From Sphingobacteriaceae bacterium (GTDB lineage: Bacteria > Bacteroidota > Bacteroidia > B-17B0 > Aurantibacillaceae), in NCBI GenBank assembly GCA_002319075.1, contig NVQB01000001.1:4154001-4218000 (forward strand): a DNA stretch of 64,000 nt. The letters run 5' to 3'. The notes beneath the pieces were generated by a model. It was not told the DNA's origin. It worked only from the letters and a program-made list of their open reading frames with translations, and did no database searches. Positions 1 to 64,000 of this stretch are shown piece by piece. A program made the translations under genes and the position numbers. Numbering within the stretch: position 1 is the first letter of the stretch; every line of letters starts with the position of its first letter.

Positions 1-72
1 AAAGGATTTATTTCGAAAAGTACTATTCTTGAAAAATACCGTGAGGTTTTGATTAAAAGTTCTTTAGATTAA
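1..72 (+). CDS. C-terminal fragment of an unidentified protein
   Basis: The first 24 codons of the window are open in frame 1 and end at TAA 70-72. The visible tail reads like a charged helix (LEKYREVLIK). It is too short to assign to a family. Its orientation matches the next gene. It is called only because the frame is open from the window edge and ends before the next start. Confidence 0.4.
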   Translation, partial: KGFISKSTILEKYREVLIKSSLD

Positions 73-121
73 TAGTGTAACCTTCTTAAAAAAAATGCGT
101 TATTGCAGCACAAATCAGATT

Positions 122-406
122 ATGAAGCTTCTTTTAAAACTCTTACTAATTCTCTTCACTTTAACTTCCTATGAAGGGTATTCACAGGATGGTATGGGGG
201 GAGGAAAGAAAAAACACTTTCGCAGACATAGGAAATATAAGAACTCTTATAATCCATATCTTGAAAAAAAAGGGAAGAATAAACCCAGCGCTAAATTAGC
301 CAGGGAAAACAAAAAAGATCTTCGCAAAAAAAATAAGGCAATCAAAAAACAAAAGCGGCAAAACCGGATCAATACAAAACACGGTAAGCCTGCCAGGAGG
401 CCTTAA
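122..406 (+). CDS. Small exported Lys/Arg-rich protein
   Basis: About 94 residues. I chose the ATG at 122 over an upstream ATG at 95 because it starts directly with a signal peptide (MKLLLKLLLILF...YSQ). The mature part is extremely basic, with GGKKKHFRRHRK near its start and repeated KK/RK to the end, and no recognisable domain. Short exported basic proteins like this are frequent in Bacteroidota. The role is unknown; binding to an acidic surface polymer or nucleic acid is only a guess. Confidence 0.55.
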   Translation: MKLLLKLLLILFTLTSYEGYSQDGMGGGKKKHFRRHRKYKNSYNPYLEKKGKNKPSAKLARENKKDLRKKNKAIKKQKRQNRINTKHGKPARRP

Positions 407-421
407 AACTACTTAGGCAAT

Positions 422-1084
422 TTAGTTTTTCTTTTTTTTAGGTGTGGCGCTTAGTTTACCGCTTCTCCACGCAGAAATAAATTCAGCCCATTTAATTGGA
501 TTCAGGAGATTGTTCATGGGTTGTTGTCCCGATGTATATATTTTGGTGTAATAAGCATTCATCACATACTTATAGTTTTCAGAAGCGCTGGCAGTTTGGG
601 TTCTCTCAAGATAAGACAACTCTTCGCGGGTAAGATTTTTGTCTGCGCGGTCTCTATCAGTATCATTCAGATCAAGAGCAAGGAAAGCGCGTTTAAAATC
701 TTCTTTTGATGGCCATGAATAAATTTCAACCATAGGCAAGTCGACTGTATCTTTTGTAAGTACTTGTATGGCGTAGTAATATTTTTGGCGAAGCGTGTCC
801 GAAATTTTATAAGATCTGTTTTTATGCGTGATTGAAGAAAATTCAAGTTCGTCGCCGGGTTTAATTATCATGCTGAAAAAACCATTCACCAAACTTACCG
901 TGCCACGTTCTGTTCCTTTCACAACAATAGAAACAAAAGGAATAGGAGTAAGACTATCCTGGTCAAGAACCATTCCTGAAAATTGAATTAACGGAAGAGT
1001 AGAAGTAGCAACAGCTTTGGTTTGCGCCTGACTGATGGACACCATTATACAAAATGTAAGTAATAAATTTAATCCGCTTTTCAT
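422..1084 (-). CDS. Exported protein with carboxypeptidase-regulatory-like domain
   Basis: The longest frame begins at 1243, but the ATG at 1084 starts a clean signal peptide (MKSGLNLLLTFCIMVSISQAQ), so the protein is taken as about 220 aa. Residues ~30-90 match the beta-sandwich CarboxypepD_reg-like pattern (FSGMVLDQDSLTPIPFVSIVVKGTERGTV, then a VNGFFS turn), which in this phylum marks surface or periplasmic proteins. The C-terminal half is charged and has no known domain. It ends with a Lys run. Family assignment of the N-terminal domain is fairly safe; the function is unknown. Confidence 0.7.
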   Translation of the reverse strand: MKSGLNLLLTFCIMVSISQAQTKAVATSTLPLIQFSGMVLDQDSLTPIPFVSIVVKGTERGTVSLVNGFFSMIIKPGDELEFSSITHKNRSYKISDTLRQKYYYAIQVLTKDTVDLPMVEIYSWPSKEDFKRAFLALDLNDTDRDRADKNLTREELSYLERTQTASASENYKYVMNAYYTKIYTSGQQPMNNLLNPIKWAEFISAWRSGKLSATPKKKKN

Positions 1085-1267
1085 TTTAAAATAGTTTTTG
1101 TAAGGCTTGGTTTTGTTAGTAGTATGGTGGTATTCTATCGGTGGTTGTTGTTGCTGCTTAGGTGGCCGGTCTGGCTCTTTACGTGCTATAAAAATAATCA
1201 TAGTTTTGAAGGGGCAAAAACTCTTAACAAATTTTGGGCGCACCCTTTTTTTAGCTTATCTTTAGAG

Positions 1268-1275
1268 TAACTTTG
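1268..1275 (+). promoter_or_regulatory. Bacteroidota -7 element TAACTTTG
   Basis: TAACTTTG matches the Bacteroidota -7 consensus TAnnTTTG exactly and lies 6 nt before the ATG at 1282, so the transcript would have almost no leader. No clear TTG -33 element was found at the expected distance. Confidence 0.5.
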
Positions 1276-1281
1276 TAAATA

Positions 1282-2013
1282 ATGTTGAGATTTTTTTTAT
1301 ACCTGGGCTTTATAGTTTTGCTTAAGCAGGGTGTATTTGCGCAGAGTCCTCAGCGCACAGGCAAACCACTTGCCAAACCCCAGTTAAAACCGGCACCAAA
1401 AAAACATTCTCGCACCACCAATCTTGCATTTGGTTTGGGCGTTACCCGCAGTGTGGTTTATTTAGCCCGCAATGTAAAACCCGACAACGATGCTACGGGA
1501 TTGCATAGCTCTGTGCTTTATGGCGGAAAAAAACTGTTCCGTGTCAGTCTGGAATACACGCGTTACAAAACGATTAATATTGAACCTACCTGGTATAATA
1601 TCAGAGCCAGTGTTATAGAGCTGAACGGGCATTTGCTCGCAAGATTTAAAAGTAATAACGCCTATTTTTATCCCTTGTTCGGCATTAGCTACAATCTTTT
1701 TTCAGGAACATATACCGGTATAAATGATTATCTGAACTTAAGTAGTCTTTATGCAAAGAACCAAAAAGTAAACACGCGCTGGTGGGGCTTTAATATTGGA
1801 ACCGGCTACGAATTTTATTTTAAGCCAGGGAGTTTGTTCCTTGATTATAAAATGCGTGTAGGTATAACAGAAGGCAAAAAACAATTGAATATTCAGGACG
1901 TTTGCATTACCGCGGGTTTGAGGATTAATTTAAAAGTGCGTTCACTCTACGGGATTTTTATCTACCGTGGAACACGCAGCCGTTACATGCTCGATAAAAG
2001 CGACGAGGACTGA
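1282..2013 (+). CDS. Predicted outer-membrane beta-barrel protein
   Basis: 243 aa with signal peptide MLRFFLYLGFIVLLKQGVFAQ, a Pro/Lys-rich linker, then alternating amphipathic strands rich in Tyr and Gly (FGLGVTRSVVYLAR, FRVSLEYTRY, WWGFNIGTGYEFYF, LFLDYKMRVGI) typical of small Bacteroidota beta-barrels. Its stop is 7 nt before the antiporter start, so the two genes are probably cotranscribed. No enzyme motif was seen. Confidence 0.65.
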   Translation: MLRFFLYLGFIVLLKQGVFAQSPQRTGKPLAKPQLKPAPKKHSRTTNLAFGLGVTRSVVYLARNVKPDNDATGLHSSVLYGGKKLFRVSLEYTRYKTINIEPTWYNIRASVIELNGHLLARFKSNNAYFYPLFGISYNLFSGTYTGINDYLNLSSLYAKNQKVNTRWWGFNIGTGYEFYFKPGSLFLDYKMRVGITEGKKQLNIQDVCITAGLRINLKVRSLYGIFIYRGTRSRYMLDKSDED

Positions 2014-2020
2014 TTTTTTT

Positions 2021-4177
2021 ATGAAAGCATTACAGGAGTATTTATACACACTCAATCAATTTTTCAACGCTTATCTCCCCTTAAAGAATCCGGTGCTTAT
2101 TCTGGCACTTACGCTTCTCATAATTCTTTTCTCGCCCTTATTATTCAGGCGTTTTCGTGTGCCAGGCATCATTGGTTTAATTCTTGCCGGTGTTTTTATT
2201 GGTCCGCATTGTTTTCACATTATAGAATCCACCAACAGTTTCGAACTGCTTTCAAAAACAGGCTTGTTATACATTATGTTTTTGGCGGGGCTGGAAATTG
2301 ACATGCAGGAATTTAGTCACAACCGCTCTAAAAGCCTGGTCTTTGGAACTTTTACATTTTTAATTCCAATAGTGATAGGCTATTTTGTTTGTGTCTATAT
2401 TTTCCACTTTCCCATCTGGTCATCGGTTTTATTAGCGAGCATGTTTAGCACTCATACTTTGTTAAGTTATCCTATTGTAAGTAATATGGGTATTGTAAAG
2501 AACCGTGCAGTACAGGTAACATTTGGAGGTACTATCATAACCGATTCTGCAGTACTTATTTTACTGGGAATTATTACGAATGTTGTAACCGGAGAAATAA
2601 ATGGGGCCTTCTGGTTTAGAATTGCCGTGTCTTTGAGTCTCCTTGTCTTTTCAACCTTATATCTTTTGCCCCGTATCAGTCGCTGGTTTTTCAGGAATAT
2701 TGAAGCCCAGGCTAGTTCACATTATATTTATGTATTAGCGGTTGTGTTTATTTCTGGATTTTTAAGTGAGTTGGCAGGAGTAGAACCCATCATCGGCGCT
2801 TTTCTTGCCGGGTTAGGATTAAACAAAGTAATTCCGCACACCGGCATCTTAATGAACCGGGTAATTTTTATTGGAAATACTTTATTTATTCCTTTCTTTT
2901 TAATTAGTGCGGGAATGCTGGTAGATCTGCGCCTGTTTTTTAAAGGAACAAACGCTTTAGTGTTTGCAGGAATTTTATCTGCGGTGGGCGTTCTTACCAA
3001 ATACCTTGCAGCCTGGTTAACCGCTGTGATTTATAAATATACCAGGTACGAACGCAATATTATTTTTGGATTAAGTGTATCGCATGCCGCTGCAACACTC
3101 GCTATTATTAAGGTTGGTTTTGATATAGGACTGTTTGATCAAAACGTTATCAATGGAACCATTATTTTAATTTTGGTTTCCTGCCTTGTCAGCTCTTTCG
3201 TTACAGAACGTGCCGCCCGTAAAATTGCTATTCTTGAAAAAGAGGTGGTAAAAAAAGGGAGCGATAGAATTGAAAGGATACTTATTCCGGTAAGTAATCC
3301 TGACAATATTCAACGTCTAATAGATCTTGCACTTCTTATTAAGGATCAGAAATCCATTGAGCCTATTTATCCTTTGTCGATTGTGGAAGACGATGCTGAT
3401 GCTGATGAAAAAATAAATCTGGTGCGTAAAGTCATCGAAGGCGTTGCTGAACAAATAGCGAGTGGCGATAAAAAAGTAGAGGTCCTGAAAAAGGTTGATT
3501 TAAGTATAGTTGACGGAATCGTCAGAACATCCAAAGCCTACAATATTTCTGATATTCTTATCAGTTATAAAGCGCAGCAGGGCTCCGGAGGTATCTTCGG
3601 AAATGTAGCGTCTAGTCTTTTGGCAAAATCAAAACAGGCCATTTTAATCTCCAAGATTTTGCAGCCTCTTAATACTTTTCAAAGAATAGTGGTAGTCTTA
3701 TCTCCCAATGCAGAGTTGGAAAATGGGTTCTCTCGTTCTGTAAATAAAATCAATGCGCTTTTAAAACAATTGGGAAGCAATGCTACTGTTTATGGAACGG
3801 TGAGCACGCTGGATGCGTTTGCAACAGTGATATCGGATCGTAAAAAGGCCTTCTACAAGTACATTAACCTGGAGGCTTTTGACGACGTTCAGGAGTTAAA
3901 TGCAGTGAAGGAAGATGATTTGTTTGTGTTTTTGAGTGCACGTAAACAAACCCTGAGTTATGATTACCATGTAGATGAAATGTCGAAAAAATTACATAAA
4001 ACGAATGAGTTTACCAGCTTTATTGTGTTTTATCCCGACATCTCAAAAGCCTTGCAGGAAGGTCGCTTAAGCGATATTACTTCTACTTCCATCGATCAGC
4101 GTTACGTGCAGGTGAAACAATTTACAGGTAAAATTACCGGGATCTTTAAAAAAGATGAAGAAGAGGGTCAGGGCTAA
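2021..4177 (+). CDS. CPA2-family cation:proton antiporter with C-terminal USP-like domains
   Basis: 718 aa from ATG 2021; an upstream ATG at 1967 lies inside the previous gene and was not used. The first ~400 residues form about twelve membrane segments of the Na+/H+ exchanger fold (FRVPGIIGLILAGVFIGPH, then FLAGLEIDM, as in KefB/NapA-type proteins). The last ~300 residues are soluble and resemble two tandem universal-stress-protein domains (RIERILIPVSN..., then FQRIVVVLSPN...), a common CPA2 architecture in this phylum. Role: exchange of K+ or Na+ for protons at the inner membrane, with the soluble part probably regulatory. Ion specificity cannot be read from the sequence. Confidence 0.88.
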   Translation: MKALQEYLYTLNQFFNAYLPLKNPVLILALTLLIILFSPLLFRRFRVPGIIGLILAGVFIGPHCFHIIESTNSFELLSKTGLLYIMFLAGLEIDMQEFSHNRSKSLVFGTFTFLIPIVIGYFVCVYIFHFPIWSSVLLASMFSTHTLLSYPIVSNMGIVKNRAVQVTFGGTIITDSAVLILLGIITNVVTGEINGAFWFRIAVSLSLLVFSTLYLLPRISRWFFRNIEAQASSHYIYVLAVVFISGFLSELAGVEPIIGAFLAGLGLNKVIPHTGILMNRVIFIGNTLFIPFFLISAGMLVDLRLFFKGTNALVFAGILSAVGVLTKYLAAWLTAVIYKYTRYERNIIFGLSVSHAAATLAIIKVGFDIGLFDQNVINGTIILILVSCLVSSFVTERAARKIAILEKEVVKKGSDRIERILIPVSNPDNIQRLIDLALLIKDQKSIEPIYPLSIVEDDADADEKINLVRKVIEGVAEQIASGDKKVEVLKKVDLSIVDGIVRTSKAYNISDILISYKAQQGSGGIFGNVASSLLAKSKQAILISKILQPLNTFQRIVVVLSPNAELENGFSRSVNKINALLKQLGSNATVYGTVSTLDAFATVISDRKKAFYKYINLEAFDDVQELNAVKEDDLFVFLSARKQTLSYDYHVDEMSKKLHKTNEFTSFIVFYPDISKALQEGRLSDITSTSIDQRYVQVKQFTGKITGIFKKDEEEGQG

Positions 4178-4195
4178 TACTGGCATACTTTTCGC

Positions 4196-4226
4196 TTGAA
4201 ATTATCTTTTGAAATAACTAGTTTTG
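4196..4226 (+). promoter_or_regulatory. Promoter: TTG - 20 bp - TAGTTTTG
   Basis: TTG at 4196-4198 and TAGTTTTG at 4219-4226 are 20 bp apart, fitting the Bacteroidota TTG/TAnnTTTG promoter. The -7 element ends 8 nt before the ATG at 4235, so the in-frame TTG at 4196 is promoter, not start codon. Confidence 0.55.
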
Positions 4227-4234
4227 CCAGCCCT

Positions 4235-4945
4235 ATGCATTTTGACTATACATACATTATTCTTTTCGGTTTCCAGATTTTTGAACCGATGGTATTGGTA
4301 ACAAACACTATCTTCTTTATTTTATGTGTACTCTATTTTGCAAGGCTCAATAAGTTACCACATCTTTACGCGAAACAAATGGCCTGGTTCATGTTAATGC
4401 TGGGAACAAGCAGCGTATTTGGTGCTGTGGGACACGCCGTGCATATGCAGATGGGGGACATATTTTTTAATGTTATAGTATTCTTCATGAATGCTTTTAG
4501 TTTATTGTCTATCTATTTTTGTTTTCGGGCGGCCTATACTTACTTTAATCTTCAAAGGCTACCTAAAAAAAAATATATCTACGTAGCAATGGCTTATGTT
4601 TTAATCTTGCTGGTTGTAAGTGCTATCGTTCGTGATTTCACTATCATAAAAGTTCACGCCGGAATAGTATTGGTTTATTCTTTAATTGTGCATTACCTCG
4701 TTTATAGAAGGTCACAGGAGAAAGGAAGTCAGCTTGTTGTTCTTGGAATACTTCTTTCTTTTCTTCCCATCATTGTACATTCTCTCCATTTTTCCATTGA
4801 CGAGTGGTTTAATTATAAAGATATAGCCCACACCATCATGATAATTTCGCTTATAGTAATCTATAAAGGTGCTTATAAAATTTCCAGGGGATTGCCTTCT
4901 AACACGCAGCCTGATCCTGCTTCAAGGTCAGCACTAAAGGTTTGA
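4235..4945 (+). CDS. Seven-helix membrane protein of unknown function
   Basis: 236 aa from ATG 4235, consisting almost wholly of about seven hydrophobic helices with short loops. A conserved-looking H-x(3)-H stretch (GHAVHMQMGD) and a late histidine (IIVHSLHFSIDEW) lie in or near helices. I do not recognise a firmly named family; it resembles uncharacterised DUF membrane proteins common in Bacteroidota. It has its own promoter and converges with the TamB-like gene 11 bp away. Confidence 0.65.
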   Translation: MHFDYTYIILFGFQIFEPMVLVTNTIFFILCVLYFARLNKLPHLYAKQMAWFMLMLGTSSVFGAVGHAVHMQMGDIFFNVIVFFMNAFSLLSIYFCFRAAYTYFNLQRLPKKKYIYVAMAYVLILLVVSAIVRDFTIIKVHAGIVLVYSLIVHYLVYRRSQEKGSQLVVLGILLSFLPIIVHSLHFSIDEWFNYKDIAHTIMIISLIVIYKGAYKISRGLPSNTQPDPASRSALKV

Positions 4946-4956
4946 TTAAGCCAGAA

Positions 4957-7900
4957 TTAATTCGCTTTTTTGGCGGCTTCTTTTCTTTTTAGTTTCGCTA
5001 AATAACTTCTATAGAGGGTGCCTACCGTTTCAAATTCAACGCGGTAAAAGATCCCTACCCCCTGCGTATAATAACCTCCGGCCAATGCGCTTTGCAGGTT
5101 GTCGTTGGTTTTATTAAATCCTTTTAATCTCAAGCGGCCATCCGGCGATAATTTATAATCGATATTCACATCACCAATAAGAGCATTGGAGTTGTTTTTA
5201 TTCGTGTTATTGTTTACTCCAAAATTGCCGTCAACACTTACTTTATTGTCTAAAAATTGTTTGCTAAGGGCAAGATCAACAGACTCGCCACTTGTGGTAT
5301 TTGCAGGTCTATAGTTTAATCCCAATTGTAGATCGCGGATACCGGTAAGTGTTCCAAAGTAGGTATTTAGAAATTCACTTACCCTGTTACTCAACAACTC
5401 GCTACCGGTTGAGGTTGCAGCGCCTCCTGCGGTAACGCCTCCACCGTTGGCGTTATATATAAGAGGAGTGGTAAATGTTCTGAACAAAAGAAAAGAAAAT
5501 ACCTGCCTGTTTAACTCGGCTTCGTCACTTAAAACACTTGCAATCTTTGTGCGTTCGTCGGCTGTTATGTTTGGAAAGTCGATCTGAAAATTAATGTTCG
5601 GAGTGAATAATTTTCCTGTAATAATAAGCTTGCAATCCACCGGAGTTCTTGTTTTTGATGAGTCGTTTGTGAGTGGCGCAACTGAAGCTCGCTGACGGTA
5701 ACTGGCAATTACGTCGATGTCGGCACCCAAAGGGTTGCCGGCCCACGAAATGCTACTTCCCGCTTCAATATCAAATTTTTTGTTGATCACATTTTCAAGG
5801 GTGAATAAATAATCGCCGTCTGTAAAAATATAATCACCTGTCATCTCAAATTTACCAAGGGTGTTAACCGTTAGTAGTAAATCGCCCTGGCCCTGTACGT
5901 TTAAAACATCCCCGGTTGCTTTATCAATTATAATTTGTACCGCTGCATCAGGGGTTGCATGCAACTTCATCTCCAGGTTAAATCCACTTAACCCCGTTTC
6001 CTTTTTAACCACATTGGTGTCTTTTCTTACAAATTGAATAAAATCGCTTTCACTTATTTCGGCAGGACCATCGAGCGGAAGATAAAATTTACTGCCGCGG
6101 TTAGTCGTGTTTTCAATCTTCATAAAAATATTGTTCAGGAAGCCGTAAACCTCTACTCTCCCGGTTCCAAACACTCTTCCATAAAATGTGGAATTTTCTT
6201 TTTCGGAAGTATTCAGGATCAGCATATTATTATAGCTTATATCATAATCTATTTTGAGCTTGCTGAAATTCTGATGGAAGATATTTCCGTTTATCATCCC
6301 TTGCGAAACTTTAGTTCCTTTTTCGCGGATAGACATATCTGAAAAACGGATCTGATCGGGCATTACTTCTATGTCACCAACAATATTATAACTTACATTG
6401 GTGTAATCAACCTTTACCTCACTTCTGAATAACCTGAATTTTCCGTCAATTTTAATGTCATCAGGAGTGCCATGTATTTTTCCGGCACCATTTACAAAAC
6501 CATCTTTTATTTGAAGGATGCCTTCCAGCAGAGGGTTTAAGAGTCTCAGATTGGCCGGCTTGGCGGCGAAATCAAGGTCGATGGATTCAGGTCTCTTATC
6601 TAAATAATAAGTTCCTTTAAAAGAAATGTTTTTTGATGCTTCACCGCTTTCATCTATAATTCCCAAAGAAGTAAAACCACTAAGTTTGATAAATTTTTCA
6701 GCAGTATAATACGTAGTGTTTACCTGCAAGCTCCCAACAAGATTGTCGTTTATTTTTAGTTCGGAAAGGACCAGGTCTCCGTTAAATGCAAAATTATTAT
6801 TAACGTTAGAAAGTGTAATGTTTCCATTCATCTTACCAACCATCTTAAGGCTAATGACCTGCAAAAGGGGATTAAACTGTTCGAGAATGACGTTTTTTGT
6901 AGCAACCAGTAAACTGTCGCCAACGAAAGGAGAAAGATTACCTGCAACATTTATACTTTGCTGTTTGTTGACAATTGACATCGGACCAACAAAGAGGCTT
7001 CCGTTTTTTGCTATGCTGATGGTGTTGGGGGCCGACAAACTCCATGTGCTATCGTTGAGCGTAATAGAAAGTTGTTCATTCGTAAGATTGATACTTTCGT
7101 TTTCAAGCTTTACCTGGCCTTTTATCTGACCTTTGTTAGAAGGTGATTTTAAATTATCCCAATCAATGGCGTAATTTGATTCTTTGTCAATGGACTTTAC
7201 TGCGAAATTAAAATTGTCCATATTTAAACTATCAGCCAGGTGTAAGGCCTTTCCAGAGGCTTCGGCAAGAACCGTGTTTTGATTTTCATTCAGAATAAAA
7301 ACAACATCGGTCATAAACATAGATTTATAATCCAGCCGCGAAGAATTAATTTGTACGTTTAATTTATTTTCAGCCGCATTAAAATTACCATCCACAATAC
7401 TTCCGGTGCTCACCATCAAATCAGGAATAAAGAGCTCATTGATAGTTTTGAATTTTTTGATTTTAATCTGGAAGGAAAGCTCATCGCTGTATTTTTTATC
7501 TGTCTTAGGCTTAGCAAAGTAACCGGGATAGTAGTAGTAAAGAAAAGCTTCAAAAGCAGGTTTGAGATTCGTTACCTCGTAGCGGCCATAAACGGCAGCG
7601 TTGAGATATTCTGTACTTAACCTGACTTTTTTGTCAGGCGTATTTTGCTCCATTTGAATGTTGAAAGTACTGAGCTTAAATGTTCTTGTTTTGGTTTTAT
7701 AAATGGTATTATCGAAATTAATTTGCCCGCTTAAATTATCAAGATTATCACCATTTATATTTAAGAGTATTTGTGACGATAAAATACCACTGTCGTTTTT
7801 ATTGGTGAAGTGGAGCGCATTCAGATTTAAAGCATTGATAGTAGAAATGAAATCCATTTCCGGAAATTTGTCTTTAAAGTCAATGGTGCCGTTAAAATCA

Positions 7901-9429
7901 AAATCAGCATTAGGATCTTTACTTGTTAGCAGCCCGCTAAACAGGGCCTCAGAGATTTTTCCATTCAGGTCGATGTTAGTATAGGTGTAATTATTGAAAT
8001 TGATACTCGCTACTTTTCCTAGGAATTCTGCTTCCAGGTTTTTCACATCTATGCCTTTTCCTTTTATCTCTGTATTTACTGTCAGGCCGTTAAAATCGCT
8101 CTGACCCAACAGTGTTCCAAGATTAAAGTTTTCAGTACTTATTTTTCCGTGATAGGCAAGTTCTTTTGCTGTTTCACCAAGCTTAATACTAAGTTGGGTG
8201 TTTACTTTTCCTAAAGCTGTATTAAACTTTCCGTAAGTAGTAAAGTCGCTGATAAAGCCGTCAAATTTTCCTTTATAGTTTACGGTACCTAATCTTTTTA
8301 ACTCTTCAGGAAGGCTGATTTTGTTATGATCAGAAAAGGGGTAGGAGGGAATATGAATAATATCGGAATAATTTGTCGCTAATTCCTTGGCATCAAAATG
8401 CAGGAAGGTGGAATTAATGTCTGGCAGGCCGCTAAGCGTTAGATTGCCTTTAAATTGTGTATGCGCTCCGTAAGACAGATGGATGTTTTTTAAAATCATA
8501 TCGCTCACGAACCCTTTTACTTCACCCGAAAGGCGCAGCGTTTCATCTAATCCATTCAGTTCGCTGGTAAAACTCGAGATATCTGTAAAACTTACAAAGG
8601 TGCTGTCTTCCAGTTTACAATTCATCTTAACTTTATCAATAAAATCCGGATAGTCGTCCCAGCTGTTATAGGCAAAATCTATTTTTCCTTTTACAAATGT
8701 TCTTGGGGTTTTAAGATTTATGTTTTCGCAAAGTAGCCGGTGATCGCTGATTCTGGCGCGCGTAGAAAGATGGGAAACTTCAAAACCGCTTTGTTCCTTT
8801 GTTCTGAAATCGGCAAGCGTGAGTGCAATGGTGTCTTGATCTAACTTAAAGTCCGAGACTTTTCCATACGTTTGTTTTAACCAAATGTCATCGAAATTGA
8901 TGTTGTGATTCACAGGAGTTACATACTTTTCATTGCGGTAAACAAAAGCAACATTATCGAGAAACATATCTCCAAAGCTAATGTCCCATTCTGCTTTAGA
9001 GGTAGTATCTGCTACGCCAGAATCAAAATAGTCTATAAAATGCTGATAATTATAAGTGGAGTCCCCCTTGTATTTTATGAGTTTTGAAGTAGCGTTTTTA
9101 AGAGTGATTTTATCAAGACGAAGCGAATGGTTTTTAAAATCAAAATTTTTAATATCCACTAAAATGTCTCCGCTAAAAATGGTATCTTTTCGTTTATCCA
9201 GAATAAAAACACCTTGAAGATTGGCGTTGGAAAAAAATTCAAGACGGATAGTGTTAACATAAACTTCGCTTTGCAGTTCTGAGCTAAGGTAACTCGTGGC
9301 TTTACGGCCTAACCAGGTTTGAAAAGAATAGGTTTGAACGCCAAAATACAAGCCTGTAACTACCAGAATAATGAATAGCAGCAGGAGTCCCGATGTTTTA
9401 AAGAATATTCTTGTAACTTTGCGAAGCAT
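4957..9429 (-). CDS. tamB: TamB-like translocation and assembly module protein
   Basis: About 1490 aa. I used the ATG at 9429 (MLRKVTRIFFKTSGLLLLFIILVV), which gives an N-terminal membrane anchor; the longer frame to 9510 would run into the divergent tsaD. The body is a very long series of beta-strands with AsmA-like repeats. The last ~300 residues carry the DUF490/TamB C-terminal features: DVIASYRQRA, TGKLFTPNINFQIDFP and the SVLSDEAELNRQVFSFLLF segment. TamB-like proteins span the periplasm and supply lipids or outer-membrane proteins to the outer membrane. In Bacteroidota they work without a classical TamA next door, as here. Confidence 0.9.
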   Translation of the reverse strand: MLRKVTRIFFKTSGLLLLFIILVVTGLYFGVQTYSFQTWLGRKATSYLSSELQSEVYVNTIRLEFFSNANLQGVFILDKRKDTIFSGDILVDIKNFDFKNHSLRLDKITLKNATSKLIKYKGDSTYNYQHFIDYFDSGVADTTSKAEWDISFGDMFLDNVAFVYRNEKYVTPVNHNINFDDIWLKQTYGKVSDFKLDQDTIALTLADFRTKEQSGFEVSHLSTRARISDHRLLCENINLKTPRTFVKGKIDFAYNSWDDYPDFIDKVKMNCKLEDSTFVSFTDISSFTSELNGLDETLRLSGEVKGFVSDMILKNIHLSYGAHTQFKGNLTLSGLPDINSTFLHFDAKELATNYSDIIHIPSYPFSDHNKISLPEELKRLGTVNYKGKFDGFISDFTTYGKFNTALGKVNTQLSIKLGETAKELAYHGKISTENFNLGTLLGQSDFNGLTVNTEIKGKGIDVKNLEAEFLGKVASINFNNYTYTNIDLNGKISEALFSGLLTSKDPNADFDFNGTIDFKDKFPEMDFISTINALNLNALHFTNKNDSGILSSQILLNINGDNLDNLSGQINFDNTIYKTKTRTFKLSTFNIQMEQNTPDKKVRLSTEYLNAAVYGRYEVTNLKPAFEAFLYYYYPGYFAKPKTDKKYSDELSFQIKIKKFKTINELFIPDLMVSTGSIVDGNFNAAENKLNVQINSSRLDYKSMFMTDVVFILNENQNTVLAEASGKALHLADSLNMDNFNFAVKSIDKESNYAIDWDNLKSPSNKGQIKGQVKLENESINLTNEQLSITLNDSTWSLSAPNTISIAKNGSLFVGPMSIVNKQQSINVAGNLSPFVGDSLLVATKNVILEQFNPLLQVISLKMVGKMNGNITLSNVNNNFAFNGDLVLSELKINDNLVGSLQVNTTYYTAEKFIKLSGFTSLGIIDESGEASKNISFKGTYYLDKRPESIDLDFAAKPANLRLLNPLLEGILQIKDGFVNGAGKIHGTPDDIKIDGKFRLFRSEVKVDYTNVSYNIVGDIEVMPDQIRFSDMSIREKGTKVSQGMINGNIFHQNFSKLKIDYDISYNNMLILNTSEKENSTFYGRVFGTGRVEVYGFLNNIFMKIENTTNRGSKFYLPLDGPAEISESDFIQFVRKDTNVVKKETGLSGFNLEMKLHATPDAAVQIIIDKATGDVLNVQGQGDLLLTVNTLGKFEMTGDYIFTDGDYLFTLENVINKKFDIEAGSSISWAGNPLGADIDVIASYRQRASVAPLTNDSSKTRTPVDCKLIITGKLFTPNINFQIDFPNITADERTKIASVLSDEAELNRQVFSFLLFRTFTTPLIYNANGGGVTAGGAATSTGSELLSNRVSEFLNTYFGTLTGIRDLQLGLNYRPANTTSGESVDLALSKQFLDNKVSVDGNFGVNNNTNKNNSNALIGDVNIDYKLSPDGRLRLKGFNKTNDNLQSALAGGYYTQGVGIFYRVEFETVGTLYRSYLAKLKRKEAAKKAN

Positions 9430-9479
9430 ACGGCTTTGGATAAAGATAAGGCAAAAAACCAGCTGGCATGGGCTAAAAA

Positions 9480-10583
9480 ATGCAAAATGTGAACACCTAT
9501 ATATTAGCAATTGAGAGTAGCTGCGACGACACCTCCTGCGCTGTATTGCGCAATGAAGCTGTATTGGCGAATATTACCGCAAATCAAAAAATACACGAGC
9601 AATACGGTGGAGTTGTGCCTGAACTTGCCAGCCGCGATCACCAGAAAAATATTGTGCCAGTGGTGGACGCTGCACTTAAAAAAGCTGGAATTGGTTTACA
9701 CGAGCTACAGGCGATCGCAATAACGCGGGGGCCAGGTTTAATGGGCAGTTTGCTGGTTGGATTGTCGTTCGCGAAGTCTTTGTCGCTTGCTTTAAATATT
9801 CCACTGATTGAAGTAAATCATATGCAGGGCCATATTCTTGCGCACTTCATAAGGGAAGAGAGTCAGGAGCCTTTACTAAAGGGAGGTATGATAGATTCGG
9901 TTCATCACACTGCCACTAAACCCGAAACAGAAGATAAAGAACAAGAAATGGTTCCCCAATTTCCTTTTCTCTGTCTAACGGTTAGCGGGGGACATACACA
10001 GTTAGTGAAAATTACGAATCATTTAAGTTTTGAGGTGATCGGGGAAACCATTGACGATGCCGTTGGTGAAGCCTTTGATAAAGCTGCAAAAATTTTAGGA
10101 TTGCCTTACCCGGGTGGACCGATGATTGATAATTTGGCAAAAGAAGGAGATGCAACAAAATTTGTTTTTGCCCACACAAAAGTCCCGGGACATGACTACA
10201 GTTTTAGCGGAATTAAAACATCGTTTTTATATTTCATTCAAAATAATTTGCAGAAGAATCCTGATTTTATAAAAGAAAATCTCCAGGATATCTGCGCTTC
10301 TTATCAACACCACCTCATTACGGTATTACTTAAAAATGTTAGAACTGTTTTAAAAGAAACAGGAATCAAAGAGTTAGCAATCGCTGGTGGAGTGAGTGCA
10401 AATTCAGGCTTGCGGCGCGAAGTAAAAAAACTGGAAGCGGAATTAGGAATTACTGCGTTTATTCCAAAATTTGAATATTGTACCGACAATGCGGCTATGA
10501 TTGGTATAACGGCTTACTATAAATTTTTAAGACAGGATTTTTCTGATCTTGCAATTACTCCTTTAGCGAGGATGTCTCTTTGA
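9480..10583 (+). CDS. tsaD: tRNA N6-adenosine threonylcarbamoyltransferase TsaD
   Basis: 367 aa. It transfers threonylcarbamoyl to A37 of ANN-decoding tRNAs. Seen: N-terminal ILAIESSCDDTSCAV, the metal-binding H114 and H118 in NHMQGH, VSGGHTQL, and the late GGVSANSGLRRE and DNAAMIG motifs. Residues ~124-160 are a charged insertion between HILAHF and FPFLCLTVSGG where most bacterial TsaD proteins have about ten residues, which explains the length above the usual ~340. It is divergent from the TamB-like gene. Confidence 0.96.
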   Translation: MQNVNTYILAIESSCDDTSCAVLRNEAVLANITANQKIHEQYGGVVPELASRDHQKNIVPVVDAALKKAGIGLHELQAIAITRGPGLMGSLLVGLSFAKSLSLALNIPLIEVNHMQGHILAHFIREESQEPLLKGGMIDSVHHTATKPETEDKEQEMVPQFPFLCLTVSGGHTQLVKITNHLSFEVIGETIDDAVGEAFDKAAKILGLPYPGGPMIDNLAKEGDATKFVFAHTKVPGHDYSFSGIKTSFLYFIQNNLQKNPDFIKENLQDICASYQHHLITVLLKNVRTVLKETGIKELAIAGGVSANSGLRREVKKLEAELGITAFIPKFEYCTDNAAMIGITAYYKFLRQDFSDLAITPLARMSL

Positions 10584-10590
10584 TTTCCAT

Positions 10591-10618
10591 AAAAAAAAGG
10601 AGCTGCCAGGTCAGCTCC
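10591..10618 (-). terminator. Hairpin between convergent tsaD and the exported protein gene
   Basis: GGAGCTG (10599-10605) and CAGCTCC (10612-10618) form a perfect 7-bp stem with a CCAGGT loop. Eight A residues at 10591-10598 give a U-tract when read on the minus strand, so it fits best as a terminator for the gene ending at 10734, although it could also slow transcription from tsaD. Confidence 0.7.
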
Positions 10619-10733
10619 GATAATTTAATTGGGTAAAAGTCCTGGGTTAATGCTTAACTGATTTGTCTATCAATTTTAAATGTTGATTTCGCTGTTTGAT
10701 AACGGCAGAAATTGAATTTAGATACAAACTCTC

Positions 10734-11999
10734 TTATTTATTTTTTGCGTTAAATCCTATAGATATTCCCAGGCGAGATCCATGTCTTCCGGGAATATAG
10801 AAGAGATTCACAGGCATATTTAATCTTCCCGATTTAAAGGTTCGTCCTATGGCGAACACAAATCCCGTGTGGGCAGTAAACTCACCTCTACTATCCAGAC
10901 GTTCCATCACAGGATAAGGGTTTTTGACAGAACCATTATTTGTTTCCCAGGAGGATTGCAGTTGCCAGTTATTGTTTTGATCATAGTAACCTTTCGAAGT
11001 CGTTATAAGATTAATTGTTGGGCCCAGTGCGAATTCCCAACCATGCACATTATCTCTGAATCCATGTAATAATGTAAGACTGGGAATAAAATAACCCTGG
11101 TCGACACCGGTGATCATGGGAATAAATTCAAACAAGGCCTGAAATCTTCCTTCATTTAAATATTGTTTTTCGAACTGGTAACCAAATTGAAACATCAGGG
11201 GGATGGCGTCAAAACCTCCGCTGGTCTTACTTTCCATTAACCGTGCAGCCATCTCACCTGTGTAAAATACGCCGCCAAGCCTCGGTCCATCCAGGCAAAG
11301 TCGGTCCTTGCCCGGATTATTGATAGTATTATCAAACTCCGCTTGTTCTGTTAGTTTTGCTATGAGATCTTTGCTTACAGGGTATCCAAACATTTGTCTC
11401 ATGGCAACACTGATGATGTTTTGTATTTCTTCGGGAAAATTCAGAAACTCTTTTACGTAAGTTTTTTCTATGCTTTTCGATCTTACATCTATCAAACGTA
11501 AGGTCACAACAATGGTTTTACCATAACGCTCCACACTTCCGCTTAACATCTTCTCTGAACCAATGGTGTTGCCAATTTCTACAAGACATAATTTTCCGAA
11601 GCAGCTATTTACAAATTGTTTATTACGCTCGGCAAAAAAGGTACTGTTGTATTTATCTACCAGCTCAAGTGTATCTTTTCGTTCAAACAAAGAGTTGGGT
11701 GTTCCGCTGATTTTGATCACTTTGTAACGGTTTTTGGCGGCTAAAGAGTCGCTGTACGCTACAGAAGCAAATCGTGTTTTCTCCAATAAATAAAGAATGT
11801 CGTACTTATCGGTTACAGCAAAAGTATCCAGCTTTTCAAGCTCTGTTCTCACAAGGCTTCCCATAGATTGCGTGCTCATATTTAGTCCCTGCACATCGAT
11901 GTTCAATACGGTTAGACTTTGTTTTTTGTTCTGCGCTTCCGAATATAACGTTAAGCTAAGAAGAAAGCAGGTCATTATTTTTTTTAGAGGTGTTTTCAT
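10734..11999 (-). CDS. Exported protein, CsgG/LpoB-like N-terminal fold plus barrel-like C-terminus
   Basis: 421 aa with signal peptide (MKTPLKKIMTCFLLSLTLYSEAQ). Residues ~25-220 (LTVLNIDVQGL...MGSLVRTELEKLDTFAVTDKYDILYLLE, later KMLSGSVERYGKTIVVTLRLIDVRSKSIEKTY) have the strand/helix order of CsgG/LpoB-type proteins that sense or build envelope complexes. Residues ~230-421 are Gly/aromatic-rich strands (FQFGYQFEKQYL, FALGPTINLITTSKGYY, LGISIGFNAK) like a small outer-membrane barrel. This two-part arrangement is an inference from the pattern; no catalytic motif is present. It is monocistronic by spacing. Confidence 0.6.
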   Translation of the reverse strand: MKTPLKKIMTCFLLSLTLYSEAQNKKQSLTVLNIDVQGLNMSTQSMGSLVRTELEKLDTFAVTDKYDILYLLEKTRFASVAYSDSLAAKNRYKVIKISGTPNSLFERKDTLELVDKYNSTFFAERNKQFVNSCFGKLCLVEIGNTIGSEKMLSGSVERYGKTIVVTLRLIDVRSKSIEKTYVKEFLNFPEEIQNIISVAMRQMFGYPVSKDLIAKLTEQAEFDNTINNPGKDRLCLDGPRLGGVFYTGEMAARLMESKTSGGFDAIPLMFQFGYQFEKQYLNEGRFQALFEFIPMITGVDQGYFIPSLTLLHGFRDNVHGWEFALGPTINLITTSKGYYDQNNNWQLQSSWETNNGSVKNPYPVMERLDSRGEFTAHTGFVFAIGRTFKSGRLNMPVNLFYIPGRHGSRLGISIGFNAKNK

Positions 12000-12292
12000 T
12001 TGTGTTGGTATTAGTTATCCGGCATCAAAAGTAGAGCGTTTAAAAGAAGGGTTGTAATTGATAAATGCAAAGGAGTTTTGAACGATAGTAATTTTTGTCG
12101 TTGACGATTTTTTAGCAAGAATTTGTTGAAGAATTTGCGTTTATTCAGGAAGCTTTTCCTGGTTTTGCGTTTTTTGCAAATATTAGTAGCTTTAAAAATT
12201 GAATTTTAGCTAAGTAATTGCGCTCGTTTAATGGCCAAAAGCTGTGCTATTGTACAATTACTTCGAAAGCATTAAAATTTGTAATATTACTT
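12000..12292. other. Intergenic region with candidate promoter for the AAA/Toprim pair
   Basis: No gene is supported here. The only signal is a plausible + strand promoter: TTG at 12250-12252 and AAAATTTG at 12274-12281 (one mismatch to TAnnTTTG) with 21 bp between, followed 11 nt later by the ATG at 12293. The rest is AT-rich sequence without obvious repeats. Confidence 0.4.
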
Positions 12293-13315
12293 ATGGAAAT
12301 CAAGGAGCTTAAAATACAGAACTATAAATCGATTAAGGATATTAGCATCAAAAATCCCAACCCATTTACGGTATTTGTAGGTCCTAATGCTGCGGGAAAG
12401 TCTAATATATTTGAGGCGTTGGAATTTTATACTACTATTTCACAAAACGTTGGAAATAACGTCACAAGATTATTTGGAGATATTAATCATTACAATCATG
12501 AAAAATCTGGCGGGCCTTGGGAAAATGTTTTTCAATCGAAGTTTGAGCGATTTGAAAGCGAGATAAGTCTGTCTGTTCAAGACAATGGAGTTATAAGTTC
12601 CGGATCTAAAAGTTTTTTTAGTACTCAATTAAATAAGCAAATATTTATTGAGAAAAAATTATATATCTATTGGGAAGATAGTAATTATATCCAATTTTTT
12701 AATGCCTTTTCAAGGATTTTTGTAGCCAATACGAAAATTGAAAAATTTGCTTTTGAAGATGATAAGAGGCTTTCATTATCATGTGGTAACTTAGAACAAG
12801 TTTTAAAAAGGATATTATTTAATAAAATTAAAAACGAAGAAATTGTTGAGTGGCTGGAACTTTTAATCCCTGGATTTAAAAACATTGAAATAAAAACAGA
12901 GGAGTTAAGCGGTTCCACAAATTTGTTGATCTACGAAAAAGGAATTCAAAAGCCTCTTACCAAAAAAATTATTTCCGATGGAACTTACAATATCATCGCT
13001 ATTCTTACAGCGCTCTACAAATCAGACGAGCCACAGTTTTTGTGTATAGAAGAGCCTGAAAATGGTTTAAATCCAAAGGTGGTTCGTGAACTCGTTAATA
13101 TTTTTCGCCAGCAGTGCAAGGAGAAAGGTCATTTTATCTGGTTAAATACGCACTCGCAAACAATAGTCTCTGAATTAACCAATGATGAAATAATTCTGGT
13201 AGATAAAATAGACGGCGAAACAAAAATCAAACAAATTCAGGGAATGGATTTGCATGGTTTGCGTATGGATGAAGCACTTCTAACAAATGCTATCGGAGGA
13301 GGAATTCCATGGTAA
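12293..13315 (+). CDS. AAA (ABC-type) ATPase of a putative two-gene defence module
   Basis: 341 aa from ATG 12293 (MEIKELKIQNYKSI, the typical start of SMC/RecF-like AAA_21 ATPases); the frame extends upstream but adds no homologous-looking sequence. Walker A is GPNAAGKS at residues 30-37, a degenerate signature is SDGTY before the last third, Walker B is FLCIEE with E254 as likely catalytic Glu, and the H-loop is THSQ. There is no C-terminal Toprim as in full OLD nucleases; that part seems to be supplied by the next gene, which overlaps by 7 bp. Such split ATPase/Toprim pairs include RloA/RloB, AbiL and PARIS AriA/AriB, all linked to phage or plasmid defence. Defence is inferred, not shown. 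Confidence 0.82.
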   Translation: MEIKELKIQNYKSIKDISIKNPNPFTVFVGPNAAGKSNIFEALEFYTTISQNVGNNVTRLFGDINHYNHEKSGGPWENVFQSKFERFESEISLSVQDNGVISSGSKSFFSTQLNKQIFIEKKLYIYWEDSNYIQFFNAFSRIFVANTKIEKFAFEDDKRLSLSCGNLEQVLKRILFNKIKNEEIVEWLELLIPGFKNIEIKTEELSGSTNLLIYEKGIQKPLTKKIISDGTYNIIAILTALYKSDEPQFLCIEEPENGLNPKVVRELVNIFRQQCKEKGHFIWLNTHSQTIVSELTNDEIILVDKIDGETKIKQIQGMDLHGLRMDEALLTNAIGGGIPW

Positions 13316-13881
13316 AGTTCGGTTTTATTGTAGAAGGCGAAACAGAAAAGGTTCTTCTGGAATCCCACGCTTTTCATCAATTAATTTCGGAATTAGGAGC
13401 GGAGTTTATTCCCGAAATTATAAACGCCGATGGAAATGGAAATTTGCTTCCTCGTAATATTGAAAAACACAGTCAAATTCTAAAAGATAAGGGTGCGACG
13501 CACATACTAATTCTAACAGATCTTGATAAAGATTTGTGCGTTACAGAAACTAAAAATCGAATTCAACCGGCACAGAATCATTACTGCGTGGTTAGTAAAA
13601 AAGTTATTGAATCTTGGTTTCTTTCGGATATAGATGCGTTAAGAACTTTCGTAAAGAGTAACATTGATGGGTATCTGGATCCTGAGACTATCGACAATCC
13701 CTTTGAGGAAATTAGAAGGGTCAGGTTTCAAAGAATTGGAATAGGATTTAATAATAAGAGAAAATTAGCGTACTCTATGTTGGAAAATGGTTTTCCTTTT
13801 AAAAGAGCCGCCGCTCATCCCAACTGCTCAAGTGCAAAATATTTTATAGATAAACTTACTTTATTAGCTAAACAAAACTAA
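13309..13881 (+). CDS. Toprim-like DUF4276-type protein, partner of the AAA ATPase
   Basis: 190 aa, overlapping the ATPase gene by 7 bp, so translation is probably coupled. The N-terminus has VEGETEK (E9, E11, E13), the typical DUF4276/Toprim-type acidic motif, and the first strand pair is followed by ILTDLDKD (D71, D73, D75), matching the Toprim DxD metal site. The C-terminus is rich in Lys/His (KRAAAHPNCSSAKYF). A metal-dependent nuclease or nuclease-derived effector activated by the ATPase is the natural prediction by analogy with RloB, AbiLii and AriB. Exact subfamily needs a profile search. The gene ends 3 nt before ftcD, so readthrough into metabolism is likely. Confidence 0.72.
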   Translation: MVKFGFIVEGETEKVLLESHAFHQLISELGAEFIPEIINADGNGNLLPRNIEKHSQILKDKGATHILILTDLDKDLCVTETKNRIQPAQNHYCVVSKKVIESWFLSDIDALRTFVKSNIDGYLDPETIDNPFEEIRRVRFQRIGIGFNNKRKLAYSMLENGFPFKRAAAHPNCSSAKYFIDKLTLLAKQN

Positions 13882-13884
13882 AAG

Positions 13885-15573
13885 ATGGAACAATTAATTG
13901 AATGTGTACCAAACTTCAGCGAAGGCGTTGACATGAATGTCATTAAGCAGATAACAGATGTTGTTGAAACAGTTGAAGGCGTAAAATTATTAAATGTTGA
14001 TCCGGGTAAAGCCACGAATAGAACAGTGGTGACTTTTGTTGGAAATCCAAAGGCGGTAATTGAAGCTGCATTTCTAGCTATTAAAAAAGCGGGTGAACTC
14101 ATCGATATGAGTCGCCACAAAGGCGAACATCCGCGGATGGGTGCTACTGACGTTTGTCCCCTAATTCCAATCAGTAACATCTCAATGGAAGAAACTGCTT
14201 CTTACGCCGTGCAGCTGGCAAAAAGAGTGGGAGAGGAATTACAAATTCCAGCCTATTTATATGAAGAAGCTCAAAAAGATAAAAGCCGGAGCAATCTTTC
14301 TGTTATCAGGAACGGGGAGTATGAAGGGTTTTTTAAAAAGATAAAATTGCCGGAATGGAAACCGGATTTTGGTCCTGCCGAGTATGATGCAAAACGCGGC
14401 GCTACCGTTATTGGTGCGCGCGATTTTTTAGTGGCCTACAACGTTAATCTAAATACAACGTCTACACGTCGTGCAAATTCCATTGCATTTGATGTGCGTG
14501 AAGCGGGACGTGTTATGCGCGAGGGAGATCCAATTACCGGGAAAATCATAAATGACGCAAATGGTAAACCGAAATTTATACCGGGCAGTTTAAAATCTGT
14601 AAAAGCGATTGGCTGGTACATTGAAGAATATGGGGTTGCCCAGATCTCGATGAATCTTACAAACATTACTGTTACTCCTGTTCATATTGCTTTTGATGAA
14701 GTTTGTAAAAAGGCAAACGAAAGAGGTATTCGTGTAACTGGTTCCGAATTGGTAGGTCTTGTACCTTTAAAAGCTATGCTGGATGCCGGTAAATATTTCC
14801 TTCAAAAACAAAAACGGTCTACCGGCGTAAGTGAAAAAGAATTGATTAAGATTGCTGTAAAATCCATGGGCCTGGATGAACTCGCTCCTTTTAAACCCGA
14901 AGAAAGAATTATCGAATATCTTTTAAAGGATGCTGCTGATTCCAGGTTAGTCAGTATGGATCTTGTAGCTTTTGCAGATGAAACAGCGAGTGAGAGCCCT
15001 GCGCCGGGCGGAGGTTCTATTTCAGCCTATGTAGGAAGTTTGGGTATTTCGTTAGCGACCATGGTGGCCAATTTAAGTTCACATAAAAAAGGTTGGGACG
15101 ACCGTTGGGAAGAATTCTCTCAGTGGGCTGACAAAGGACAGGCACTAAAAGACCAGTTAATTAAAATGGTAGATGCCGATACAACAGCATTCAATAAAAT
15201 TATGACGGCCTTTGGTTTACCAAAGTCTACAGACGAAGAAAAATTAGCACGAACAAGAGCTATACAACAAGCAACGCGCTTTGCCATTGAAGTTCCTTAT
15301 AAGGTAATGGAGTTAAGTTATGAAAGTATGGAAGTGATACAGGCAATGGCAGAACATGGTAATCCTAATTCGGTTACGGATGCTGGAGTTGGTGCGCTTT
15401 GCGCCCGTACCGCTGTGATGGGCGCTTTTATGAATGTAAGAATTAACGCTTCAGGATACGACGATAAGAGTTTCGTGAATGACATTTTAAAAACCGGGAA
15501 AGCTCTTGAGGAGGCTGCTATGGCTAAGGAAGCAGAGATCCTTAAAATTGTGAATACGAAGATTGGTTTGTAA
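13885..15573 (+). CDS. ftcD: Bifunctional glutamate formimidoyltransferase / formimidoyl-THF cyclodeaminase
   Basis: 562 aa. Residues 1-~330 are formimidoyltransferase (start MEQLIECVPNFSEG, then GHPRMGATD-like EHPRMGATDVCPLIPI), moving the formimino group from formiminoglutamate to tetrahydrofolate. Residues ~350-562 are the cyclodeaminase (FADETASESPAPGGGSISAY), which releases ammonia to give methenyl-THF. The fused form is of the length seen in animal FTCD (about 540). It belongs to histidine degradation, but no hut genes are next to it; instead it sits 3 nt after the AAA/Toprim pair. Confidence 0.94.
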   Translation: MEQLIECVPNFSEGVDMNVIKQITDVVETVEGVKLLNVDPGKATNRTVVTFVGNPKAVIEAAFLAIKKAGELIDMSRHKGEHPRMGATDVCPLIPISNISMEETASYAVQLAKRVGEELQIPAYLYEEAQKDKSRSNLSVIRNGEYEGFFKKIKLPEWKPDFGPAEYDAKRGATVIGARDFLVAYNVNLNTTSTRRANSIAFDVREAGRVMREGDPITGKIINDANGKPKFIPGSLKSVKAIGWYIEEYGVAQISMNLTNITVTPVHIAFDEVCKKANERGIRVTGSELVGLVPLKAMLDAGKYFLQKQKRSTGVSEKELIKIAVKSMGLDELAPFKPEERIIEYLLKDAADSRLVSMDLVAFADETASESPAPGGGSISAYVGSLGISLATMVANLSSHKKGWDDRWEEFSQWADKGQALKDQLIKMVDADTTAFNKIMTAFGLPKSTDEEKLARTRAIQQATRFAIEVPYKVMELSYESMEVIQAMAEHGNPNSVTDAGVGALCARTAVMGAFMNVRINASGYDDKSFVNDILKTGKALEEAAMAKEAEILKIVNTKIGL

Positions 15574-15578
15574 ACCGC

Positions 15579-16256
15579 ATGTATTTTTTTGGTTGTATTA
15601 TAATAGTTGTGATAGTGGGATTTCCAATTTATTACCTCTGGTTAAGTCATGAAGCAAAGGTTACCAATACACTTCATAATATACCCGAAAAAAAAATTTC
15701 GGAAGTTATCGGTGGTGAAATCGTTCGTATTCGAGGAAAAATAAAATATTTTGACAAGCCTATGATCGCCCCACTTTCGGGAAGCGAATGTGTTTATTAT
15801 CATGTTACACTGGAAGAAAAAAGCAATGATCGGCACAGCACAGAGGGTGGTATTAAGTTGTGGTCCACAATCCTGGACGAGGAATTTGCAGAAAGTGTAG
15901 TTATTCATAATGGTAAAGACTATGCATATATTGACACAACTATCGTAAATAGTTATCTTGTAATGGATAAGGAATGGAATTCGGGCTATAATAGAAATGC
16001 AACACAAAGGATGGAAAAATTCCTGGAAAGCTATAAGGAAAAGAGTACTGATTATTTTGATCGCAATAGAGAATTACGTTACAGGGAAGGTGTTCTTCAA
16101 AAAGACGAAATTATTTCTGTAGCTGGAAAAGCTACTTGGAAAAATAAAAACGATTTCAATTTTGATATTCCGGTAGAAAGAATACTAGTGATAAGTGCCC
16201 ATGGTTCTGAGCCGGTATATTTAAGCAATGAACCTTTTGCGACGGGAACCGGGTGA
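15579..16256 (+). CDS. Membrane-anchored GIDE-like domain protein
   Basis: 225 aa with one N-terminal membrane helix (MYFFGCIIIVVIVGFPIYYLWL) and a beta-rich soluble part. The stretch GGEIVRIRGKIKYFDKPMIAPLSGSECVYYHVTLEE resembles the GIDE domain known from MUL1-type E3 ligases and from many uncharacterised bacterial membrane proteins. There is no RING, so no ligase activity is implied. It starts 6 nt after ftcD and is probably cotranscribed. Function unknown. Confidence 0.65.
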   Translation: MYFFGCIIIVVIVGFPIYYLWLSHEAKVTNTLHNIPEKKISEVIGGEIVRIRGKIKYFDKPMIAPLSGSECVYYHVTLEEKSNDRHSTEGGIKLWSTILDEEFAESVVIHNGKDYAYIDTTIVNSYLVMDKEWNSGYNRNATQRMEKFLESYKEKSTDYFDRNRELRYREGVLQKDEIISVAGKATWKNKNDFNFDIPVERILVISAHGSEPVYLSNEPFATGTG

Positions 16257-16564
16257 GTACTAGAACTCAGATAAAAGATTAAACACATCTACATTTAAAT
16301 AAATAATTTCTTTTCCGACTTTTCAGGTACAAGAATTTTTAATTTTTGAAGGAGCTAATAGAACTAATTTATAAGTGTCAAGAATGATTATTTTTTGACA
16401 TTTAGAGTTTTTTGCTGTCAAATGCTAGTCAGCTTGATTTTGTGTTTTTGTTTATCGATTTTTTTGTCAGACACTATTTTCTTTACAAGTTCTTTAATAG
16501 TTGCAAGATCCTTTGATTTACTAAGAAGTTGTATATTTATCCATCCAAAAAATCCAAGTATTTT
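16257..16564. other. AT-rich intergenic region
   Basis: About 300 bp with no supported gene, repeat array or strong hairpin. A TTG at 16529 opens the next reading frame 12 codons early, but the signal peptide starts at 16565, so this stretch is treated as untranslated. Confidence 0.4.
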
Positions 16565-18211
16565 ATGAAGCTCGTGCCACCTCCATTTCTTTTCAGGAAT
16601 TTTTTTCTTGCATGCTTAGTTATTTTCAACGTTACTTACCAAGCTCAGGTATCGGGAACTGCCCTGCTTACCGGGCTAACAAATGCCGGTGGTATCAAAG
16701 TGAAATTTACCGCTAACTCCGGCGGCGCTGTCACCGATTCTTGTATGACCGATGTAGCGGGGCATTACTCATTAACGATCACTCCGGGTGTCTATAAAAT
16801 TGCTTATTCTAAATTCGGATTTCATTACGTTTATAATAATGCAAGCGCCCAGGTTTTAACCAATACTTCTATTCTTCCCGCAATAACTATGGAAAAAGGC
16901 CACGCAACTTTTATTAGCGGTAATGTGAGCGGTGCATGGTCAGACACAAGCGTATATTACCTTACCGGGGATATGGTGGTAGCAAATAATACGACTCTCA
17001 CCATTCCGCCCGGAACAAAAATAAAATCTCTTGGATTCTATAAAATCATTTCAGACGGCGTTTTAAAAGCAATAGGCAGTTTTACCAACAGAATTACCTT
17101 CACACTCCAGGACAGCGCTATTTATTGGGATAAACTAGATCTTAACAACGACGCCTGCGTTTTACATTATTGTACGGTTGAGTATCTGATGACAGGAATT
17201 GTGATTCATGAAAACTCGGAAGTATCTGATTGTATTGTTAGAAAGATTGTGGGTGACGGTATCTCCGTTTATTCGGGAAGAGCGAAAATTGTAAATAACG
17301 AGATATACGATTTTAAAAGATACGGCATTTGGTCAAGCACAACAGCTTCGCTTATATGTAATAACATACATCACGATAGGTATCAAAGTCCCAATGAATA
17401 TTCTGCCGGCATAAAGTCTTATGACAGCACTTTCGTTCTTAATAATAATATGCATCACCTGTATACTGGAATAAGAGCCCAGCATAATAGCACTATCCGG
17501 AATAATTTTATACACGATAATTTTTATGGTATTTATTGTACCATTCTTGCTTTTCCTTACGAAGGAACTCAAATTGTAAATAACACTTTTAGTGATAATA
17601 CAAATATGGCCATGTGGTATGATGGTGCTAACTCTACAAGCACCAAATTCATTAATAACATTGTTGTTAATTCTCTTTATGGAGTTAAAAATATTACCGG
17701 CACCTGTGAAAATAACCTGGTATATAATTGTGGAGTTTCTTTTAATACTGTTGCCGCAGTGGGTATTGGTCAGCTCGTTGCGAAGAATGCTAATGGCGAT
17801 TCTATAGATTCTTATTTCAATGTTTTTCTTGATCCGAAATTTACAAGCAGTAAACCTTTTCTCCAGCAATCTAGTCCGGCTCTGAATGCAGGCAATTCAG
17901 CCTACAATGCCAACATTGGTGCCGATGCCTCTTTAATTTGTTATCAGAATATAATTACAGGTATTGCAGTATACGCAGAAAAGCAAGAGCAGATCAGTCT
18001 TTTTCCAAATCCTAACAATGGAATATTTACACTTCGCTTAAAAAATAAAGCGCTGATTTCCATTTACAATTTGCAGGGAAAAGAAATACTCGCTAACTTT
18101 TATGACATGGGGGAGCAAACGTTAGATGTAAGCTTCTATGAACCCGGACTTTATTTTGTCAGAATAAAAGAGGCAAATAAAACTTACTCACTCAAGTTTA
18201 TAAAAGAATAG
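16565..18211 (+). CDS. Secreted right-handed beta-helix protein with T9SS sorting domain
   Basis: About 548 aa from ATG 16565 with signal peptide ending in TYQAQ. Residues ~25-110 form a carboxypeptidase-regulatory-like domain (GLTNAGGIKVKFTANSGG...GHYSLTITPGVYKI). Residues ~120-450 are parallel beta-helix repeats rich in Asn (NNEIYDFKRYGIWSS, NNNMHHLYTGIRAQHNSTIRNN, FIHDNFYGIY), as in NosD/pectate-lyase-like proteins. The last ~75 residues are a type A T9SS sorting domain (LFPNPNNGIFTL...GLYFVRIKE). It is therefore exported through type IX secretion and probably attached at the cell surface. No catalytic residues for a polysaccharide lyase could be picked out. Confidence 0.85.
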   Translation: MKLVPPPFLFRNFFLACLVIFNVTYQAQVSGTALLTGLTNAGGIKVKFTANSGGAVTDSCMTDVAGHYSLTITPGVYKIAYSKFGFHYVYNNASAQVLTNTSILPAITMEKGHATFISGNVSGAWSDTSVYYLTGDMVVANNTTLTIPPGTKIKSLGFYKIISDGVLKAIGSFTNRITFTLQDSAIYWDKLDLNNDACVLHYCTVEYLMTGIVIHENSEVSDCIVRKIVGDGISVYSGRAKIVNNEIYDFKRYGIWSSTTASLICNNIHHDRYQSPNEYSAGIKSYDSTFVLNNNMHHLYTGIRAQHNSTIRNNFIHDNFYGIYCTILAFPYEGTQIVNNTFSDNTNMAMWYDGANSTSTKFINNIVVNSLYGVKNITGTCENNLVYNCGVSFNTVAAVGIGQLVAKNANGDSIDSYFNVFLDPKFTSSKPFLQQSSPALNAGNSAYNANIGADASLICYQNIITGIAVYAEKQEQISLFPNPNNGIFTLRLKNKALISIYNLQGKEILANFYDMGEQTLDVSFYEPGLYFVRIKEANKTYSLKFIKE

Positions 18212-18216
18212 AAAAA

Positions 18217-19086
18217 TCAAAGCACGTTATTGGCCTGCTCTTTTATTTTTTCGAGCTCATCTTTCATCAACACTACAAATTTCTGCATGTTGGCATCGTT
18301 GGCTTTAGAGCCAATGGTGTTGATCTCGCGGCCTATTTCCTGGCTGATAAAATTTAATTTTCTTCCAGGAGAGTTTTCTTTGCAGGTATCTATAAAATAA
18401 TCGAGATGTGTTTTTAGACGTACTTTCTCTTCATTGATATCCAGCTTCTCGATGTAATAAATCAACTCCTGTTCAAAACGGTTCTCATCAATTTTTTCTT
18501 TTCCAATTACATCCGCCATGTTATTACGGATTCTATCTTTAATAGTAGTAATGCGGTGAAGATCCAGTTTTTTAATTTCTTCCAGATGAGCTCCGATTTT
18601 ATTTAAGCGGTCTTCGAAATCTTGTTGTAAAGATCTTCCTTCAGTATCTCTGAATTCATTTAGTTGCTTGATGGCTTCATTTAAACAGTTCTTAATAAGT
18701 TTCCATTCATTCTCATCCATTTCCTTACGTTCACCCTTCATAATATCCGGGAACTTCAGAATGTGTTTGATAGAATCCTCCATGGGTTCGTTTAAGGTAG
18801 CCGCCAACTTTTTTAGTTGCGCATGATAAGCTTTTGCAAGCTCAAGATTTATTTCAACGGGTGTTTCGGCCTGGCCCGATTCAATAAAAATACTGAGGTC
18901 AATTTTACCGCGTTCCAACTGCTTCGAAAGCTCGTTGCGCAATTCAAGTTCGTAATTACGCAAACCTGAGGACAGACGAAGACTGATATCAGCGCTTTTA
19001 CTGTTGAGTGAACGAATTTCTACTGTAATGGTTTTGTCTCCCAATTCAGCTGTGGCTTTCCCAAAGCCGGTCATCGATTTAATCAT
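18217..19086 (-). CDS. yicC: YicC family endoribonuclease
   Basis: 289 aa, the normal YicC length. N-terminal MIKSMTGFGKA and VEIRSLNSKSADISLRL are the YicC_N hallmark; the C-terminus has HLDYFIDTC and GRKLNFISQEIGREINTIGSKANDA, the DUF1732 hallmark. Homologues are RNases implicated in RNA turnover. Its start overlaps the end of the EamA transporter by 8 bp, so the two genes form an operon, and its end converges on the T9SS cargo gene 5 bp away. Confidence 0.93.
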   Translation of the reverse strand: MIKSMTGFGKATAELGDKTITVEIRSLNSKSADISLRLSSGLRNYELELRNELSKQLERGKIDLSIFIESGQAETPVEINLELAKAYHAQLKKLAATLNEPMEDSIKHILKFPDIMKGERKEMDENEWKLIKNCLNEAIKQLNEFRDTEGRSLQQDFEDRLNKIGAHLEEIKKLDLHRITTIKDRIRNNMADVIGKEKIDENRFEQELIYYIEKLDINEEKVRLKTHLDYFIDTCKENSPGRKLNFISQEIGREINTIGSKANDANMQKFVVLMKDELEKIKEQANNVL

Positions 19087-19975
19087 GTGGTATTTTTTTT
19101 GTTTTTTTATTCACCAGGAATAAGCCTAAAATTATCAAAATCCCCGACAATAACTTAATTGGCGTTAAATTATCTCCCCCCATTAGAATGGCAAATACAG
19201 AGGCTAAAAAAGGCTGCAGGTAGATATAAGCGCTAACCGTGTTTGGACTTAATTCCTGCAATCCATAAACATTTAAAAAGTAAGCCACGAAGGTAGTCAT
19301 AACCACCACGAAAAAAAGTGCAAAGGTAGCATGACCTGTAAAGGCCGACCAATCGGTGTGAAGGGTTTCTACAAAACCTATTGGCAGAATATAGAGACTA
19401 CCAAACAAAAACATCCACCGCATGGCAGTAGCTGTATTGTATTTTTGCATGATAGTTTTTACCATAACTATAAAAATCGCCCAGGAAGCGGAATTGATAA
19501 GAGTCATTAAATCTCCAACGATGGTATCACTGCCTACTTCAAAATTCCCCCGCAGACTTAGAATCATGATGGCTCCCACCACAGCGCACGTTAGTCCTGT
19601 TACTTTTAAAACAGTAATGCGTTCTTTTAAAATAAATAAAGTGAAAATGAAAACCATGATCGGATTCGAGATCATGATAATAGAAGAATTAATGGGCGTT
19701 GTTTTACTCAAACCATAAATAAAAAAAATCTGGTTGATGACCACGCCGAACAGGGCCAGCAAAGCCATACGTTTCAAATCCTGTTTTTCTACCTTTTGTG
19801 TTTTTACAAAAAGGGAAAAGATCCAGAATAAAAGACAAGCACCTGTTATACGCAAAAATACAAGCGCAATGGGGGAGATATACCCAGGCATTAAACCTTT
19901 GGCAATAGAATAATTTAAAGCATAAATTATCTGAGCTATAAAAAGGGCAATATGTCCTTGGAGGGCTTTTGACAA
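19079..19975 (-). CDS. EamA/DMT family transporter
   Basis: About 298 aa with ten hydrophobic helices in two EamA repeats (HIALFIAQIIYALNYSIAKG..., later LMTLINSASWAIFIVMVKTIM...). The first ATG (20018-20020) lies upstream of a minus-strand -7 element, so a TTG at 19973-19975, 7 nt after TATATTTG, is the more likely start; this is inference. DMT proteins export or import small metabolites; substrate unknown. It overlaps yicC. Confidence 0.82.
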   Translation of the reverse strand: MSKALQGHIALFIAQIIYALNYSIAKGLMPGYISPIALVFLRITGACLLFWIFSLFVKTQKVEKQDLKRMALLALFGVVINQIFFIYGLSKTTPINSSIIMISNPIMVFIFTLFILKERITVLKVTGLTCAVVGAIMILSLRGNFEVGSDTIVGDLMTLINSASWAIFIVMVKTIMQKYNTATAMRWMFLFGSLYILPIGFVETLHTDWSAFTGHATFALFFVVVMTTFVAYFLNVYGLQELSPNTVSAYIYLQPFLASVFAILMGGDNLTPIKLLSGILIILGLFLVNKKTKKIPHD

Positions 19976-19982
19976 AACGGTG

Positions 19983-20029
19983 CAAATATAGCGTTTTACA
20001 AGGTTATTGCGGATAAACAATTATTTTTG
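19983..20029. promoter_or_regulatory. Divergent promoter pair
   Basis: Two TAnnTTTG elements point away from each other in 47 bp: TATATTTG on the minus strand (19990 to 19983) for the transporter, and TATTTTTG on the plus strand (20022-20029), 7 nt before ATG 20037 of the metal-receptor gene. The -33 elements must overlap in the middle. Both transcripts would be leaderless or nearly so. Confidence 0.5.
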
Positions 20030-20036
20030 CAGTACA

Positions 20037-20825
20037 ATGCAATATAAAGATCAGATCGGAAACAGAGTTGACTTAGCAGCTAAACCGCTGCGGGTTATTT
20101 CACTTGTTCCTTCGCAGTCTGAATTTTTATGGGATTTGGGTTTGCGTGAAGAATTAATCGGCATCACCAAATTTTGCATACACCCTGATGAGATGTTCAG
20201 AAGCATCAGCAGGATAGGGGGGACAAAAAAGCTCGACTTAGATAAGATTCGAAGTTTAAAACCAGATCTGATCATTGGGAATAAAGAGGAGAATCAAAAA
20301 GAACAAATTGAAATTCTGCAAAAGGAATTCCCTGTATGGATGAGTGATATTTATACGTTTGAAGATTCTTTTCAAATGATGGAAAACCTGGGACAGATCC
20401 TGGAAAAACAAAAAGAAACGCAACTAATCCTTGAGAAGCTAAAAGCATCGCTATTAAAAATCAAAGCACTTTTTAAAGATCAGGAGGTCGCTTATTTTAT
20501 TTGGAACAAGCCTTATATGTGTGCCGCGAAGGATACTTTCATAGATCACGTACTAAGTTATCTGGGACTTGAAAACGCGTTGGGAGAATTTACACGCTAT
20601 CCCGAACTAACGGAAGAAGATCTTAGAAGAATAAATCCGGAGGTTTGTTTTTTATCCAGCGAACCCTTTCCTTTTAAGGAAGAACACATAAAAGAGCTAC
20701 AGAGGTGTTTACCAGAGGCGAAAATTTTAATTGTAGATGGTGAGGTTTTTAGCTGGTATGGCACTAGGTTGTTGCATCTTGAAAAATACGTGCAAGGGTT
20801 ACCACTAAGACACTCAGAACACTGA
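20037..20825 (+). CDS. BtuF-like helical-backbone metal receptor without signal peptide
   Basis: 262 aa. The sequence PLRVISLVPSQSEFLWDLGLREELIGITKFCIHP, then KPDLIIGNKEEN, matches the periplasmic binding fold of BtuF/FepB-type cobalamin or iron-chelate receptors. The protein starts directly in the domain and has neither signal peptide nor lipobox, so it is predicted to stay in the cytoplasm; such proteins are common in Bacteroidota and their ligand is uncertain. The last seven residues (PLRHSEH) and the stop are encoded by a dispersed repeat that begins at 20801. Confidence 0.82.
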   Translation: MQYKDQIGNRVDLAAKPLRVISLVPSQSEFLWDLGLREELIGITKFCIHPDEMFRSISRIGGTKKLDLDKIRSLKPDLIIGNKEENQKEQIEILQKEFPVWMSDIYTFEDSFQMMENLGQILEKQKETQLILEKLKASLLKIKALFKDQEVAYFIWNKPYMCAAKDTFIDHVLSYLGLENALGEFTRYPELTEEDLRRINPEVCFLSSEPFPFKEEHIKELQRCLPEAKILIVDGEVFSWYGTRLLHLEKYVQGLPLRHSEH

Positions 20826-20920
20826 GAAGCACAAAGTCAATAGATGAAACTCAATAGTATGTATGATGTATGCTGTGATAAACTAAGTGAACCTAAGTGC
20901 TCTTAGTGGCTTAGTGGTTC
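20801..20920. repeat. Inverted pair of dispersed CCACTAAG repeats between convergent genes
   Basis: The left arm starts ACCACTAAGACACTCAGAAC at 20801; the right arm, read on the minus strand from 20920, starts GAACCACTAAGCCACTAAGA. The arms are imperfect inverted copies around a ~50-bp centre. The same motif is the unit of the tandem array at 30026-30380. Both flanking genes end inside the arms, so the structure could act as a two-way transcription stop. Confidence 0.75.
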
Positions 20921-22212
20921 AAAGCAGCAAGCGCATCTCCTACCACAAATGTACTTCCACCAATAAAGATCAGGTCTGTTTTATTCGCCGCTTTCTTCGC
21001 TGCTTTAAGCCCTGCCTCAACTGTTTGGTAGGCAGACCCTTTTAACTTGAGTTTATGTGCCTGACTTGCTAATTCGTTTTCATCCAGCGCCCTTGGAATA
21101 TCTGCCTTTACAAAATAATAAGTTGCTTCTTTAGGTAACATGCTTAAAATTTTAGAAACATCTTTATCGTTCACGGCGCCAAACACAAAATGCAAATGGG
21201 TAAATGAAAGGTCTTTTAAATTTTCGAGAATTTGTTTAATACCGTCTTCATTATGCCCGGTATCGGCTATTATTAAAGGCTTCTCGCCGAGTTTCTGCCA
21301 GCGGCCACGAAGTCCTGTTATTTCACAAACATTTTTCAGGGCTACTTTTATATTTTCTTCTTGCAACAAAAATCCTGCTTTCTCTACAAATTCAAGTACA
21401 TTCAAAACACCCAATAAATTTTTGAGTTGATAGATACCCGTAAGATCAAGTTCGTAGGTCTTTTTAGAATCGTCTTTTTTATTCAGAACTTCTACTTGCA
21501 TCAAACCCTTAGAAATTGCGTGTTTGAGAATCTTATAATTTTTGTCGGCGTATTCTATAGGCGCTTTCTGTTCTTTGGCTATAGCATTAAAAACCGGAGC
21601 CGTTTCGCTTTGGTACTGGCTAATAACAACCGGTACGCGATTTTTAATGATACCGGCTTTTTCTTTGGAGATTTTTTCTAATGTGTCGCCCAATAAATTC
21701 ATGTGATCAAAACTAATGTTTGTGATCAAAGATGCTTTTGGCGTGATGATATTGGTCGAATCTAATCTCCCCCCTAATCCAACTTCAATAATGGCTACAT
21801 CAACTTCTTCATTTGCAAAATAATCCAGAGCGAGTCCAACACTCCATTCAAAAAAACTTGGTTCTATCTGTTCAAAGGGTTCTTTGTATTTCTGTACAAA
21901 ATCAATCACGTAATTTTTCGGAATCATTTTCCCGTTAATTTTAATACGTTCTCTAAAGTCAGTAAGATGTGGAGAAGTATACAATCCGGTTTTATAACCA
22001 CAGCTTTGCATAACCGCCGCCAGCATGTGACTGCTTGAACCTTTGCCATTTGTTCCGGCAACATGAATGCATTTTAATTTTAAGTGTGGTTTGCCAAGAA
22101 TTTCGGCTATTTTAATGGTATTGACCAGGTCTGCTTTGTAAGCCGCTGCTCCAACCCTTTGGTACATGGGTAAACGCGCGAATAAATACTCCAGCGTTTG
22201 TTGATACGTCAT
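20911..22212 (-). CDS. folC: Bifunctional folylpolyglutamate/dihydrofolate synthase
   Basis: 433 aa. GTNGKGSSSHMLAAV (P-loop, residues ~53-67), LYTSPHLTDFRERI and the late HNEDGIKQIL motif are FolC/Mur-ligase features. It adds glutamate to dihydropteroate or folates using ATP. It follows the TonB-like gene by 1 nt on the same strand, so it is the last gene of the exbB-exbD-tonB operon. Its last two residues and stop (N-H-stop) fall in the repeat arm. Confidence 0.95.
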   Translation of the reverse strand: MTYQQTLEYLFARLPMYQRVGAAAYKADLVNTIKIAEILGKPHLKLKCIHVAGTNGKGSSSHMLAAVMQSCGYKTGLYTSPHLTDFRERIKINGKMIPKNYVIDFVQKYKEPFEQIEPSFFEWSVGLALDYFANEEVDVAIIEVGLGGRLDSTNIITPKASLITNISFDHMNLLGDTLEKISKEKAGIIKNRVPVVISQYQSETAPVFNAIAKEQKAPIEYADKNYKILKHAISKGLMQVEVLNKKDDSKKTYELDLTGIYQLKNLLGVLNVLEFVEKAGFLLQEENIKVALKNVCEITGLRGRWQKLGEKPLIIADTGHNEDGIKQILENLKDLSFTHLHFVFGAVNDKDVSKILSMLPKEATYYFVKADIPRALDENELASQAHKLKLKGSAYQTVEAGLKAAKKAANKTDLIFIGGSTFVVGDALAALNH

Positions 22213-22213
22213 T

Positions 22214-22921
22214 TTAATCGAATAAATAAATTATCGTAATAGTACCTCTTTGTTCTTCAAATGTTTGATCAGCACTAAATTTAGTGGCGAACGCGATTTT
22301 AGCGGCATCACCTTTAAGTGCAGGATTGTTTGTTGTAGTTCCTCTTCCGTTTGGATTCGCATCAATTACTTTTCCGGTTTTATCTACAGTAATATCTACT
22401 ACCACTGTACCTTCATCCTGCGTGGTAGTTGTTAATGCAGGTCTTCCTACAATACTGCGTTTTCCAAGACTAAAAAGCATAGAGGGACTCACCATTTGAG
22501 GACCTGCAGGCAAAGTACTATTAAGGTCGTTAGCTTTTGAAGTGGCAGGTTCTGAAATATCTGAAGTTTCATTCGGGACAGTTACAAAGTGTGCATTTTT
22601 ATACCTGTCAATAGCACTTTGAACCCCGTTTTCAAAGGGGATTTCAGCATCTGTCGTTTTGCTAACAGAAGATAATTTGGGGTTTGATGATAAGGTGTTA
22701 TCTCCCAGGTGTTTTGTATCACTTAGAACTTCAGAGCTTCCGGCTTCCATACTTAAAAGAATTTGCGGAGACGCTACAAAAGCAGATGATGCGAGAGCTA
22801 CAGGATTAGCCGTTATAACATTGGTAAAAATAAAAAAGAGCAACATTACTACAAAGGAAAGAAGCGTTACTCCTAAAGAGACTTTTTTATTTCTGTATGT
22901 TTCTTTTTTGCTTAGCTCCAT
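22214..22921 (-). CDS. TonB-like energy transducer, paralogue 1
   Basis: 235 aa: short cytoplasmic start, one membrane helix (VTLLSFVVMLLFFIFTNVI), a low-complexity periplasmic linker, and a C-terminal TonB-type domain (EGTVVVDITVDKTGKVIDANPNGRGTT...). The final strand ends in TITIIYLFD. The start and C-terminus match the next gene closely, indicating tandem duplication. The linker lacks the long Pro/Gly tract of its neighbour. Predicted role: carry energy from ExbBD to outer-membrane receptors. Confidence 0.85.
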   Translation of the reverse strand: MELSKKETYRNKKVSLGVTLLSFVVMLLFFIFTNVITANPVALASSAFVASPQILLSMEAGSSEVLSDTKHLGDNTLSSNPKLSSVSKTTDAEIPFENGVQSAIDRYKNAHFVTVPNETSDISEPATSKANDLNSTLPAGPQMVSPSMLFSLGKRSIVGRPALTTTTQDEGTVVVDITVDKTGKVIDANPNGRGTTTNNPALKGDAAKIAFATKFSADQTFEEQRGTITIIYLFD

Positions 22922-22926
22922 GATCT

Positions 22927-23802
22927 TTAATCGAATGCAAACACTATGGTTATAGTACCGCGTTGTTCTTCAAATTTTCCATCCACATTAAATTTTGTAG
23001 CAAGGGCAGCTTGTTTAGCTTTGGCCTTTAACAAAGCGCTACTTGTGGTAGTGCCGCGACCGTTAGGACTCGCTTCAATCACATTTCCTTCTGAATCTAC
23101 GGTAATATCCACAACTACTTTTCCTTCTTCCTGAGTATCGCTTGGTAATTTTGGTGGTTTAATAACAGCACGACCTTTTAAGTCGACCCCAATTCTTCCA
23201 CCCGGACCGCCGCCACTCCCAGGACCAGGTCCACCCGGCCCAGTACCTACGCCATTTCCGCCACCATTCCCTGTTCCCGAACCACCTGTTCCATTTTTAA
23301 AAGGATCTCCATCTGGGGAACCATTTTGTCCGGCTACATCGCTGTTGCCAATGCCGCCGCCATTTTGTCCTGTATTCTTTTTAAATTTCTGCGCTAATTT
23401 TTCAGCAGCTGTCAATTCTCGTGGTTTCTCCTTTACCGGTTGAGGCTCAGGTTGGGGTTTCGCCGGTTTGATTATGACTTTGTCTTCTTTAATTTCGGGT
23501 TTTGATTCTTGTATGTCAACCACTTCACCGTTTTCAGCCGTTACAATATTTTCTTCGGGAGTTTTTTCCGTTTCCACGCGCGTAGCTTTTCCCATATCGG
23601 AATAGTCTACGTCACCCGTTCCTACATTCATCATTCCCAGTGCCATTTCTTGTCCGCCCCCACCGCCAATTTCAGGAAAGGGAGGATTAGGAGTAACAAG
23701 GTTATAAAGAATCAGGAATAAAATAAGCAACGCCATGATAGCGGAAGTCATTATTCCCGAAAGCAGTTTTCTTTTATTTTCTTCCGAACGTGTTAACTCC
23801 AT
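22927..23802 (-). CDS. TonB-like energy transducer, paralogue 2 with Pro/Gly-rich linker
   Basis: 291 aa: N-terminal membrane helix (IMTSAIMALLILFLILYNLV), Pro/Lys-rich stretch (KPAKPQPEPQPVKEKP), a Gly-rich linker at residues ~150-210, and a C-terminal TonB domain (EGKVVVDITVDSEGNVIEASPNGRGTT) ending GTITIVFAFD. It overlaps exbD by 1 bp, so expression is tightly coupled. The linker length would suit spanning the periplasm. Confidence 0.88.
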   Translation of the reverse strand: MELTRSEENKRKLLSGIMTSAIMALLILFLILYNLVTPNPPFPEIGGGGGQEMALGMMNVGTGDVDYSDMGKATRVETEKTPEENIVTAENGEVVDIQESKPEIKEDKVIIKPAKPQPEPQPVKEKPRELTAAEKLAQKFKKNTGQNGGGIGNSDVAGQNGSPDGDPFKNGTGGSGTGNGGGNGVGTGPGGPGPGSGGGPGGRIGVDLKGRAVIKPPKLPSDTQEEGKVVVDITVDSEGNVIEASPNGRGTTTSSALLKAKAKQAALATKFNVDGKFEEQRGTITIVFAFD

Positions 23803-24206
23803 TACTTATTGGTAGGCGCTGTTGCTAAAACGGTTTTACATTTTAATTTGTAGCAAATCGTCATGATATCGATCTCATCCTGAATCGCTAATTCTTTATC
23901 CAAATGCATAATAACAGTAGGTTCAATAATAGCATTCGAAAGTTTTGCAATTTCTGATTCGAGTGTTTCAGGAGTTACTTCCGTCGTATTCACAAAATAC
24001 TTTTTATCTTTTGTTATAGCTACGTGAATCGGCTTAACAGCATTACTAATCTGATCTTTCACAACCGAATTGGGCAATGCGACCTTAATAGCATTTGGAC
24101 TCACCATTGTTGAGAGTATTAGGAAAAAGAGCATGAGGAAGAACATGATATCACTTAATGAATCGGTGCTTACTTCTGCTTCTCTGTGTTTTTTGCGTAA
24201 AGCCAT
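23802..24206 (-). CDS. exbD: ExbD/TolR family proton-channel subunit
   Basis: 134 aa: Lys/Arg-rich start, then one membrane helix with the essential Asp (STDSLSDIMFFLMLFFLILSTM) and a periplasmic domain (IKVALPNSV...). It works with ExbB to turn proton flow into motion of TonB. The 92-bp gap to exbB is AT-rich and carries near-repeats such as ATTGAAAATTGAAAATTAAA, with no gene. Confidence 0.92.
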   Translation of the reverse strand: MALRKKHREAEVSTDSLSDIMFFLMLFFLILSTMVSPNAIKVALPNSVVKDQISNAVKPIHVAITKDKKYFVNTTEVTPETLESEIAKLSNAIIEPTVIMHLDKELAIQDEIDIMTICYKLKCKTVLATAPTNK

Positions 24207-24298
24207 TTCTTTTAAATTAATAATTGAAAATTGAAAATTAAAAATGAGCTTGCTTGATCTCTCTTTCTAATTCTTCATTCTTAATTTTACATTTTTAA

Positions 24299-25030
24299 TT
24301 ACTTCGTCGGTTCATTCAACATATCCAAAAACTTAATCTGCGTATCTTCCATGTTGTGTGCTATTTTATCAATACGGGCATTTAACCAGTAATAAAATAT
24401 GAAAGCGATAACACCAACAACCAGACCACCTGCAGAAGAAACCATTTTCTGATACAGACCATCAGATATCTGTACGATCTCAACAGTTCCGCTTTCACTG
24501 ATTTTTCTGAAAATGGTAATTACCCCGATAATCGTACCCACAAATCCAAACATAGGAGCAATACGCCCGATAATACTTAAGATATTCATGTTTTTTTCAA
24601 GTTTCGCCAATTCGTTGGTTCCACTTTTGTCCATGGCTGTGCGAATTTCGAGAACAGGCTGACCAATACGTTTTACACCTTGTTCGATCATAGCACTTTC
24701 AGGTGAGTTTGTGTTTTTACACATAGCCACAGCCCCTGAAATATTGCCGTTGTGGATCATTTCCTTTAAGCTTTGTACCAGGTGTTCGTTGCGTTTGCTT
24801 GCTCTGCTTAAGATTAACAGACGTTCAATTAAAATATAAATCGAAATAATTAATAACAAACCAATCGGATACATAATAGGTCCACCTTTCATGATCAATT
24901 CAAAAAGAGAGATCTTTGTTTCAGTTATTTCTGGAGTGGCAGCGGTTTGTATTCCTGTTACCGCGTTTGTATCTGCTGCTAAGGCAACATTGGCAGCTTG
25001 CGCGCCGGCTTGTAAGATGAAATTCAGCAT
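24299..25030 (-). CDS. exbB: MotA/TolQ/ExbB family proton-channel protein
   Basis: 243 aa with three membrane helices: GGPIMYPIGLLLIISIYILIERL near residue 50, and the pair around IIGRIAPMFGFVGTIIGVITIF and SAGGLVVGVIAFIFYYWLN. These are the ExbB core motifs. First gene of the operon exbB-exbD-tonB-tonB-folC. Confidence 0.93.
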   Translation of the reverse strand: MLNFILQAGAQAANVALAADTNAVTGIQTAATPEITETKISLFELIMKGGPIMYPIGLLLIISIYILIERLLILSRASKRNEHLVQSLKEMIHNGNISGAVAMCKNTNSPESAMIEQGVKRIGQPVLEIRTAMDKSGTNELAKLEKNMNILSIIGRIAPMFGFVGTIIGVITIFRKISESGTVEIVQISDGLYQKMVSSAGGLVVGVIAFIFYYWLNARIDKIAHNMEDTQIKFLDMLNEPTK

Positions 25031-25364
25031 CGTTAGATTTGATTTAAGTACGAAAATAGACTTTAATAAAGCAGGTATATGTTACGCCATAGAAGGATTT
25101 TAAACACAGGAGTGTTTATTAGCATAATGAGAAAATGAGAAAAAGATACCTAGCGACTACGCTCGAAGTGACATAGTGCCTGTTGACCTAAGCCAAAGAG
25201 ATAGTTTATTTGAAATTAAAAGATAAAAATTGGAGCCCGCAGGGGTCAATTCAAGATTAAAAGGATGTCTGTCAGTTCTAACTTTAAGGATGTCGGTTCG
25301 AGCAGGATCAATAACCTTTGGATATTGATGCCAGAAAGCGCTGAAGGTTTGCAGGAGTCGAGAA
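25031..25364. repeat. Intergenic region with several dispersed-repeat fragments
   Basis: No gene is supported. It holds GCGACTACGCTCGAAGTGAC (25153-25172), which matches the palindromic element of the 49.5-kb array in inverted orientation; two GGATGTC copies with a GTCAGTTC between; and TTCGAGCAGGATCAATA (25297-25313), whose exact reverse complement is at 34360-34376. It reads as a landing zone for intergenic repeats. Short frames across it are not considered genes. Confidence 0.6.
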
Positions 25365-25802
25365 CTAAAGCCTGTGTTTCATGTTCTCTGCCACCATCTT
25401 CTGCATTTCAGATTTCAGGAGGGCGACCTGCGAAGAGCGAATGCCGAAAAGGTTCAAGGCTTCCATTTCATCGTCATTGTAAGTGATGTAAATTTTGCCG
25501 GTTTTAGATTCGCTGACGCGTTTTAAATCAACAAAATATCTGAATTTATGATGTAAAAGCGATTGTTTGATCTCCAGTTTATCTTCATAAACCAAAGCAA
25601 AGGGATGTAATAACCACCAAAGCGTCTGAAAGGACAGAATTGCACCCGGAACTAGAACCAGGAACCCGAAAGGATTCATTTTCTGCAACATGTTATAGCC
25701 GGTATAAATTATAACGGCACAAATAAGAGCGGAGATTAGTAAAAATAAAGGGTTGCGTTCGATGTGTTGCAGAGGAAGTTCTTCTTTTTCGATGTTTTTC
25801 AC
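25365..25802 (-). CDS. Small membrane protein with PH-like domain
   Basis: 145 aa from a GTG start. Two membrane helices (LFLLISALICAVIIYTGYNM and FGFLVLVPGAILSFQTLWWLL) are followed by a compact soluble part (ALVYEDKLEIKQSLLHHKFRYFVDLKRVSESKTGKIYITYND) that looks like a bacterial PH domain. No close family name is certain. The GTG is supported by TAACTTTG ending 4 nt upstream, giving a leaderless message. Confidence 0.65.
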   Translation of the reverse strand: MKNIEKEELPLQHIERNPLFLLISALICAVIIYTGYNMLQKMNPFGFLVLVPGAILSFQTLWWLLHPFALVYEDKLEIKQSLLHHKFRYFVDLKRVSESKTGKIYITYNDDEMEALNLFGIRSSQVALLKSEMQKMVAENMKHRL

Positions 25803-25806
25803 AGTG

Positions 25807-25814
25807 CAAAGTTA
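25807..25814 (-). promoter_or_regulatory. -7 element TAACTTTG directly before a GTG start
   Basis: On the minus strand TAACTTTG ends at 25807, 4 nt before GTG 25802-25800. It sets the start of the PH-like gene and predicts a leaderless transcript. Confidence 0.5.
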
Positions 25815-25968
25815 AGAATTATAGGTTTGAGACCTATTTTATTCGTTTTTTAATTTATAAACTTGTTAAAATTGGCTTACAACGTTAAAAAAGGAAATTT
25901 AATTTTTTATATTGTAACGTTTTAAAGCTAATGACGTTTAATAAATCTAACCTTGTTTCACACAAAAA

Positions 25969-27450
25969 ATGACGATGAGATTCTTAAAAAAACACCTCAT
26001 TTTACCAGCCTTGTTACTAAGTGTGGCGGTAAAATCACAGTCCCTTTCCGTTGAAACGCCCTTTGCGGATATGTTAGATAGTTTGTCGACTCAGAAAATG
26101 TTCGAGACGGCTTTTTCTAAACCCGTTTTTCCAAAAAATAATAAATTCAAGTTTTCGCACGACAGTATTCCGCGCTACGATGATTATACTTACCAGGCCC
26201 GTTTAGCAAAACTGGATGCGGTTTCTCCTTTCGATCTTGTGTATAACGAACATGTAAAGGGGTTTATTAATCTTTATACGGTGCGTAAACGCGAAAGTGT
26301 TAGCCGTATGATGGGTGTAGCCCAATTATATTACCCTATGTTTGAAGAAGTACTGGATAAATACAATATTCCTTTAGAATTAAAGCATTTAGCCGTTATT
26401 GAAAGTGCTCTTATTCCGTATGCCCGCTCTCATGCCGGAGCAACTGGTTTATGGCAGTTTATGTATCCTACAGGTAAAATGTACGGACTCAATGTTACGT
26501 CTTATATCGACGAACGTTGCGACCCTTATAAAGCAACAGTTGCTGCAGCAGAATATTTAAAATCTCTATACAACATGTTTCACGATTGGCAAATGGTTCT
26601 AGCTGCATATAATGCCGGTCCGGGAACTATCAGCAAAGCTATTCGCAGAAGTGGCGGTAAAAAAACATATTGGGAAATCAGACCTTTTTTACCAACGGAA
26701 ACTCAGGGTTATGTGCCGGCCTTTATTGCAGCGAATTATGTGATGACTCACGGCGCGGAGCACAATATCTATCCTGCTGTTCCCCGTAAAACTTATTTCG
26801 AGGTAGATACGGTGGTTATGAAGGAGCAAATGAGCTTCGAACAAATTTCTCAGGCTTTGGACGTTACTACAGAAGAGATTCTTTATTTCAATCCTCAGTA
26901 CCGAAAAAATATTATTCCTTCGGGAGGAAATTCGCTTTGCCTTCCAAAAAATAAAATCGGCATTTTCTTAAACAATGAAACAGCAATTTATTCTGCTATT
27001 AAAGCACAGGGTAAAGAAGCCGAAGTGGTTGTGGCAGAAGTAAAACGTACGCACACTGTAAAGTCGGGCGAAAAGTTAAGTACCATTGCCCGAAAATACG
27101 GCGTTACGGTTGCTGAACTAAAAACATGGAATTACGTTGGTAAAAAAGGCATTCGTCCGGGTAAAAAACTGGTGGTGTACGTGCGTGAACAAAAAGCTTC
27201 ACCAAAACGTCCTGACGCTGCTGAACCTGCATTAATAGCAGCGGCGCCTGCCGATAAGGAAAATAAGCAGTTAGCTGAAAATGCGGTTAAAAAAGAATTC
27301 ATTTCGCATAAAGTAAGAAAAGGGGAAAGCCTTTTTGGGATAGCTAAGAAATATGGTGTCGACTACAAAGACATTAAAGAGATCAATAATTTAAAAAGCA
27401 ATAATCTGCAATTCGGACAAGTTCTGAAAATTAAGGTGAAAGGCGAATAA
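25969..27450 (+). CDS. Lytic transglycosylase with LysM domains (MltD-like)
   Basis: 493 aa; a second ATG at 25975 is equally good as start. Signal peptide FLKKHLILPALLLSVAVKSQ. The SLT domain is at residues ~125-260: ESALIPYARSHAGATGLWQF gives the catalytic Glu, followed by CDPYKATVAAAEYL and AAYNAGPG. Then a weak and two clear LysM modules follow (HTVKSGEKLSTIARKYGVTV; HKVRKGESLFGIAKKYGVDY). It cleaves glycan strands of peptidoglycan in the periplasm and is held there by LysM. Confidence 0.93.
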   Translation: MTMRFLKKHLILPALLLSVAVKSQSLSVETPFADMLDSLSTQKMFETAFSKPVFPKNNKFKFSHDSIPRYDDYTYQARLAKLDAVSPFDLVYNEHVKGFINLYTVRKRESVSRMMGVAQLYYPMFEEVLDKYNIPLELKHLAVIESALIPYARSHAGATGLWQFMYPTGKMYGLNVTSYIDERCDPYKATVAAAEYLKSLYNMFHDWQMVLAAYNAGPGTISKAIRRSGGKKTYWEIRPFLPTETQGYVPAFIAANYVMTHGAEHNIYPAVPRKTYFEVDTVVMKEQMSFEQISQALDVTTEEILYFNPQYRKNIIPSGGNSLCLPKNKIGIFLNNETAIYSAIKAQGKEAEVVVAEVKRTHTVKSGEKLSTIARKYGVTVAELKTWNYVGKKGIRPGKKLVVYVREQKASPKRPDAAEPALIAAAPADKENKQLAENAVKKEFISHKVRKGESLFGIAKKYGVDYKDIKEINNLKSNNLQFGQVLKIKVKGE

Positions 27451-27568
27451 TAGTTTCCGAAGTAATGAATTAGAAAATTTGTTTTGCTTAATGCAAAACA
27501 AATTTTTTTATTTGGGAATAATGGTACAAATTTAAGTTCCGCAGATTACCTTGGAAAATTTTAAACTT

Positions 27569-30019
27569 ATGCAATCAAAATTTTACTTTCTTTTTTTTCT
27601 TGCACTTGCCTCGTCTCTTTCTGCTCAGATTACCCAAACTGTTAAGGGGAAGGTTTCAGACAGGGTAACGGGCATTGGAATGCCTGGTGTAATAGTCCAG
27701 TTAAGATCTTCAACAACTACACTAGTTGCAACTTCCGATAACAATGGTTTTTACAAATTATTAAATGTGCCGGTTGGACGCCAATCTTTTTTATTTACCT
27801 ACACTGGCTACAAAGCGGCTCCCGTTAACGATGTAATAATTACCTCCGGTAAAGAAGCGGTGTTAAATATCGATCTTGAAGAAAGCACCGTGAGCATGGA
27901 GGAAGTAGAAGTAAAGGCTTCCTCTGATACAGATGTTGTAAATACTATGCAGATTTCGAATATGAAATCCTTTAGCATTGAAGAAACAGAACGCTATGCA
28001 GGTTCACGACAAGATCCGGCAAGAATGGCTCAAAATTTTGCAGGTATCCAGGGCACAAACGACTCGCGAAATGATATCGTAATCCGTGGAAATAGTCCTG
28101 CAGGTTTGCTATGGAGATTAGATGATATCGATATTCCAAATCCGAATCACTTTGCTGTAGCGGGCTCTGCCGGGGGACCACAGAGTATCATTAATAATAA
28201 ATATTTATCCAACAGTGAATTTTATACCGGTGCTTTTCCGGCGAATTATGGAAATGCTTTAGGTGGTGTTTTTGATTTAAAAATGCGCAATGGAAATAAT
28301 GAAAAGCACGAACGCACCTTTCAATTAGGAGTTTTAGGCACAGAGCTGGCTCTGGAGGGACCACTGAGTAAAAAATCAGGTGCAAGTTATTTGATTACTT
28401 ACCGTTATTCTACCTTAGCTTTGTTTGGAAGTGTGAACTTTAAATTGGGAACAAGCGCCATTCCTAATTACCAGGACATGGGTATCCGGTTGAACTTCCC
28501 AACCAGGAAAGCCGGCGTGTTTAGTTTTACAAGTATTGGCGGTTTAAGTAATATTGCCATTAAGTTAAGCGATGTGCACGAACGTCCGAAAGAGCTTTAT
28601 GGCGATCAGAACCGCGATCAGTATTTTGCCACTAACATGGGTGTAGGAATTTTAAGTAATGTTTATACATTGAACAGTCGCACCGTTATGAAAACAAGTC
28701 TGGCATTTTCTTTATCCGACATCAGTTCTAAACATTACCTGGTGATTCGTAACAAAGATTTTGTGCCAAACGATACACTTCCCAAAATTCTGGATTATGC
28801 TTTTACCGAAAAGAAAACAACTTTAGCCTGGTATATTAAAACCAAGATCAATGCAAAAAATAGTGTAAAAGCAGGTTTTTTCGTGAACCGCTTTGATGTT
28901 AATTACAATGATGATGCACGCATCAGCTCTTTGTATGATACCATCGCGCAGAGTGTGGAGAACAAACCGTTCAAGAACCGTGAAAATATTCAGACGAATT
29001 TTTATTTGATTCAACCTTACATTACCTATGTGCATAAATTCAACGAGAAGCTGAGTTTAAATACAGGCTTGATTTCCCAAATTCTTACACTTAATAATAA
29101 AATGACTATTGAGCCCAGGGCGAGTCTGCGTTATCAGTTAAAACCCAAACAAGTTATCAGTTTAGCGTATGGATTACACAGTCAAATGCAATCCACTTAT
29201 TTGTACTTTGCTATTCCTGATACCCTGGTAAGAAATGGTGTATTAAGTCCTAATACGCAAAGAGCTTCAGATCTGACGAATCTCGATTTCAGTAAAAGTC
29301 AGCACGCCGTTTTAGGTTACGATTTTTTTATCAGTAAATATTTTAAGATGAAAACGGAAGTCTATTACCAGTATTTATGGAATGTTCCGGTGTATGCGGT
29401 TCCTTCGAGTGTGTCAACGCTCAACAGGGGAGCCACTTTCAACAGATTTTATCCTATCTATTCTATGGTGAATACAGGAACGGGTGAAAATTACGGACTG
29501 GAATTAACGCTTGAGAAACTATTTCACAAACATTATTTTTTTATGGTGAATGGAAGTTTGTTTGAAAGTAAATACACAGCAAGCAATGGCAAAAAAGCCA
29601 ATACCGATTTTAATGGCAATTACATGATGAATTTTGTAGGTGGTGTGGAATATGGGGTCGGCAAGGATAAAAAAAACAGTCTTAGCTTCGGAACAAAAAT
29701 TACTTACGGTGGAGGAAAACGGTATTCGCCGGTTAACATAACAGCGAGCAATGCTGTAATGGACGTAGTAGCGCAGGACGACAAAGTAAATACCTTGCAA
29801 TTTAATCCATACAACCGTGTTGATCTTCGTGTATCGTATAAAATTAATGGCAAAAAGGCCAACGTAGAACTCGCACTTGATCTTTTGAATATTTTCAGTG
29901 CAAAGAATATTTTAGCATTGAGCTACTCGCCAGATCCGGCCGACAGAACAGCTGATCCATTAGTGAAAAATTACCAGTTAGGATTTCTGCCGTTGTTCTA
30001 CGTTAAGGTCGACTTTTAA
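27569..30019 (+). CDS. TonB-dependent receptor with CarboxypepD_reg-like domain
   Basis: 816 aa from ATG 27569; the TTG at 27551 is not needed. Signal peptide MQSKFYFLFFLALASSLSAQ, an N-terminal carboxypeptidase-regulatory domain (VKGKVSDRVTGIGMPGVIVQL), a plug (NDIVIRGNSPAGLLWRLDDI, GAFPANYGNALGGVFDLKMR) and a ~600-residue barrel. It is too short for SusC and has no SusD next door, so a siderophore, vitamin or oligomer receptor is more likely than a glycan one. No upstream riboswitch was seen. It would be energised by the ExbBD/TonB operon nearby. Confidence 0.88.
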   Translation: MQSKFYFLFFLALASSLSAQITQTVKGKVSDRVTGIGMPGVIVQLRSSTTTLVATSDNNGFYKLLNVPVGRQSFLFTYTGYKAAPVNDVIITSGKEAVLNIDLEESTVSMEEVEVKASSDTDVVNTMQISNMKSFSIEETERYAGSRQDPARMAQNFAGIQGTNDSRNDIVIRGNSPAGLLWRLDDIDIPNPNHFAVAGSAGGPQSIINNKYLSNSEFYTGAFPANYGNALGGVFDLKMRNGNNEKHERTFQLGVLGTELALEGPLSKKSGASYLITYRYSTLALFGSVNFKLGTSAIPNYQDMGIRLNFPTRKAGVFSFTSIGGLSNIAIKLSDVHERPKELYGDQNRDQYFATNMGVGILSNVYTLNSRTVMKTSLAFSLSDISSKHYLVIRNKDFVPNDTLPKILDYAFTEKKTTLAWYIKTKINAKNSVKAGFFVNRFDVNYNDDARISSLYDTIAQSVENKPFKNRENIQTNFYLIQPYITYVHKFNEKLSLNTGLISQILTLNNKMTIEPRASLRYQLKPKQVISLAYGLHSQMQSTYLYFAIPDTLVRNGVLSPNTQRASDLTNLDFSKSQHAVLGYDFFISKYFKMKTEVYYQYLWNVPVYAVPSSVSTLNRGATFNRFYPIYSMVNTGTGENYGLELTLEKLFHKHYFFMVNGSLFESKYTASNGKKANTDFNGNYMMNFVGGVEYGVGKDKKNSLSFGTKITYGGGKRYSPVNITASNAVMDVVAQDDKVNTLQFNPYNRVDLRVSYKINGKKANVELALDLLNIFSAKNILALSYSPDPADRTADPLVKNYQLGFLPLFYVKVDF

Positions 30020-30025
30020 TGCACA

Positions 30026-30380
30026 TTAACCACTAAGGCCCTCAGAACACTTAGTTGCACTTAGGTTCTTGTTAGTTGTCTGGTGGTTCGAATATGTTAA
30101 CCACTAAGACACTCAGAACACTTAGTTGCACTTAGGTTTTTGTTAGTTGTCTGGTGGTTCGAATATGTTAACCACTAAGGCCCTCAGAACACTTAGTTGC
30201 ACTTAAGTTTTTATTAGTTGTCTGGTGGTTCGAATATGTTAACCACTAAGGCACTCAGAACACTTAGTTGCACTTAGGTTTTTGTTAGTTGTCTGGTGGT
30301 TCGAATATGTTAACCACTAAGGCACTCAGAACACTTAGTTGCACTTAGGTTTTTGTTAGTTGTCTGGTGGTTCGAATATG
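30026..30380 (+). repeat. Five tandem 71-bp repeats
   Basis: Units start at 30026, 30097, 30168, 30239 and 30310, each exactly 71 bp and beginning TTAACCACTAAG. Each ends CTGGTGGTTCGAATATG, so AACCAC and GTGGTT form inverted ends of every unit. Units differ at a few positions only (GGCCCTCAG, AGACACTCAG or GGCACTCAG; one has TTAAGTTTTTATTAG). After unit 5, CTTAGTGGTTAAC at 30385-30397 is an inverted fragment of the unit start. The array fills the gap between the receptor stop and the next promoter. It contains no spacers, so it is not a CRISPR. Confidence 0.92.
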
Positions 30381-30408
30381 TAGTCTTAGTGGTTAACTAA
30401 TAAAATGT

Positions 30409-30416
30409 TAATTTTG
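30409..30416 (+). promoter_or_regulatory. -7 element TAATTTTG
   Basis: TAATTTTG ends 4 nt before ATG 30421 and 12 nt after the inverted end fragment of the repeat array. A leaderless message is predicted. No -33 TTG is evident; at that distance lies the repeat-derived CTTAGTGG. Confidence 0.5.
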
Positions 30417-30420
30417 TTCT

Positions 30421-31755
30421 ATGACAAAGATCCTCATTATAGGTGCCGGGCGCTCGGCCACCTATTTAATAAAGTACCTTATTGAAAACTCTACTGCCAA
30501 CGATTGGAAAATTACGGTTGCTGATGTAGATATTGAGCTGGCGCGTCAGAAAACATCCTGGCACAGTAATGCAAATGGAATCAGCTTTGATATACGAGAT
30601 GAAGAAAAAAGAAAAGAAGTCATTAAAGAACACGATTTAATTATTTCGATGCTGCCTGCTTTTATGCATGGCGATGTGGCGAGAGACTGTGTAGAATTTG
30701 GCAAACACATGGCTACAGCAAGTTATGTGAGTGCAGAAATGAAAGCACTGAATGATGAAGCCATCAAAAAGAATGTCCTGCTTCTAAACGAATGTGGACT
30801 TGATCCGGGACTCGATCATGCAAGCGCAATGAAAGTAATACATGAGATTAGAGAGCAGGGTGGGACAATTACCTCTTTTAAATCTTTTTGCGGAGGTCTT
30901 GTGGCTCCCGAGAGCAATGATAATCCCTGGGGCTATAAGTTTAGCTGGAATCCAAGAAATGTTATTCTCGCGGGTCAGGGAACAGCGCAGTACCTGGAGG
31001 AAGGCAAAATAAAATTCATTCCTTATAACAGACTTTATACGCAAATAGACAGCGTTATTGTTGATGGCTATGAAAAATTTGACGCTTACGCCAACCGTGA
31101 TAGCATAGGGTATATGGACAGCTATGGGCTGCAAAATGTAAAAACGATGTTACGTGGAACGCTTCGTGAGGACGGGTATTGCAAAGCCTGGAATGTTTTT
31201 ATTAAACTGGGTTTAACGGATGATAGCTCGAAGATTACACATGCCTCGTCTTTAACCTATACGGCTTTACTCGATGCCTTTTTACCTGCTGGAAAGGGCA
31301 GTGTAAAAGAACGTCTCATCAAATTTATGGGTAAAGACTGGAATGAGGGGTTGGACGAAAAACTAGAATTTCTGGAATTATTTTCTGATAAAAAAATCAC
31401 TTTGGCTGAAGGCACACCCGCGCAGCTATTACAGGCTTTATTGGAAGAAAAATGGAAACTCCAGGAAACGGACAAAGACATGATCGTAATGCAACACCAG
31501 TTCGAATACCAAATGAAAGGACAAACTGAAGTAAAAAAGTTAGAATCCTCCCTGGTGGTTATCGGAAAAGACCAGCAGTATACAGCCATGGCGCTCACTG
31601 TTGGCTTGCCTCTTGCAATTACGGTTAAGAATTTCCTTACCGGTAAAATTAAATTGAGTGGCGTACAAATTCCTATTCATCCCGAAATTTATGAGCCTAT
31701 GTTGTCTGAGTTGGAAGAACATGGGGTTATCTTTATAGAAAAGCAATTAGCATGA
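30421..31755 (+). CDS. Saccharopine dehydrogenase family protein
   Basis: 444 aa. N-terminal Rossmann motif MTKILIIGAGRSATYLIKYL, then ISMLPAFMHGDVARDCVEFGKHMATASYVS and NECGLDPGLDHASAMKVI, which match saccharopine dehydrogenase (glutamate-forming or reductase type). The likely reaction is NAD(P)-dependent cleavage of saccharopine in lysine breakdown, though related proteins have other substrates. It overlaps the LytTR gene by 4 bp (ATGA). Confidence 0.88.
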   Translation: MTKILIIGAGRSATYLIKYLIENSTANDWKITVADVDIELARQKTSWHSNANGISFDIRDEEKRKEVIKEHDLIISMLPAFMHGDVARDCVEFGKHMATASYVSAEMKALNDEAIKKNVLLLNECGLDPGLDHASAMKVIHEIREQGGTITSFKSFCGGLVAPESNDNPWGYKFSWNPRNVILAGQGTAQYLEEGKIKFIPYNRLYTQIDSVIVDGYEKFDAYANRDSIGYMDSYGLQNVKTMLRGTLREDGYCKAWNVFIKLGLTDDSSKITHASSLTYTALLDAFLPAGKGSVKERLIKFMGKDWNEGLDEKLEFLELFSDKKITLAEGTPAQLLQALLEEKWKLQETDKDMIVMQHQFEYQMKGQTEVKKLESSLVVIGKDQQYTAMALTVGLPLAITVKNFLTGKIKLSGVQIPIHPEIYEPMLSELEEHGVIFIEKQLA

Positions 31756-32681
31756 AGGTGACTAAGGGCAATTCATTTGTTACGAAACTGAACCGACCTT
31801 ATTATCTTGAAATGCGCGTCTCTAAACGCTGGTCAAGTTGCTTTTTCTTTTCTTCGTTTGTTTTTTTATTCCTGCTCATCTTTCAACCTTTTGGTTTAAG
31901 CAGTCTGCTTCAAGGAATTAATGAAGCTGCACTGGCTTTCGGACTTACTACCTTTATATTGATGGCTTTTCTGAACGTACTTGTTGTGCCTTTATTTCCA
32001 ACCTATTTCAGCGAGGAAACATGGACGGTTCAAAAAGAACTTTACTGGAATGTTTTGAATGTTTTAATTATCGGGCTTGGAAACGCTTTGTGTGCAGCTT
32101 CTCTTAAAATGATCGTTCTTAGTCCCTACAGTCTTTTGATTTTTGAATTGTATACCATTACCATTGCCATTTTCCCCATAGCCTTCATGGTCTTTGTAAA
32201 GGAATCGCGCTTACACGCAAAATACTCCAGGCAATCGGCAGAGCTTAATGGTATTATTGAAGAGCACAAAGGAATAATTTATAAGCCAGAAGAAAGTCCT
32301 GCGGGCGCTAAAACTGAAATTCCTGAACCAGGGCAACCTACTTTCACAATTTCTTCTGAAAATCAAAAAGAAAACCTGGAACTTCGTTTACAGGATTTAA
32401 TTTTCATACAATCTTCTGATAATTATGTGGAAGTTCATTATACTGATAAAAATCAAAGTCGTAAAAAATTACTGCGTACTTCGTTAAAAGCTGTTGCTTC
32501 AGATCTCGAAAAGCATAAGGAGCTTTTTCGTTGCCATAAAAGTTATCTTGTAAATGTCGCAAGGGTAAAACATGTTTCGGGAAATGCCCAGGGCTATAAA
32601 TTACATCTGTCGGGAACGGATCTTTTACTACCAGTTTCAAGACAGTATAACGCAGAATTGAAAGAACGTCTTAACCTTTAG
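31752..32681 (+). CDS. Membrane-bound LytTR DNA-binding regulator
   Basis: 309 aa. Four membrane helices in the first ~160 residues (CFFFSSFVFLFLLIFQPFGL onward), a linker, and a C-terminal LytTR domain (LRLQDLIFIQSSDNYVEVHY, LLRTSLKAVASDLEKH, FRCHKSYLVNVARVKHVSGNAQGYKLHL). There is no receiver domain, so it would sense through the membrane part directly. It is translationally coupled to the dehydrogenase gene and is followed at once by a repeated dyad motif, the obvious candidate target. Confidence 0.88.
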   Translation: MKVTKGNSFVTKLNRPYYLEMRVSKRWSSCFFFSSFVFLFLLIFQPFGLSSLLQGINEAALAFGLTTFILMAFLNVLVVPLFPTYFSEETWTVQKELYWNVLNVLIIGLGNALCAASLKMIVLSPYSLLIFELYTITIAIFPIAFMVFVKESRLHAKYSRQSAELNGIIEEHKGIIYKPEESPAGAKTEIPEPGQPTFTISSENQKENLELRLQDLIFIQSSDNYVEVHYTDKNQSRKKLLRTSLKAVASDLEKHKELFRCHKSYLVNVARVKHVSGNAQGYKLHLSGTDLLLPVSRQYNAELKERLNL

Positions 32682-32749
32682 TCCCGGCCCTTACCATTCG
32701 TCCCGAATCGCCGTGCCGATGCTCCCAGCCCTTCCTGTTTGTCCCAAAT
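32682..32749 (+). promoter_or_regulatory. Candidate operator: two 27-bp direct repeats with covarying dyads
   Basis: Copies at 32682-32708 and 32723-32749 are 41 bp apart and match at 21 of 27 positions (TCCC-purine-GCCCTT then TTYGTCCCRAAT). Inside each is a dyad: ATTCG-TCC-CGAAT in the first and TTTG-TCC-CAAA in the second. The C/G pair of one is T/A in the other, so the symmetry is kept by paired changes. The second copy ends 3 bp before the -33 TTG of the next gene. Binding by the LytTR protein upstream is an inference. Confidence 0.6.
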
Positions 32750-32752
32750 AGC

Positions 32753-32783
32753 TTGTAATCTGCTTTTTAGCTGGCGAACTTTG
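32753..32783 (+). promoter_or_regulatory. Promoter: TTG - 20 bp - GAACTTTG
   Basis: TTG at 32753-32755 and GAACTTTG at 32776-32783 (one mismatch to TAnnTTTG) are 20 bp apart; ATG follows at 32795. The weak -7 and the adjoining operator-like repeats suit an activated promoter. Confidence 0.5.
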
Positions 32784-32794
32784 GAAAAAAAATC

Positions 32795-33454
32795 ATGGAA
32801 ATCATTTACAAAGCAACTTTAGGTTTGCACATAGGCTCGGGATTTTTAGCCCTCCTTTGTGGACTTATTTCGATAGTCAGCAAAAAGGGAGGCAAAATGC
32901 ACCGGACTTCGGGGAAAGTATTTTTCTACGCCATGCTCGGCGTTTGTTTTACCTCTGTTTATATTTCCCTGGTTAAAGACAATTCTTTCTTATTAGTGGT
33001 GGGCATTTTTTCGTTTTACCTGAATTATTTTGGCTTTATGGCCCTTAAGAATAAAACGTTAAGACCTAAACTGCTAGACTGGCTTGTTATCGCCATTACG
33101 GCGATAAATAGTTTCTTTATGGTGTATTCTATGAATGTGGTACTGATGGTATTTGGAGGAATTGGTTTTTACGCCATCGTTCTGAATCTGAGAACATCCA
33201 TACATGTACTACAAAACAAAGAACTCCCGGATCTTTTTTGGTTAAGGCGGCACATAGGAATGATGACAGGAGCCTTTATCGCAACCGCTACAGCATTTTT
33301 AGTGGTGAATAGTGATTCTTTAAAAGTATTTGCTTTACCGGGATGGCTCTTATGGTTGCTTCCTACCTTTCTGCTTGTGCCTTTGATTTTTTATTACAAC
33401 AAGAAATATACCGGTAAAAAACAAACCCCAAACTCTTTTAGAGTTCGGGGCTAA
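32795..33454 (+). CDS. Multi-pass membrane protein (DUF2306-like)
   Basis: 219 aa with about six to seven helices. His-rich positions at helix ends (LGLHIGSGFLALLCGLI, KMHRTSGKVFFYAM, WLRRHIGMMTGAFIAT) resemble DUF2306-like membrane proteins, which may bind haem, though that is not shown. Its last eight codons double as the arm of a terminator for the convergent gene. It is probably controlled by the repeats upstream. Confidence 0.65.
   Translation: MEIIYKATLGLHIGSGFLALLCGLISIVSKKGGKMHRTSGKVFFYAMLGVCFTSVYISLVKDNSFLLVVGIFSFYLNYFGFMALKNKTLRPKLLDWLVIAITAINSFFMVYSMNVVLMVFGGIGFYAIVLNLRTSIHVLQNKELPDLFWLRRHIGMMTGAFIATATAFLVVNSDSLKVFALPGWLLWLLPTFLLVPLIFYYNKKYTGKKQTPNSFRVRG
33426..33450 (-). terminator. 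Terminator of the 33479-34219 gene, inside a coding end
   Basis: CCCCAAACTC (33426-33435) and GAGTTCGGGG (33441-33450) form a 10-bp stem with one mismatch and a 5-nt loop. Read on the minus strand, T-rich sequence follows (complement of 33416-33425), so it stops the gene ending at 33479. The plus-strand gene uses the same bases for its final codons. Confidence 0.75.
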
Positions 33455-33478
33455 TAGTTTAAGAGGAGATGGCAAAAA

Positions 33479-34219
33479 CTAACGGCCTTGACCCATCATT
33501 GATTTTTGTTTGGCCTGCATATCTTTGTAGCTTAACATAGTATAGCCATCTGTGTTCAAGATAAAAACAGAGTCGTCAATGTTTGCTGTAGAAATTTCGG
33601 TTGTCGTCATTAGAATTTTAATAGGCATACCGTTGGCATTCTGGTTCATTTCCATAGCCAGGGGATATCCTTTTAGTTCGCTAAGATCCATCATTCCTTT
33701 GCCTGCAGCTCTGTTGGCTTCGGGGTGACTGTACTTCACTTTGTCCGTTACCCATAAAATAACAATGTTATCTTTTTTGTCAGCATCAGTTGTAGTCATA
33801 AGTACTTTCGTACATTCATAACCAGCAATCATTTTTTTCTCTGAAGTATATTCAATTTTTGGTTTTTCAGTCTTATTGTTTTTATCGGGAGCTTCTAATT
33901 CTTCTTTGGTTGCTGTGAAACCTGTTTTTTGTCCCATGGCTTCTGAAAGTGAAATCATCTTTTTACCATCATATACACTGGTACTTGACTCCATCATACC
34001 ATTACGCTCCGTTTTTAGTTTCTCGCCTTTAATTGTAGTGATAATGTCCATTTCGCCCATAGCTGCGTATTCAGCAGGAAGGCCTTCGATTTTTACGCCC
34101 ATTTTAATAACGTAATTATCCTGTGCAGAGGAAATCGTTGCAAGCATTAGAAGAGCAGCAACGCTCAAGGATTTCAGAGATATTCTTTTCAAAGCAGGTT
34201 TAGTCATTTCTAAATTCAT
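33479..34219 (-). CDS. Exported DUF4412-like protein
   Basis: 246 aa; starts at 34219 or at the in-frame ATG 34207, both giving a signal peptide that ends ATISSAQ. The mature part (YVIKMGVKIEGLP...MDIITTIKGEKLKTERNGMMESSTSVYDGKKMISL, then YTSEKKMIAGYECTKVLM and IVILWVTDKVKY) fits DUF4412, a periplasmic beta-rich family typical of Bacteroidota. Function unknown. The next gene upstream has a related YTKDLG/K-A-x-H layout, possibly a distant paralogue. Confidence 0.75.
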   Translation of the reverse strand: MNLEMTKPALKRISLKSLSVAALLMLATISSAQDNYVIKMGVKIEGLPAEYAAMGEMDIITTIKGEKLKTERNGMMESSTSVYDGKKMISLSEAMGQKTGFTATKEELEAPDKNNKTEKPKIEYTSEKKMIAGYECTKVLMTTTDADKKDNIVILWVTDKVKYSHPEANRAAGKGMMDLSELKGYPLAMEMNQNANGMPIKILMTTTEISTANIDDSVFILNTDGYTMLSYKDMQAKQKSMMGQGR

Positions 34220-34381
34220 GATCTGGATTTTTAGTTTAATTCAAATATACACAAAGCGGTGTAAGGAAAAAGACCGCTTGTAAAATTTTAATAAAAAATA
34301 CGGAGTTATTCTCAACTACTGCAAACCTTCCGGGCTTTCTGGCCTCAAGATCCACAGGATATTGATCCTGCTCGAAGTAAC
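34220..34381. repeat. Intergenic stretch with repeat fragment
   Basis: TATTGATCCTGCTCGAA at 34360-34376 is the exact reverse complement of 25297-25313. It ends 5 nt before the stop of the lipoprotein gene on the minus strand, so repeats of this kind again sit at a gene's 3' end. Confidence 0.5.
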
Positions 34382-35074
34382 TTATTGCAGGTCACGAATA
34401 AACTTTTCCATTTCTTCCTTCGGAACAATTTTCATGGAAGCTGGAATCTGGAAGTCTTTATCAGGAATTTCTTTGCTGGTATAAGATTTGGCTTTAAAGT
34501 GTAATTCCATGCCTACTTTCTTAATGCGGTAATCCAACAGTACACCTTTTAATTGTGCGTAAGGAGTAAGTTCATTGACGTTTTCCATACCGAGATCTTT
34601 CGTGTACCAAACGTCGAATTTATCATTAGGATCTTTCACCTTGCTTACATGCGCCTTGTATGCCTTTAAACCAATAATATCTTTGGTTTCACTGGTTTCT
34701 TCAATGTTCAGCGCATAGTCAGCGTTCTCAACTTGCAGATCTTTTTCATTTTCTATGCAAGCCTGTTTAATGTCAAGAAACTTTACTGTTTGAGCCATTG
34801 TTTTTGCTTTAGCATCCACAATTACAGAGGTATTAAACATACCCATGGTACTCATTTCAATAATAAATTTGTCTTTTTTAAATTTACATGTAGCTGAACT
34901 GGGCGCAAAACCATATAGAGGATGGTTGGGATCAACGCCTTTGGTGTCAAACTCAATGAGGCCTTCACCTTTCTTACTGGCAGTTCCTTCGCCACTACAT
35001 GCAGCAAACAGTAAAGTGAGCAGAATGCATCCTGCAGCAAAAATAGATTTTCTTATAATAGGAGTATTATTCAA
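34382..35074 (-). CDS. Lipoprotein with DUF4412-like fold
   Basis: 230 aa. Lipobox in SIFAAGCILLTLLFAACSGEG, so the Cys after LFAA is the lipidated residue. The mature part has FIIEMSTMGMFNTSVIVDAKAKTM and KVKDPNDKFDVWYTKDLGM, similar in order to the neighbouring exported DUF4412-like protein. It follows the Bacteroidota lipoprotein pattern. Role unknown. Confidence 0.72.
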   Translation of the reverse strand: MNNTPIIRKSIFAAGCILLTLLFAACSGEGTASKKGEGLIEFDTKGVDPNHPLYGFAPSSATCKFKKDKFIIEMSTMGMFNTSVIVDAKAKTMAQTVKFLDIKQACIENEKDLQVENADYALNIEETSETKDIIGLKAYKAHVSKVKDPNDKFDVWYTKDLGMENVNELTPYAQLKGVLLDYRIKKVGMELHFKAKSYTSKEIPDKDFQIPASMKIVPKEEMEKFIRDLQ

Positions 35075-35128
35075 GTGTGGGTGCTAAGTAAGTAATAAAT
35101 TTCGAATTAATTTATAATTAGCATTTTT

Positions 35129-35509
35129 TTATTGTAGGGTTATGGTTCTGCTTGCAGTTTTTCCTTCTTCAAGCTTTATGATACTTGTACCGCTAAAAGT
35201 TTTAGCCCCTACTAATACAGAAGCATTTACATTGAAAATTGCCGGAAGTTTAAAGGTAAATTTGACTTCACCCCCAGCATCGGTAACACCTTCTGCTTTA
35301 ACATCAGCGGGTTGACTGGCTATGCCTTTTGGATCACTAGGGTCTTTTACCTGAGCATACAAATATACAGACGCGTTAGCCAGCGCTGCTCCTGACTGAT
35401 CTACACATTTGATGGTGGCTTTACAGTCTGTCTCTTTCTGGCAGGAAGTGCCCGTAAAAACAAAAAGAGAAAGTAAAAGCCCGGAAAGTAAGAGCAGGAG
35501 TGATTTCAT
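35129..35509 (-). CDS. Small lipoprotein with Ig-like fold
   Basis: 126 aa. Signal and lipobox MKSLLLLLSGLLLSLFVFTGTSCQK; the mature ~100 residues (ATIKCVDQSGAALANASVYLYAQVKD...GVTDAGGEVKFTFKLPAIFNV) look like a carboxypeptidase-regulatory or Ig-like beta-sandwich. Separate by 54 bp from the next lipoprotein gene on the same strand. Confidence 0.72.
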   Translation of the reverse strand: MKSLLLLLSGLLLSLFVFTGTSCQKETDCKATIKCVDQSGAALANASVYLYAQVKDPSDPKGIASQPADVKAEGVTDAGGEVKFTFKLPAIFNVNASVLVGAKTFSGTSIIKLEEGKTASRTITLQ

Positions 35510-35634
35510 ATAAATAATACTATTTTTTAATATGTTTGAGAAAAACCGATCAAAATCTGTTAAATTCTAATCTTTTTCCACCTTCAGTAATAATTACGGA
35601 TATTAGCCTAACAAATATAAAAAAATTGTTTTAC

Positions 35635-36462
35635 ATGCAAAATTTTATTTCTCTAATCCTCATTTTATCGGGCTTTTTGGCCAGTTTATCGGCACAAACA
35701 CTTAGTAAAGAAACTATTGTTATTGAAACCACTTATGGTAAGATGAAACTTAAACTTTATGAGGAAACGCCCATTCATAAGGCAAACTTTTTAAAACTGG
35801 TAAGGGAGCACTATTTTGATTCTTTACTCTTTCACCGGGTTATAAATAATTTCATGATTCAGGGTGGCGACCATCTGAGTAAACATGCTAAAGCTGGTGA
35901 TAGTTTGGGGCACGGGGAATTAGGGTACAAACTTCCAGCCGAATTTAACGTGAAACTCATTCATAAAAAAGGCCGGTTGGCTGCAGCGCGTGATGGCGAT
36001 GATGTTAACCCGAAGCAGGAATCAAGTCCCTCGCAATTTTACATTGTACAGGGAAAAGTTAGGACCATGGAAGATCTTCGCAAATATGAAGACCGTATTA
36101 ACAAAACGCATTATGCAAAAATGGCGCGTGAATTTATGCAGAGCGAGAACGGTAAAAAAATGAAGCAAAATTACAACAGGCTGAAAAACGAAAATAAGTT
36201 GGATAGCGCGGCCCTGGTAAATGCCGCTATTGAGGCAGCAATTCAAACCGAACACTTAAAAACTCCCGAGTATAAATTCAATAAAGAACAAATAGAAACG
36301 TATACAGGTATCGGGGGTACTCCGCATCTGGACGGTACTTATACGGTTTTTGGAGAAGTGATTGACGGTTTGCGGGTATTAGATAAAATAGCGGCGGTAA
36401 AGACCGATAAGAGAGACCGGCCTCTGGAAGACATTCGTATGAAGGTTTATTTACTGGAGTAA
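35635..36462 (+). CDS. Exported cyclophilin-type peptidyl-prolyl isomerase
   Basis: 275 aa from ATG 35635 with signal peptide ending ASLSAQ. Cyclophilin motifs: VIETTYGKMKLKLYEETPIHKANFLKLV, FHRVINNFMIQGGD, SQFYIVQGK, and the end DGTYTVFGEVIDGLRVLDKIA. About 75 charged residues (MEDLRKYEDRINKTHY...) are inserted between SQFYIVQG and the last strands, a feature often seen in Bacteroidota homologues. It assists folding in the periplasm. Confidence 0.93.
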   Translation: MQNFISLILILSGFLASLSAQTLSKETIVIETTYGKMKLKLYEETPIHKANFLKLVREHYFDSLLFHRVINNFMIQGGDHLSKHAKAGDSLGHGELGYKLPAEFNVKLIHKKGRLAAARDGDDVNPKQESSPSQFYIVQGKVRTMEDLRKYEDRINKTHYAKMAREFMQSENGKKMKQNYNRLKNENKLDSAALVNAAIEAAIQTEHLKTPEYKFNKEQIETYTGIGGTPHLDGTYTVFGEVIDGLRVLDKIAAVKTDKRDRPLEDIRMKVYLLE

Positions 36463-36545
36463 ATTTTTTTTTCTTAAGTAACGTTAATTACCGGTGCAGT
36501 ACTTAAACTTTTTCATTTTTGTCTCATCCAAAAGAAAAAACAGAT

Positions 36546-37010
36546 ATGAAAAAAATAGTTTTAGCAATTTGTCTCGTTTCTTCTATGATGTTGAAACTGG
36601 AGGCTCAAAGTTCAAATCCTGTGCGTACAACAGAATCTTCCCGGCAGGAAAAAATAAAAGTATCGCCGGAACAAAAAGCTAAAAAAGATGCTGAGCGGGC
36701 TGAGAAAAAACTTGGTCTTAATTCTGATCAGAAATCCAAATGGGAAATTGCAGCCTTGGAAAGAGTAAGGGCTAATGAACCTTTAAGAACAAAGATGGAA
36801 GGGTGTACTACCCCTGCTGACAGAAACGCTATTCACGAGCAGATGAAAATTAACAAAACAAAGTTTACTACCACGGTTAGCGCCATGTTGACTCCAGAGC
36901 AAAAAACAAAATATGAGCAAATGAAAAAAGACAAGCATAAACACGCTGGCAAAATGAGAGGCAGACATGAGGACACGCCTGCAGGGCCCCAACAACATAA
37001 TGCGAATTAA
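36546..37010 (+). CDS. Small exported Lys-rich protein, Spy/DUF4890-like
   Basis: 154 aa from ATG 36546 (MKKIVLAICLVSSMMLKLEAQ); the TTG at 36519 overlaps a CATTTTTG -7-like element (36514-36521). Mature part is helical and charged with two LTPEQ-type turns (KLGLNSDQKSKWEIAAL and SAMLTPEQKTKYEQMKKDK), like Spy/CpxP or DUF4890 periplasmic chaperone-like proteins. A strong terminator follows directly. Confidence 0.7.
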   Translation: MKKIVLAICLVSSMMLKLEAQSSNPVRTTESSRQEKIKVSPEQKAKKDAERAEKKLGLNSDQKSKWEIAALERVRANEPLRTKMEGCTTPADRNAIHEQMKINKTKFTTTVSAMLTPEQKTKYEQMKKDKHKHAGKMRGRHEDTPAGPQQHNAN

Positions 37011-37013
37011 TTT

Positions 37014-37041
37014 AAAAGGAATCCGAAAGGATTCCTTTTTT
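37014..37041 (+). terminator. Strong intrinsic terminator
   Basis: AAAAGGAATCC and GGATTCCTTTT form a perfect 11-bp stem with a GAAA tetraloop and end in a T-run (to 37041). It lies 3 nt after the stop of the Spy-like gene. Confidence 0.92.
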
Positions 37042-37176
37042 GTTGTTGATAGTTGGACACTTTCACCGATTACATCACTTACTGGTTATCACTGGTTGAA
37101 ATAACGCATAGGTTATAAGCTTATACAATAGGATTTGTGTTCAGCTAGTTATCGGGAGTGCAATTCGTCTTTAAAT

Positions 37177-37524
37177 TTAACCGATCGCTTCTTTAGCGGC
37201 CTGTACATTGGCTTTGCTGTTGCCGATAAAGATTTTCCCTTTGGTAAGAATCACAGGTCTTTTCAAAAAAGTATATTCAGATAAAATCAGTTTTTTGTAT
37301 TCAGCTTCTGTTGTTGGTTTGGGATCAAGTGTTTTGTACTTCAAAGCTACACGACTGAACAAAGATTCAAACGAACCACTCAAAGCTTTCATCTCTTCCA
37401 TCTGATCTTTGGAAATAGGTTCTGATTTAATATCCTGCATTGCGAATTTTTTCTCTTTCAATTTGAGTTCTTCTATAATGCGGGCGCAGGTGCTGCAGCT
37501 GGAGAGGTAATAGATCTTGTTCAT
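37177..37524 (-). CDS. ArsC/Spx-family thioredoxin-fold protein
   Basis: 115 aa. N-terminal YYLSSCSTCARIIEELKL has the C-x-x-C of the ArsC/Spx family, and SLFSRVALKYKTL, LKRPVILTKGKIFIGNSK follows the family's cis-Pro segment. It may be an arsenate reductase or one of the many family members with unknown thiol role; no ars genes are close. Alone on its strand. Confidence 0.83.
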   Translation of the reverse strand: MNKIYYLSSCSTCARIIEELKLKEKKFAMQDIKSEPISKDQMEEMKALSGSFESLFSRVALKYKTLDPKPTTEAEYKKLILSEYTFLKRPVILTKGKIFIGNSKANVQAAKEAIG

Positions 37525-37607
37525 TTTTTGCTAATTTTGAATGGCGAAATTAAATAATTCTAAAGGCTTAACAAACCAAAGAAGTATTTGTTTATAAAAC
37601 AACATGT

Positions 37608-40600
37608 ATGCGAGCTAAATTTATTCTAATCCTGTTTTTAGTTTTTGGAGGTCTCCATGCACAGACGTATGAAAAAGATTGGGCAATTCTGTTTAAAAAA
37701 ATGGATGCCGGTGAAGCTATATCGGTGAAAGATGGGGAGGGGTTTATTTCTAAGTACAAAAAGAAATTAGCTGAGTACCCTGATAATTCGACACAGCTAT
37801 ACAGCATGCTTGCCAACGCTTTTTACGCGGAGAAAAATTACGCTAAGGCTGAAGAAAGTTATCTCGAGTCCTATAAATATGCACAAACGGCGCAGGATAC
37901 AACTTTAAAACACATAGTGGAATTAAGTCTGGCCATAATAAATTACAACGCAAATCACCTTTTAGAAGCAGAAAAGTACTATCTGAAGTGTATGGTAGGA
38001 ATGGCGGCCATCTACGGTCAGTCGAGCCGTGAATACACCGGAATTTTCTATGACTATACACGCTTGCTGATTGACCTGGAGAAGTACAATGATGCCAAAC
38101 CTTATGTGGAAGCATTACTTTATTATTATAAAACACTGGATGGTGAGAAAAATGTGCAGTACATACAACTTTTAAATTGCAAAGCAATTATTTTGCAAAA
38201 TCAAGGGGATTATGAAGAGGCGATAAGCATTTATAAAAAAGTGGTAGAGGCCGGCGATCTTCTGCCATTGGGCGATACCATGGGATATGTTATTTCGATT
38301 GCCAATCTGGGAGACATTTACCGGGAGACCGGACAGTTCGAAACTGCGCTTTATTATCTTGAAAAATCAAAAGCCCTCTATTCTGAATTTCACTTAAATA
38401 ATAAAGTCACGGAGGCGAGCAGAGAAAATAATTTGGCATTGTGTTATAAATCTCTTGATCAGTTAAAAAATGCGGAAGACGCTTATAACAGAACGCTGGC
38501 TTTATATGTGGAAGCTAAAGAGGAACGATCGGAAGCTTACTGTTCAACATTAAGTAATAAAGCTGATTTACTACGAATTCTGGGAAGGTATGGTGAAGCA
38601 TCGGAATTATTAATTAAAGCACTTCAACTACGGAGAGAAAATTTCGGTACGCATTCTGAGAACTATGCGAATGCACTTTCTAATCTAGGGAATGTTTATT
38701 TTGATACAGGCCTTAACCGGGATGAAAGGTTTTTTCCTGAAGCACTGGAGAAACATTTGGAAGCAGAGAGAATTTACAGGGAAGTTGTAGGTGAGAATCA
38801 TCAGAGCTATGCTAATTGTATGAACAGCCTTTCTTTGTGTTATTTGCAGTTAAAAGATTACAAAAAAACAGAAGAGTATAAATTAAAAGCTTTAAAAATT
38901 ATTGAAAGGAGTGTTGGTAAGAACCATTACCGCTATGCGTCTTATTTAATTTCAACTTATGGTTTATACCGGGTGACCAATCAGTTAGATAAGGCAGAGA
39001 AAAATATGAAAGAGGCATTGCTTCTCACCGAAAAAAACTTTGGAAAAAATCATGAGCTCTACGCCAATGCTGAAATGGCTCTTGCAGAAATACATACCTT
39101 AAACGGAAAGTATGAAGAGGCCGGTCCCTTGTATTTTAACTGCCTGGAGTATTATGCCAATCAACTCAATGGTTATTTTGACGCCATGAGCGAAGAGGAT
39201 CAGCAGAGTTTTCTCGCGTGTATAAACGTGGTTTTTGAGAGTTATAATTTATATGTGATCAACTACAAATTAAATTTTTCAGGAAAGGATCTTTCGCAAC
39301 ATATACGTTTGATCCTGAAATACCAGATGATGTTAAAGTCTTTGTTAGCGAATAAATCGGCGCGCGTGAAAAAAGCAGTTGTTACAAGTAAAGACGAAAA
39401 TTTAAAGACCATTTACGCTGAATGGTTAAGTCTTAAAAATGAACTGCTCAATAAATACAAATCGGCTGATGCGGCTAACGAAGATAATAATGCGTTATAC
39501 AAAAGAATTTCAGAGCTTGAATCTCAATTAAAATCAAAGCTGCCTGATTTTACGAAGGAGAAAGAGGTGAGCTTCGAACAACTCAGAGAAAAGCTCCTGC
39601 CTGGTGAAGCAGCCATTGAACTATTTAAAGTTCACGAATTGGTTAACGATACGCAGAGTCTTGCCAGGTATGGTGCCTTGATAATTACGAAAACCAGCAA
39701 AGAGCCTGAGCTAATCGTTTTTAAGGAGGGAAATAAAATGGACAACCAATCTTTTACTTATTATTCAAACAGCGTGGATAATTTGAAAAAAGATACTTTA
39801 AGTTATGCGGTTTATTTTAAAGCTTTTCAATCTTCTTTGCAAGGAATTACTAAAATTTACGTTTCGTCAGATGGAGTGTTTCATAAGATCAATTGGTTAA
39901 GTCTTTACGATCCTGCAAAGAAAAAATACCTGGTAGATTCTTACGAAATTTACCAGACCTCTAACCTCGGATCTTTTTCAAAAGGCACGGCTAAAGCCGA
40001 GGCCGGATTAAGCGCCAGTCTTTTCGGGTATCCAGACTACGACTATGATTTTAAGTTAGACAAGGCAAAACTAAATGTCAAAAACTCGCAGTTGGTTGCA
40101 AAACGCTTCGGACTCACAAACCTTGCGAAGCTCCCAGGCACTAAAACCGAAGTAGAAGAAATCTCCAAAGAGCTAAAAAATAAAAACTGGAAAGTAAATA
40201 CCTATACGGAACAATTTGCAAGCGAAGAAAATTTAAGAAAATTAAAATCTCCGCGCATTCTCCATATTGCTACGCATGGATTTTATCTAAAAGATGTTGA
40301 GAGCGAAGACAAACTATTTTTGGGTTTCGAAAATTCGATGATTAAAAATAATTCTTTGCTGAGGTCCGGCATTATATTGGCAGGTGCTGGTCCTGCAACG
40401 GAAGACAGTACAAATCACAATTCAGAAAATGACGGCATTGTTACGGCTTACGAGGCTTGTTTGCTGGATCTCGATAAAACAGAACTTGTAATACTTTCTG
40501 CTTGTCAAACCGGCCAGGGTGATGATATGGGGGCAGAGGGCGTTGCGGGATTACAGCGGTCGCTTACCATTGCCGGGGCAAAAAATATTATGATGAGTCT

Positions 40601-40772
40601 TTGGCCGGTAGATGATTTTGCGACGCAATACCTCATGACCCAATTTTACAAGCATTACGCTGTTTCTCAAAATGTAGAATCGTCTTTTAAACTTGCGCAA
40701 CTGGAAGTCAAGCAAAAATATACGGAGCCACTTTATTGGGCTGCTTTTGTTTTGTTGAAGACCTTTAACTAA
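37608..40772 (+). CDS. Exported TPR-CHAT protein (caspase-like)
   Basis: 1054 aa. Signal peptide MRAKFILILFLVFGGLHAQ; about ten TPR units at residues ~45-500 (AEESYLESYKYAQTA, ALSNLGNVYFDTG, ANAEMALAEIHTLNGKYEEA); a coiled linker; and a CHAT domain at ~740-1054. Its predicted catalytic pair is H890 in LHIATHGF and C966 in LSACQTGQG. CHAT is the caspase-HetF peptidase clade. Because it has a signal peptide, this one should act outside the cytoplasm, unlike cytosolic CHAT effectors such as those partnered with Type III-E CRISPR or gasdermins. The adjacent barrel gene is 33 bp downstream. Substrate unknown. Confidence 0.88.
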   Translation: MRAKFILILFLVFGGLHAQTYEKDWAILFKKMDAGEAISVKDGEGFISKYKKKLAEYPDNSTQLYSMLANAFYAEKNYAKAEESYLESYKYAQTAQDTTLKHIVELSLAIINYNANHLLEAEKYYLKCMVGMAAIYGQSSREYTGIFYDYTRLLIDLEKYNDAKPYVEALLYYYKTLDGEKNVQYIQLLNCKAIILQNQGDYEEAISIYKKVVEAGDLLPLGDTMGYVISIANLGDIYRETGQFETALYYLEKSKALYSEFHLNNKVTEASRENNLALCYKSLDQLKNAEDAYNRTLALYVEAKEERSEAYCSTLSNKADLLRILGRYGEASELLIKALQLRRENFGTHSENYANALSNLGNVYFDTGLNRDERFFPEALEKHLEAERIYREVVGENHQSYANCMNSLSLCYLQLKDYKKTEEYKLKALKIIERSVGKNHYRYASYLISTYGLYRVTNQLDKAEKNMKEALLLTEKNFGKNHELYANAEMALAEIHTLNGKYEEAGPLYFNCLEYYANQLNGYFDAMSEEDQQSFLACINVVFESYNLYVINYKLNFSGKDLSQHIRLILKYQMMLKSLLANKSARVKKAVVTSKDENLKTIYAEWLSLKNELLNKYKSADAANEDNNALYKRISELESQLKSKLPDFTKEKEVSFEQLREKLLPGEAAIELFKVHELVNDTQSLARYGALIITKTSKEPELIVFKEGNKMDNQSFTYYSNSVDNLKKDTLSYAVYFKAFQSSLQGITKIYVSSDGVFHKINWLSLYDPAKKKYLVDSYEIYQTSNLGSFSKGTAKAEAGLSASLFGYPDYDYDFKLDKAKLNVKNSQLVAKRFGLTNLAKLPGTKTEVEEISKELKNKNWKVNTYTEQFASEENLRKLKSPRILHIATHGFYLKDVESEDKLFLGFENSMIKNNSLLRSGIILAGAGPATEDSTNHNSENDGIVTAYEACLLDLDKTELVILSACQTGQGDDMGAEGVAGLQRSLTIAGAKNIMMSLWPVDDFATQYLMTQFYKHYAVSQNVESSFKLAQLEVKQKYTEPLYWAAFVLLKTFN

Positions 40773-40805
40773 TTTGCGCGACAAACCCATTTGATATTGA
40801 CCAGT

Positions 40806-41426
40806 ATGAAAAACCCAAACATCTGTTTTAGCCTGATTTTCGCATTCTTTATTTTTACCGGATTAAAATCGCAAAGCGATACTCTTGGCCCAATGCGTAA
40901 AGAATTTTATCTTTCTTTTGCAACGAGCTCACCTTTGAGTATTACCCTTAAATATAAAAAACAAATAGCACCCAAAACATATTTTAAAATAGGATTGGTT
41001 AATCTTTCAGGGGCATACAGTGAATCGGGAAGTGGTTCGGGTACTTTTCCAATAAGTAATCTGTTTTATTCTGGTGGCGTTGAAATTGGATTTGAGCGAC
41101 GCAGAAAGGTAACAACTAAACTGAGTTTTTTTCATGGACCCGCAGTCAGACTTACAGCTGATTTTAACCAAAGGCGCAATTTAAATCCTGCAATTCCCCA
41201 GGATCAGCAAAAATCTACTTCCACTAATTACACGGGCGCAATCCCTTATTCATTAGGGTTACTGTTCCAGGTTTACGCTAACTTTCACGCTGCAGTTGAA
41301 ATAAATCCCTCCGTGTACGCTACTTATCAAACCGGGACCAATAGTGCGCAAAATTATAAAGGCTTTACCACAGGAATAGGATTCGACAACCGTTTCGCAC
41401 TTTTCTCTTTAGTTTATCGCTATTAG
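40806..41426 (+). CDS. Predicted outer-membrane beta-barrel protein
   Basis: 206 aa from ATG 40806 (MKNPNICFSLIFAFFIFTGLKSQ); a TTG at 40791 was not used. The mature part alternates hydrophobic/aromatic strands (EFYLSFATSSPLSITLKYKKQI, GGVEIGFERRRKVTTKLSF, TGIGFDNRFALFSLVYRY) and ends in an aromatic residue as barrels do. It follows the TPR-CHAT gene and may be cotranscribed. Confidence 0.62.
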   Translation: MKNPNICFSLIFAFFIFTGLKSQSDTLGPMRKEFYLSFATSSPLSITLKYKKQIAPKTYFKIGLVNLSGAYSESGSGSGTFPISNLFYSGGVEIGFERRRKVTTKLSFFHGPAVRLTADFNQRRNLNPAIPQDQQKSTSTNYTGAIPYSLGLLFQVYANFHAAVEINPSVYATYQTGTNSAQNYKGFTTGIGFDNRFALFSLVYRY

Positions 41427-41515
41427 TTGGGAATGTATAAATCGAAAAGGGGTGATTTCTATTTGAACGCACTATTTTAAAGATGAAAGGTAAGTCTGTT
41501 TAATTTAATTCTATT

Positions 41516-41523
41516 TATTTTTG
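41516..41523 (+). promoter_or_regulatory. -7 element TATTTTTG before the ABC operon
   Basis: TATTTTTG ends at 41523, overlapping an in-frame TTG (41521) and 3 nt before GTG 41527. It makes GTG the better start of the ATPase gene and predicts a leaderless operon message. Confidence 0.5.
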
Positions 41524-41526
41524 AAC

Positions 41527-42186
41527 GTGATTCAATTAAGCGGAATTCGAAAGTCATATCAATTAGCAGAAACCTCTTTCGAAGTTTTAAAAGGCATAGA
41601 CCTCCATGTTCGCGAAGGTGAATTTGTGTCCATTATGGGATCTTCGGGATCAGGAAAATCCACTCTCTTAAACATTCTTGGAATTCTCGATAACTACGAT
41701 TCGGGCGATTATTTATTAAACAAAACCTTAATAAAAGATCTTTCTCAAAAAAGAGCAGCTCAATTGCGAAATCAATTTTTAGGATTTGTATTTCAGTCTT
41801 TTAATTTATTGTCCTTTAAAAATGCGATGGAGAATGTGGCTTTGCCACTTTATTATCAGAAAGTTTCACGCAAAGAGCGTAATAAAAGGGCTTTGGAATA
41901 TCTGGAAAGAGTGGGTTTGCTGGACTGGGCCAATCATTTACCAAGTGAGCTGAGCGGTGGACAAAAACAACGCGTTGCCATTGCCCGGGCATTAATAGGA
42001 GATCCGAAAGTGATCTTTGCTGACGAACCAACCGGCGCTTTAGATTCGCAAACTTCCATTGAAGTGATGGATATTTTTAAAGAGATTAATAAGCAAGGAA
42101 AAACTATTGTGATTGTAACGCATGAAAATGACATTGCTGCCTTGACGGATAGAACGATACGTTTGAAGGACGGTTTAATAGTATAG
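41527..42186 (+). CDS. ABC transporter ATPase, MacB/LolD type
   Basis: About 219 aa from GTG 41527. Walker [11 protein letters not shown]-loop FVFQSFNLL, signature [15 protein letters not shown], Walker [14 protein letters not shown]-loop VTHEND: all present. This is the MacB/FtsE/LolD branch. First gene of ATPase-permease-permease-membrane-fusion operon. Confidence 0.93.
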
Positions 42187-42269
42187 AATAGTTAGTAATA
42201 AGTAATGAGTACCGCAAACAAAGTAAATCTAAGCAGTAAACTATAAACTATTGACTATAACCTTCGTGT

Positions 42270-43499
42270 ATGTTCGATCTCGATAAATGGCAGGAAATAT
42301 TAGGTACGATTAAGAAAAACAAGCTTCGTACTTTTTTAACCGCGTTTAGCGTGGCCTGGGGAATATTTATCCTAATAGTACTTTTAGCGGCAGGCCAAGG
42401 TTTAAAAAATGGCGTGCAAAGTCAGTTCGGGAATGATGCAGCAAATAGTATTTGGATTGAAGGAGGTATGACCAGCATGCCTTTCCAGGGCTACAAGCCA
42501 GGAAGACAAATTCAATTGACGAACGCTGATTTTTATTTTGTAAAAAATGATATTCCTGGTATAGACAATGCGAGTGGCATCTACCAGGGTTGGCAAAGCA
42601 AAGTTTTGTCTTACAAAAAAGAGCATGTGGCTTTTATTGTGCGGCCCGTAGCACCTGACCATCACAACCTCGAAAAAGCTAAAGTGGTAAGTGGTCGTTT
42701 TATAAACGAAATTGATTTCAATGAATTCAGAAAAGTATGCGTAATCGGACTACCGGTGCGTGATGCCTTGTTTAAGAAAGAAGATCCCTTGAATAAGTTT
42801 ATTGATGCGGCGGGAACACAGTACAAAGTGGTAGGTGTTTTTAATGATCCGGGGCGGGGAGACAATGATAGAATTTATGTTCCCTTGTTAACAGCTCAAA
42901 GAATTAACAGTGGAAAAACGGATGTCAGCACACTTTGGGTTAGCACGGGTAGTGTGAGTGTGGAGCGCAGTGAACAAATGAGTGAAGAGATCCGGCAACA
43001 TCTGGCAAAAAAATACCATTTTGATCCCAAGGATAGAAATGCACTGGGGGTATACAATAATAATGTGGAATACAAAAAAGTAATGGGAGTTATGACAGGC
43101 ATTAAATGGTTTGTGTTTGTGATTGGCGTTTTAACTCTGATTGCAGGGGTTGTGGGAGTGAGTAACATTATGATGATTGTAGTGAAGGAAAGAAATAAAG
43201 AAATTGGAGTACGTAAAGCTTTGGGAGCTACACCGTTTTCCATAGTTTCATTAATAGTGCAGGAAGCTGTGTTTATTACATTCATTGCTGGTTACAGCGG
43301 TTTAATGGCGGGAATCGGCCTGATCGAAGTGCTAAAATTCTTTAAGTTAGAAAGCGATTTTTTTAAAGATCCGGATGTGGATCTGGAGATTGCTATCTAT
43401 TCAGTGATTTTAATTATAGTAGCAGGTGCATTGTCGGGTTTATTTCCGGCCCTAAAAGCCGCTAAAATTGAACCTATACACGCCTTAAGAGAAAGCTAA
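42270..43499 (+). CDS. MacB-type ABC transporter permease 1
   Basis: 409 aa. One N-terminal helix (TFLTAFSVAWGIFILIVLLAAG), a large periplasmic MacB_PCD domain, and three C-terminal helices with the FtsX motif (GVVGVSNIMMIVVKERNKEIGVRKALGATP). Together with the next gene it forms the permease pair; its stop overlaps the next start by 1 nt. These mechanotransmission transporters move substrates across the outer membrane or through periplasmic pumps. Confidence 0.93.
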   Translation: MFDLDKWQEILGTIKKNKLRTFLTAFSVAWGIFILIVLLAAGQGLKNGVQSQFGNDAANSIWIEGGMTSMPFQGYKPGRQIQLTNADFYFVKNDIPGIDNASGIYQGWQSKVLSYKKEHVAFIVRPVAPDHHNLEKAKVVSGRFINEIDFNEFRKVCVIGLPVRDALFKKEDPLNKFIDAAGTQYKVVGVFNDPGRGDNDRIYVPLLTAQRINSGKTDVSTLWVSTGSVSVERSEQMSEEIRQHLAKKYHFDPKDRNALGVYNNNVEYKKVMGVMTGIKWFVFVIGVLTLIAGVVGVSNIMMIVVKERNKEIGVRKALGATPFSIVSLIVQEAVFITFIAGYSGLMAGIGLIEVLKFFKLESDFFKDPDVDLEIAIYSVILIIVAGALSGLFPALKAAKIEPIHALRES

Positions 43500-44752
43500 T
43501 GATTTTTGAAAGAGATAATTGGCAGGAAATTTTCGCAACCATTCGTAAAAATAAACTACGGACCTTCCTGACCATGCTCGGAGTTTTCTGGGGAATTTTT
43601 ATGTTAGTGATCATGCTCGGCTCTGGTAACGGTTTGCGCAATGGCGTACTACACGGTTTTGCAGGAACAGCCACGAATAGTTTTTTTATGTGGACGGAGC
43701 CAACTACTAAGGCCTATAAGGGAATGAAACCTGGAAGACAATTTTTTTATAAACTCTCTGATATCAACGCACTAAACACTCTACCAGAGCTTGACGTAGT
43801 TTCACCGATGTTGCAATTGGGAGGTTACGAAGGCGCCAATAATGTTGTAAGAGGTTTAAAAACTGCTGCCTGTGAGATCCAGGCCAATTATCCCAATATT
43901 GCAAAAATACGTCAAGTCGTTATCCAGAAGGGCCGCTTCTTAAATGATCTGGACATAAAAGAAAAAAGAAAAATTTGCGTGATTGGTCCCCGTGTAGCGG
44001 AAATGCTTTTTAAGAAAGGAGAAGAAGTTATTGGTGAGTACGTTCGTATTAACGGTGTCTATTTTAAAATAGTAGGCCTCACAAAAGTTGCTTCTGAAGG
44101 CGGAGAAGGAAGAGAAGATGCTCAAAAGATCAATGTCCCTTTTACAACTTATCAAAATGCCTTTAATTCTGGAGATAGGGTTGGCTGGTTCGCTATTAAA
44201 TCTCGCGATGATGTGCCTGCAGAAGTTGCTGAAAAAAAAGCCATAGCGCTTTTAAAAGAAAGGCATAAGGTAGCTCCGGAAGATAAAAAGGCAATCGGAC
44301 ACTGGAACATGGCCGTGGAATTTAAAAAAATGAGTGGACTTTTTTTTGGAATTGAATTGTTGGTTTGGATAGTAGGCTCCGGAACCTTGCTGGCAGGAGT
44401 TATCGGCATCAGTAATATTATGTTGATCGTTGTAAAAGAACGTACAAAAGAAATTGGCGTGAAACGTGCTTTAGGCGCGGTTCCCGGTCAAATTATCGGG
44501 CAAATTGTTTTGGAGTCCGTTTTTTTGACAGCGATCTCGGGTTATTTTGGTTTGGTTTTAGGAATCGGCTTGATGGAATTATTGAATATTGCTGTGGGAG
44601 ATAGCGCAGATATGTTTCGAAATCCTACCGTAGATCTTTCGGTTGCCATCACCGCATTAACTATACTAATTGTAAGCGGTGCAATAGCAGGATTAATTCC
44701 CGCCAACAAAGCGGTTTCTATTAAACCGGTTGAGGCTTTGAGAAGTGAATAG
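43499..44752 (+). CDS. MacB-type ABC transporter permease 2
   Basis: 417 aa, paralogue of the previous gene (DNWQEIFATIRKNKLRTFLTMLGVFWGIFMLVI at the start; GVIGISNIMLIVVKERTKEIGVKRALGAVPGQ near the end). The tandem pair suggests a heterodimeric permease. Start codon overlaps the preceding stop. Confidence 0.93.
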   Translation: MIFERDNWQEIFATIRKNKLRTFLTMLGVFWGIFMLVIMLGSGNGLRNGVLHGFAGTATNSFFMWTEPTTKAYKGMKPGRQFFYKLSDINALNTLPELDVVSPMLQLGGYEGANNVVRGLKTAACEIQANYPNIAKIRQVVIQKGRFLNDLDIKEKRKICVIGPRVAEMLFKKGEEVIGEYVRINGVYFKIVGLTKVASEGGEGREDAQKINVPFTTYQNAFNSGDRVGWFAIKSRDDVPAEVAEKKAIALLKERHKVAPEDKKAIGHWNMAVEFKKMSGLFFGIELLVWIVGSGTLLAGVIGISNIMLIVVKERTKEIGVKRALGAVPGQIIGQIVLESVFLTAISGYFGLVLGIGLMELLNIAVGDSADMFRNPTVDLSVAITALTILIVSGAIAGLIPANKAVSIKPVEALRSE

Positions 44753-44779
44753 TGTATTAAATGATAAAATTTATAGAGT

Positions 44780-45886
44780 ATGTTTAGAAAAATTAGAAAT
44801 ATAGTATTAGTAGTTTTATTGGGTGGTCTATTTATCTGGACCTTTTACTTTCTTTATCAAAAATCACAAAAACCACCCGAGGTCTTTAAAACCCTGAACC
44901 CATTTGATACGGCTATCGTTAAGAAAACTGTTGCAACAGGTTCTGTGACCCCGCGCAGGGAAGTCAACATGAAGTCGCAGGTGAGTGGCATTATTGAAAA
45001 GCTGTATATCGTGGCGGGACAGGAAATAAAACAAGGTGATGTTATTGCAAAGATCAAAATTATTCCGAATATGCTTAACCTGGCGAATGCCGAGAATAGG
45101 GTAAGTGCAGCTCAAATCAATTACGATAACTCTAAGTTAGACTACGATCGCAATAAAGTATTATTTGATCAGAATGTTATTTCGAAGTCTGATTTTCAGT
45201 CTATTGATCTGAGAATAAAATCAAACAAAACAGAATTAGACGCAGCACTCAATCAATTACAAATCATTAAAGAAGGAGTTTCCAAATCGGAAGGGTCTGT
45301 TTCTAATACCATGGTAAAATCCACTATAACGGGAATGGTACTGGATGTGCCGGTAAAAGAAGGTGGACAAGTGATCGAAAGCAATACGTTTAATGAAGGA
45401 ACAACTATTTCTTCTGTTGCAAATATGGGAGAGATGATCTTTGAAGGTAAGCTTGATGAAAGCGAAGTAGGGAAGGTGCAACAAGGCATGGATATAGTGT
45501 TGACGATAGGTGCAATAGATAAAGAAAGTTTTAAAGCGAAACTAGAATACATTGCTCCAAAAGGCATCACAGAAAATGGAGCGATCCAGTTTTTGATCAG
45601 GGCTTCTATTAATAAAGATAATTCGGCTTTCTTAAGGGCTGGCTACAGTGCTAATGCAGACATTATTTTGGCTAAGAAAGAAAAAGTACTGGCAATTCCT
45701 GAAAGTGTTTTACAATTTGAGAAAGAAAAAGCTTACGTGGAAGTTGAAACATCCACTCAAAAATTTGAAAAACGTTTTATTAAAACGGGTTTATCGGATG
45801 GGATAAACATCGAAGTACTGGAAGGTTTGAAAAAAACAGACAAGATTAAGATGTTGCAGGTTGAGGAAAAGAAAGAAGAGGATTAA
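44780..45886 (+). CDS. Periplasmic adaptor (membrane fusion) protein
   Basis: 368 aa. N-terminal helix (RNIVLVVLLGGLFIWTFYFLY), lipoyl/barrel-sandwich segments (GSVTPRREVNMKSQVSGIIEKLYIVAGQEIKQGDVIAKI and the later VLDVPVKEGGQVIESN), coiled-coil hairpin between them, and a beta-barrel. It is MacA/HlyD type. No TolC-like gene follows, so the outer-membrane channel is encoded elsewhere. Confidence 0.92.
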   Translation: MFRKIRNIVLVVLLGGLFIWTFYFLYQKSQKPPEVFKTLNPFDTAIVKKTVATGSVTPRREVNMKSQVSGIIEKLYIVAGQEIKQGDVIAKIKIIPNMLNLANAENRVSAAQINYDNSKLDYDRNKVLFDQNVISKSDFQSIDLRIKSNKTELDAALNQLQIIKEGVSKSEGSVSNTMVKSTITGMVLDVPVKEGGQVIESNTFNEGTTISSVANMGEMIFEGKLDESEVGKVQQGMDIVLTIGAIDKESFKAKLEYIAPKGITENGAIQFLIRASINKDNSAFLRAGYSANADIILAKKEKVLAIPESVLQFEKEKAYVEVETSTQKFEKRFIKTGLSDGINIEVLEGLKKTDKIKMLQVEEKKEED

Positions 45887-46008
45887 GTAATAGTTTATTG
45901 ATTGTAATAAATTGATCAACCTCAAGAATCTATAGTTGATTACCCATAGTTGGTAGTGTTTTCGTTGGATTTTTCTTCTCAACAAAGTGTGTTCTGTTAA
46001 ATAAAAAT

Positions 46009-46461
46009 TTATTTTATTTCTTTTCCAAAGTCATAATGTTCCACCTTAGTAATGTTTCCGTTAGCATCGTAATACTTCCATTCTCCGTGTTTGCAATGGT
46101 CTGATTCCTGCATCATTGACTTTCCATGTTCCGTTTCAATTTCGATAGGTTTCTTCTCTTTTCCTGATGGACAATGAATGTAGAGTGTTCCAGCATCTAA
46201 CAAAACATCATCAAGTGAATAATTCTTCATATAACAAGGATTACACTTTTGTATCGCCTTATTCACATCCTGAATCTTTTGAAAATACTCTTTTGTAACA
46301 ACCTTATCATTTATTTTATAGGTCGCCGAATCTCCCCTCAGGGATCGGCTGTAACTGCAATGGTATACTTTTACAGTATCCAATTTTGTTTTTTTATTTT
46401 TTTGAGCCTGCATCATATAAGGCAGGGTAAGCAAAAGCATGTTTAAAATGACTTGTTTCAT
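46009..46461 (-). CDS. Exported protein with MORN-like C-terminus
   Basis: 150 aa with signal peptide MKQVILNMLLLTLPYMMQAQ. Cys pairs (KCNPCYMKNYSL) and a final GEWKYYDANGNITKVEHYDFG element resemble the MORN/YwqK-type repeat of small Bacteroidota proteins. It overlaps the next gene by 4 bp. No function assigned. Confidence 0.6.
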   Translation of the reverse strand: MKQVILNMLLLTLPYMMQAQKNKKTKLDTVKVYHCSYSRSLRGDSATYKINDKVVTKEYFQKIQDVNKAIQKCNPCYMKNYSLDDVLLDAGTLYIHCPSGKEKKPIEIETEHGKSMMQESDHCKHGEWKYYDANGNITKVEHYDFGKEIK

Positions 46462-47075
46462 TGATTTTGGGTTTTAAGTTTATTGATTTGTCTGTCCTGC
46501 AATTTAGAAAGAAAAATCAACATACAGGTGGCTCCTATAGTTGCGTAAAGCATATCCGATTGTGTATCCCAAACATATCCCTGCGTTCCTAAAAATGAAT
46601 CGGCTGACTCTCCTGATGCTACGGCCACAAACCATTCTAAAAATTCGTAAAATACGCTGATAAACACACATACGGTTACCGTTAGAAAGGATGTCCATCC
46701 TCCTTGTTTTACCACTTGTAATCTTATAAAAAGTTCCCTTGTAATAAGCGCCGGAACAAACCCTTGAGTGAAATGTCCAACTTTGTCATAATTATTTCTT
46801 GTTTGATCGAACGCCTCTTTGATCCAGTTAAATAAGGGAACTTCTGCATAAGTATAATGTCCGCCAATAAAAAGAACATAGCAGTGAAAAAGAATAAAAC
46901 AATAAGTGAGGTAGGTGAAAGTAAACCGCTTAAACGTAAACAAGAGTACGAAGAAGCCTATGATAGCCGGAAAGACCTCCAAAAACCAGGTAAAGTAATC
47001 ATGAGGTTGAATGCCTGAAATGATGAGACCTGCAAAAAACAGGATAACTAATAGGTAGTGTTTTCTCATGTTCAT
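46458..47075 (-). CDS. DUF2238 (YjdF-like) membrane protein
   Basis: 205 aa, about six helices. Typical DUF2238 segments: WFLEVFPAIIGFFVLLFTFKRF, NYDKVGHFTQGFVPALITRELFIR and FYEFLEWFVAVASGESADSFLGTQGYVWDTQSDM. Function unknown. Second to last gene of a run of five minus-strand genes. Confidence 0.85.
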   Translation of the reverse strand: MNMRKHYLLVILFFAGLIISGIQPHDYFTWFLEVFPAIIGFFVLLFTFKRFTFTYLTYCFILFHCYVLFIGGHYTYAEVPLFNWIKEAFDQTRNNYDKVGHFTQGFVPALITRELFIRLQVVKQGGWTSFLTVTVCVFISVFYEFLEWFVAVASGESADSFLGTQGYVWDTQSDMLYATIGATCMLIFLSKLQDRQINKLKTQNQ

Positions 47076-47078
47076 ATT

Positions 47079-47453
47079 TTATAACCAGCGTTTTATGGCG
47101 ACGTCGCTGTCTTGTGGGCTTGTATTAAACATTATTTTTGAATGAGGAGCATGTTCATGCAGACAATTAATAAGTTTTTCGAAAAAGATAAGATTTGGTG
47201 GCGGAATACGAATACCAGCGCCAATCAATAAACCATCGTACTTCGTTGTTTTCAAATGCGCTTCCAGTTCACTGAGATCTGAATTTCCAAGATCAAAGAA
47301 AAAACGAATTACTTCGAACCCCAGACCCTTTAATTTTTTAATCTCAGCAGCAACGCCGGCTTCTATTATTTCTGCTGTTAAGCCGGGAGGAAAGCCGGGC
47401 TGTGAAAAATCTAACGTTTCGGGATTAAAACCCAGGTATAAAATGGTTTTCAT
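47079..47453 (-). CDS. Small conserved hypothetical protein
   Basis: 124 aa, no signal peptide. Pattern: LGFNPETLDFSQPGFPPGLTAEIIEAGVAAEIKKL, then GLLIGAGIRIPPP and FNTSPQDSDVAIKRWL. It looks like an alpha/beta single-domain protein; I do not recognise a family. It is 8 bp from the LytT-like gene and 3 bp from the DUF2238 gene, so all are probably cotranscribed. Confidence 0.55.
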   Translation of the reverse strand: MKTILYLGFNPETLDFSQPGFPPGLTAEIIEAGVAAEIKKLKGLGFEVIRFFFDLGNSDLSELEAHLKTTKYDGLLIGAGIRIPPPNLIFFEKLINCLHEHAPHSKIMFNTSPQDSDVAIKRWL

Positions 47454-47461
47454 ATGTTTTA

Positions 47462-48163
47462 TTATTTTTTTCCATCTGCTCCAAAGCCAATGAGTTTGTA
47501 AAAAACATCTTTGTACGTTTCACTGATGGGAATATAAGTTTCTTTTATGCGTATGCGGCTGCGTTCGATCACTTCTATTTTGTCGAGACTTACAAGATAA
47601 GATTTGTGCACACGGCAAAATTTAGAAGTTGGAAGTTCTTTTTCCAGCTCTGTAAAAGTTTGTGCGGTGAGGATTCTTTTCGCAGGTGTGTGTATACAAC
47701 GGTAGTCGCGCATGCCCTCAATAAAAAGCAATTCACTTAAAAGCACTTTTTCAATTTTATAATCTGATTTTACAAAGAAAAAATCGCGCTCTTCGGCCGC
47801 CAATCGGTTCATCTGAAAAAACACTTTTTCTACAGATTGAATAAATCTTTCGATACTAAAGGGCTTTAATAAATAATCGGTCACATTTAGTTCATATCCT
47901 TTTAAAGCGTAACTGTCGTATGCAGTTGTAATAATAACGTGTGGTTTTTTATCAAGTGATTCGAGGAGTTGAATGCCATTGAGTTCATCCATTTTGACAT
48001 CCAGGAAAATCAGATCCACTGCCTGTGTTTTTAGAAATCCAATCGCTTCGAAGCCATTATCAAAAGCCCGTAGAAGTTTGAGATACGGGATTTTCTCCAC
48101 GTAGCTCTTTGTGCGTTTCAAAGCCAGGGGCTCATCTTCTACCAGGATGCAATTAATTATCAT
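47462..48163 (-). CDS. LytT/AlgR-type response regulator (receiver + LytTR)
   Basis: 233 aa. Receiver with phospho-acceptor Asp in DLIFLDVKMDELNG and Lys in DYLLKPFSIERF; LytTR domain in the second half (LSELLFIEGMRDYRCIHT, FCRVHKSYLVSLDKIEVIE). Overlaps the kinase gene by 11 bp. Controls genes in response to the paired sensor. Confidence 0.92.
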   Translation of the reverse strand: MIINCILVEDEPLALKRTKSYVEKIPYLKLLRAFDNGFEAIGFLKTQAVDLIFLDVKMDELNGIQLLESLDKKPHVIITTAYDSYALKGYELNVTDYLLKPFSIERFIQSVEKVFFQMNRLAAEERDFFFVKSDYKIEKVLLSELLFIEGMRDYRCIHTPAKRILTAQTFTELEKELPTSKFCRVHKSYLVSLDKIEVIERSRIRIKETYIPISETYKDVFYKLIGFGADGKK

Positions 48164-49166
48164 CTAACTGAATTTCGAGTGTTACAAGATACCAATTGTT
48201 TTCTTCTTTTGTAAAAAGCCTGTATTTACTGGAATAGAGAAGATCTAACTTTTGTTTTAGAAGTTGGCTGCCAATTCCGCTTTTTTCAGATTTCTCTGCT
48301 GATCTTTCGTTGATGTGATTTTTACAGTGAAAGACTAATTTAGTTTCTTCAGTTTTGATTTGAATAGTGATGGCATTTTTAATTTTTTTATTACTGGCAT
48401 ATTTAAAAGCATTTTCAATAAAGTGAATCAGGATCATCGGCGAAATGGTTTTATCACTTGTATCTCCAGTTACCTCCAAGGTCACAAAACTCGCATTGGC
48501 AGTTCTTATTTTTTGAAGATCGATGTATTTTTGAATGTATGCTATTTCCTGAGCAAGCGCCACCTTATCGGCATTTGATTCGTAAAGCATAAACCGTAAA
48601 ATGTCAGAAAGCTTTTTGAGATAAACAGAAGCTTGTTTTGGATCTTCTTCTATAAAGGCGTCAATGTTATTGAGATTGTTGAATAAAAAATGCGGATCTA
48701 TTTTTGATTTTAAAAGCTCAAGTTGGCTGCTTACCTTATCTTTTTCTAATTCAGCTTTTAATTTTCTATCCTTCAGCCATTCAATAAAGATTCTGAACAG
48801 AAAACCGAAAACATTGAAGTACAAGACCGGACCAAGGATCGTAAAAGCCCGGGAAGATACGGGACTGGCTGGAAGCGAAATAATCAATGTGAAAGAAATA
48901 TACACAGATGCTACCCAAAGCAAACGTAATGGCCGTTTTAAGAAAAAGTTTAAAGAAAAATACGAAGCGTAAAAAACACAGGAGCCAATAGAAAGTATAA
49001 ATAGAATTACGGGAAAAGTTGTATGCACCTCATAAGTACCTTTTGCTGGATGAGTGTAAAGAATAAACCAGGCCTGTACCGCAGCCCATTGAAATAACTG
49101 CTCTATGAAACAAGCAGTAAAAATCCAGAAAAAAAGATGAAACATTACAAGAACAGACTTGTTCAT
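48153..49166 (-). CDS. LytS-like sensor histidine kinase
   Basis: 337 aa. Four to five membrane helices, then His_kinase (LytS) domain with LLKSKIDPHFLFNNLNNIDAFI, where the conserved His is in DPHFLFN, followed by an ATPase part (MILIHFIENAFKYASN, GIGSQLLKQKLDLLY). It phosphorylates the adjacent LytT-like regulator. Confidence 0.92.
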   Translation of the reverse strand: MNKSVLVMFHLFFWIFTACFIEQLFQWAAVQAWFILYTHPAKGTYEVHTTFPVILFILSIGSCVFYASYFSLNFFLKRPLRLLWVASVYISFTLIISLPASPVSSRAFTILGPVLYFNVFGFLFRIFIEWLKDRKLKAELEKDKVSSQLELLKSKIDPHFLFNNLNNIDAFIEEDPKQASVYLKKLSDILRFMLYESNADKVALAQEIAYIQKYIDLQKIRTANASFVTLEVTGDTSDKTISPMILIHFIENAFKYASNKKIKNAITIQIKTEETKLVFHCKNHINERSAEKSEKSGIGSQLLKQKLDLLYSSKYRLFTKEENNWYLVTLEIQLDDN

Positions 49167-49568
49167 AATTTAAAATATTAAGTTAAACAATGATGTAAAG
49201 GTCTGGCTTCATGCTTTGGTAAAAAAATAAGTTCTGCGTAATGGGGTTTTTTGCCTGCAAGAGCTGAATTCCCGAATTAATTGTAACCGTGTACAATCAT
49301 AGTTAATGAGTTCTTTTTTAGATGGTGTTTAGCGCCTCTCTCAAATTTTACAAAAAAATACCTGTTTTAAAAATGTTATCTATGCTAAAAGTGATTCAGA
49401 ACTTTTTTTTGTTTTGGTTCTGCGATTTAGAGTTTATAGTGTCTAAGTTCATTTCTCGACTACGCTCGAAATGACAATTATTGGTTAAGCCTCTTTCAGC
49501 ACGGGCAATGTTAGTTTGATCGCGATTAACATACAGCGGATATTAAGGCCCGCAAATCGCGCAATAAG
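49167..49568. other. Gene-free region upstream of the kinase gene
   Basis: No gene or RNA gene is supported. It holds one inverted copy of the palindromic element, CTCGACTACGCTCGAAATGA at 49455-49474, preceding the array that begins at about 49569. No -7 consensus was found right next to the kinase start. Confidence 0.45.
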
Positions 49569-49846
49569 TGCCAGTTCAACTTAGAGACCGTCAGTTCAAC
49601 CGAAGACTGTCAGTTCGAGACAGAGACTGTCAGTTCGAGACAGAGACTGTCAGTTCGAGCGTAGTCGAGGACAGTTCAACCCATAGACTGTCAGTTCGAG
49701 CGTAGTCGAGAACAGTTCCACCAAGAGACCGTCACTTCGAACGATAGAGTGTCAGTTCGAGCGTAGTCGAGAACAGTTCCACCGAGAGAGACTGTCAGTT
49801 CGAGCGTAGTCGAGAACAGTTCAACCGATAGACTGTCAGTTCGAGC
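49569..49846 (+). repeat. 41-bp-type repeat array, left part (split by an IS)
   Basis: Repeated blocks of GACTGTCAGTTCGAG, CGTAGTCGAGAACAGTTC and CAACC/CCACC, some shortened (GAGACAGAGACTGTCAG). The element TCGAGCGTAGTCGA is nearly palindromic. The array continues after the IS at 51278-51386, where the period is exactly 41 bp. Likely a dispersed intergenic repeat family expanded in tandem. Confidence 0.85.
49839..49846 (+). repeat. 8-bp target-site duplication, left copy (GTTCGAGC)
   Basis: GTTCGAGC at 49839-49846 is repeated at 51278-51285 on the other side of the IS. Eight bp is the usual duplication length of the ISL3 family. Confidence 0.9.
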
Positions 49847-49876
49847 GGATCAGGCGCAAAATCTGTGGAGTAAAAT

Positions 49877-50869
49877 TTAGGCAAATAGTTTAGAGAGTCT
49901 AAATAGGAAGAAATTTACATCTGTAACTCCTCGGTATTGCGCTCTAAAAGCTTTGATTTTCGCATTAAATGATTCGGCTGAGGCATTAGTACTTCTGTTA
50001 TTAAAGTAGTTTAGTATTCTTTTGTAATTGTTTTCAATGGTTCTGGATAGGGTATTGAAGGTCTTGAACCCAGATTGGGCAACCTCTTCATGCCATTTGG
50101 CTAATCTTGTAAACGCATATATTTTCTCTTTTGTATTGCTGTAGATCCAGGATAATTTTTGAGCCAGACCATACGCTTTTTTAATATCAGGATAACGATC
50201 AAAAAGTATGTTAGCTCTTTGGGATTGTTCTAAAGTCCAGTTGTGTTCGGCTTTGTAGAGTAAATAGCGGCTTCTTGCGAGTAGTTGTTTGAGAGTCTCA
50301 CCATTACTTAAAATTTCAGGGACATAAGCTCTTTTGTTTTTCCGGGATTCGTCAATGCCATTATTTTCAGCCTCTATAGCTTCCCAACGATGTCTTATTC
50401 TTATTTCCTGGAGTGCTTCGGTAGCTAACTGTTGAACATGGAAGCGATCAATAACCATACTTGCATGAGGAAAACATTTTTTTACGATTAACCCCATGCT
50501 ACCCGCAAGATCCAGTGTGACTTCACGAACTCTCTTTCTAAGATGTAAGGGGATACTTTGTAGCAATGAGATTATGCTCTCCGAGTGAGTCCCCTTTAAA
50601 ATCGCAACTATGGTACCCTTCTTCCCTTTTGCCGCTTTGTTGGAGAGGATTGTGTAAAGCTCTGAGTGTGATAAACAGGTCTCATCAATGGATAAATAAG
50701 GACCAATGTTTTCAGGAAATATAATTCCTTGTTCGGCTTTATTCTTGTATTTCCAATCGTTATAATCACTTAATTTCTTACGATAGTAACGCTGAAGCTT
50801 TTTGCCATTAATGCCGTAAAATGAGCCTATAGTTTTAATGCTATGCGCATGCGTATCAACTAATTTCTT
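49877..50869 (-). CDS. IS transposase, DDE catalytic part (second ORF, needs frameshift)
   Basis: The frame is open from just after TAA 50872-50870 to the stop at 49877 (330 codons). The catalytic set is complete: D in YLSIDETCLS, D in TLDLAGSMG and in VIDRFHVQQL, E in NASAESFNAKIKAF, the ISL3 pattern. No ATG, GTG or TTG occurs in this frame before TTG 50566, which is already past the first Asp, so normal initiation cannot give an active enzyme. A +1 shift from the first ORF is the most economical explanation and yields about 444 aa, a normal ISL3 length. Confidence 0.87.
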   Translation of the reverse strand, partial: KKLVDTHAHSIKTIGSFYGINGKKLQRYYRKKLSDYNDWKYKNKAEQGIIFPENIGPYLSIDETCLSHSELYTILSNKAAKGKKGTIVAILKGTHSESIISLLQSIPLHLRKRVREVTLDLAGSMGLIVKKCFPHASMVIDRFHVQQLATEALQEIRIRHRWEAIEAENNGIDESRKNKRAYVPEILSNGETLKQLLARSRYLLYKAEHNWTLEQSQRANILFDRYPDIKKAYGLAQKLSWIYSNTKEKIYAFTRLAKWHEEVAQSGFKTFNTLSRTIENNYKRILNYFNNRSTNASAESFNAKIKAFRAQYRGVTDVNFFLFRLSKLFA

Positions 50870-51212
50870 TTAAAAAAGCCGCAAAATCGTTTGTGATTCG
50901 CGTCCCTTTTGTAATGATATCCCAATTACGAAAAACTACACTTCCGGTCTCCTCATTAAGCCAGCGACGACGCTTGACATGCAGAAAAACATTGTGCCCC
51001 CGAATCGGAAAATCTTGTATAGTTACCTGATCAAAAAAACCTTTTGAAGTTAATCGGACAGTCGCGTACTCAGCAGGAATAGTGCTTATCTCTTGTAAAT
51101 ACAAATCAATGCGCTCGCTTTCTGAGTCTTTTTTATAACCTGTGAGTTCAAAATAATCGCAAATCCCCTCAGGTAATACTATTTTTAAAAAGTCATTGTA
51201 GGATGGGTCCAT
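50856..51212 (-). CDS. IS transposase N-terminal part (first ORF)
   Basis: 118 aa from ATG 51212, matching the N-terminal region of ISAon1-type transposases (DPSYNDFLKIVLPEGICDYFELTGY; HVKRRRWLNEETG with basic residues likely to bind the ends). It stops at TGA 50858-50856 and overlaps the second frame by 14 nt. The overlap holds TTA-AAA-GAA, where slipping +1 on AAA-G would enter the catalytic frame. Confidence 0.87.
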   Translation of the reverse strand: MDPSYNDFLKIVLPEGICDYFELTGYKKDSESERIDLYLQEISTIPAEYATVRLTSKGFFDQVTIQDFPIRGHNVFLHVKRRRWLNEETGSVVFRNWDIITKGTRITNDFAAFLKEIS

Positions 51213-51277
51213 AGTTAGTTTTAGTCCCCGTAAAATTCAGATTATTTTTTCTTCCCCACAACTTTTGCGCCTGATCC

Positions 51278-51386
51278 GTTCGAGCGTAGTCGAGAACAGT
51301 TCAACCCATAGACTGTCAGTTCGAGCGTAGTCGAGAACAGTTCAACCCATAGACTGTCAGTTCGAGCGTAGTCGAGAACAGTTCCA
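51278..51386 (+). repeat. 41-bp-type repeat array, right part
   Basis: Two full units with GACTGTCAG at 51311 and 51352, exactly 41 bp apart, plus the remains of the unit cut by the IS (starting with the duplicated GTTCGAGC at 51278). Ends shortly before the YceI gene stop at 51410. Confidence 0.88.
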
Positions 51387-51409
51387 CAAATCCCCAAAAA
51401 ATAACTTTT

Positions 51410-51940
51410 CTACTTCGTTACCGGAATGGTAAAATTAATTGTAATCGTATCAGACACCATTTTAGCAAAGCCTTTCATCTTGCCAACATTATAATCTGAT
51501 CTCCTAACCTGGAAACTTCCGAAGAATGTTTTGTCGCTAAATTTAAAGGGGATGGAAACAGTTTTTTCAACGCCTTTCATTTTTAGTTTTCCATCCACAA
51601 CGTAGCCACTCGTTGTCTTTTTAAATTTTTCTGAAACAAAAGAGATGGTCTGAAATTGTTTTGCATCAAACCATTTTTTCTTTTTAGCATTCCATGTTCT
51701 CAATGAGTTTCCGGTCTTGATAGACTTTACATCTGCTTCCAGTTTTATACGTGCCGTTGAGAGTTTATTTTCATCAAAACTAATTTCGCCTTTAATGTCG
51801 TGAAAAAAACCGCTGATTCTTTTGCCGGTAAACCAAACAGAATGTTTGTCAGTGAGTTTCCAGTCTGGAGAATCTTTAAGCGTGAATGACGTTAAAATAA
51901 AAAGGACAGCAAGTGTCAACGAGTAAATAATTTTTTTCAT
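51410..51940 (-). CDS. YceI family periplasmic lipid-binding protein
   Basis: 176 aa from ATG 51940 (MKKIIYSLTLAVLFILTSFTL, signal peptide); ATG 51961 adds seven residues. YceI features: SVWFTGKRISGFFHDIKGEISFDENKLSTARIKLEADVKSI, FVSEKFKKTTSGYVVDGKLKMKGVEKTVSIPFKF. YceI proteins hold polyprenoid or lipid chains in a lipocalin-like barrel. Single gene. Confidence 0.9.
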   Translation of the reverse strand: MKKIIYSLTLAVLFILTSFTLKDSPDWKLTDKHSVWFTGKRISGFFHDIKGEISFDENKLSTARIKLEADVKSIKTGNSLRTWNAKKKKWFDAKQFQTISFVSEKFKKTTSGYVVDGKLKMKGVEKTVSIPFKFSDKTFFGSFQVRRSDYNVGKMKGFAKMVSDTITINFTIPVTK

Positions 51941-52304
51941 GATAAAACGGGTTATGTTCATCCAAATCTACAAACTAAAAGCAAATTTGCAAGGGCGCAG
52001 TATTTGTTTTAACTATTTAATAGCAATGAATTCTTCAAAGATGACAGGCTTTTCGACCAAGACCATGTTATGAAAGATAAGTCTTAGTTTATTAACCGTT
52101 GATCAAAATAACCCGAATCTTGCAATAACTAGTTTGCAAGCATTGCTTGTATTTTTAAGGTGGCGAAGGAAATTCAACGAAATTGCATAAAATGAAATTG
52201 CTTCCCGCCACAGAGGCGGCGGAAAGCTGTTCAAACGAGGTTAAATTGTTCGTCCTTCGGACGCGACGAAAACTTAGCTGTTGTGTGCTTTACATTTTGT
52301 CAGC
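51941..52304. other. Intergenic region with two small GC-rich hairpins
   Basis: CCGCC-ACAGA-GGCGG (52205-52219) and CGTCC-TTC-GGACG (52251-52263, a UUCG-type tip) lie 31 bp apart in otherwise AT-rich DNA, with two GAAATTGC copies just before. They are downstream of the ester-cyclase-like gene on the minus strand. No gene is supported. Confidence 0.5.
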
Positions 52305-52733
52305 TCATTCCTGTATTTTACAACCGTGTTTTGCTTCTCTAAGTTGGTTTTCAATAGAGTTACCGTCTAGCAACGACCAGTGCTCTACAATTTTTCCATC
52401 GGTAAGTTTGTAATACCTGTAACCAACCGTTGATATTTCAAAATAAGTAGGTTCAATATCTCTCCAAACGCCAATGTGTTTAAGATGCATTCTCATTTTC
52501 AGCATAACCTTATCTTCTTCGCAAACAATGTCATCGATAATAGTTTTATGTTCGAAAGATTTGCCTGTCCCGATAATCCATAATTTCATACCGTCTTTGT
52601 CTGCTGAAAGAGATGGCGGTAGCGAATGGTCAATAAAGCCGGCAGAGATGTAATTGTCAATTTTTTCAAATTGGTTTTGATTCCAAATTTCTTCAATGAA
52701 ATTTGTTACGATTGATTTGTTTTTTGAATTCAT
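52305..52733 (-). CDS. SnoaL-like / NTF2-fold protein
   Basis: 142 aa. VTNFIEEIWNQNQFEKIDNYISAGFIDHSLPPSLS and the ending TDGKIVEHWSLLDG fit SnoaL-like ester cyclase family proteins (cone-shaped alpha+beta fold). Substrate unknown. It lies 85 bp downstream of the Crp/Fnr gene on the same strand. Confidence 0.85.
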   Translation of the reverse strand: MNSKNKSIVTNFIEEIWNQNQFEKIDNYISAGFIDHSLPPSLSADKDGMKLWIIGTGKSFEHKTIIDDIVCEEDKVMLKMRMHLKHIGVWRDIEPTYFEISTVGYRYYKLTDGKIVEHWSLLDGNSIENQLREAKHGCKIQE

Positions 52734-52818
52734 CTTTTTAGATTTTTAAATGAATTGCAAAGCTCAACCTTTCTAATTTTTTTTACCTGTGATAATCGTC
52801 ACAAAAACTTTCTGGACT

Positions 52819-53394
52819 TTATTTTTTTCTTATTCTGCTTAATGTTTCCCTTGCAATACCCAAATAAGATGAAAGTTGGGAAAGACTTATTCGCTGCAAT
52901 ATTTCAGGTTTGTTTGCCTGTAAATAGTGATAGCGTTCCGTTGGGGAATAAATTTTAAACAAGTTGCTGTGTTCTTCCTGGGCTATTAAAAGTTGTTCTA
53001 GAAGTTTTCTGCCGAATGATTCCATCTCTGCCGATACATTGTAAAGTTGTAGAAGTTTGTCTTTGTCAAATTCGTAAATGGTTGTAATTTCTCCCGCTTG
53101 TATTGAATTGTCAGCCGAAGAAGCAGAGCGTAAACTTTTTAAGTTGGTAGTAAAATTGCCTTCAAAAGTAAAGTCTGTGTTTATTTCTGTACCATCTTTT
53201 TCAATAAACGTCCTTAAATATCCTTTTTCAACGAACATGATAGTTTTACAAATTTGTCCCGTCTTTAGAATAAATTCTCCTTTTTGAAATTGCCGTTTAT
53301 CAGCAATTTCAAAGAGCTTGTCAAGGCTTGAAACAGAAATTTCAGTAAGTTCGGTTATCGTTTTGTATAATATGGTTTTTGAATTGTCTGTCAT
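52819..53394 (-). CDS. Crp/Fnr family transcription regulator
   Basis: 191 aa. Cyclic-nucleotide-binding beta-roll at residues ~20-110 (FQKGEFILKTGQICKTIMFVEKGYLRTFI), dimer helix, and a short helix-turn-helix (ISLSQLSSYLGIARETLSRIRK). This is the Bacteroidota group that usually lacks the classic cAMP-contact residues, so the ligand is uncertain. May control the downstream SnoaL-like gene. Confidence 0.88.
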   Translation of the reverse strand: MTDNSKTILYKTITELTEISVSSLDKLFEIADKRQFQKGEFILKTGQICKTIMFVEKGYLRTFIEKDGTEINTDFTFEGNFTTNLKSLRSASSADNSIQAGEITTIYEFDKDKLLQLYNVSAEMESFGRKLLEQLLIAQEEHSNLFKIYSPTERYHYLQANKPEILQRISLSQLSSYLGIARETLSRIRKK

Positions 53395-53500
53395 ATCTTA
53401 GGGTATTCCAGTGCATAATTGCTTTATACCAGCTATCAGGTATAGGAATCAGCTTAAACCAAATATAATTAAATTATCAGCTTTTATTTTCTCCTGAACA

Positions 53501-53531
53501 AAAAATCCCCCACCAAAGGCAGAGGATTTTT
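53501..53531 (-). terminator. Terminator of lon
   Basis: On the minus strand AAAAATCC pairs with GGATTTTT, and the inner TCTGCC/GGTGGG pairs with G-U pairs, giving a 14-bp stem with a TTT loop and a T-run. It lies 22 nt after the lon stop. Confidence 0.85.
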
Positions 53532-53552
53532 AATTTTTATTTTCGAAAAGAA

Positions 53553-55988
53553 CTAGTTCAACTCTTTTACACGTTCTTTTAATAGAGCAAGTTTTAAAAC
53601 TTCTTCCATTTGTGTGACGTAATGAAACGTTAAACCTTTTAAATATTCTGGTTTAATATCGTCTACGTCTTTTTTATTATCGATGCACAAAATAACTTCT
53701 TTAATGCCCGCACGTTTTGCTGCAAGTAATTTTTCTTTTATGCCACCCACTGGTAATACTTTACCACGCAATGTAATTTCCCCGGTCATAGCCAAAGCTT
53801 TTTTTACCTTGCGTTTGGTAATAGCACTTGCTACAGAGGTTAACATCGCAATACCTGCGCTCGGACCATCTTTCGGAGTTCCGCCCTCAGGCACGTGAAT
53901 GTGAATGTTCTGATTTTCAAAAGTTGTTTCGTCAGCGTCTACCAGATGCGGATGTGCTTTCAAATATTCCAAAGCAAGTGTTGCACTTTCTTTCATCACA
54001 TCGCCCAAGTTTCCTGTTAGAGTTAACTTACCGCCTTTGCCTTTGCTTAAGCTGGTTTCGATAAATAAAATATCACCACCCACTTGTGTCCATGCTAAAC
54101 CCGTTACTACGCCGGCAATATCATTGCCCTGGTATTTGTCTTTAATGTGCGATGGACCTAATATTTTTACAACCGCTTCTTCCGTAATTTTAGGAATATC
54201 TTCATTCTTGGCTATGTGAACAGCTGCGTTACGTGCGATCTTAGAAATTTTCTTTTCTAAATTACGTACTCCACTTTCAGCTGTGTAAGTCTCGATTAAA
54301 TATTCTAAAACTTTATCGGAGATTTTTAATTGAGATTTTTTCAAACCACTTTCTTCCACTTGTTTCGGAATTAAATGGCGTTTAGCGATCTCCATTTTTT
54401 CTTCTACGGTATAGCCATTCACTTCAATAATCTCCATACGGTCGCGCAAAGCGGGTTGTATGGTGTTTAGATTATTACAAGTAGCAATAAACATTACTTT
54501 ACTTAAATCATAATCCAATTCTAAAAAATTATCGTAGAAAGTTGAATTTTGTTCGGGATCTAAAACTTCTAACAATGCAGAGGAAGGATCACCATGATAA
54601 TCGGAACCTACTTTGTCAATTTCATCTAAAATAAAAACAGGGTTTGAAGATTGCACCTTTTTTAAATTTTGAAGGATACGTCCTGGCATAGCACCAATGT
54701 AAGTTTTACGGTGACCACGAATTTCGCTTTCGTCTTTTAATCCGCCTAAACTCATGCGGACATATTTTCTATTCAATGCTTTGGCAATGCTTTTTCCTAA
54801 AGACGTTTTACCCACTCCCGGAGGTCCGTAGAGACAAATAATCGGGGATTTTAAATTGTTTTTTAGTTTTAAAACAGCAAGATGCTCGATGATGCGGTCT
54901 TTCACTTTTTCCAAACCAAAGTGATCTTCATCTAAAATAGCCTGTGCATTTTTTAAATCGAAATTGTCTTTCGTTACATCATTCCAGGGTAATTCTAAAA
55001 TGAGTTCTACGTAATTTGTTTGAATGCCGTATTCGGCAGCATTCGGATTCATACGTTGTAATTTAGAAACTTGTTTTTCGAAAAGTTCTTTTACTTCTTC
55101 GCTCCACTTTTTAGTCAGCGCTTTTTCTCTGTAGCCACTGATCTCCTGTTCGAAGTTAGTGCCACCCAATTCTTCCTGGATGGTTTTAATTTGCTGATTT
55201 AAAAAATACTCACGTTGTTGTTTATCCAGATCCATTTTTGTTTTGTTCTGGATCTGATTGCGAAGTTCCAGCATTTGAAATTCCTTGTTCAGGTATTCCA
55301 ACACTAATAAACTGCGTTCTTTTAAATTCGGCACTTCCAGCATTTTTTGTTTGTCGGCTGTTTTAGCGTTCATGTTGCTGGAAATAAAGTTTACCAAAAA
55401 GGTAGGACTCTCAATGTTGTTAATGGCGAAACTAGCATCACTTGGAATATTCGGAGAAATCTTCACGATCTGGGTAGAAGTTTCCTTCAAATTGGATACT
55501 ATAGCCTGAAATTCCTTGTCATTCTTAGGTGGCAGAGCCTCTTCCATAGCCGATACTTTCGCTTTATGGTAAGGTTCCGTCTGAATATAAGAATCGATTT
55601 TAAAACGTTTTTTACCTTGAATAATAATCGTGGTATTGCCATCCGGCATACGCAACATTTTAATGATATGGGCTACAGTGCCCACACTGTAAAGGTCTTC
55701 GCTGGTAGGTTCTTCGGTACTGTCGCTTTTCTGAGCAACCACACCAATGGTTTTATCGCCTTTATTGTAGTCTTTTATTAAGTGTATTGATTTATCGCGG
55801 CCAACGGTAATCGGAATTACGACACCAGGGAACAAAACTGTATTGCGGAGCGGTAATATTGGCAGTATTTCAGGAACTTTCTCATTCCTCATATTGTCTT
55901 CATCCTCAGCACTCAAAAGGGGGATAAAATCCGAGTCCTCGTCAATGCTGGTTTTAAAGTCTAAATCGTTCAAATCTCCAAAGTTCAT
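53553..55988 (-). CDS. lon: ATP-dependent protease Lon
   Basis: 811 aa from ATG 55988 (a TTG at 55994 was not used). LON substrate-binding domain at ~40-240 (LPILPLRNTVLFPGVVIPITVGRD), AAA+ domain with GPPGVGKTSLGKS and VFILDEIDKVG, and the peptidase with catalytic Ser in PKDGPSAGIAM and Lys in LLAAKRAGIKE. Degrades misfolded and regulatory proteins in the cytoplasm. Confidence 0.97.
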   Translation of the reverse strand: MNFGDLNDLDFKTSIDEDSDFIPLLSAEDEDNMRNEKVPEILPILPLRNTVLFPGVVIPITVGRDKSIHLIKDYNKGDKTIGVVAQKSDSTEEPTSEDLYSVGTVAHIIKMLRMPDGNTTIIIQGKKRFKIDSYIQTEPYHKAKVSAMEEALPPKNDKEFQAIVSNLKETSTQIVKISPNIPSDASFAINNIESPTFLVNFISSNMNAKTADKQKMLEVPNLKERSLLVLEYLNKEFQMLELRNQIQNKTKMDLDKQQREYFLNQQIKTIQEELGGTNFEQEISGYREKALTKKWSEEVKELFEKQVSKLQRMNPNAAEYGIQTNYVELILELPWNDVTKDNFDLKNAQAILDEDHFGLEKVKDRIIEHLAVLKLKNNLKSPIICLYGPPGVGKTSLGKSIAKALNRKYVRMSLGGLKDESEIRGHRKTYIGAMPGRILQNLKKVQSSNPVFILDEIDKVGSDYHGDPSSALLEVLDPEQNSTFYDNFLELDYDLSKVMFIATCNNLNTIQPALRDRMEIIEVNGYTVEEKMEIAKRHLIPKQVEESGLKKSQLKISDKVLEYLIETYTAESGVRNLEKKISKIARNAAVHIAKNEDIPKITEEAVVKILGPSHIKDKYQGNDIAGVVTGLAWTQVGGDILFIETSLSKGKGGKLTLTGNLGDVMKESATLALEYLKAHPHLVDADETTFENQNIHIHVPEGGTPKDGPSAGIAMLTSVASAITKRKVKKALAMTGEITLRGKVLPVGGIKEKLLAAKRAGIKEVILCIDNKKDVDDIKPEYLKGLTFHYVTQMEEVLKLALLKERVKELN

Positions 55989-56049
55989 AGTCAAAGTATT
56001 TATTAGTACTAAAGGTAGTTCATATTTTGTGCCACAGCAAAATATTAGA

Positions 56050-57783
56050 CTATTTGTCAGTAGCCGGAATTCTCATGTAGAACGAAAATCCGTTTTTGCT
56101 ATACAATTTGTGAATTTGTGTTAAAGCATTCATCTGGCTTTCATCTTTGGTTTTGCAGACTATGTAAGCAGGGCGTTTGATGATACCATACTCCATCCAC
56201 ATAAGATTAGAGGTAGCAAAACTTTTAATGCGCGAATGTCCTTCCTTCACCATGATATCGAGTTGATTTTCGATGTATTTGATCTGGTTTGGATTACTGT
56301 AATCGTCGGGTTTTCTGTCGGAATAAAATAAGTAAGCGTAACTTTTAAAATTATGCGTTTCCACATCGGCATCTTTTCCTGCACAATTCTTATAAAATTC
56401 AATAGCAGCGTGTTGCGAATACTGTTCAATTTTTGGAACGAGGATGAGAATGGAGCCCGTAATAAACAAAAGATTCAAAAGCAATCCGTAATAAAGTAAT
56501 TTAAGTTTATGTTCGGTAAGAGCCTTGTAAATTAAATAGGATCCTGCTAAAAAAATCAGCCCTATCATAAATTCAAATCCGGTCCAGTGCACATCGGCTT
56601 GTAAATTTTGTACGGCAAATTCGTCGGCAATCAGTCCGCTGTTTATGATCGGCTCTTTTATAAATTTCATCAACCCAATAAGTGTAAAAGCCAGCGACAG
56701 CAGGCCTGCACAAAACCAGTACAAGATTTTTAAAGCCTTTGAAAAACTAAAGGTCTCAAAATAATTTATAAGGCCAATAGTGGCAACAAAGGTTAATGGA
56801 AAATAACACAGGGAGGAGTAGTGAACAATTTTTGTTTTGATGACAAAAGAAAATAAAATAAGAACACTCCAGAAAAGGCAAAGAAAAATTTTTCGGATCT
56901 GTCTTTGAAAAGGAGTCAACTCACGGCACTTTAAATAAGATGCAATAAAGATGAGTGACGCAGGAAAACAACCGATAAGTAACACTACAAAATGGTAAAT
57001 AAAGGGACCGCCATGCCCAGCATCTTCTGTTTCCAGGAGACGGATCTGGTATTCAATAAACTCTTCAATGATCTTTCCATTGCCTTTAGCCAACTCAATT
57101 AAGAACCAACTGCCTGAAACAAGCAGCGTAGTGGCTACAAAAATTAAAAAAGGTTTAGAAAGTAAAAGTTTTAATTGCCTGTTCCAGATGAAGTACGAGA
57201 GTAGTGTAAGTGCAACTATTACAAGTGCTGCGGGACCTTTGGTTAATACAGCAAGGCCAAGGAAAAGTCCGGCGAAAAGAGCATTCAGAATTTCTTTTTT
57301 GCCTTGTGGATTATTTAAAAAAAGAAGGCATTGATAAACAGATAGAAAAATAAAGAGATTAAACCAGGGATCAATAATTCCCGACTTAAAATACATGTGT
57401 GGGAGCAATGACGCTGCATATAAAAATGCCCAAAGAAGTCCGAATTTTTGAGAATGAAATTTTTTTCCGATCAAATAAATAGAAATTAAGGAAACGATAC
57501 TGCATATCGCATTTGGAAAACGTGCGGCAAATTCATTCACGCCAAAAAGATTCATGCTTAAGGCCTGCATCCAGATAAAGAAAGGCGGTTTCTCCCAAAA
57601 AGGACGAAAGTTGAGTTGAACGTGTGAATAGTCGCCGGATACTACCATTTCGCGCGCGCATTCCGCAAAGTTTACTTCATCCCAGTCAAACAAAGGACAA
57701 TTGCCGATAAAAGGAATGAATACAAGCGCGCTGATGAGAGCGATTAAAAAAATAATCAGTTTATTGTTTGTTAGAGCAAACAT
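56050..57783 (-). CDS. ArnT/PMT-like glycosyltransferase family 39 protein
   Basis: 577 aa, about twelve membrane helices. Start LIALISALVFIPFIGNCPLFDWDEVNFAECAREM with the acidic DE of the first loop, and NFRPFWEKPPFFIWMQAL, as in ArnT-type enzymes that use polyprenyl-phosphate sugars. The target may be lipid A or a protein. It begins on the last base of the PAP2 gene's stop codon, so the pair are coupled. Confidence 0.87.
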   Translation of the reverse strand: MFALTNNKLIIFLIALISALVFIPFIGNCPLFDWDEVNFAECAREMVVSGDYSHVQLNFRPFWEKPPFFIWMQALSMNLFGVNEFAARFPNAICSIVSLISIYLIGKKFHSQKFGLLWAFLYAASLLPHMYFKSGIIDPWFNLFIFLSVYQCLLFLNNPQGKKEILNALFAGLFLGLAVLTKGPAALVIVALTLLSYFIWNRQLKLLLSKPFLIFVATTLLVSGSWFLIELAKGNGKIIEEFIEYQIRLLETEDAGHGGPFIYHFVVLLIGCFPASLIFIASYLKCRELTPFQRQIRKIFLCLFWSVLILFSFVIKTKIVHYSSLCYFPLTFVATIGLINYFETFSFSKALKILYWFCAGLLSLAFTLIGLMKFIKEPIINSGLIADEFAVQNLQADVHWTGFEFMIGLIFLAGSYLIYKALTEHKLKLLYYGLLLNLLFITGSILILVPKIEQYSQHAAIEFYKNCAGKDADVETHNFKSYAYLFYSDRKPDDYSNPNQIKYIENQLDIMVKEGHSRIKSFATSNLMWMEYGIIKRPAYIVCKTKDESQMNALTQIHKLYSKNGFSFYMRIPATDK

Positions 57784-58448
57784 TAAGATTTCTTTAAATT
57801 CAGCAAAGGGCGGTTTAATTTTTCTATCCGGTTTCCGTGGATAAAAATAAAATAATAAACAAGGCTAAACAAAGTACCTATGATACTACCAACGGTAATG
57901 TCTACCAGCCAATGCTGTGAAAGATAAACGCGGCTTATCGCGGTAAAAACGGCAAGGCCCAAAAACAAAAATTTGTATGCCTGATTTTTAGTGGCAAATA
58001 TCAGGCACATAAAAATACTAAATGCCTGTGTGGAATGTCCACTTGGAAAGCTGTTGTGAATGAAAAGGTGAGTTCCTTCCACCACGTTTAATTTTTTCCA
58101 TAAATAATATTTAAAAACAAAACTCGGTCGGTTAACATCGTCGTAAATTTGGTGCTTTAAAGTAATAGACAGAAGCGTGGCAGTGAGAAAAGAAGCCGAG
58201 GCATACAAGCCCAAACGGATGTTATAGAGCAGGATAAACAAAAGGATAAAGGCTGCAATGGCGCCATCGCCAAGGTAGGTGATGTAGTAAAAGAAATAGT
58301 TAAAGAATGAATTACCTACAAACTGGTTCAGATAGTCGTGTATCTGAACTTTGCCATAGTTTAACAGAAAGCCAACGGAGGTTCCAATGAGCAGTAAATA
58401 AACTAAGACTATTAAAAAATTATTTTTGAGAAATCCCTTCAAATCCAC
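57783..58448 (-). CDS. PAP2-family membrane phosphatase
   Basis: 221 aa with six helices. All three PAP2 motifs: K-x-RP region (KHQIYDDVNRPSF), PSGH (NSFPSGHSTQAF) and SRVYLSQHWLVDI. It may recycle polyprenyl diphosphate or dephosphorylate lipid A; being cotranscribed with a GT39 favours a role with a lipid-linked sugar. Confidence 0.9.
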   Translation of the reverse strand: MDLKGFLKNNFLIVLVYLLLIGTSVGFLLNYGKVQIHDYLNQFVGNSFFNYFFYYITYLGDGAIAAFILLFILLYNIRLGLYASASFLTATLLSITLKHQIYDDVNRPSFVFKYYLWKKLNVVEGTHLFIHNSFPSGHSTQAFSIFMCLIFATKNQAYKFLFLGLAVFTAISRVYLSQHWLVDITVGSIIGTLFSLVYYFIFIHGNRIEKLNRPLLNLKKS

Positions 58449-59219
58449 TTACAGTTTTTTTGCCTCGTTCCAGTAAACGTCCAACTCCTCCAATTTGCAA
58501 TCGGCAATTTGTTTACCTTGTTCTTTCACTTTGCTTTCCATATAGTTAAAACGCTTTATAAACTTTTTATTAGTTTGTTCTAAAGCATCTTCCGGATTGA
58601 TATTTAAAAAACGCGCATAATTAATTAATGAAAATAAAATATCGCCAAATTCTTTTTCGGCATTGGCCTGATTTTTATTTTTTATTTCTGCTTCAAATTC
58701 ATTTAGTTCTTCTTTTACTTTTGCGTAAACTTCCGACGGATCTTCCCAGTCAAAGCCTACGGCACGCGCCTTTTCTTGTATGCGGTAGGCTTTTAGAAGC
58801 GCGGGCATACTGTTAGGAACGCCCGAAAGCACCGTTTTATTGCCACCTTTTTCTTTTTGTTTGAGTTGTTCCCAATTCTGAGAAACCTGTTCAGGGGTTT
58901 CGGCCTTTACATCACCATAAATATGAGGATGACGGAAGATCAGTTTTTCGCAAAGTGTATCCATCACATCCTTGATATTAAAATCGTTGGTTTCGCTTGC
59001 TATGCGTGAATAAAACACGATGTGAAGGAGGATATCGCCCAGTTCTTTTTTTACTTCAGTAAGATCTTTTTTGAGAATCGCGTCACTCAATTCGAAAGTT
59101 TCTTCAATTGTAAGGTGCCTGATACTTTCAATGGTTTGTTTTTTATCCCAGGGACACTGTTCCCTTAACTCATCCATTATTTTCAGTAACCGTAAAAAAG
59201 AGCCTGCCCGTTCGTCCAT
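58449..59219 (-). CDS. mazG: Nucleoside triphosphate pyrophosphohydrolase MazG
   Basis: 256 aa from ATG 59219; the TTG at 59228 is part of the promoter. Two MazG units: LREQCPWDKKQTIESIRHLTIEETFELSDAI...KELGDILLHIVFYSR and ALLKAYRIQEKARAVGFDW...EFGDILFSLINYAR, with the E-x-x-E and E-x-x-D metal sites. Cleans (d)NTP pools by hydrolysis to NMP and PPi. First gene of the mazG-PAP2-GT39 operon. Confidence 0.95.
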   Translation of the reverse strand: MDERAGSFLRLLKIMDELREQCPWDKKQTIESIRHLTIEETFELSDAILKKDLTEVKKELGDILLHIVFYSRIASETNDFNIKDVMDTLCEKLIFRHPHIYGDVKAETPEQVSQNWEQLKQKEKGGNKTVLSGVPNSMPALLKAYRIQEKARAVGFDWEDPSEVYAKVKEELNEFEAEIKNKNQANAEKEFGDILFSLINYARFLNINPEDALEQTNKKFIKRFNYMESKVKEQGKQIADCKLEELDVYWNEAKKL

Positions 59220-59225
59220 AGAGGG

Positions 59226-59233
59226 CAAATTTA
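59226..59233 (-). promoter_or_regulatory. -7 element TAAATTTG before mazG
   Basis: TAAATTTG on the minus strand ends 6 nt before the mazG ATG. Divergent to it, TATTTTAG at 59288-59295 (one mismatch) lies 4 nt before the TTG start of the PagL-like gene. Confidence 0.5.
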
Positions 59234-59299
59234 AGAAATTAATAGAGTAAATCGGGTTGAGAAAAGTAAAGGTTTAGTTATTTTAATTATTTTAGCACC

Positions 59300-60424
59300 T
59301 TGTTTAAAAAATACCTCTTTTTAGCGCTTTTGTTCTGTTTTGCGGCCTCCGAAATGACCGCCCAAAATGGTATTACCGGTAATCCTGACTGGCAAATTAA
59401 ACCTGTTATCAACCAGGGTTTTATTCTTGTGCACCGCATAAGCATCGGCCATTTGGTAAAAGGCTACCCAACCAATTACGAATTAAATATTTCAAAACCT
59501 TCATTAGGAAACAAACTCTGGCAAATTGAAAATAACAAACCCGATTTTGGAGTGAGCCTGCAAGTGCTTGATTTTAAAAATCCCGTACAATTAGGGTATG
59601 CTCTTACCGCTGCGCCCTACATCGAACTTCCCTTAAATGCACGAGAAAAAGCATCGCGACTTATTCTGAGATTATGTTTTGGAGCAACTTATATAACAAA
59701 GAGTTTCGACATCCAGAAAAATCATAAAAACATTGCTATTGGAAGTCACGTAAATGCCTTCGTGCAGTTTAAATGGTTCTGGCAATTAAAATTATCGAAG
59801 AACTTGCGCTTCGAGCCCGGTTTTGCTTTTACTCACGCCAGTAATGGGAAAGCAAAAAATCCCAATCTCGGTTTAAATGTGGTGAGCTTAAATTTCGGAT
59901 TGAATCTCCTGATTCCATCTAAAAAGCCAAAACCGGAGATTATCAAAATTGATTCTTCTACAAAAGCAAAGTCTAAAAATGAGATCATGGCTTTTGCCGC
60001 TGTAGGGTTTAATCAACGCAGTATAGCTACAAAAGAATTAAAGGCGTACGTAGTTTCGGTAAGTTATCAAAGAAATGTTCGCAATACACACAAATGGAGT
60101 GCCGGTATTGATTTGTTTTTAGATGAAAATTATGCTTACGATTATGAAAACCGATTTGGAAATAAACCAAAAGGCATCGATGCTACACGCATGAGCCTGA
60201 GGTTAGGATATTCTTATAACGTAGGCCGTATCAGCTTTCCCATAGAGTTAGGCTATTATGCCTTTCAAAAAGTGAGCCCTGGTCCTGATGGTGCTGTGGT
60301 GAGCCGAATAGGAGTAAGGTATTATGATAGATCGGGAATTGTAGCACACTTCGGTTTGCGCACACACTTTGCGGTGGCCTATGATTTTGAATACGGCTTA
60401 GGGTATCGTTTTTATCTCAAATAA
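59300..60424 (+). CDS. PagL-like lipid A deacylase (acyloxyacyl hydrolase) with extra barrel
   Basis: 374 aa from TTG 59300 with signal peptide (FKKYLFLALLFCFAASEMTAQ). The first half has the PagL-type strand pattern with FTHASNGKAKNPNLGLN, where His and Ser match the catalytic pair. The second half (residues ~220-374) is another run of barrel-like strands, making the protein about twice the length of Pseudomonas PagL. Predicted to sit in the outer membrane and remove a 3-O acyl chain from lipid A. Its stop overlaps the next start (TAATG). Confidence 0.83.
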   Translation: MFKKYLFLALLFCFAASEMTAQNGITGNPDWQIKPVINQGFILVHRISIGHLVKGYPTNYELNISKPSLGNKLWQIENNKPDFGVSLQVLDFKNPVQLGYALTAAPYIELPLNAREKASRLILRLCFGATYITKSFDIQKNHKNIAIGSHVNAFVQFKWFWQLKLSKNLRFEPGFAFTHASNGKAKNPNLGLNVVSLNFGLNLLIPSKKPKPEIIKIDSSTKAKSKNEIMAFAAVGFNQRSIATKELKAYVVSVSYQRNVRNTHKWSAGIDLFLDENYAYDYENRFGNKPKGIDATRMSLRLGYSYNVGRISFPIELGYYAFQKVSPGPDGAVVSRIGVRYYDRSGIVAHFGLRTHFAVAYDFEYGLGYRFYLK

Positions 60425-61167
60425 TGGTGAGAGGTTTTTTATATTTTTTTCTTTTCCTTTTTTTAAGCTCTTGTAAAAAAGAAAATGCCGTTGATTGTTT
60501 TAAATCAAACGGTAAAGAGATTACTGAACTTCGTCAGCCCGGCAGCTTTACAAAGATCGATATGAATGATAAGATTGATGTAACACTTGTTCAGGGGCCG
60601 GAAATAAAAGTGGAAGTCACTGCCGGGCAACACATCATTAAAAATATTTCTACCCGGGTAGAAGACGGAATTTTAAAAATTCAAAATAACAACAAATGCA
60701 ATTTTGTGCGGGGATACAAAAGACGTGTGCGTGTAAAAATTACTTTACCTTATTGTTATAGCGTTATTAATAACGGAGTGGCAATGCTTACTATAGAAGC
60801 AGGCTTCGCACAGGATTCTATCAGAGTAAGAGCAGAAAGTTCGGGAGACATTCATTTAAATGGTACATACGATTACGTAAAAGCGCATTCTAATGGTAAC
60901 GGTGATGTGTATCTGAATGGAAGTTGTAAATCATTAAATGTTTTTATAAACGGTACTAATTTTTTGCGAGCAGAGAATTTTGTCATCAGCGATTATGTTT
61001 TTGTGCAAACATTAAGTAAAGGCGACTGCTTTTTTAGCATTGATAAGTTAAATAAGTTCGAGTACATTATTTACGATAAAGGAAGTATTTATTACAAAGG
61101 CAGTCCTGCCACAATGAGTGGCTTTGTGGAAAAAGATGCCAGCGGGAAACTTGTAAAGGAGGATTAG
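60424..61167 (+). CDS. DUF2807 (GIN domain) lipoprotein
   Basis: 247 aa. Lipobox FLFLFLSSCKK. The body is a right-handed beta-solenoid of the auto-transporter adhesin head GIN type (GSFTKIDMNDKIDVTLVQGPEIKVEV, VRAESSGDIHLNGTYDYVKAHSNGNGDVYLNG). Translationally coupled to the PagL-like gene. Function unknown; probably on the outer surface. Confidence 0.85.
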   Translation: MVRGFLYFFLFLFLSSCKKENAVDCFKSNGKEITELRQPGSFTKIDMNDKIDVTLVQGPEIKVEVTAGQHIIKNISTRVEDGILKIQNNNKCNFVRGYKRRVRVKITLPYCYSVINNGVAMLTIEAGFAQDSIRVRAESSGDIHLNGTYDYVKAHSNGNGDVYLNGSCKSLNVFINGTNFLRAENFVISDYVFVQTLSKGDCFFSIDKLNKFEYIIYDKGSIYYKGSPATMSGFVEKDASGKLVKED

Positions 61168-61360
61168 TCTCTGCATAACTTAAAAACATAGAAACATAGA
61201 AGGGATAGGAATAAGCTGGATGCTTAAACTAACACAAAGGATTTGAAACTTTGCTTCAAATTCACGAATGAAATCCAGCCTGCGATTCAAAGATTTTACT
61301 CCAAAATGTTTCGCGGCCAAAACATACTATGTGTTTCAATCTTTGTTCGGATAAACAAAA

Positions 61361-61396
61361 ACCCCGCCATCACGGGTAGCGCGATCGACGGGGGGT
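61361..61396 (-). terminator. GC-rich terminator of the LON-domain gene
   Basis: ACCCCG at 61361-61366 pairs with the CGGGG run at 61389-61396; read on the minus strand it ends GGGGTTTTTG. The arms are imperfect inside. It is 35 nt after the LON-domain gene's stop. The 260-bp gap it lies in holds no supported gene. Confidence 0.65.
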
Positions 61397-61430
61397 GTTG
61401 CGTGATTAGTTGGATGGTTATAACCACAAA

Positions 61431-62024
61431 TTAATTATCAATAAACCGGTCTTTTAATTGTTGTTCGGTATTGATGATATGAATTATAAAATTTAAAAGA
61501 TTAAGTAAATGCAGTTGTTGGTTTTGCGCTGCAAGCAAACGGTATTTTTCAGGATGCGTTAACTGTAAAGCAGAGGCTACACTGTAAATGGTAAGATTAG
61601 CAACTGTTTCATAATCTATTAATTTATTCTGAACGGTGCCAAAGTAATTTACAGTAGCATCCTGAAGATTATTTAAAATTACTTTTTGGTTGACATTTAA
61701 ATATTCTATAAGTCCTGCACCATATAACTTCGGACGAAGCACTTCAGAAAATTCTAAGAGTTCAAAAATGTTTGTACCTTCTACAAGAATGTCCATTCCG
61801 CCGTTTTCGTAGGTTTTAAGAATGCGGTTGATCTTTACTTCGCAACCAAAACGTTGTCTTTTTCCTTTTTCCACGAAGGGAATACCAAAGGAAGCATCAT
61901 TGTCTAAACAGTCATCCACCAATTGTTTGTAGCGCTCTTCGAAAATATAGAGCTTTGTTGTCTCTCCCGGAAATAACACCATGTTAAGGGGAAACATGGG
62001 AAGCGTTAATTGTCTTGTTTTCAT
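61431..62024 (-). CDS. LON substrate-binding domain protein
   Basis: 197 aa from ATG 62024, where the LON N-domain starts (LPMFPLNMVLFPGETTKLYIFEERYKQLVDDCL). The frame extends 56 codons farther upstream, but that part does not resemble the family. It has the LON domain only, without AAA+ or protease parts, so it may be an adaptor or substrate binder; function in bacteria is unclear. Lon itself is encoded about 6 kb away. Confidence 0.87.
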   Translation of the reverse strand: MKTRQLTLPMFPLNMVLFPGETTKLYIFEERYKQLVDDCLDNDASFGIPFVEKGKRQRFGCEVKINRILKTYENGGMDILVEGTNIFELLEFSEVLRPKLYGAGLIEYLNVNQKVILNNLQDATVNYFGTVQNKLIDYETVANLTIYSVASALQLTHPEKYRLLAAQNQQLHLLNLLNFIIHIINTEQQLKDRFIDN

Positions 62025-62369
62025 ATGCGTGTATTTAGTGTTAATTACAGGCCGCATGAAATAATCATGCATCTTTGGAGCTGGTATATCAGGTAGCCTG
62101 TAGGTACTTATACCTTTAGAACGGAATTTTTCAAAAATCGTGCTGAGTTTTGAAAGAATTTGTTCGAATATACCTGGAGATTTGTTTAGCATAACGGTTC
62201 AAGTATATATACGAAGGCGGCACCCGGAACGTTGGGTACAAGTAAAGGTAATTTGATACAGCAGTCTAAAAGGTGCTTTTCGGTTATTGAATAGCAGTTT
62301 TCAATGAGTGAATGAAATGCTCAATTGCCTGATTTTAGGGCAATTTTCCATAAAAAGCGTGTAAGAGGG
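62025..62369. other. Intergenic region with one weak hairpin
   Basis: AATTGCC (62323-62329) and GGCAATT (62339-62345) can pair around a 9-nt loop near the end of the C1 peptidase gene; it has no strong T-run on the minus strand. No gene or clear promoter was seen. Confidence 0.4.
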
Positions 62370-63533
62370 TTATAAAGTAATGCCTAATTTTTTGGCAATT
62401 GCCGGACTCAGCGCTTTTTTGTGAAGCATAATACTCGTTGTTTTATAAAGCACATAGCTTTCGCTGGCATAGAAATAACCATCGCATTGATTTGATTCTG
62501 CGCCCCAGCTGTTCTTTACAATATAGTAAGGGGTAGTATTCTGATCTTTTACCAGGCCAACCACATGCATACCATGATCATCCTGCGTCTCGTAGTTATC
62601 AAATGCTTTCTGGCGCAGCTCCTGGGTTATTTCCAGTTGTTTTACAGGTTTAAGAGACATGTTTTTTCTTTCCTCATCCGAGAGTTTTGCCCCGTAATTT
62701 TCAGGAATAATTGCAAGTCCATCCGCACGCATAAACCCTTTCTCACTTACATCAGCGCCCCAGGCAAAAGTATAACCGGAGTTAATAGCAGTGGTCATAA
62801 CTTCTTTAAATTCGTTTAATGGTAAGTTGTAAGTCTGTTGCCAATTCCAGTTGTCTGGAATCTCCAAAACAAAAGGTGTGTAGTAGGGATGATGCGAAAA
62901 GGAAGTTAGAAAAATATAATCGTCAGGATTTAGTCCTGTTGCTTGCGCGTAACTTTTCGGAGTATAACTTTTTCCTTTGTAGTCAAATTTTTCGGGAATT
63001 TTTCCCAGATATTCGTCACACACTGCATTTACAGTGTTGTGTAAAAAGGTAAAATCAATTTTTTGCGTCTCGTCTAAAGACGTGGGTTGCAAGATGTTTT
63101 TCAGAGTTGTTTCTAACATCTTATGATTATGAGGCGCACTGAGATCTTTTTTACCTGTGTAAACTTCTTCTGGTACCATTCCGTAGTTTTTTAAAACGTT
63201 AATAGCATCTGGAAATCCGCCCCCCTCGCCGAAGTTCGTCCGTCCATGCATGCGGATGTAGTTATCTGCTTTTAGAGCGTACACTTTGTTTACCACAAAC
63301 ATTTCGCTCAGGTTAAAATCTTTCCCTTTTCCCATTCTTATCATTTCACTTTCAAAGAAGGAGAGTGATGAAAATGACCAACAGGTGCTGGTTTGGTTCT
63401 GATTTTGAACAGGGGTATTTTCAATGTCTTTCACCACTGTGAATTTATATTCGCTGTCTTTTTTATTTGTTCTCTCTTGAGCTGTAATGCCAAGACTTAA
63501 AAAGAACAATCCGATAATCAGTTTGTGTTGCAT
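62370..63533 (-). CDS. Exported C1-family peptidase (bleomycin hydrolase-like)
   Basis: 387 aa with signal peptide MQHKLIIGLFFLSLGITAQ. Catalytic triad: Cys in NQTSTCWSFSSLSFFESEM, His in DDHGMHVVGL, Asn in VKNSWG, with the Gln before the Cys. Bleomycin-hydrolase/PepC type enzymes are usually cytoplasmic; this one should be periplasmic or outside. It cleaves peptides as an aminopeptidase. Confidence 0.9.
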   Translation of the reverse strand: MQHKLIIGLFFLSLGITAQERTNKKDSEYKFTVVKDIENTPVQNQNQTSTCWSFSSLSFFESEMIRMGKGKDFNLSEMFVVNKVYALKADNYIRMHGRTNFGEGGGFPDAINVLKNYGMVPEEVYTGKKDLSAPHNHKMLETTLKNILQPTSLDETQKIDFTFLHNTVNAVCDEYLGKIPEKFDYKGKSYTPKSYAQATGLNPDDYIFLTSFSHHPYYTPFVLEIPDNWNWQQTYNLPLNEFKEVMTTAINSGYTFAWGADVSEKGFMRADGLAIIPENYGAKLSDEERKNMSLKPVKQLEITQELRQKAFDNYETQDDHGMHVVGLVKDQNTTPYYIVKNSWGAESNQCDGYFYASESYVLYKTTSIMLHKKALSPAIAKKLGITL

Positions 63534-63538
63534 GATGT

Positions 63539-63916
63539 TTATTTAGCTGGAGTAGTTTTTATAATGTGAAGCAAATATCTTATTTCAAAAACGGTAAACA
63601 AAATATAATGCAGTATGAAATGGATTGAAAAAGTATAAAATCCCGGATTGTCAATCACAGAATAGGCCAGGATAAAAACCAATGCAAAAAGTAATTTCAC
63701 CACCACTGTACCCAATAAAAGTTCGGTAAAGCCTTCCTTACCTGCTTTATGGGAGTATAAAAAATTAAGAATGATGGAAAGTAGGGCGAAAAATGAAAGC
63801 CCCAGGTACCAGTTCTTCGAAACTAAAGAACTTAAACCATTTAAAGCAAGAGAAAGAAAGATGCAAAGGAGAGAGGTGTAGAGAACTGTAAGTAAATTTC
63901 GGAGCACTAACTTCAT
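63539..63916 (-). CDS. Four-helix membrane protein, AtpI/DUF6168-like
   Basis: 125 aa, four membrane helices (VLYTSLLCIFLSLALNGL, NWYLGLSFFALLSIILNFLY, LLGTVVVKLLFALVFILAY, FSIHFILHYILFTVFEI). Small proteins of this type lie between AtpZ and the F0 a-subunit in related bacteria. Here the next gene downstream is a peptidase instead of atpB. It overlaps the upstream gene by 4 bp (ATGA). Confidence 0.55.
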   Translation of the reverse strand: MKLVLRNLLTVLYTSLLCIFLSLALNGLSSLVSKNWYLGLSFFALLSIILNFLYSHKAGKEGFTELLLGTVVVKLLFALVFILAYSVIDNPGFYTFSIHFILHYILFTVFEIRYLLHIIKTTPAK

Positions 63917-64000
63917 TCCTTTTTTGGATTTATAAAATCTTTCAAAACCAAATATAAGGCTGTTCCAATTCCTAACAAACTTAAAATGATAGTATAAACG
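63913..64000 (-). CDS. AtpZ/AtpI-like protein, C-terminal fragment
   Basis: The last 28 codons of a minus-strand gene that runs off the window (ILSLLGIGTALYLVLKDFINPKKE). One hydrophobic helix followed by a charged tail, as in AtpZ/AtpI family F-ATPase assembly proteins; the short length makes this tentative. Overlaps the next gene by ATGA. Confidence 0.5.
   Translation of the reverse strand, partial: VYTIILSLLGIGTALYLVLKDFINPKKE

Follow-up and report, generated by a model that had tools for sequence, protein, structure and literature searches.

The repeats analysed here lie between two genes on the same strand, in a 64,000-nucleotide stretch (the window) of a Sphingobacteriaceae genome of 5.65 Mb that is assembled in 2 contigs and 99.98% complete. 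Upstream, on the + strand, is a gene for a receptor-type protein (27551–30019), which has carboxypeptidase-regulatory domain matches and a TonB plug match just under the cut-off (23.4 versus 23.9 bits). The tandem array (30026–30380) starts 6 nt past the stop codon of this gene and contains no ORF of at least 60 aa. Downstream, also on the + strand, is a saccharopine dehydrogenase gene (30421–31755) identified by its domain match, and 4 nt upstream of its ATG is a −7 motif, TAATTTTG (30409–30416, + strand). This −7 element is credible because TAnnTTTG is enriched in relatives: 41 of 78 have it no more than 40 nt from the start of the dehydrogenase gene, whereas 100 shuffles gave 3.8 on average and 9 at most. 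The initial annotation of the window, which had placed the array between a receptor gene and a leaderless dehydrogenase gene, is thus borne out for the identity of both genes and for the −7 context, while a leaderless start is compatible in that it would fit a −7 motif at this distance from the ATG.

The array consists of five 71-bp units, all on the + strand, at 30026–30096, 30097–30167, 30168–30238, 30239–30309, and 30310–30380. The units are tandem and exact in length, as had been claimed: TRF returned 5.0 copies of period 71 with 0 indels, 96% matches, and a score of 670, and column alignment showed that 66 of the 71 columns are invariant among the five units, the remaining 5 differing by substitutions only. 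Together, these two results leave no room for a chance origin of the tandem array. Units 4 and 5 are identical in sequence; the other units differ. The left arm of a unit can be written as ACCACTAAG-n-CACTnAG-nn-CACTnAG-nnn-CACTnAG, that is, four CACTnAG heptads spaced by 1, 2, and 3 nt, to which units 2, 4, and 5 are an exact fit, with one substitution in heptad 2 of unit 1 and one each in heptads 2 and 4 of unit 3. Unit 1 reads TTAACCACTAAG-G-CCCTCAG-AA-CACTTAG-TTG-CACTTAG, followed by a loop containing GTTAGTTGTCTGGTGGTT, which by eye has a degenerate resemblance to a right arm, with pairing seen in folds. The inverted unit ends that had been described are present, without being flush with the unit boundaries: the start is TTAACCAC, and GTGGTT is followed by CGAATATG. 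The inverted piece reported to close the array is real. It corresponds to GTCTTAGTGGTTAAC (30383–30397, − strand), the outer end of a right arm, which is complementary over all 15 nt to 30096–30110 and over 12–13 nt to the starts of the other units, and pairs with the left arm in predicted folds. These outer 15 nt are all that is seen of the right arm, whose inner heptads were not found. The piece does lie close to the −7 element, at a spacing of 11 nt rather than the 12 nt originally given.

A search of the whole genome for other copies, proposed in the initial annotation, showed that the array has many relatives. With the array as a DNA query, ten places were found in the host genome, the nine outside the array being 32–61-nt pieces of 79–91% identity that are mostly arm; the loop part of the unit has no full-length match elsewhere in this genome. 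When up to 3 mismatches are allowed, the degenerate pattern ACCACTAAGnCACTnAGnnCACnnAG for the arm has 54 hits in the genome, 5 in the array and 49 outside it, versus 0 for the reversed control. With up to 2 mismatches, it is found in 18 of 40 genomes of the same genus (i.e., in 17 others besides the host), the reversed control giving 0 in all 40. The 19 stretches around the hits in the host genome hold 21 elements, in 14 of which both outer ends are visible. Their loop lengths are very different and their loops are unrelated between copies, loop-to-loop matches falling on arm copies inside arrays. The elements are mostly intergenic, though a few overlap predicted gene ends, and the window itself contains a second member (20801–20918), a single inverted-arm element with no tandem array. 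Judged by its arms, the array belongs to this dispersed CACTnAG family, since it has a four-heptad arm at 1-2-3 spacing and, at its other end, the outer 15 nt of an inverted right arm; this was beyond the reach of a first reading of the window alone.

The arm grammar has to be read with the search in mind. The pattern itself prescribes the first two spacings, of 1 and 2 nt, and C, A, C, A, and G were forced in each heptad by the arm analysis, so that their invariance there is no finding. The third spacing, which was left free, is 3 nt in 21 of the 26 three-heptad arms; the other 5 have no fourth heptad, and no other value between 0 and 6 nt occurs. Among 18 distinct arms, the fourth letter of the heptad, free in heptads 2–4, is T in 16, 15, and 16 cases, respectively, and the linkers vary. 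Selection for a perfect palindrome was considered and rejected because paired arms agree less in their linkers and variable heptad positions than after random re-pairing. In 11 elements, values as low were obtained in 346 of 20,000 re-pairings for linkers 1 and 2 together and in 228 of 20,000 for the variable heptad positions; linker 3 gave 141 of 20,000 in 5 elements, and linker 1 alone is not unusual (4312 of 20,000). This low agreement would suit an element whose two ends can be told apart, or one in which every heptad is recognised, better than it would suit simple pairing.

Tandem arrays are concentrated in this family. They occur in 7 of the 19 element stretches (38 kb, this array included), with periods of 58, 58, 67, 71, 102, 147, and 183, and the other 12 element stretches have none. 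An identical TRF filter applied to 80 relative loci (545 kb) finds arrays in 4. In the arrays with periods of 67, 71, and 102 and in one of those with a period of 58, the repeated segment is the left arm plus loop, with one right arm at the close. No right arm is visible in the remaining 58-bp array, and in the 147 and 183 arrays it is the whole element that is repeated. A second genome of the genus, assembled in one contig, also has an array, with a 98-bp period. Slippage within the element, or unequal exchange there, is the mechanism we infer for the growth of the family arrays. Two distant arrays in the host genome, L081 (from C1:3673005) and L082 (from C1:2974129), have nearly the same 58-bp unit, and one may have seeded the other. 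In addition, a different palindromic repeat (GTTCGAGCGTAGTCGAGAAC...) forms tandem arrays at two places in the window, 49572–49847 and 51278–51384, which flank an ISL3-type transposase ORF (49877–50566; PF01610, 2.7e-48); a nearby ORF (50856–51212) has no Pfam match.

Family elements often abut the ends of genes. In the host genome, 11 of 21 elements (13 of 34 outer ends) have the stop codon of an adjacent predicted gene no more than 10 nt away, and in two of them the stop codon TAA forms part of the element's TAACCAC; as background, of the window's positions in gaps of at least 30 nt, 320 of 6992 (4.6%) are equally near a stop codon. The element counts consider outer ends only. In the second complete genome, the outer end is similarly close to a stop codon in 6 of 22 entries, many of which are single arms, two of an original 8 having been left out for abutting the GxxExxY gene that they enclose. 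Such a position would be expected equally if elements insert at gene ends and if they merely persist better there.

The junction occupied by the array is variable in relatives. We collected 80 relatives, the closest full-length one having 74% protein identity, and left out 2 with too little upstream sequence. The receptor adjoins the dehydrogenase in 15 of the remaining 78, a number that could be an underestimate where short upstream stretches hide synteny. Seven of these 15 syntenic junctions have gaps of 15–66 bp, and six (five of 156–172 bp, one of 278 bp) contain, by eye, inverted arms of a GCCAC(A/T)nATT type; one is 1082 bp, and one of 106 bp has arms of another motif. In the window's genome, the junction is 401 bp and holds the CACTnAG array. 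The arms in the 106-bp junction (L136:2895–3000) are, by eye, of the GGAAGATGG type, and a third kind of repeat may therefore use the receptor–dehydrogenase junction.

A gene is associated with some of the arms. One element of the host genome (C1:2996715–2997205) has, between CACTnAG arms, a 137-aa ORF matching PF13366 PDDEXK_3 (1.4e-36) and TIGR04256 GxxExxY (1.8e-36); no PDB chain matched this ORF by sequence at E up to 0.1. The array, with no ORF between its arms, is not itself such a GxxExxY-bearing element. Of the four GxxExxY matches in the host genome this is the one in CACTnAG arms, the other three having related heptads, or other repeats or poorer arms, and one of them being broken. 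The latter type of locus is illustrated by L101 (C1:2025859–2026113), a GxxExxY frame with one internal stop and, by eye, flanking GCAGAT-type inverted repeats, which is perhaps a decaying copy. CACTnAG arms are found on both sides of GxxExxY in four genomes, the host and three others (G001, G034, and G026). For a broader view, each gene's upstream flank of about 200 nt was aligned to its reverse-complemented downstream flank of about the same length, the control being 461 other genes, short GxxExxY-like ORFs excluded, with a median score of 11 and a 99% level of 18. This level is reached by 11 of 19 GxxExxY loci in the genus and 17 of 27 in the phylum, versus 6 of 461 other genes; 8 of 19 and 10 of 27, respectively, fall under it. 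Many GxxExxY genes across the phylum are thus bordered by arms of CACTnAG or related heptads. The loci are best-scoring matches, as a rule one per genome, rather than a random sample, and the test dropped 13 of 32 genus and 3 of 30 phylum GxxExxY loci, as well as 2 of 31 four-helix-bundle loci, that had no usable ATG ORF close to the centre or lay too near an edge. In a shuffle test, 15 of 28 genus GxxExxY loci beat all 200 shuffles and 13 did not; the median score was 18, versus a maximum of 14 in 25 dehydrogenase controls.

Inverted arms are not exclusive to GxxExxY genes, as 12 of 29 genus loci for four-helix-bundle proteins (TIGR02436) also reach the 99% level, although AT-rich flanks could inflate some of these scores. 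By eye, four-helix-bundle genes (L102 and L250–L278) are often in inverted arms of AATCAAGA, AGTATTGAG, and TTAATAGGGATTAG types. They were rejected as the main partner of the CACTnAG family because their repeat arms are, by eye, of other motifs, and are kept as a parallel. Across the genus genomes, some of which are incomplete, the correlation between GxxExxY and the arm pattern is weak: each of the 18 pattern-positive genomes has a GxxExxY match, and the pattern has no hit in the 5 genomes that lack such a match, but 17 of 22 pattern-free genomes also have GxxExxY matches, two of these below the family cut-off. More widely, a GxxExxY match at E 1e-20 is present in 73 of 148 sampled genomes of the phylum, and GxxExxY occurs in 8 plasmid records, all at less than 60% identity. 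GxxExxY/PF13366 is seldom named in the portion of the open-licence literature covered here, mostly in papers titled on other subjects, and among the open-licence papers covered we found no description of a link between such arms and GxxExxY.

We think it reasonably likely that the array stems from an ORF-less member of a dispersed inverted-arm (hairpin) family of Bacteroidota, which inserted at the junction, was amplified in tandem by slippage, and is mainly passive. A hairpin element without an ORF would have entered directly behind the receptor stop codon, leaving the −7 motif of the dehydrogenase in place. Its segment consisting of the left arm and loop would then have been brought to five copies by slippage or unequal exchange, with one terminal right arm left. 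Such an element would be mainly a passive (selfish) insertion, adding RNA hairpins to any read-through transcript, and the effect of the array on expression is probably modest. The least certain part of this explanation, suggested by the association of gene and arms, is that GxxExxY from ORF-bearing members may recognise the heptads and copy or move the elements in trans.

A functional RNA element, in which the hairpin between the genes would set mRNA 3′ ends or stability as in REP or BOX elements, with copy number tuning the effect, is a clearly less probable explanation. The capacity of the repeats to fold back, anticipated in the initial annotation, is supported: a transcript of the whole array has a predicted energy of −125.9 kcal/mol (z −5.0), equalled by 0 of 100 shuffles, and the last unit together with the inverted end forms a fold on either strand (z −2.62 and −3.04). 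Three of the five units folded singly on the + strand gave z −0.89, −2.62, and −2.38, whereas one unit on the − strand is at random level (z −0.55). The position of the elements behind stop codons would also suit a role at mRNA 3′ ends. However, a simple scan found 0 terminator-like sites (a GC-rich stem followed by a T run) in 29900–30600, with 0.4 expected by chance, and the transcription stop that had been suggested as a role is thus unsupported for the intrinsic kind, which we dropped. No Rfam family scored above its gathering threshold in 29800–30700, the best being Teg49 (E 0.5, 22.5 bits versus 186). In an alignment of the junction elements of five of the syntenic relatives and one further relative (L059), the stem is kept, with 84.3% of cells paired versus 28.7–40.7% in slid versions, and 5 of 18 pairs are changed on both sides. 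Nevertheless, this covariation comes from 6 sequences from which the structure itself was drawn, and shuffles were as high in 16 of 500 cases for paired cells and in 6 of 500 for pairs changed on both sides. Moreover, 7 of the 15 syntenic junctions have just a short gap, and pairing is not maximised in the family, linkers 1 and 2 and the variable heptad positions matching below random re-pairing.

Other alternatives fare much worse. Clean arrays do arise by slippage, and the unit loop has no full-length match elsewhere in the genome, as would be expected of a plain minisatellite formed by chance tandem duplication of unique intergenic DNA. Such an origin outside any family is very improbable, being contradicted by the 49 arm hits outside the array, the 17 other genus genomes with the arm, and the concentration of arrays in the CACTnAG family. 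We give equally little credence to an assembly artefact in which a single unit was inflated to five: units 4 and 5 are identical, as this would predict, but the other units differ at 5 columns, and family arrays are found elsewhere in this 2-contig genome and in the separate one-contig genome. Least credible of all is a REP/BIME element mobilised by a RAYT (Y1 HUH transposase), which would look alike in its scattered palindromic repeats and a protein gene flanked by them, but against which stands the absence of a Y1_Tnp (PF01797) match in the host genome at E 0.001 in a search that was positive in 5 of 14 control genomes.

Beyond the preferred explanation, that of a mainly passive, amplified family member, we tentatively raise the possibility of a single repeat–nuclease system, undescribed and extending across the phylum, that would consist of the heptad arms together with the GxxExxY PD-(D/E)XK protein. 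C(A/G)CnnAG heptads at set spacings would be recognised by this protein as DNA or folded RNA, pairs of arms would spread behind stop codons, and motif and protein would diverge together (CACTnAG, CACAGAG, CGCAAAG, and CACnATT types), with ORF-less copies riding along and the 71-bp array as an amplified passenger. This would be an analogue of REP–RAYT that relies on another enzyme, with the four-helix-bundle genes in other arms as a parallel branch and rRNA intervening sequences (IVS) as a special case. Should GxxExxY genes indeed travel in heptad-armed hairpins, with ORF-less copies strewn over the same genomes, this would point to a candidate substrate for a nuclease-like family and would account for a class of intergenic repeats in Bacteroidota. 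There is nothing unusual about the array as such, and it is the link between repeat and gene that is testable. This locus is a readable case: its junction is empty or filled in relatives, its arms follow a clear grammar, and it shows growth in tandem.

How does the CACTnAG family compare with known systems? REP/BIME–RAYT systems comprise scattered and clustered palindromic repeats and a protein gene flanked by the same repeats. The CACTnAG family differs from them in that its host genome has no Y1 HUH transposase match and its candidate protein is PD-(D/E)XK-like. Like MITEs, the family has inverted ends and is short, dispersed, and mostly intergenic. Unlike in a classic MITE, the loops are unrelated between copies, matches between loci being mostly arm, with the 58-bp unit of L081 and L082 as the exception to the lack of a shared interior. 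The IVS of 23S rRNA, as portrayed in the excerpts of the source used here, have an inverted stem around a small S23p ORF, are excised by RNase III, and have been proposed, rather than shown, to be mobile; in Coxiella, heptameric direct repeats (GACAGAT) precede the ORF (PMC4990558). GxxExxY-bearing elements resemble IVS in having a small ORF in a stem with heptamers, but IVS are in 23S rRNA, encode a four-helix bundle rather than GxxExxY, and have another motif (PMC4990558, same excerpts). The array, which is between two protein genes and has no ORF, is not an IVS. The TAACTGA direct repeats near start codons described in part of another report (PMC4679880) are different from CACTnAG arms. BOX elements of Streptococcus pneumoniae are dispersed and stem-forming, and their end modules enclose a core that varies in tandem; in the excerpts drawn on here, they are enriched between convergent genes and regarded as parasitic by the authors (PMC3049150). 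The CACTnAG family shares with them the dispersed stem elements and the tandem core between end modules, whereas BOX elements belong to another phylum, share a boxB core, and have ends likened to ISSpn2 (PMC3049150, same excerpts). Each CACTnAG array has its own unit, with CACTnAG heptad arms, and the two are set apart here by description, not by sequence. The BrickBuilt MITE of Porphyromonas gingivalis, present in 19 copies in one genome, has a minisatellite inside an intergenic element with inverted ends, according to the part of the source used here (PMC4596501). It is like the CACTnAG family in being found in Bacteroidota and in its minisatellite and inverted ends, and differs in that one 23-nt repeat is common to all copies (PMC4596501, same part). 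In the CACTnAG family, periods range from 58 to 183, units are mostly unrelated, and there is an ORF-bearing relative, the comparison being one of architecture only. We assign the array to none of the known systems, the nearest by architecture being pneumococcal BOX and the BrickBuilt MITE.
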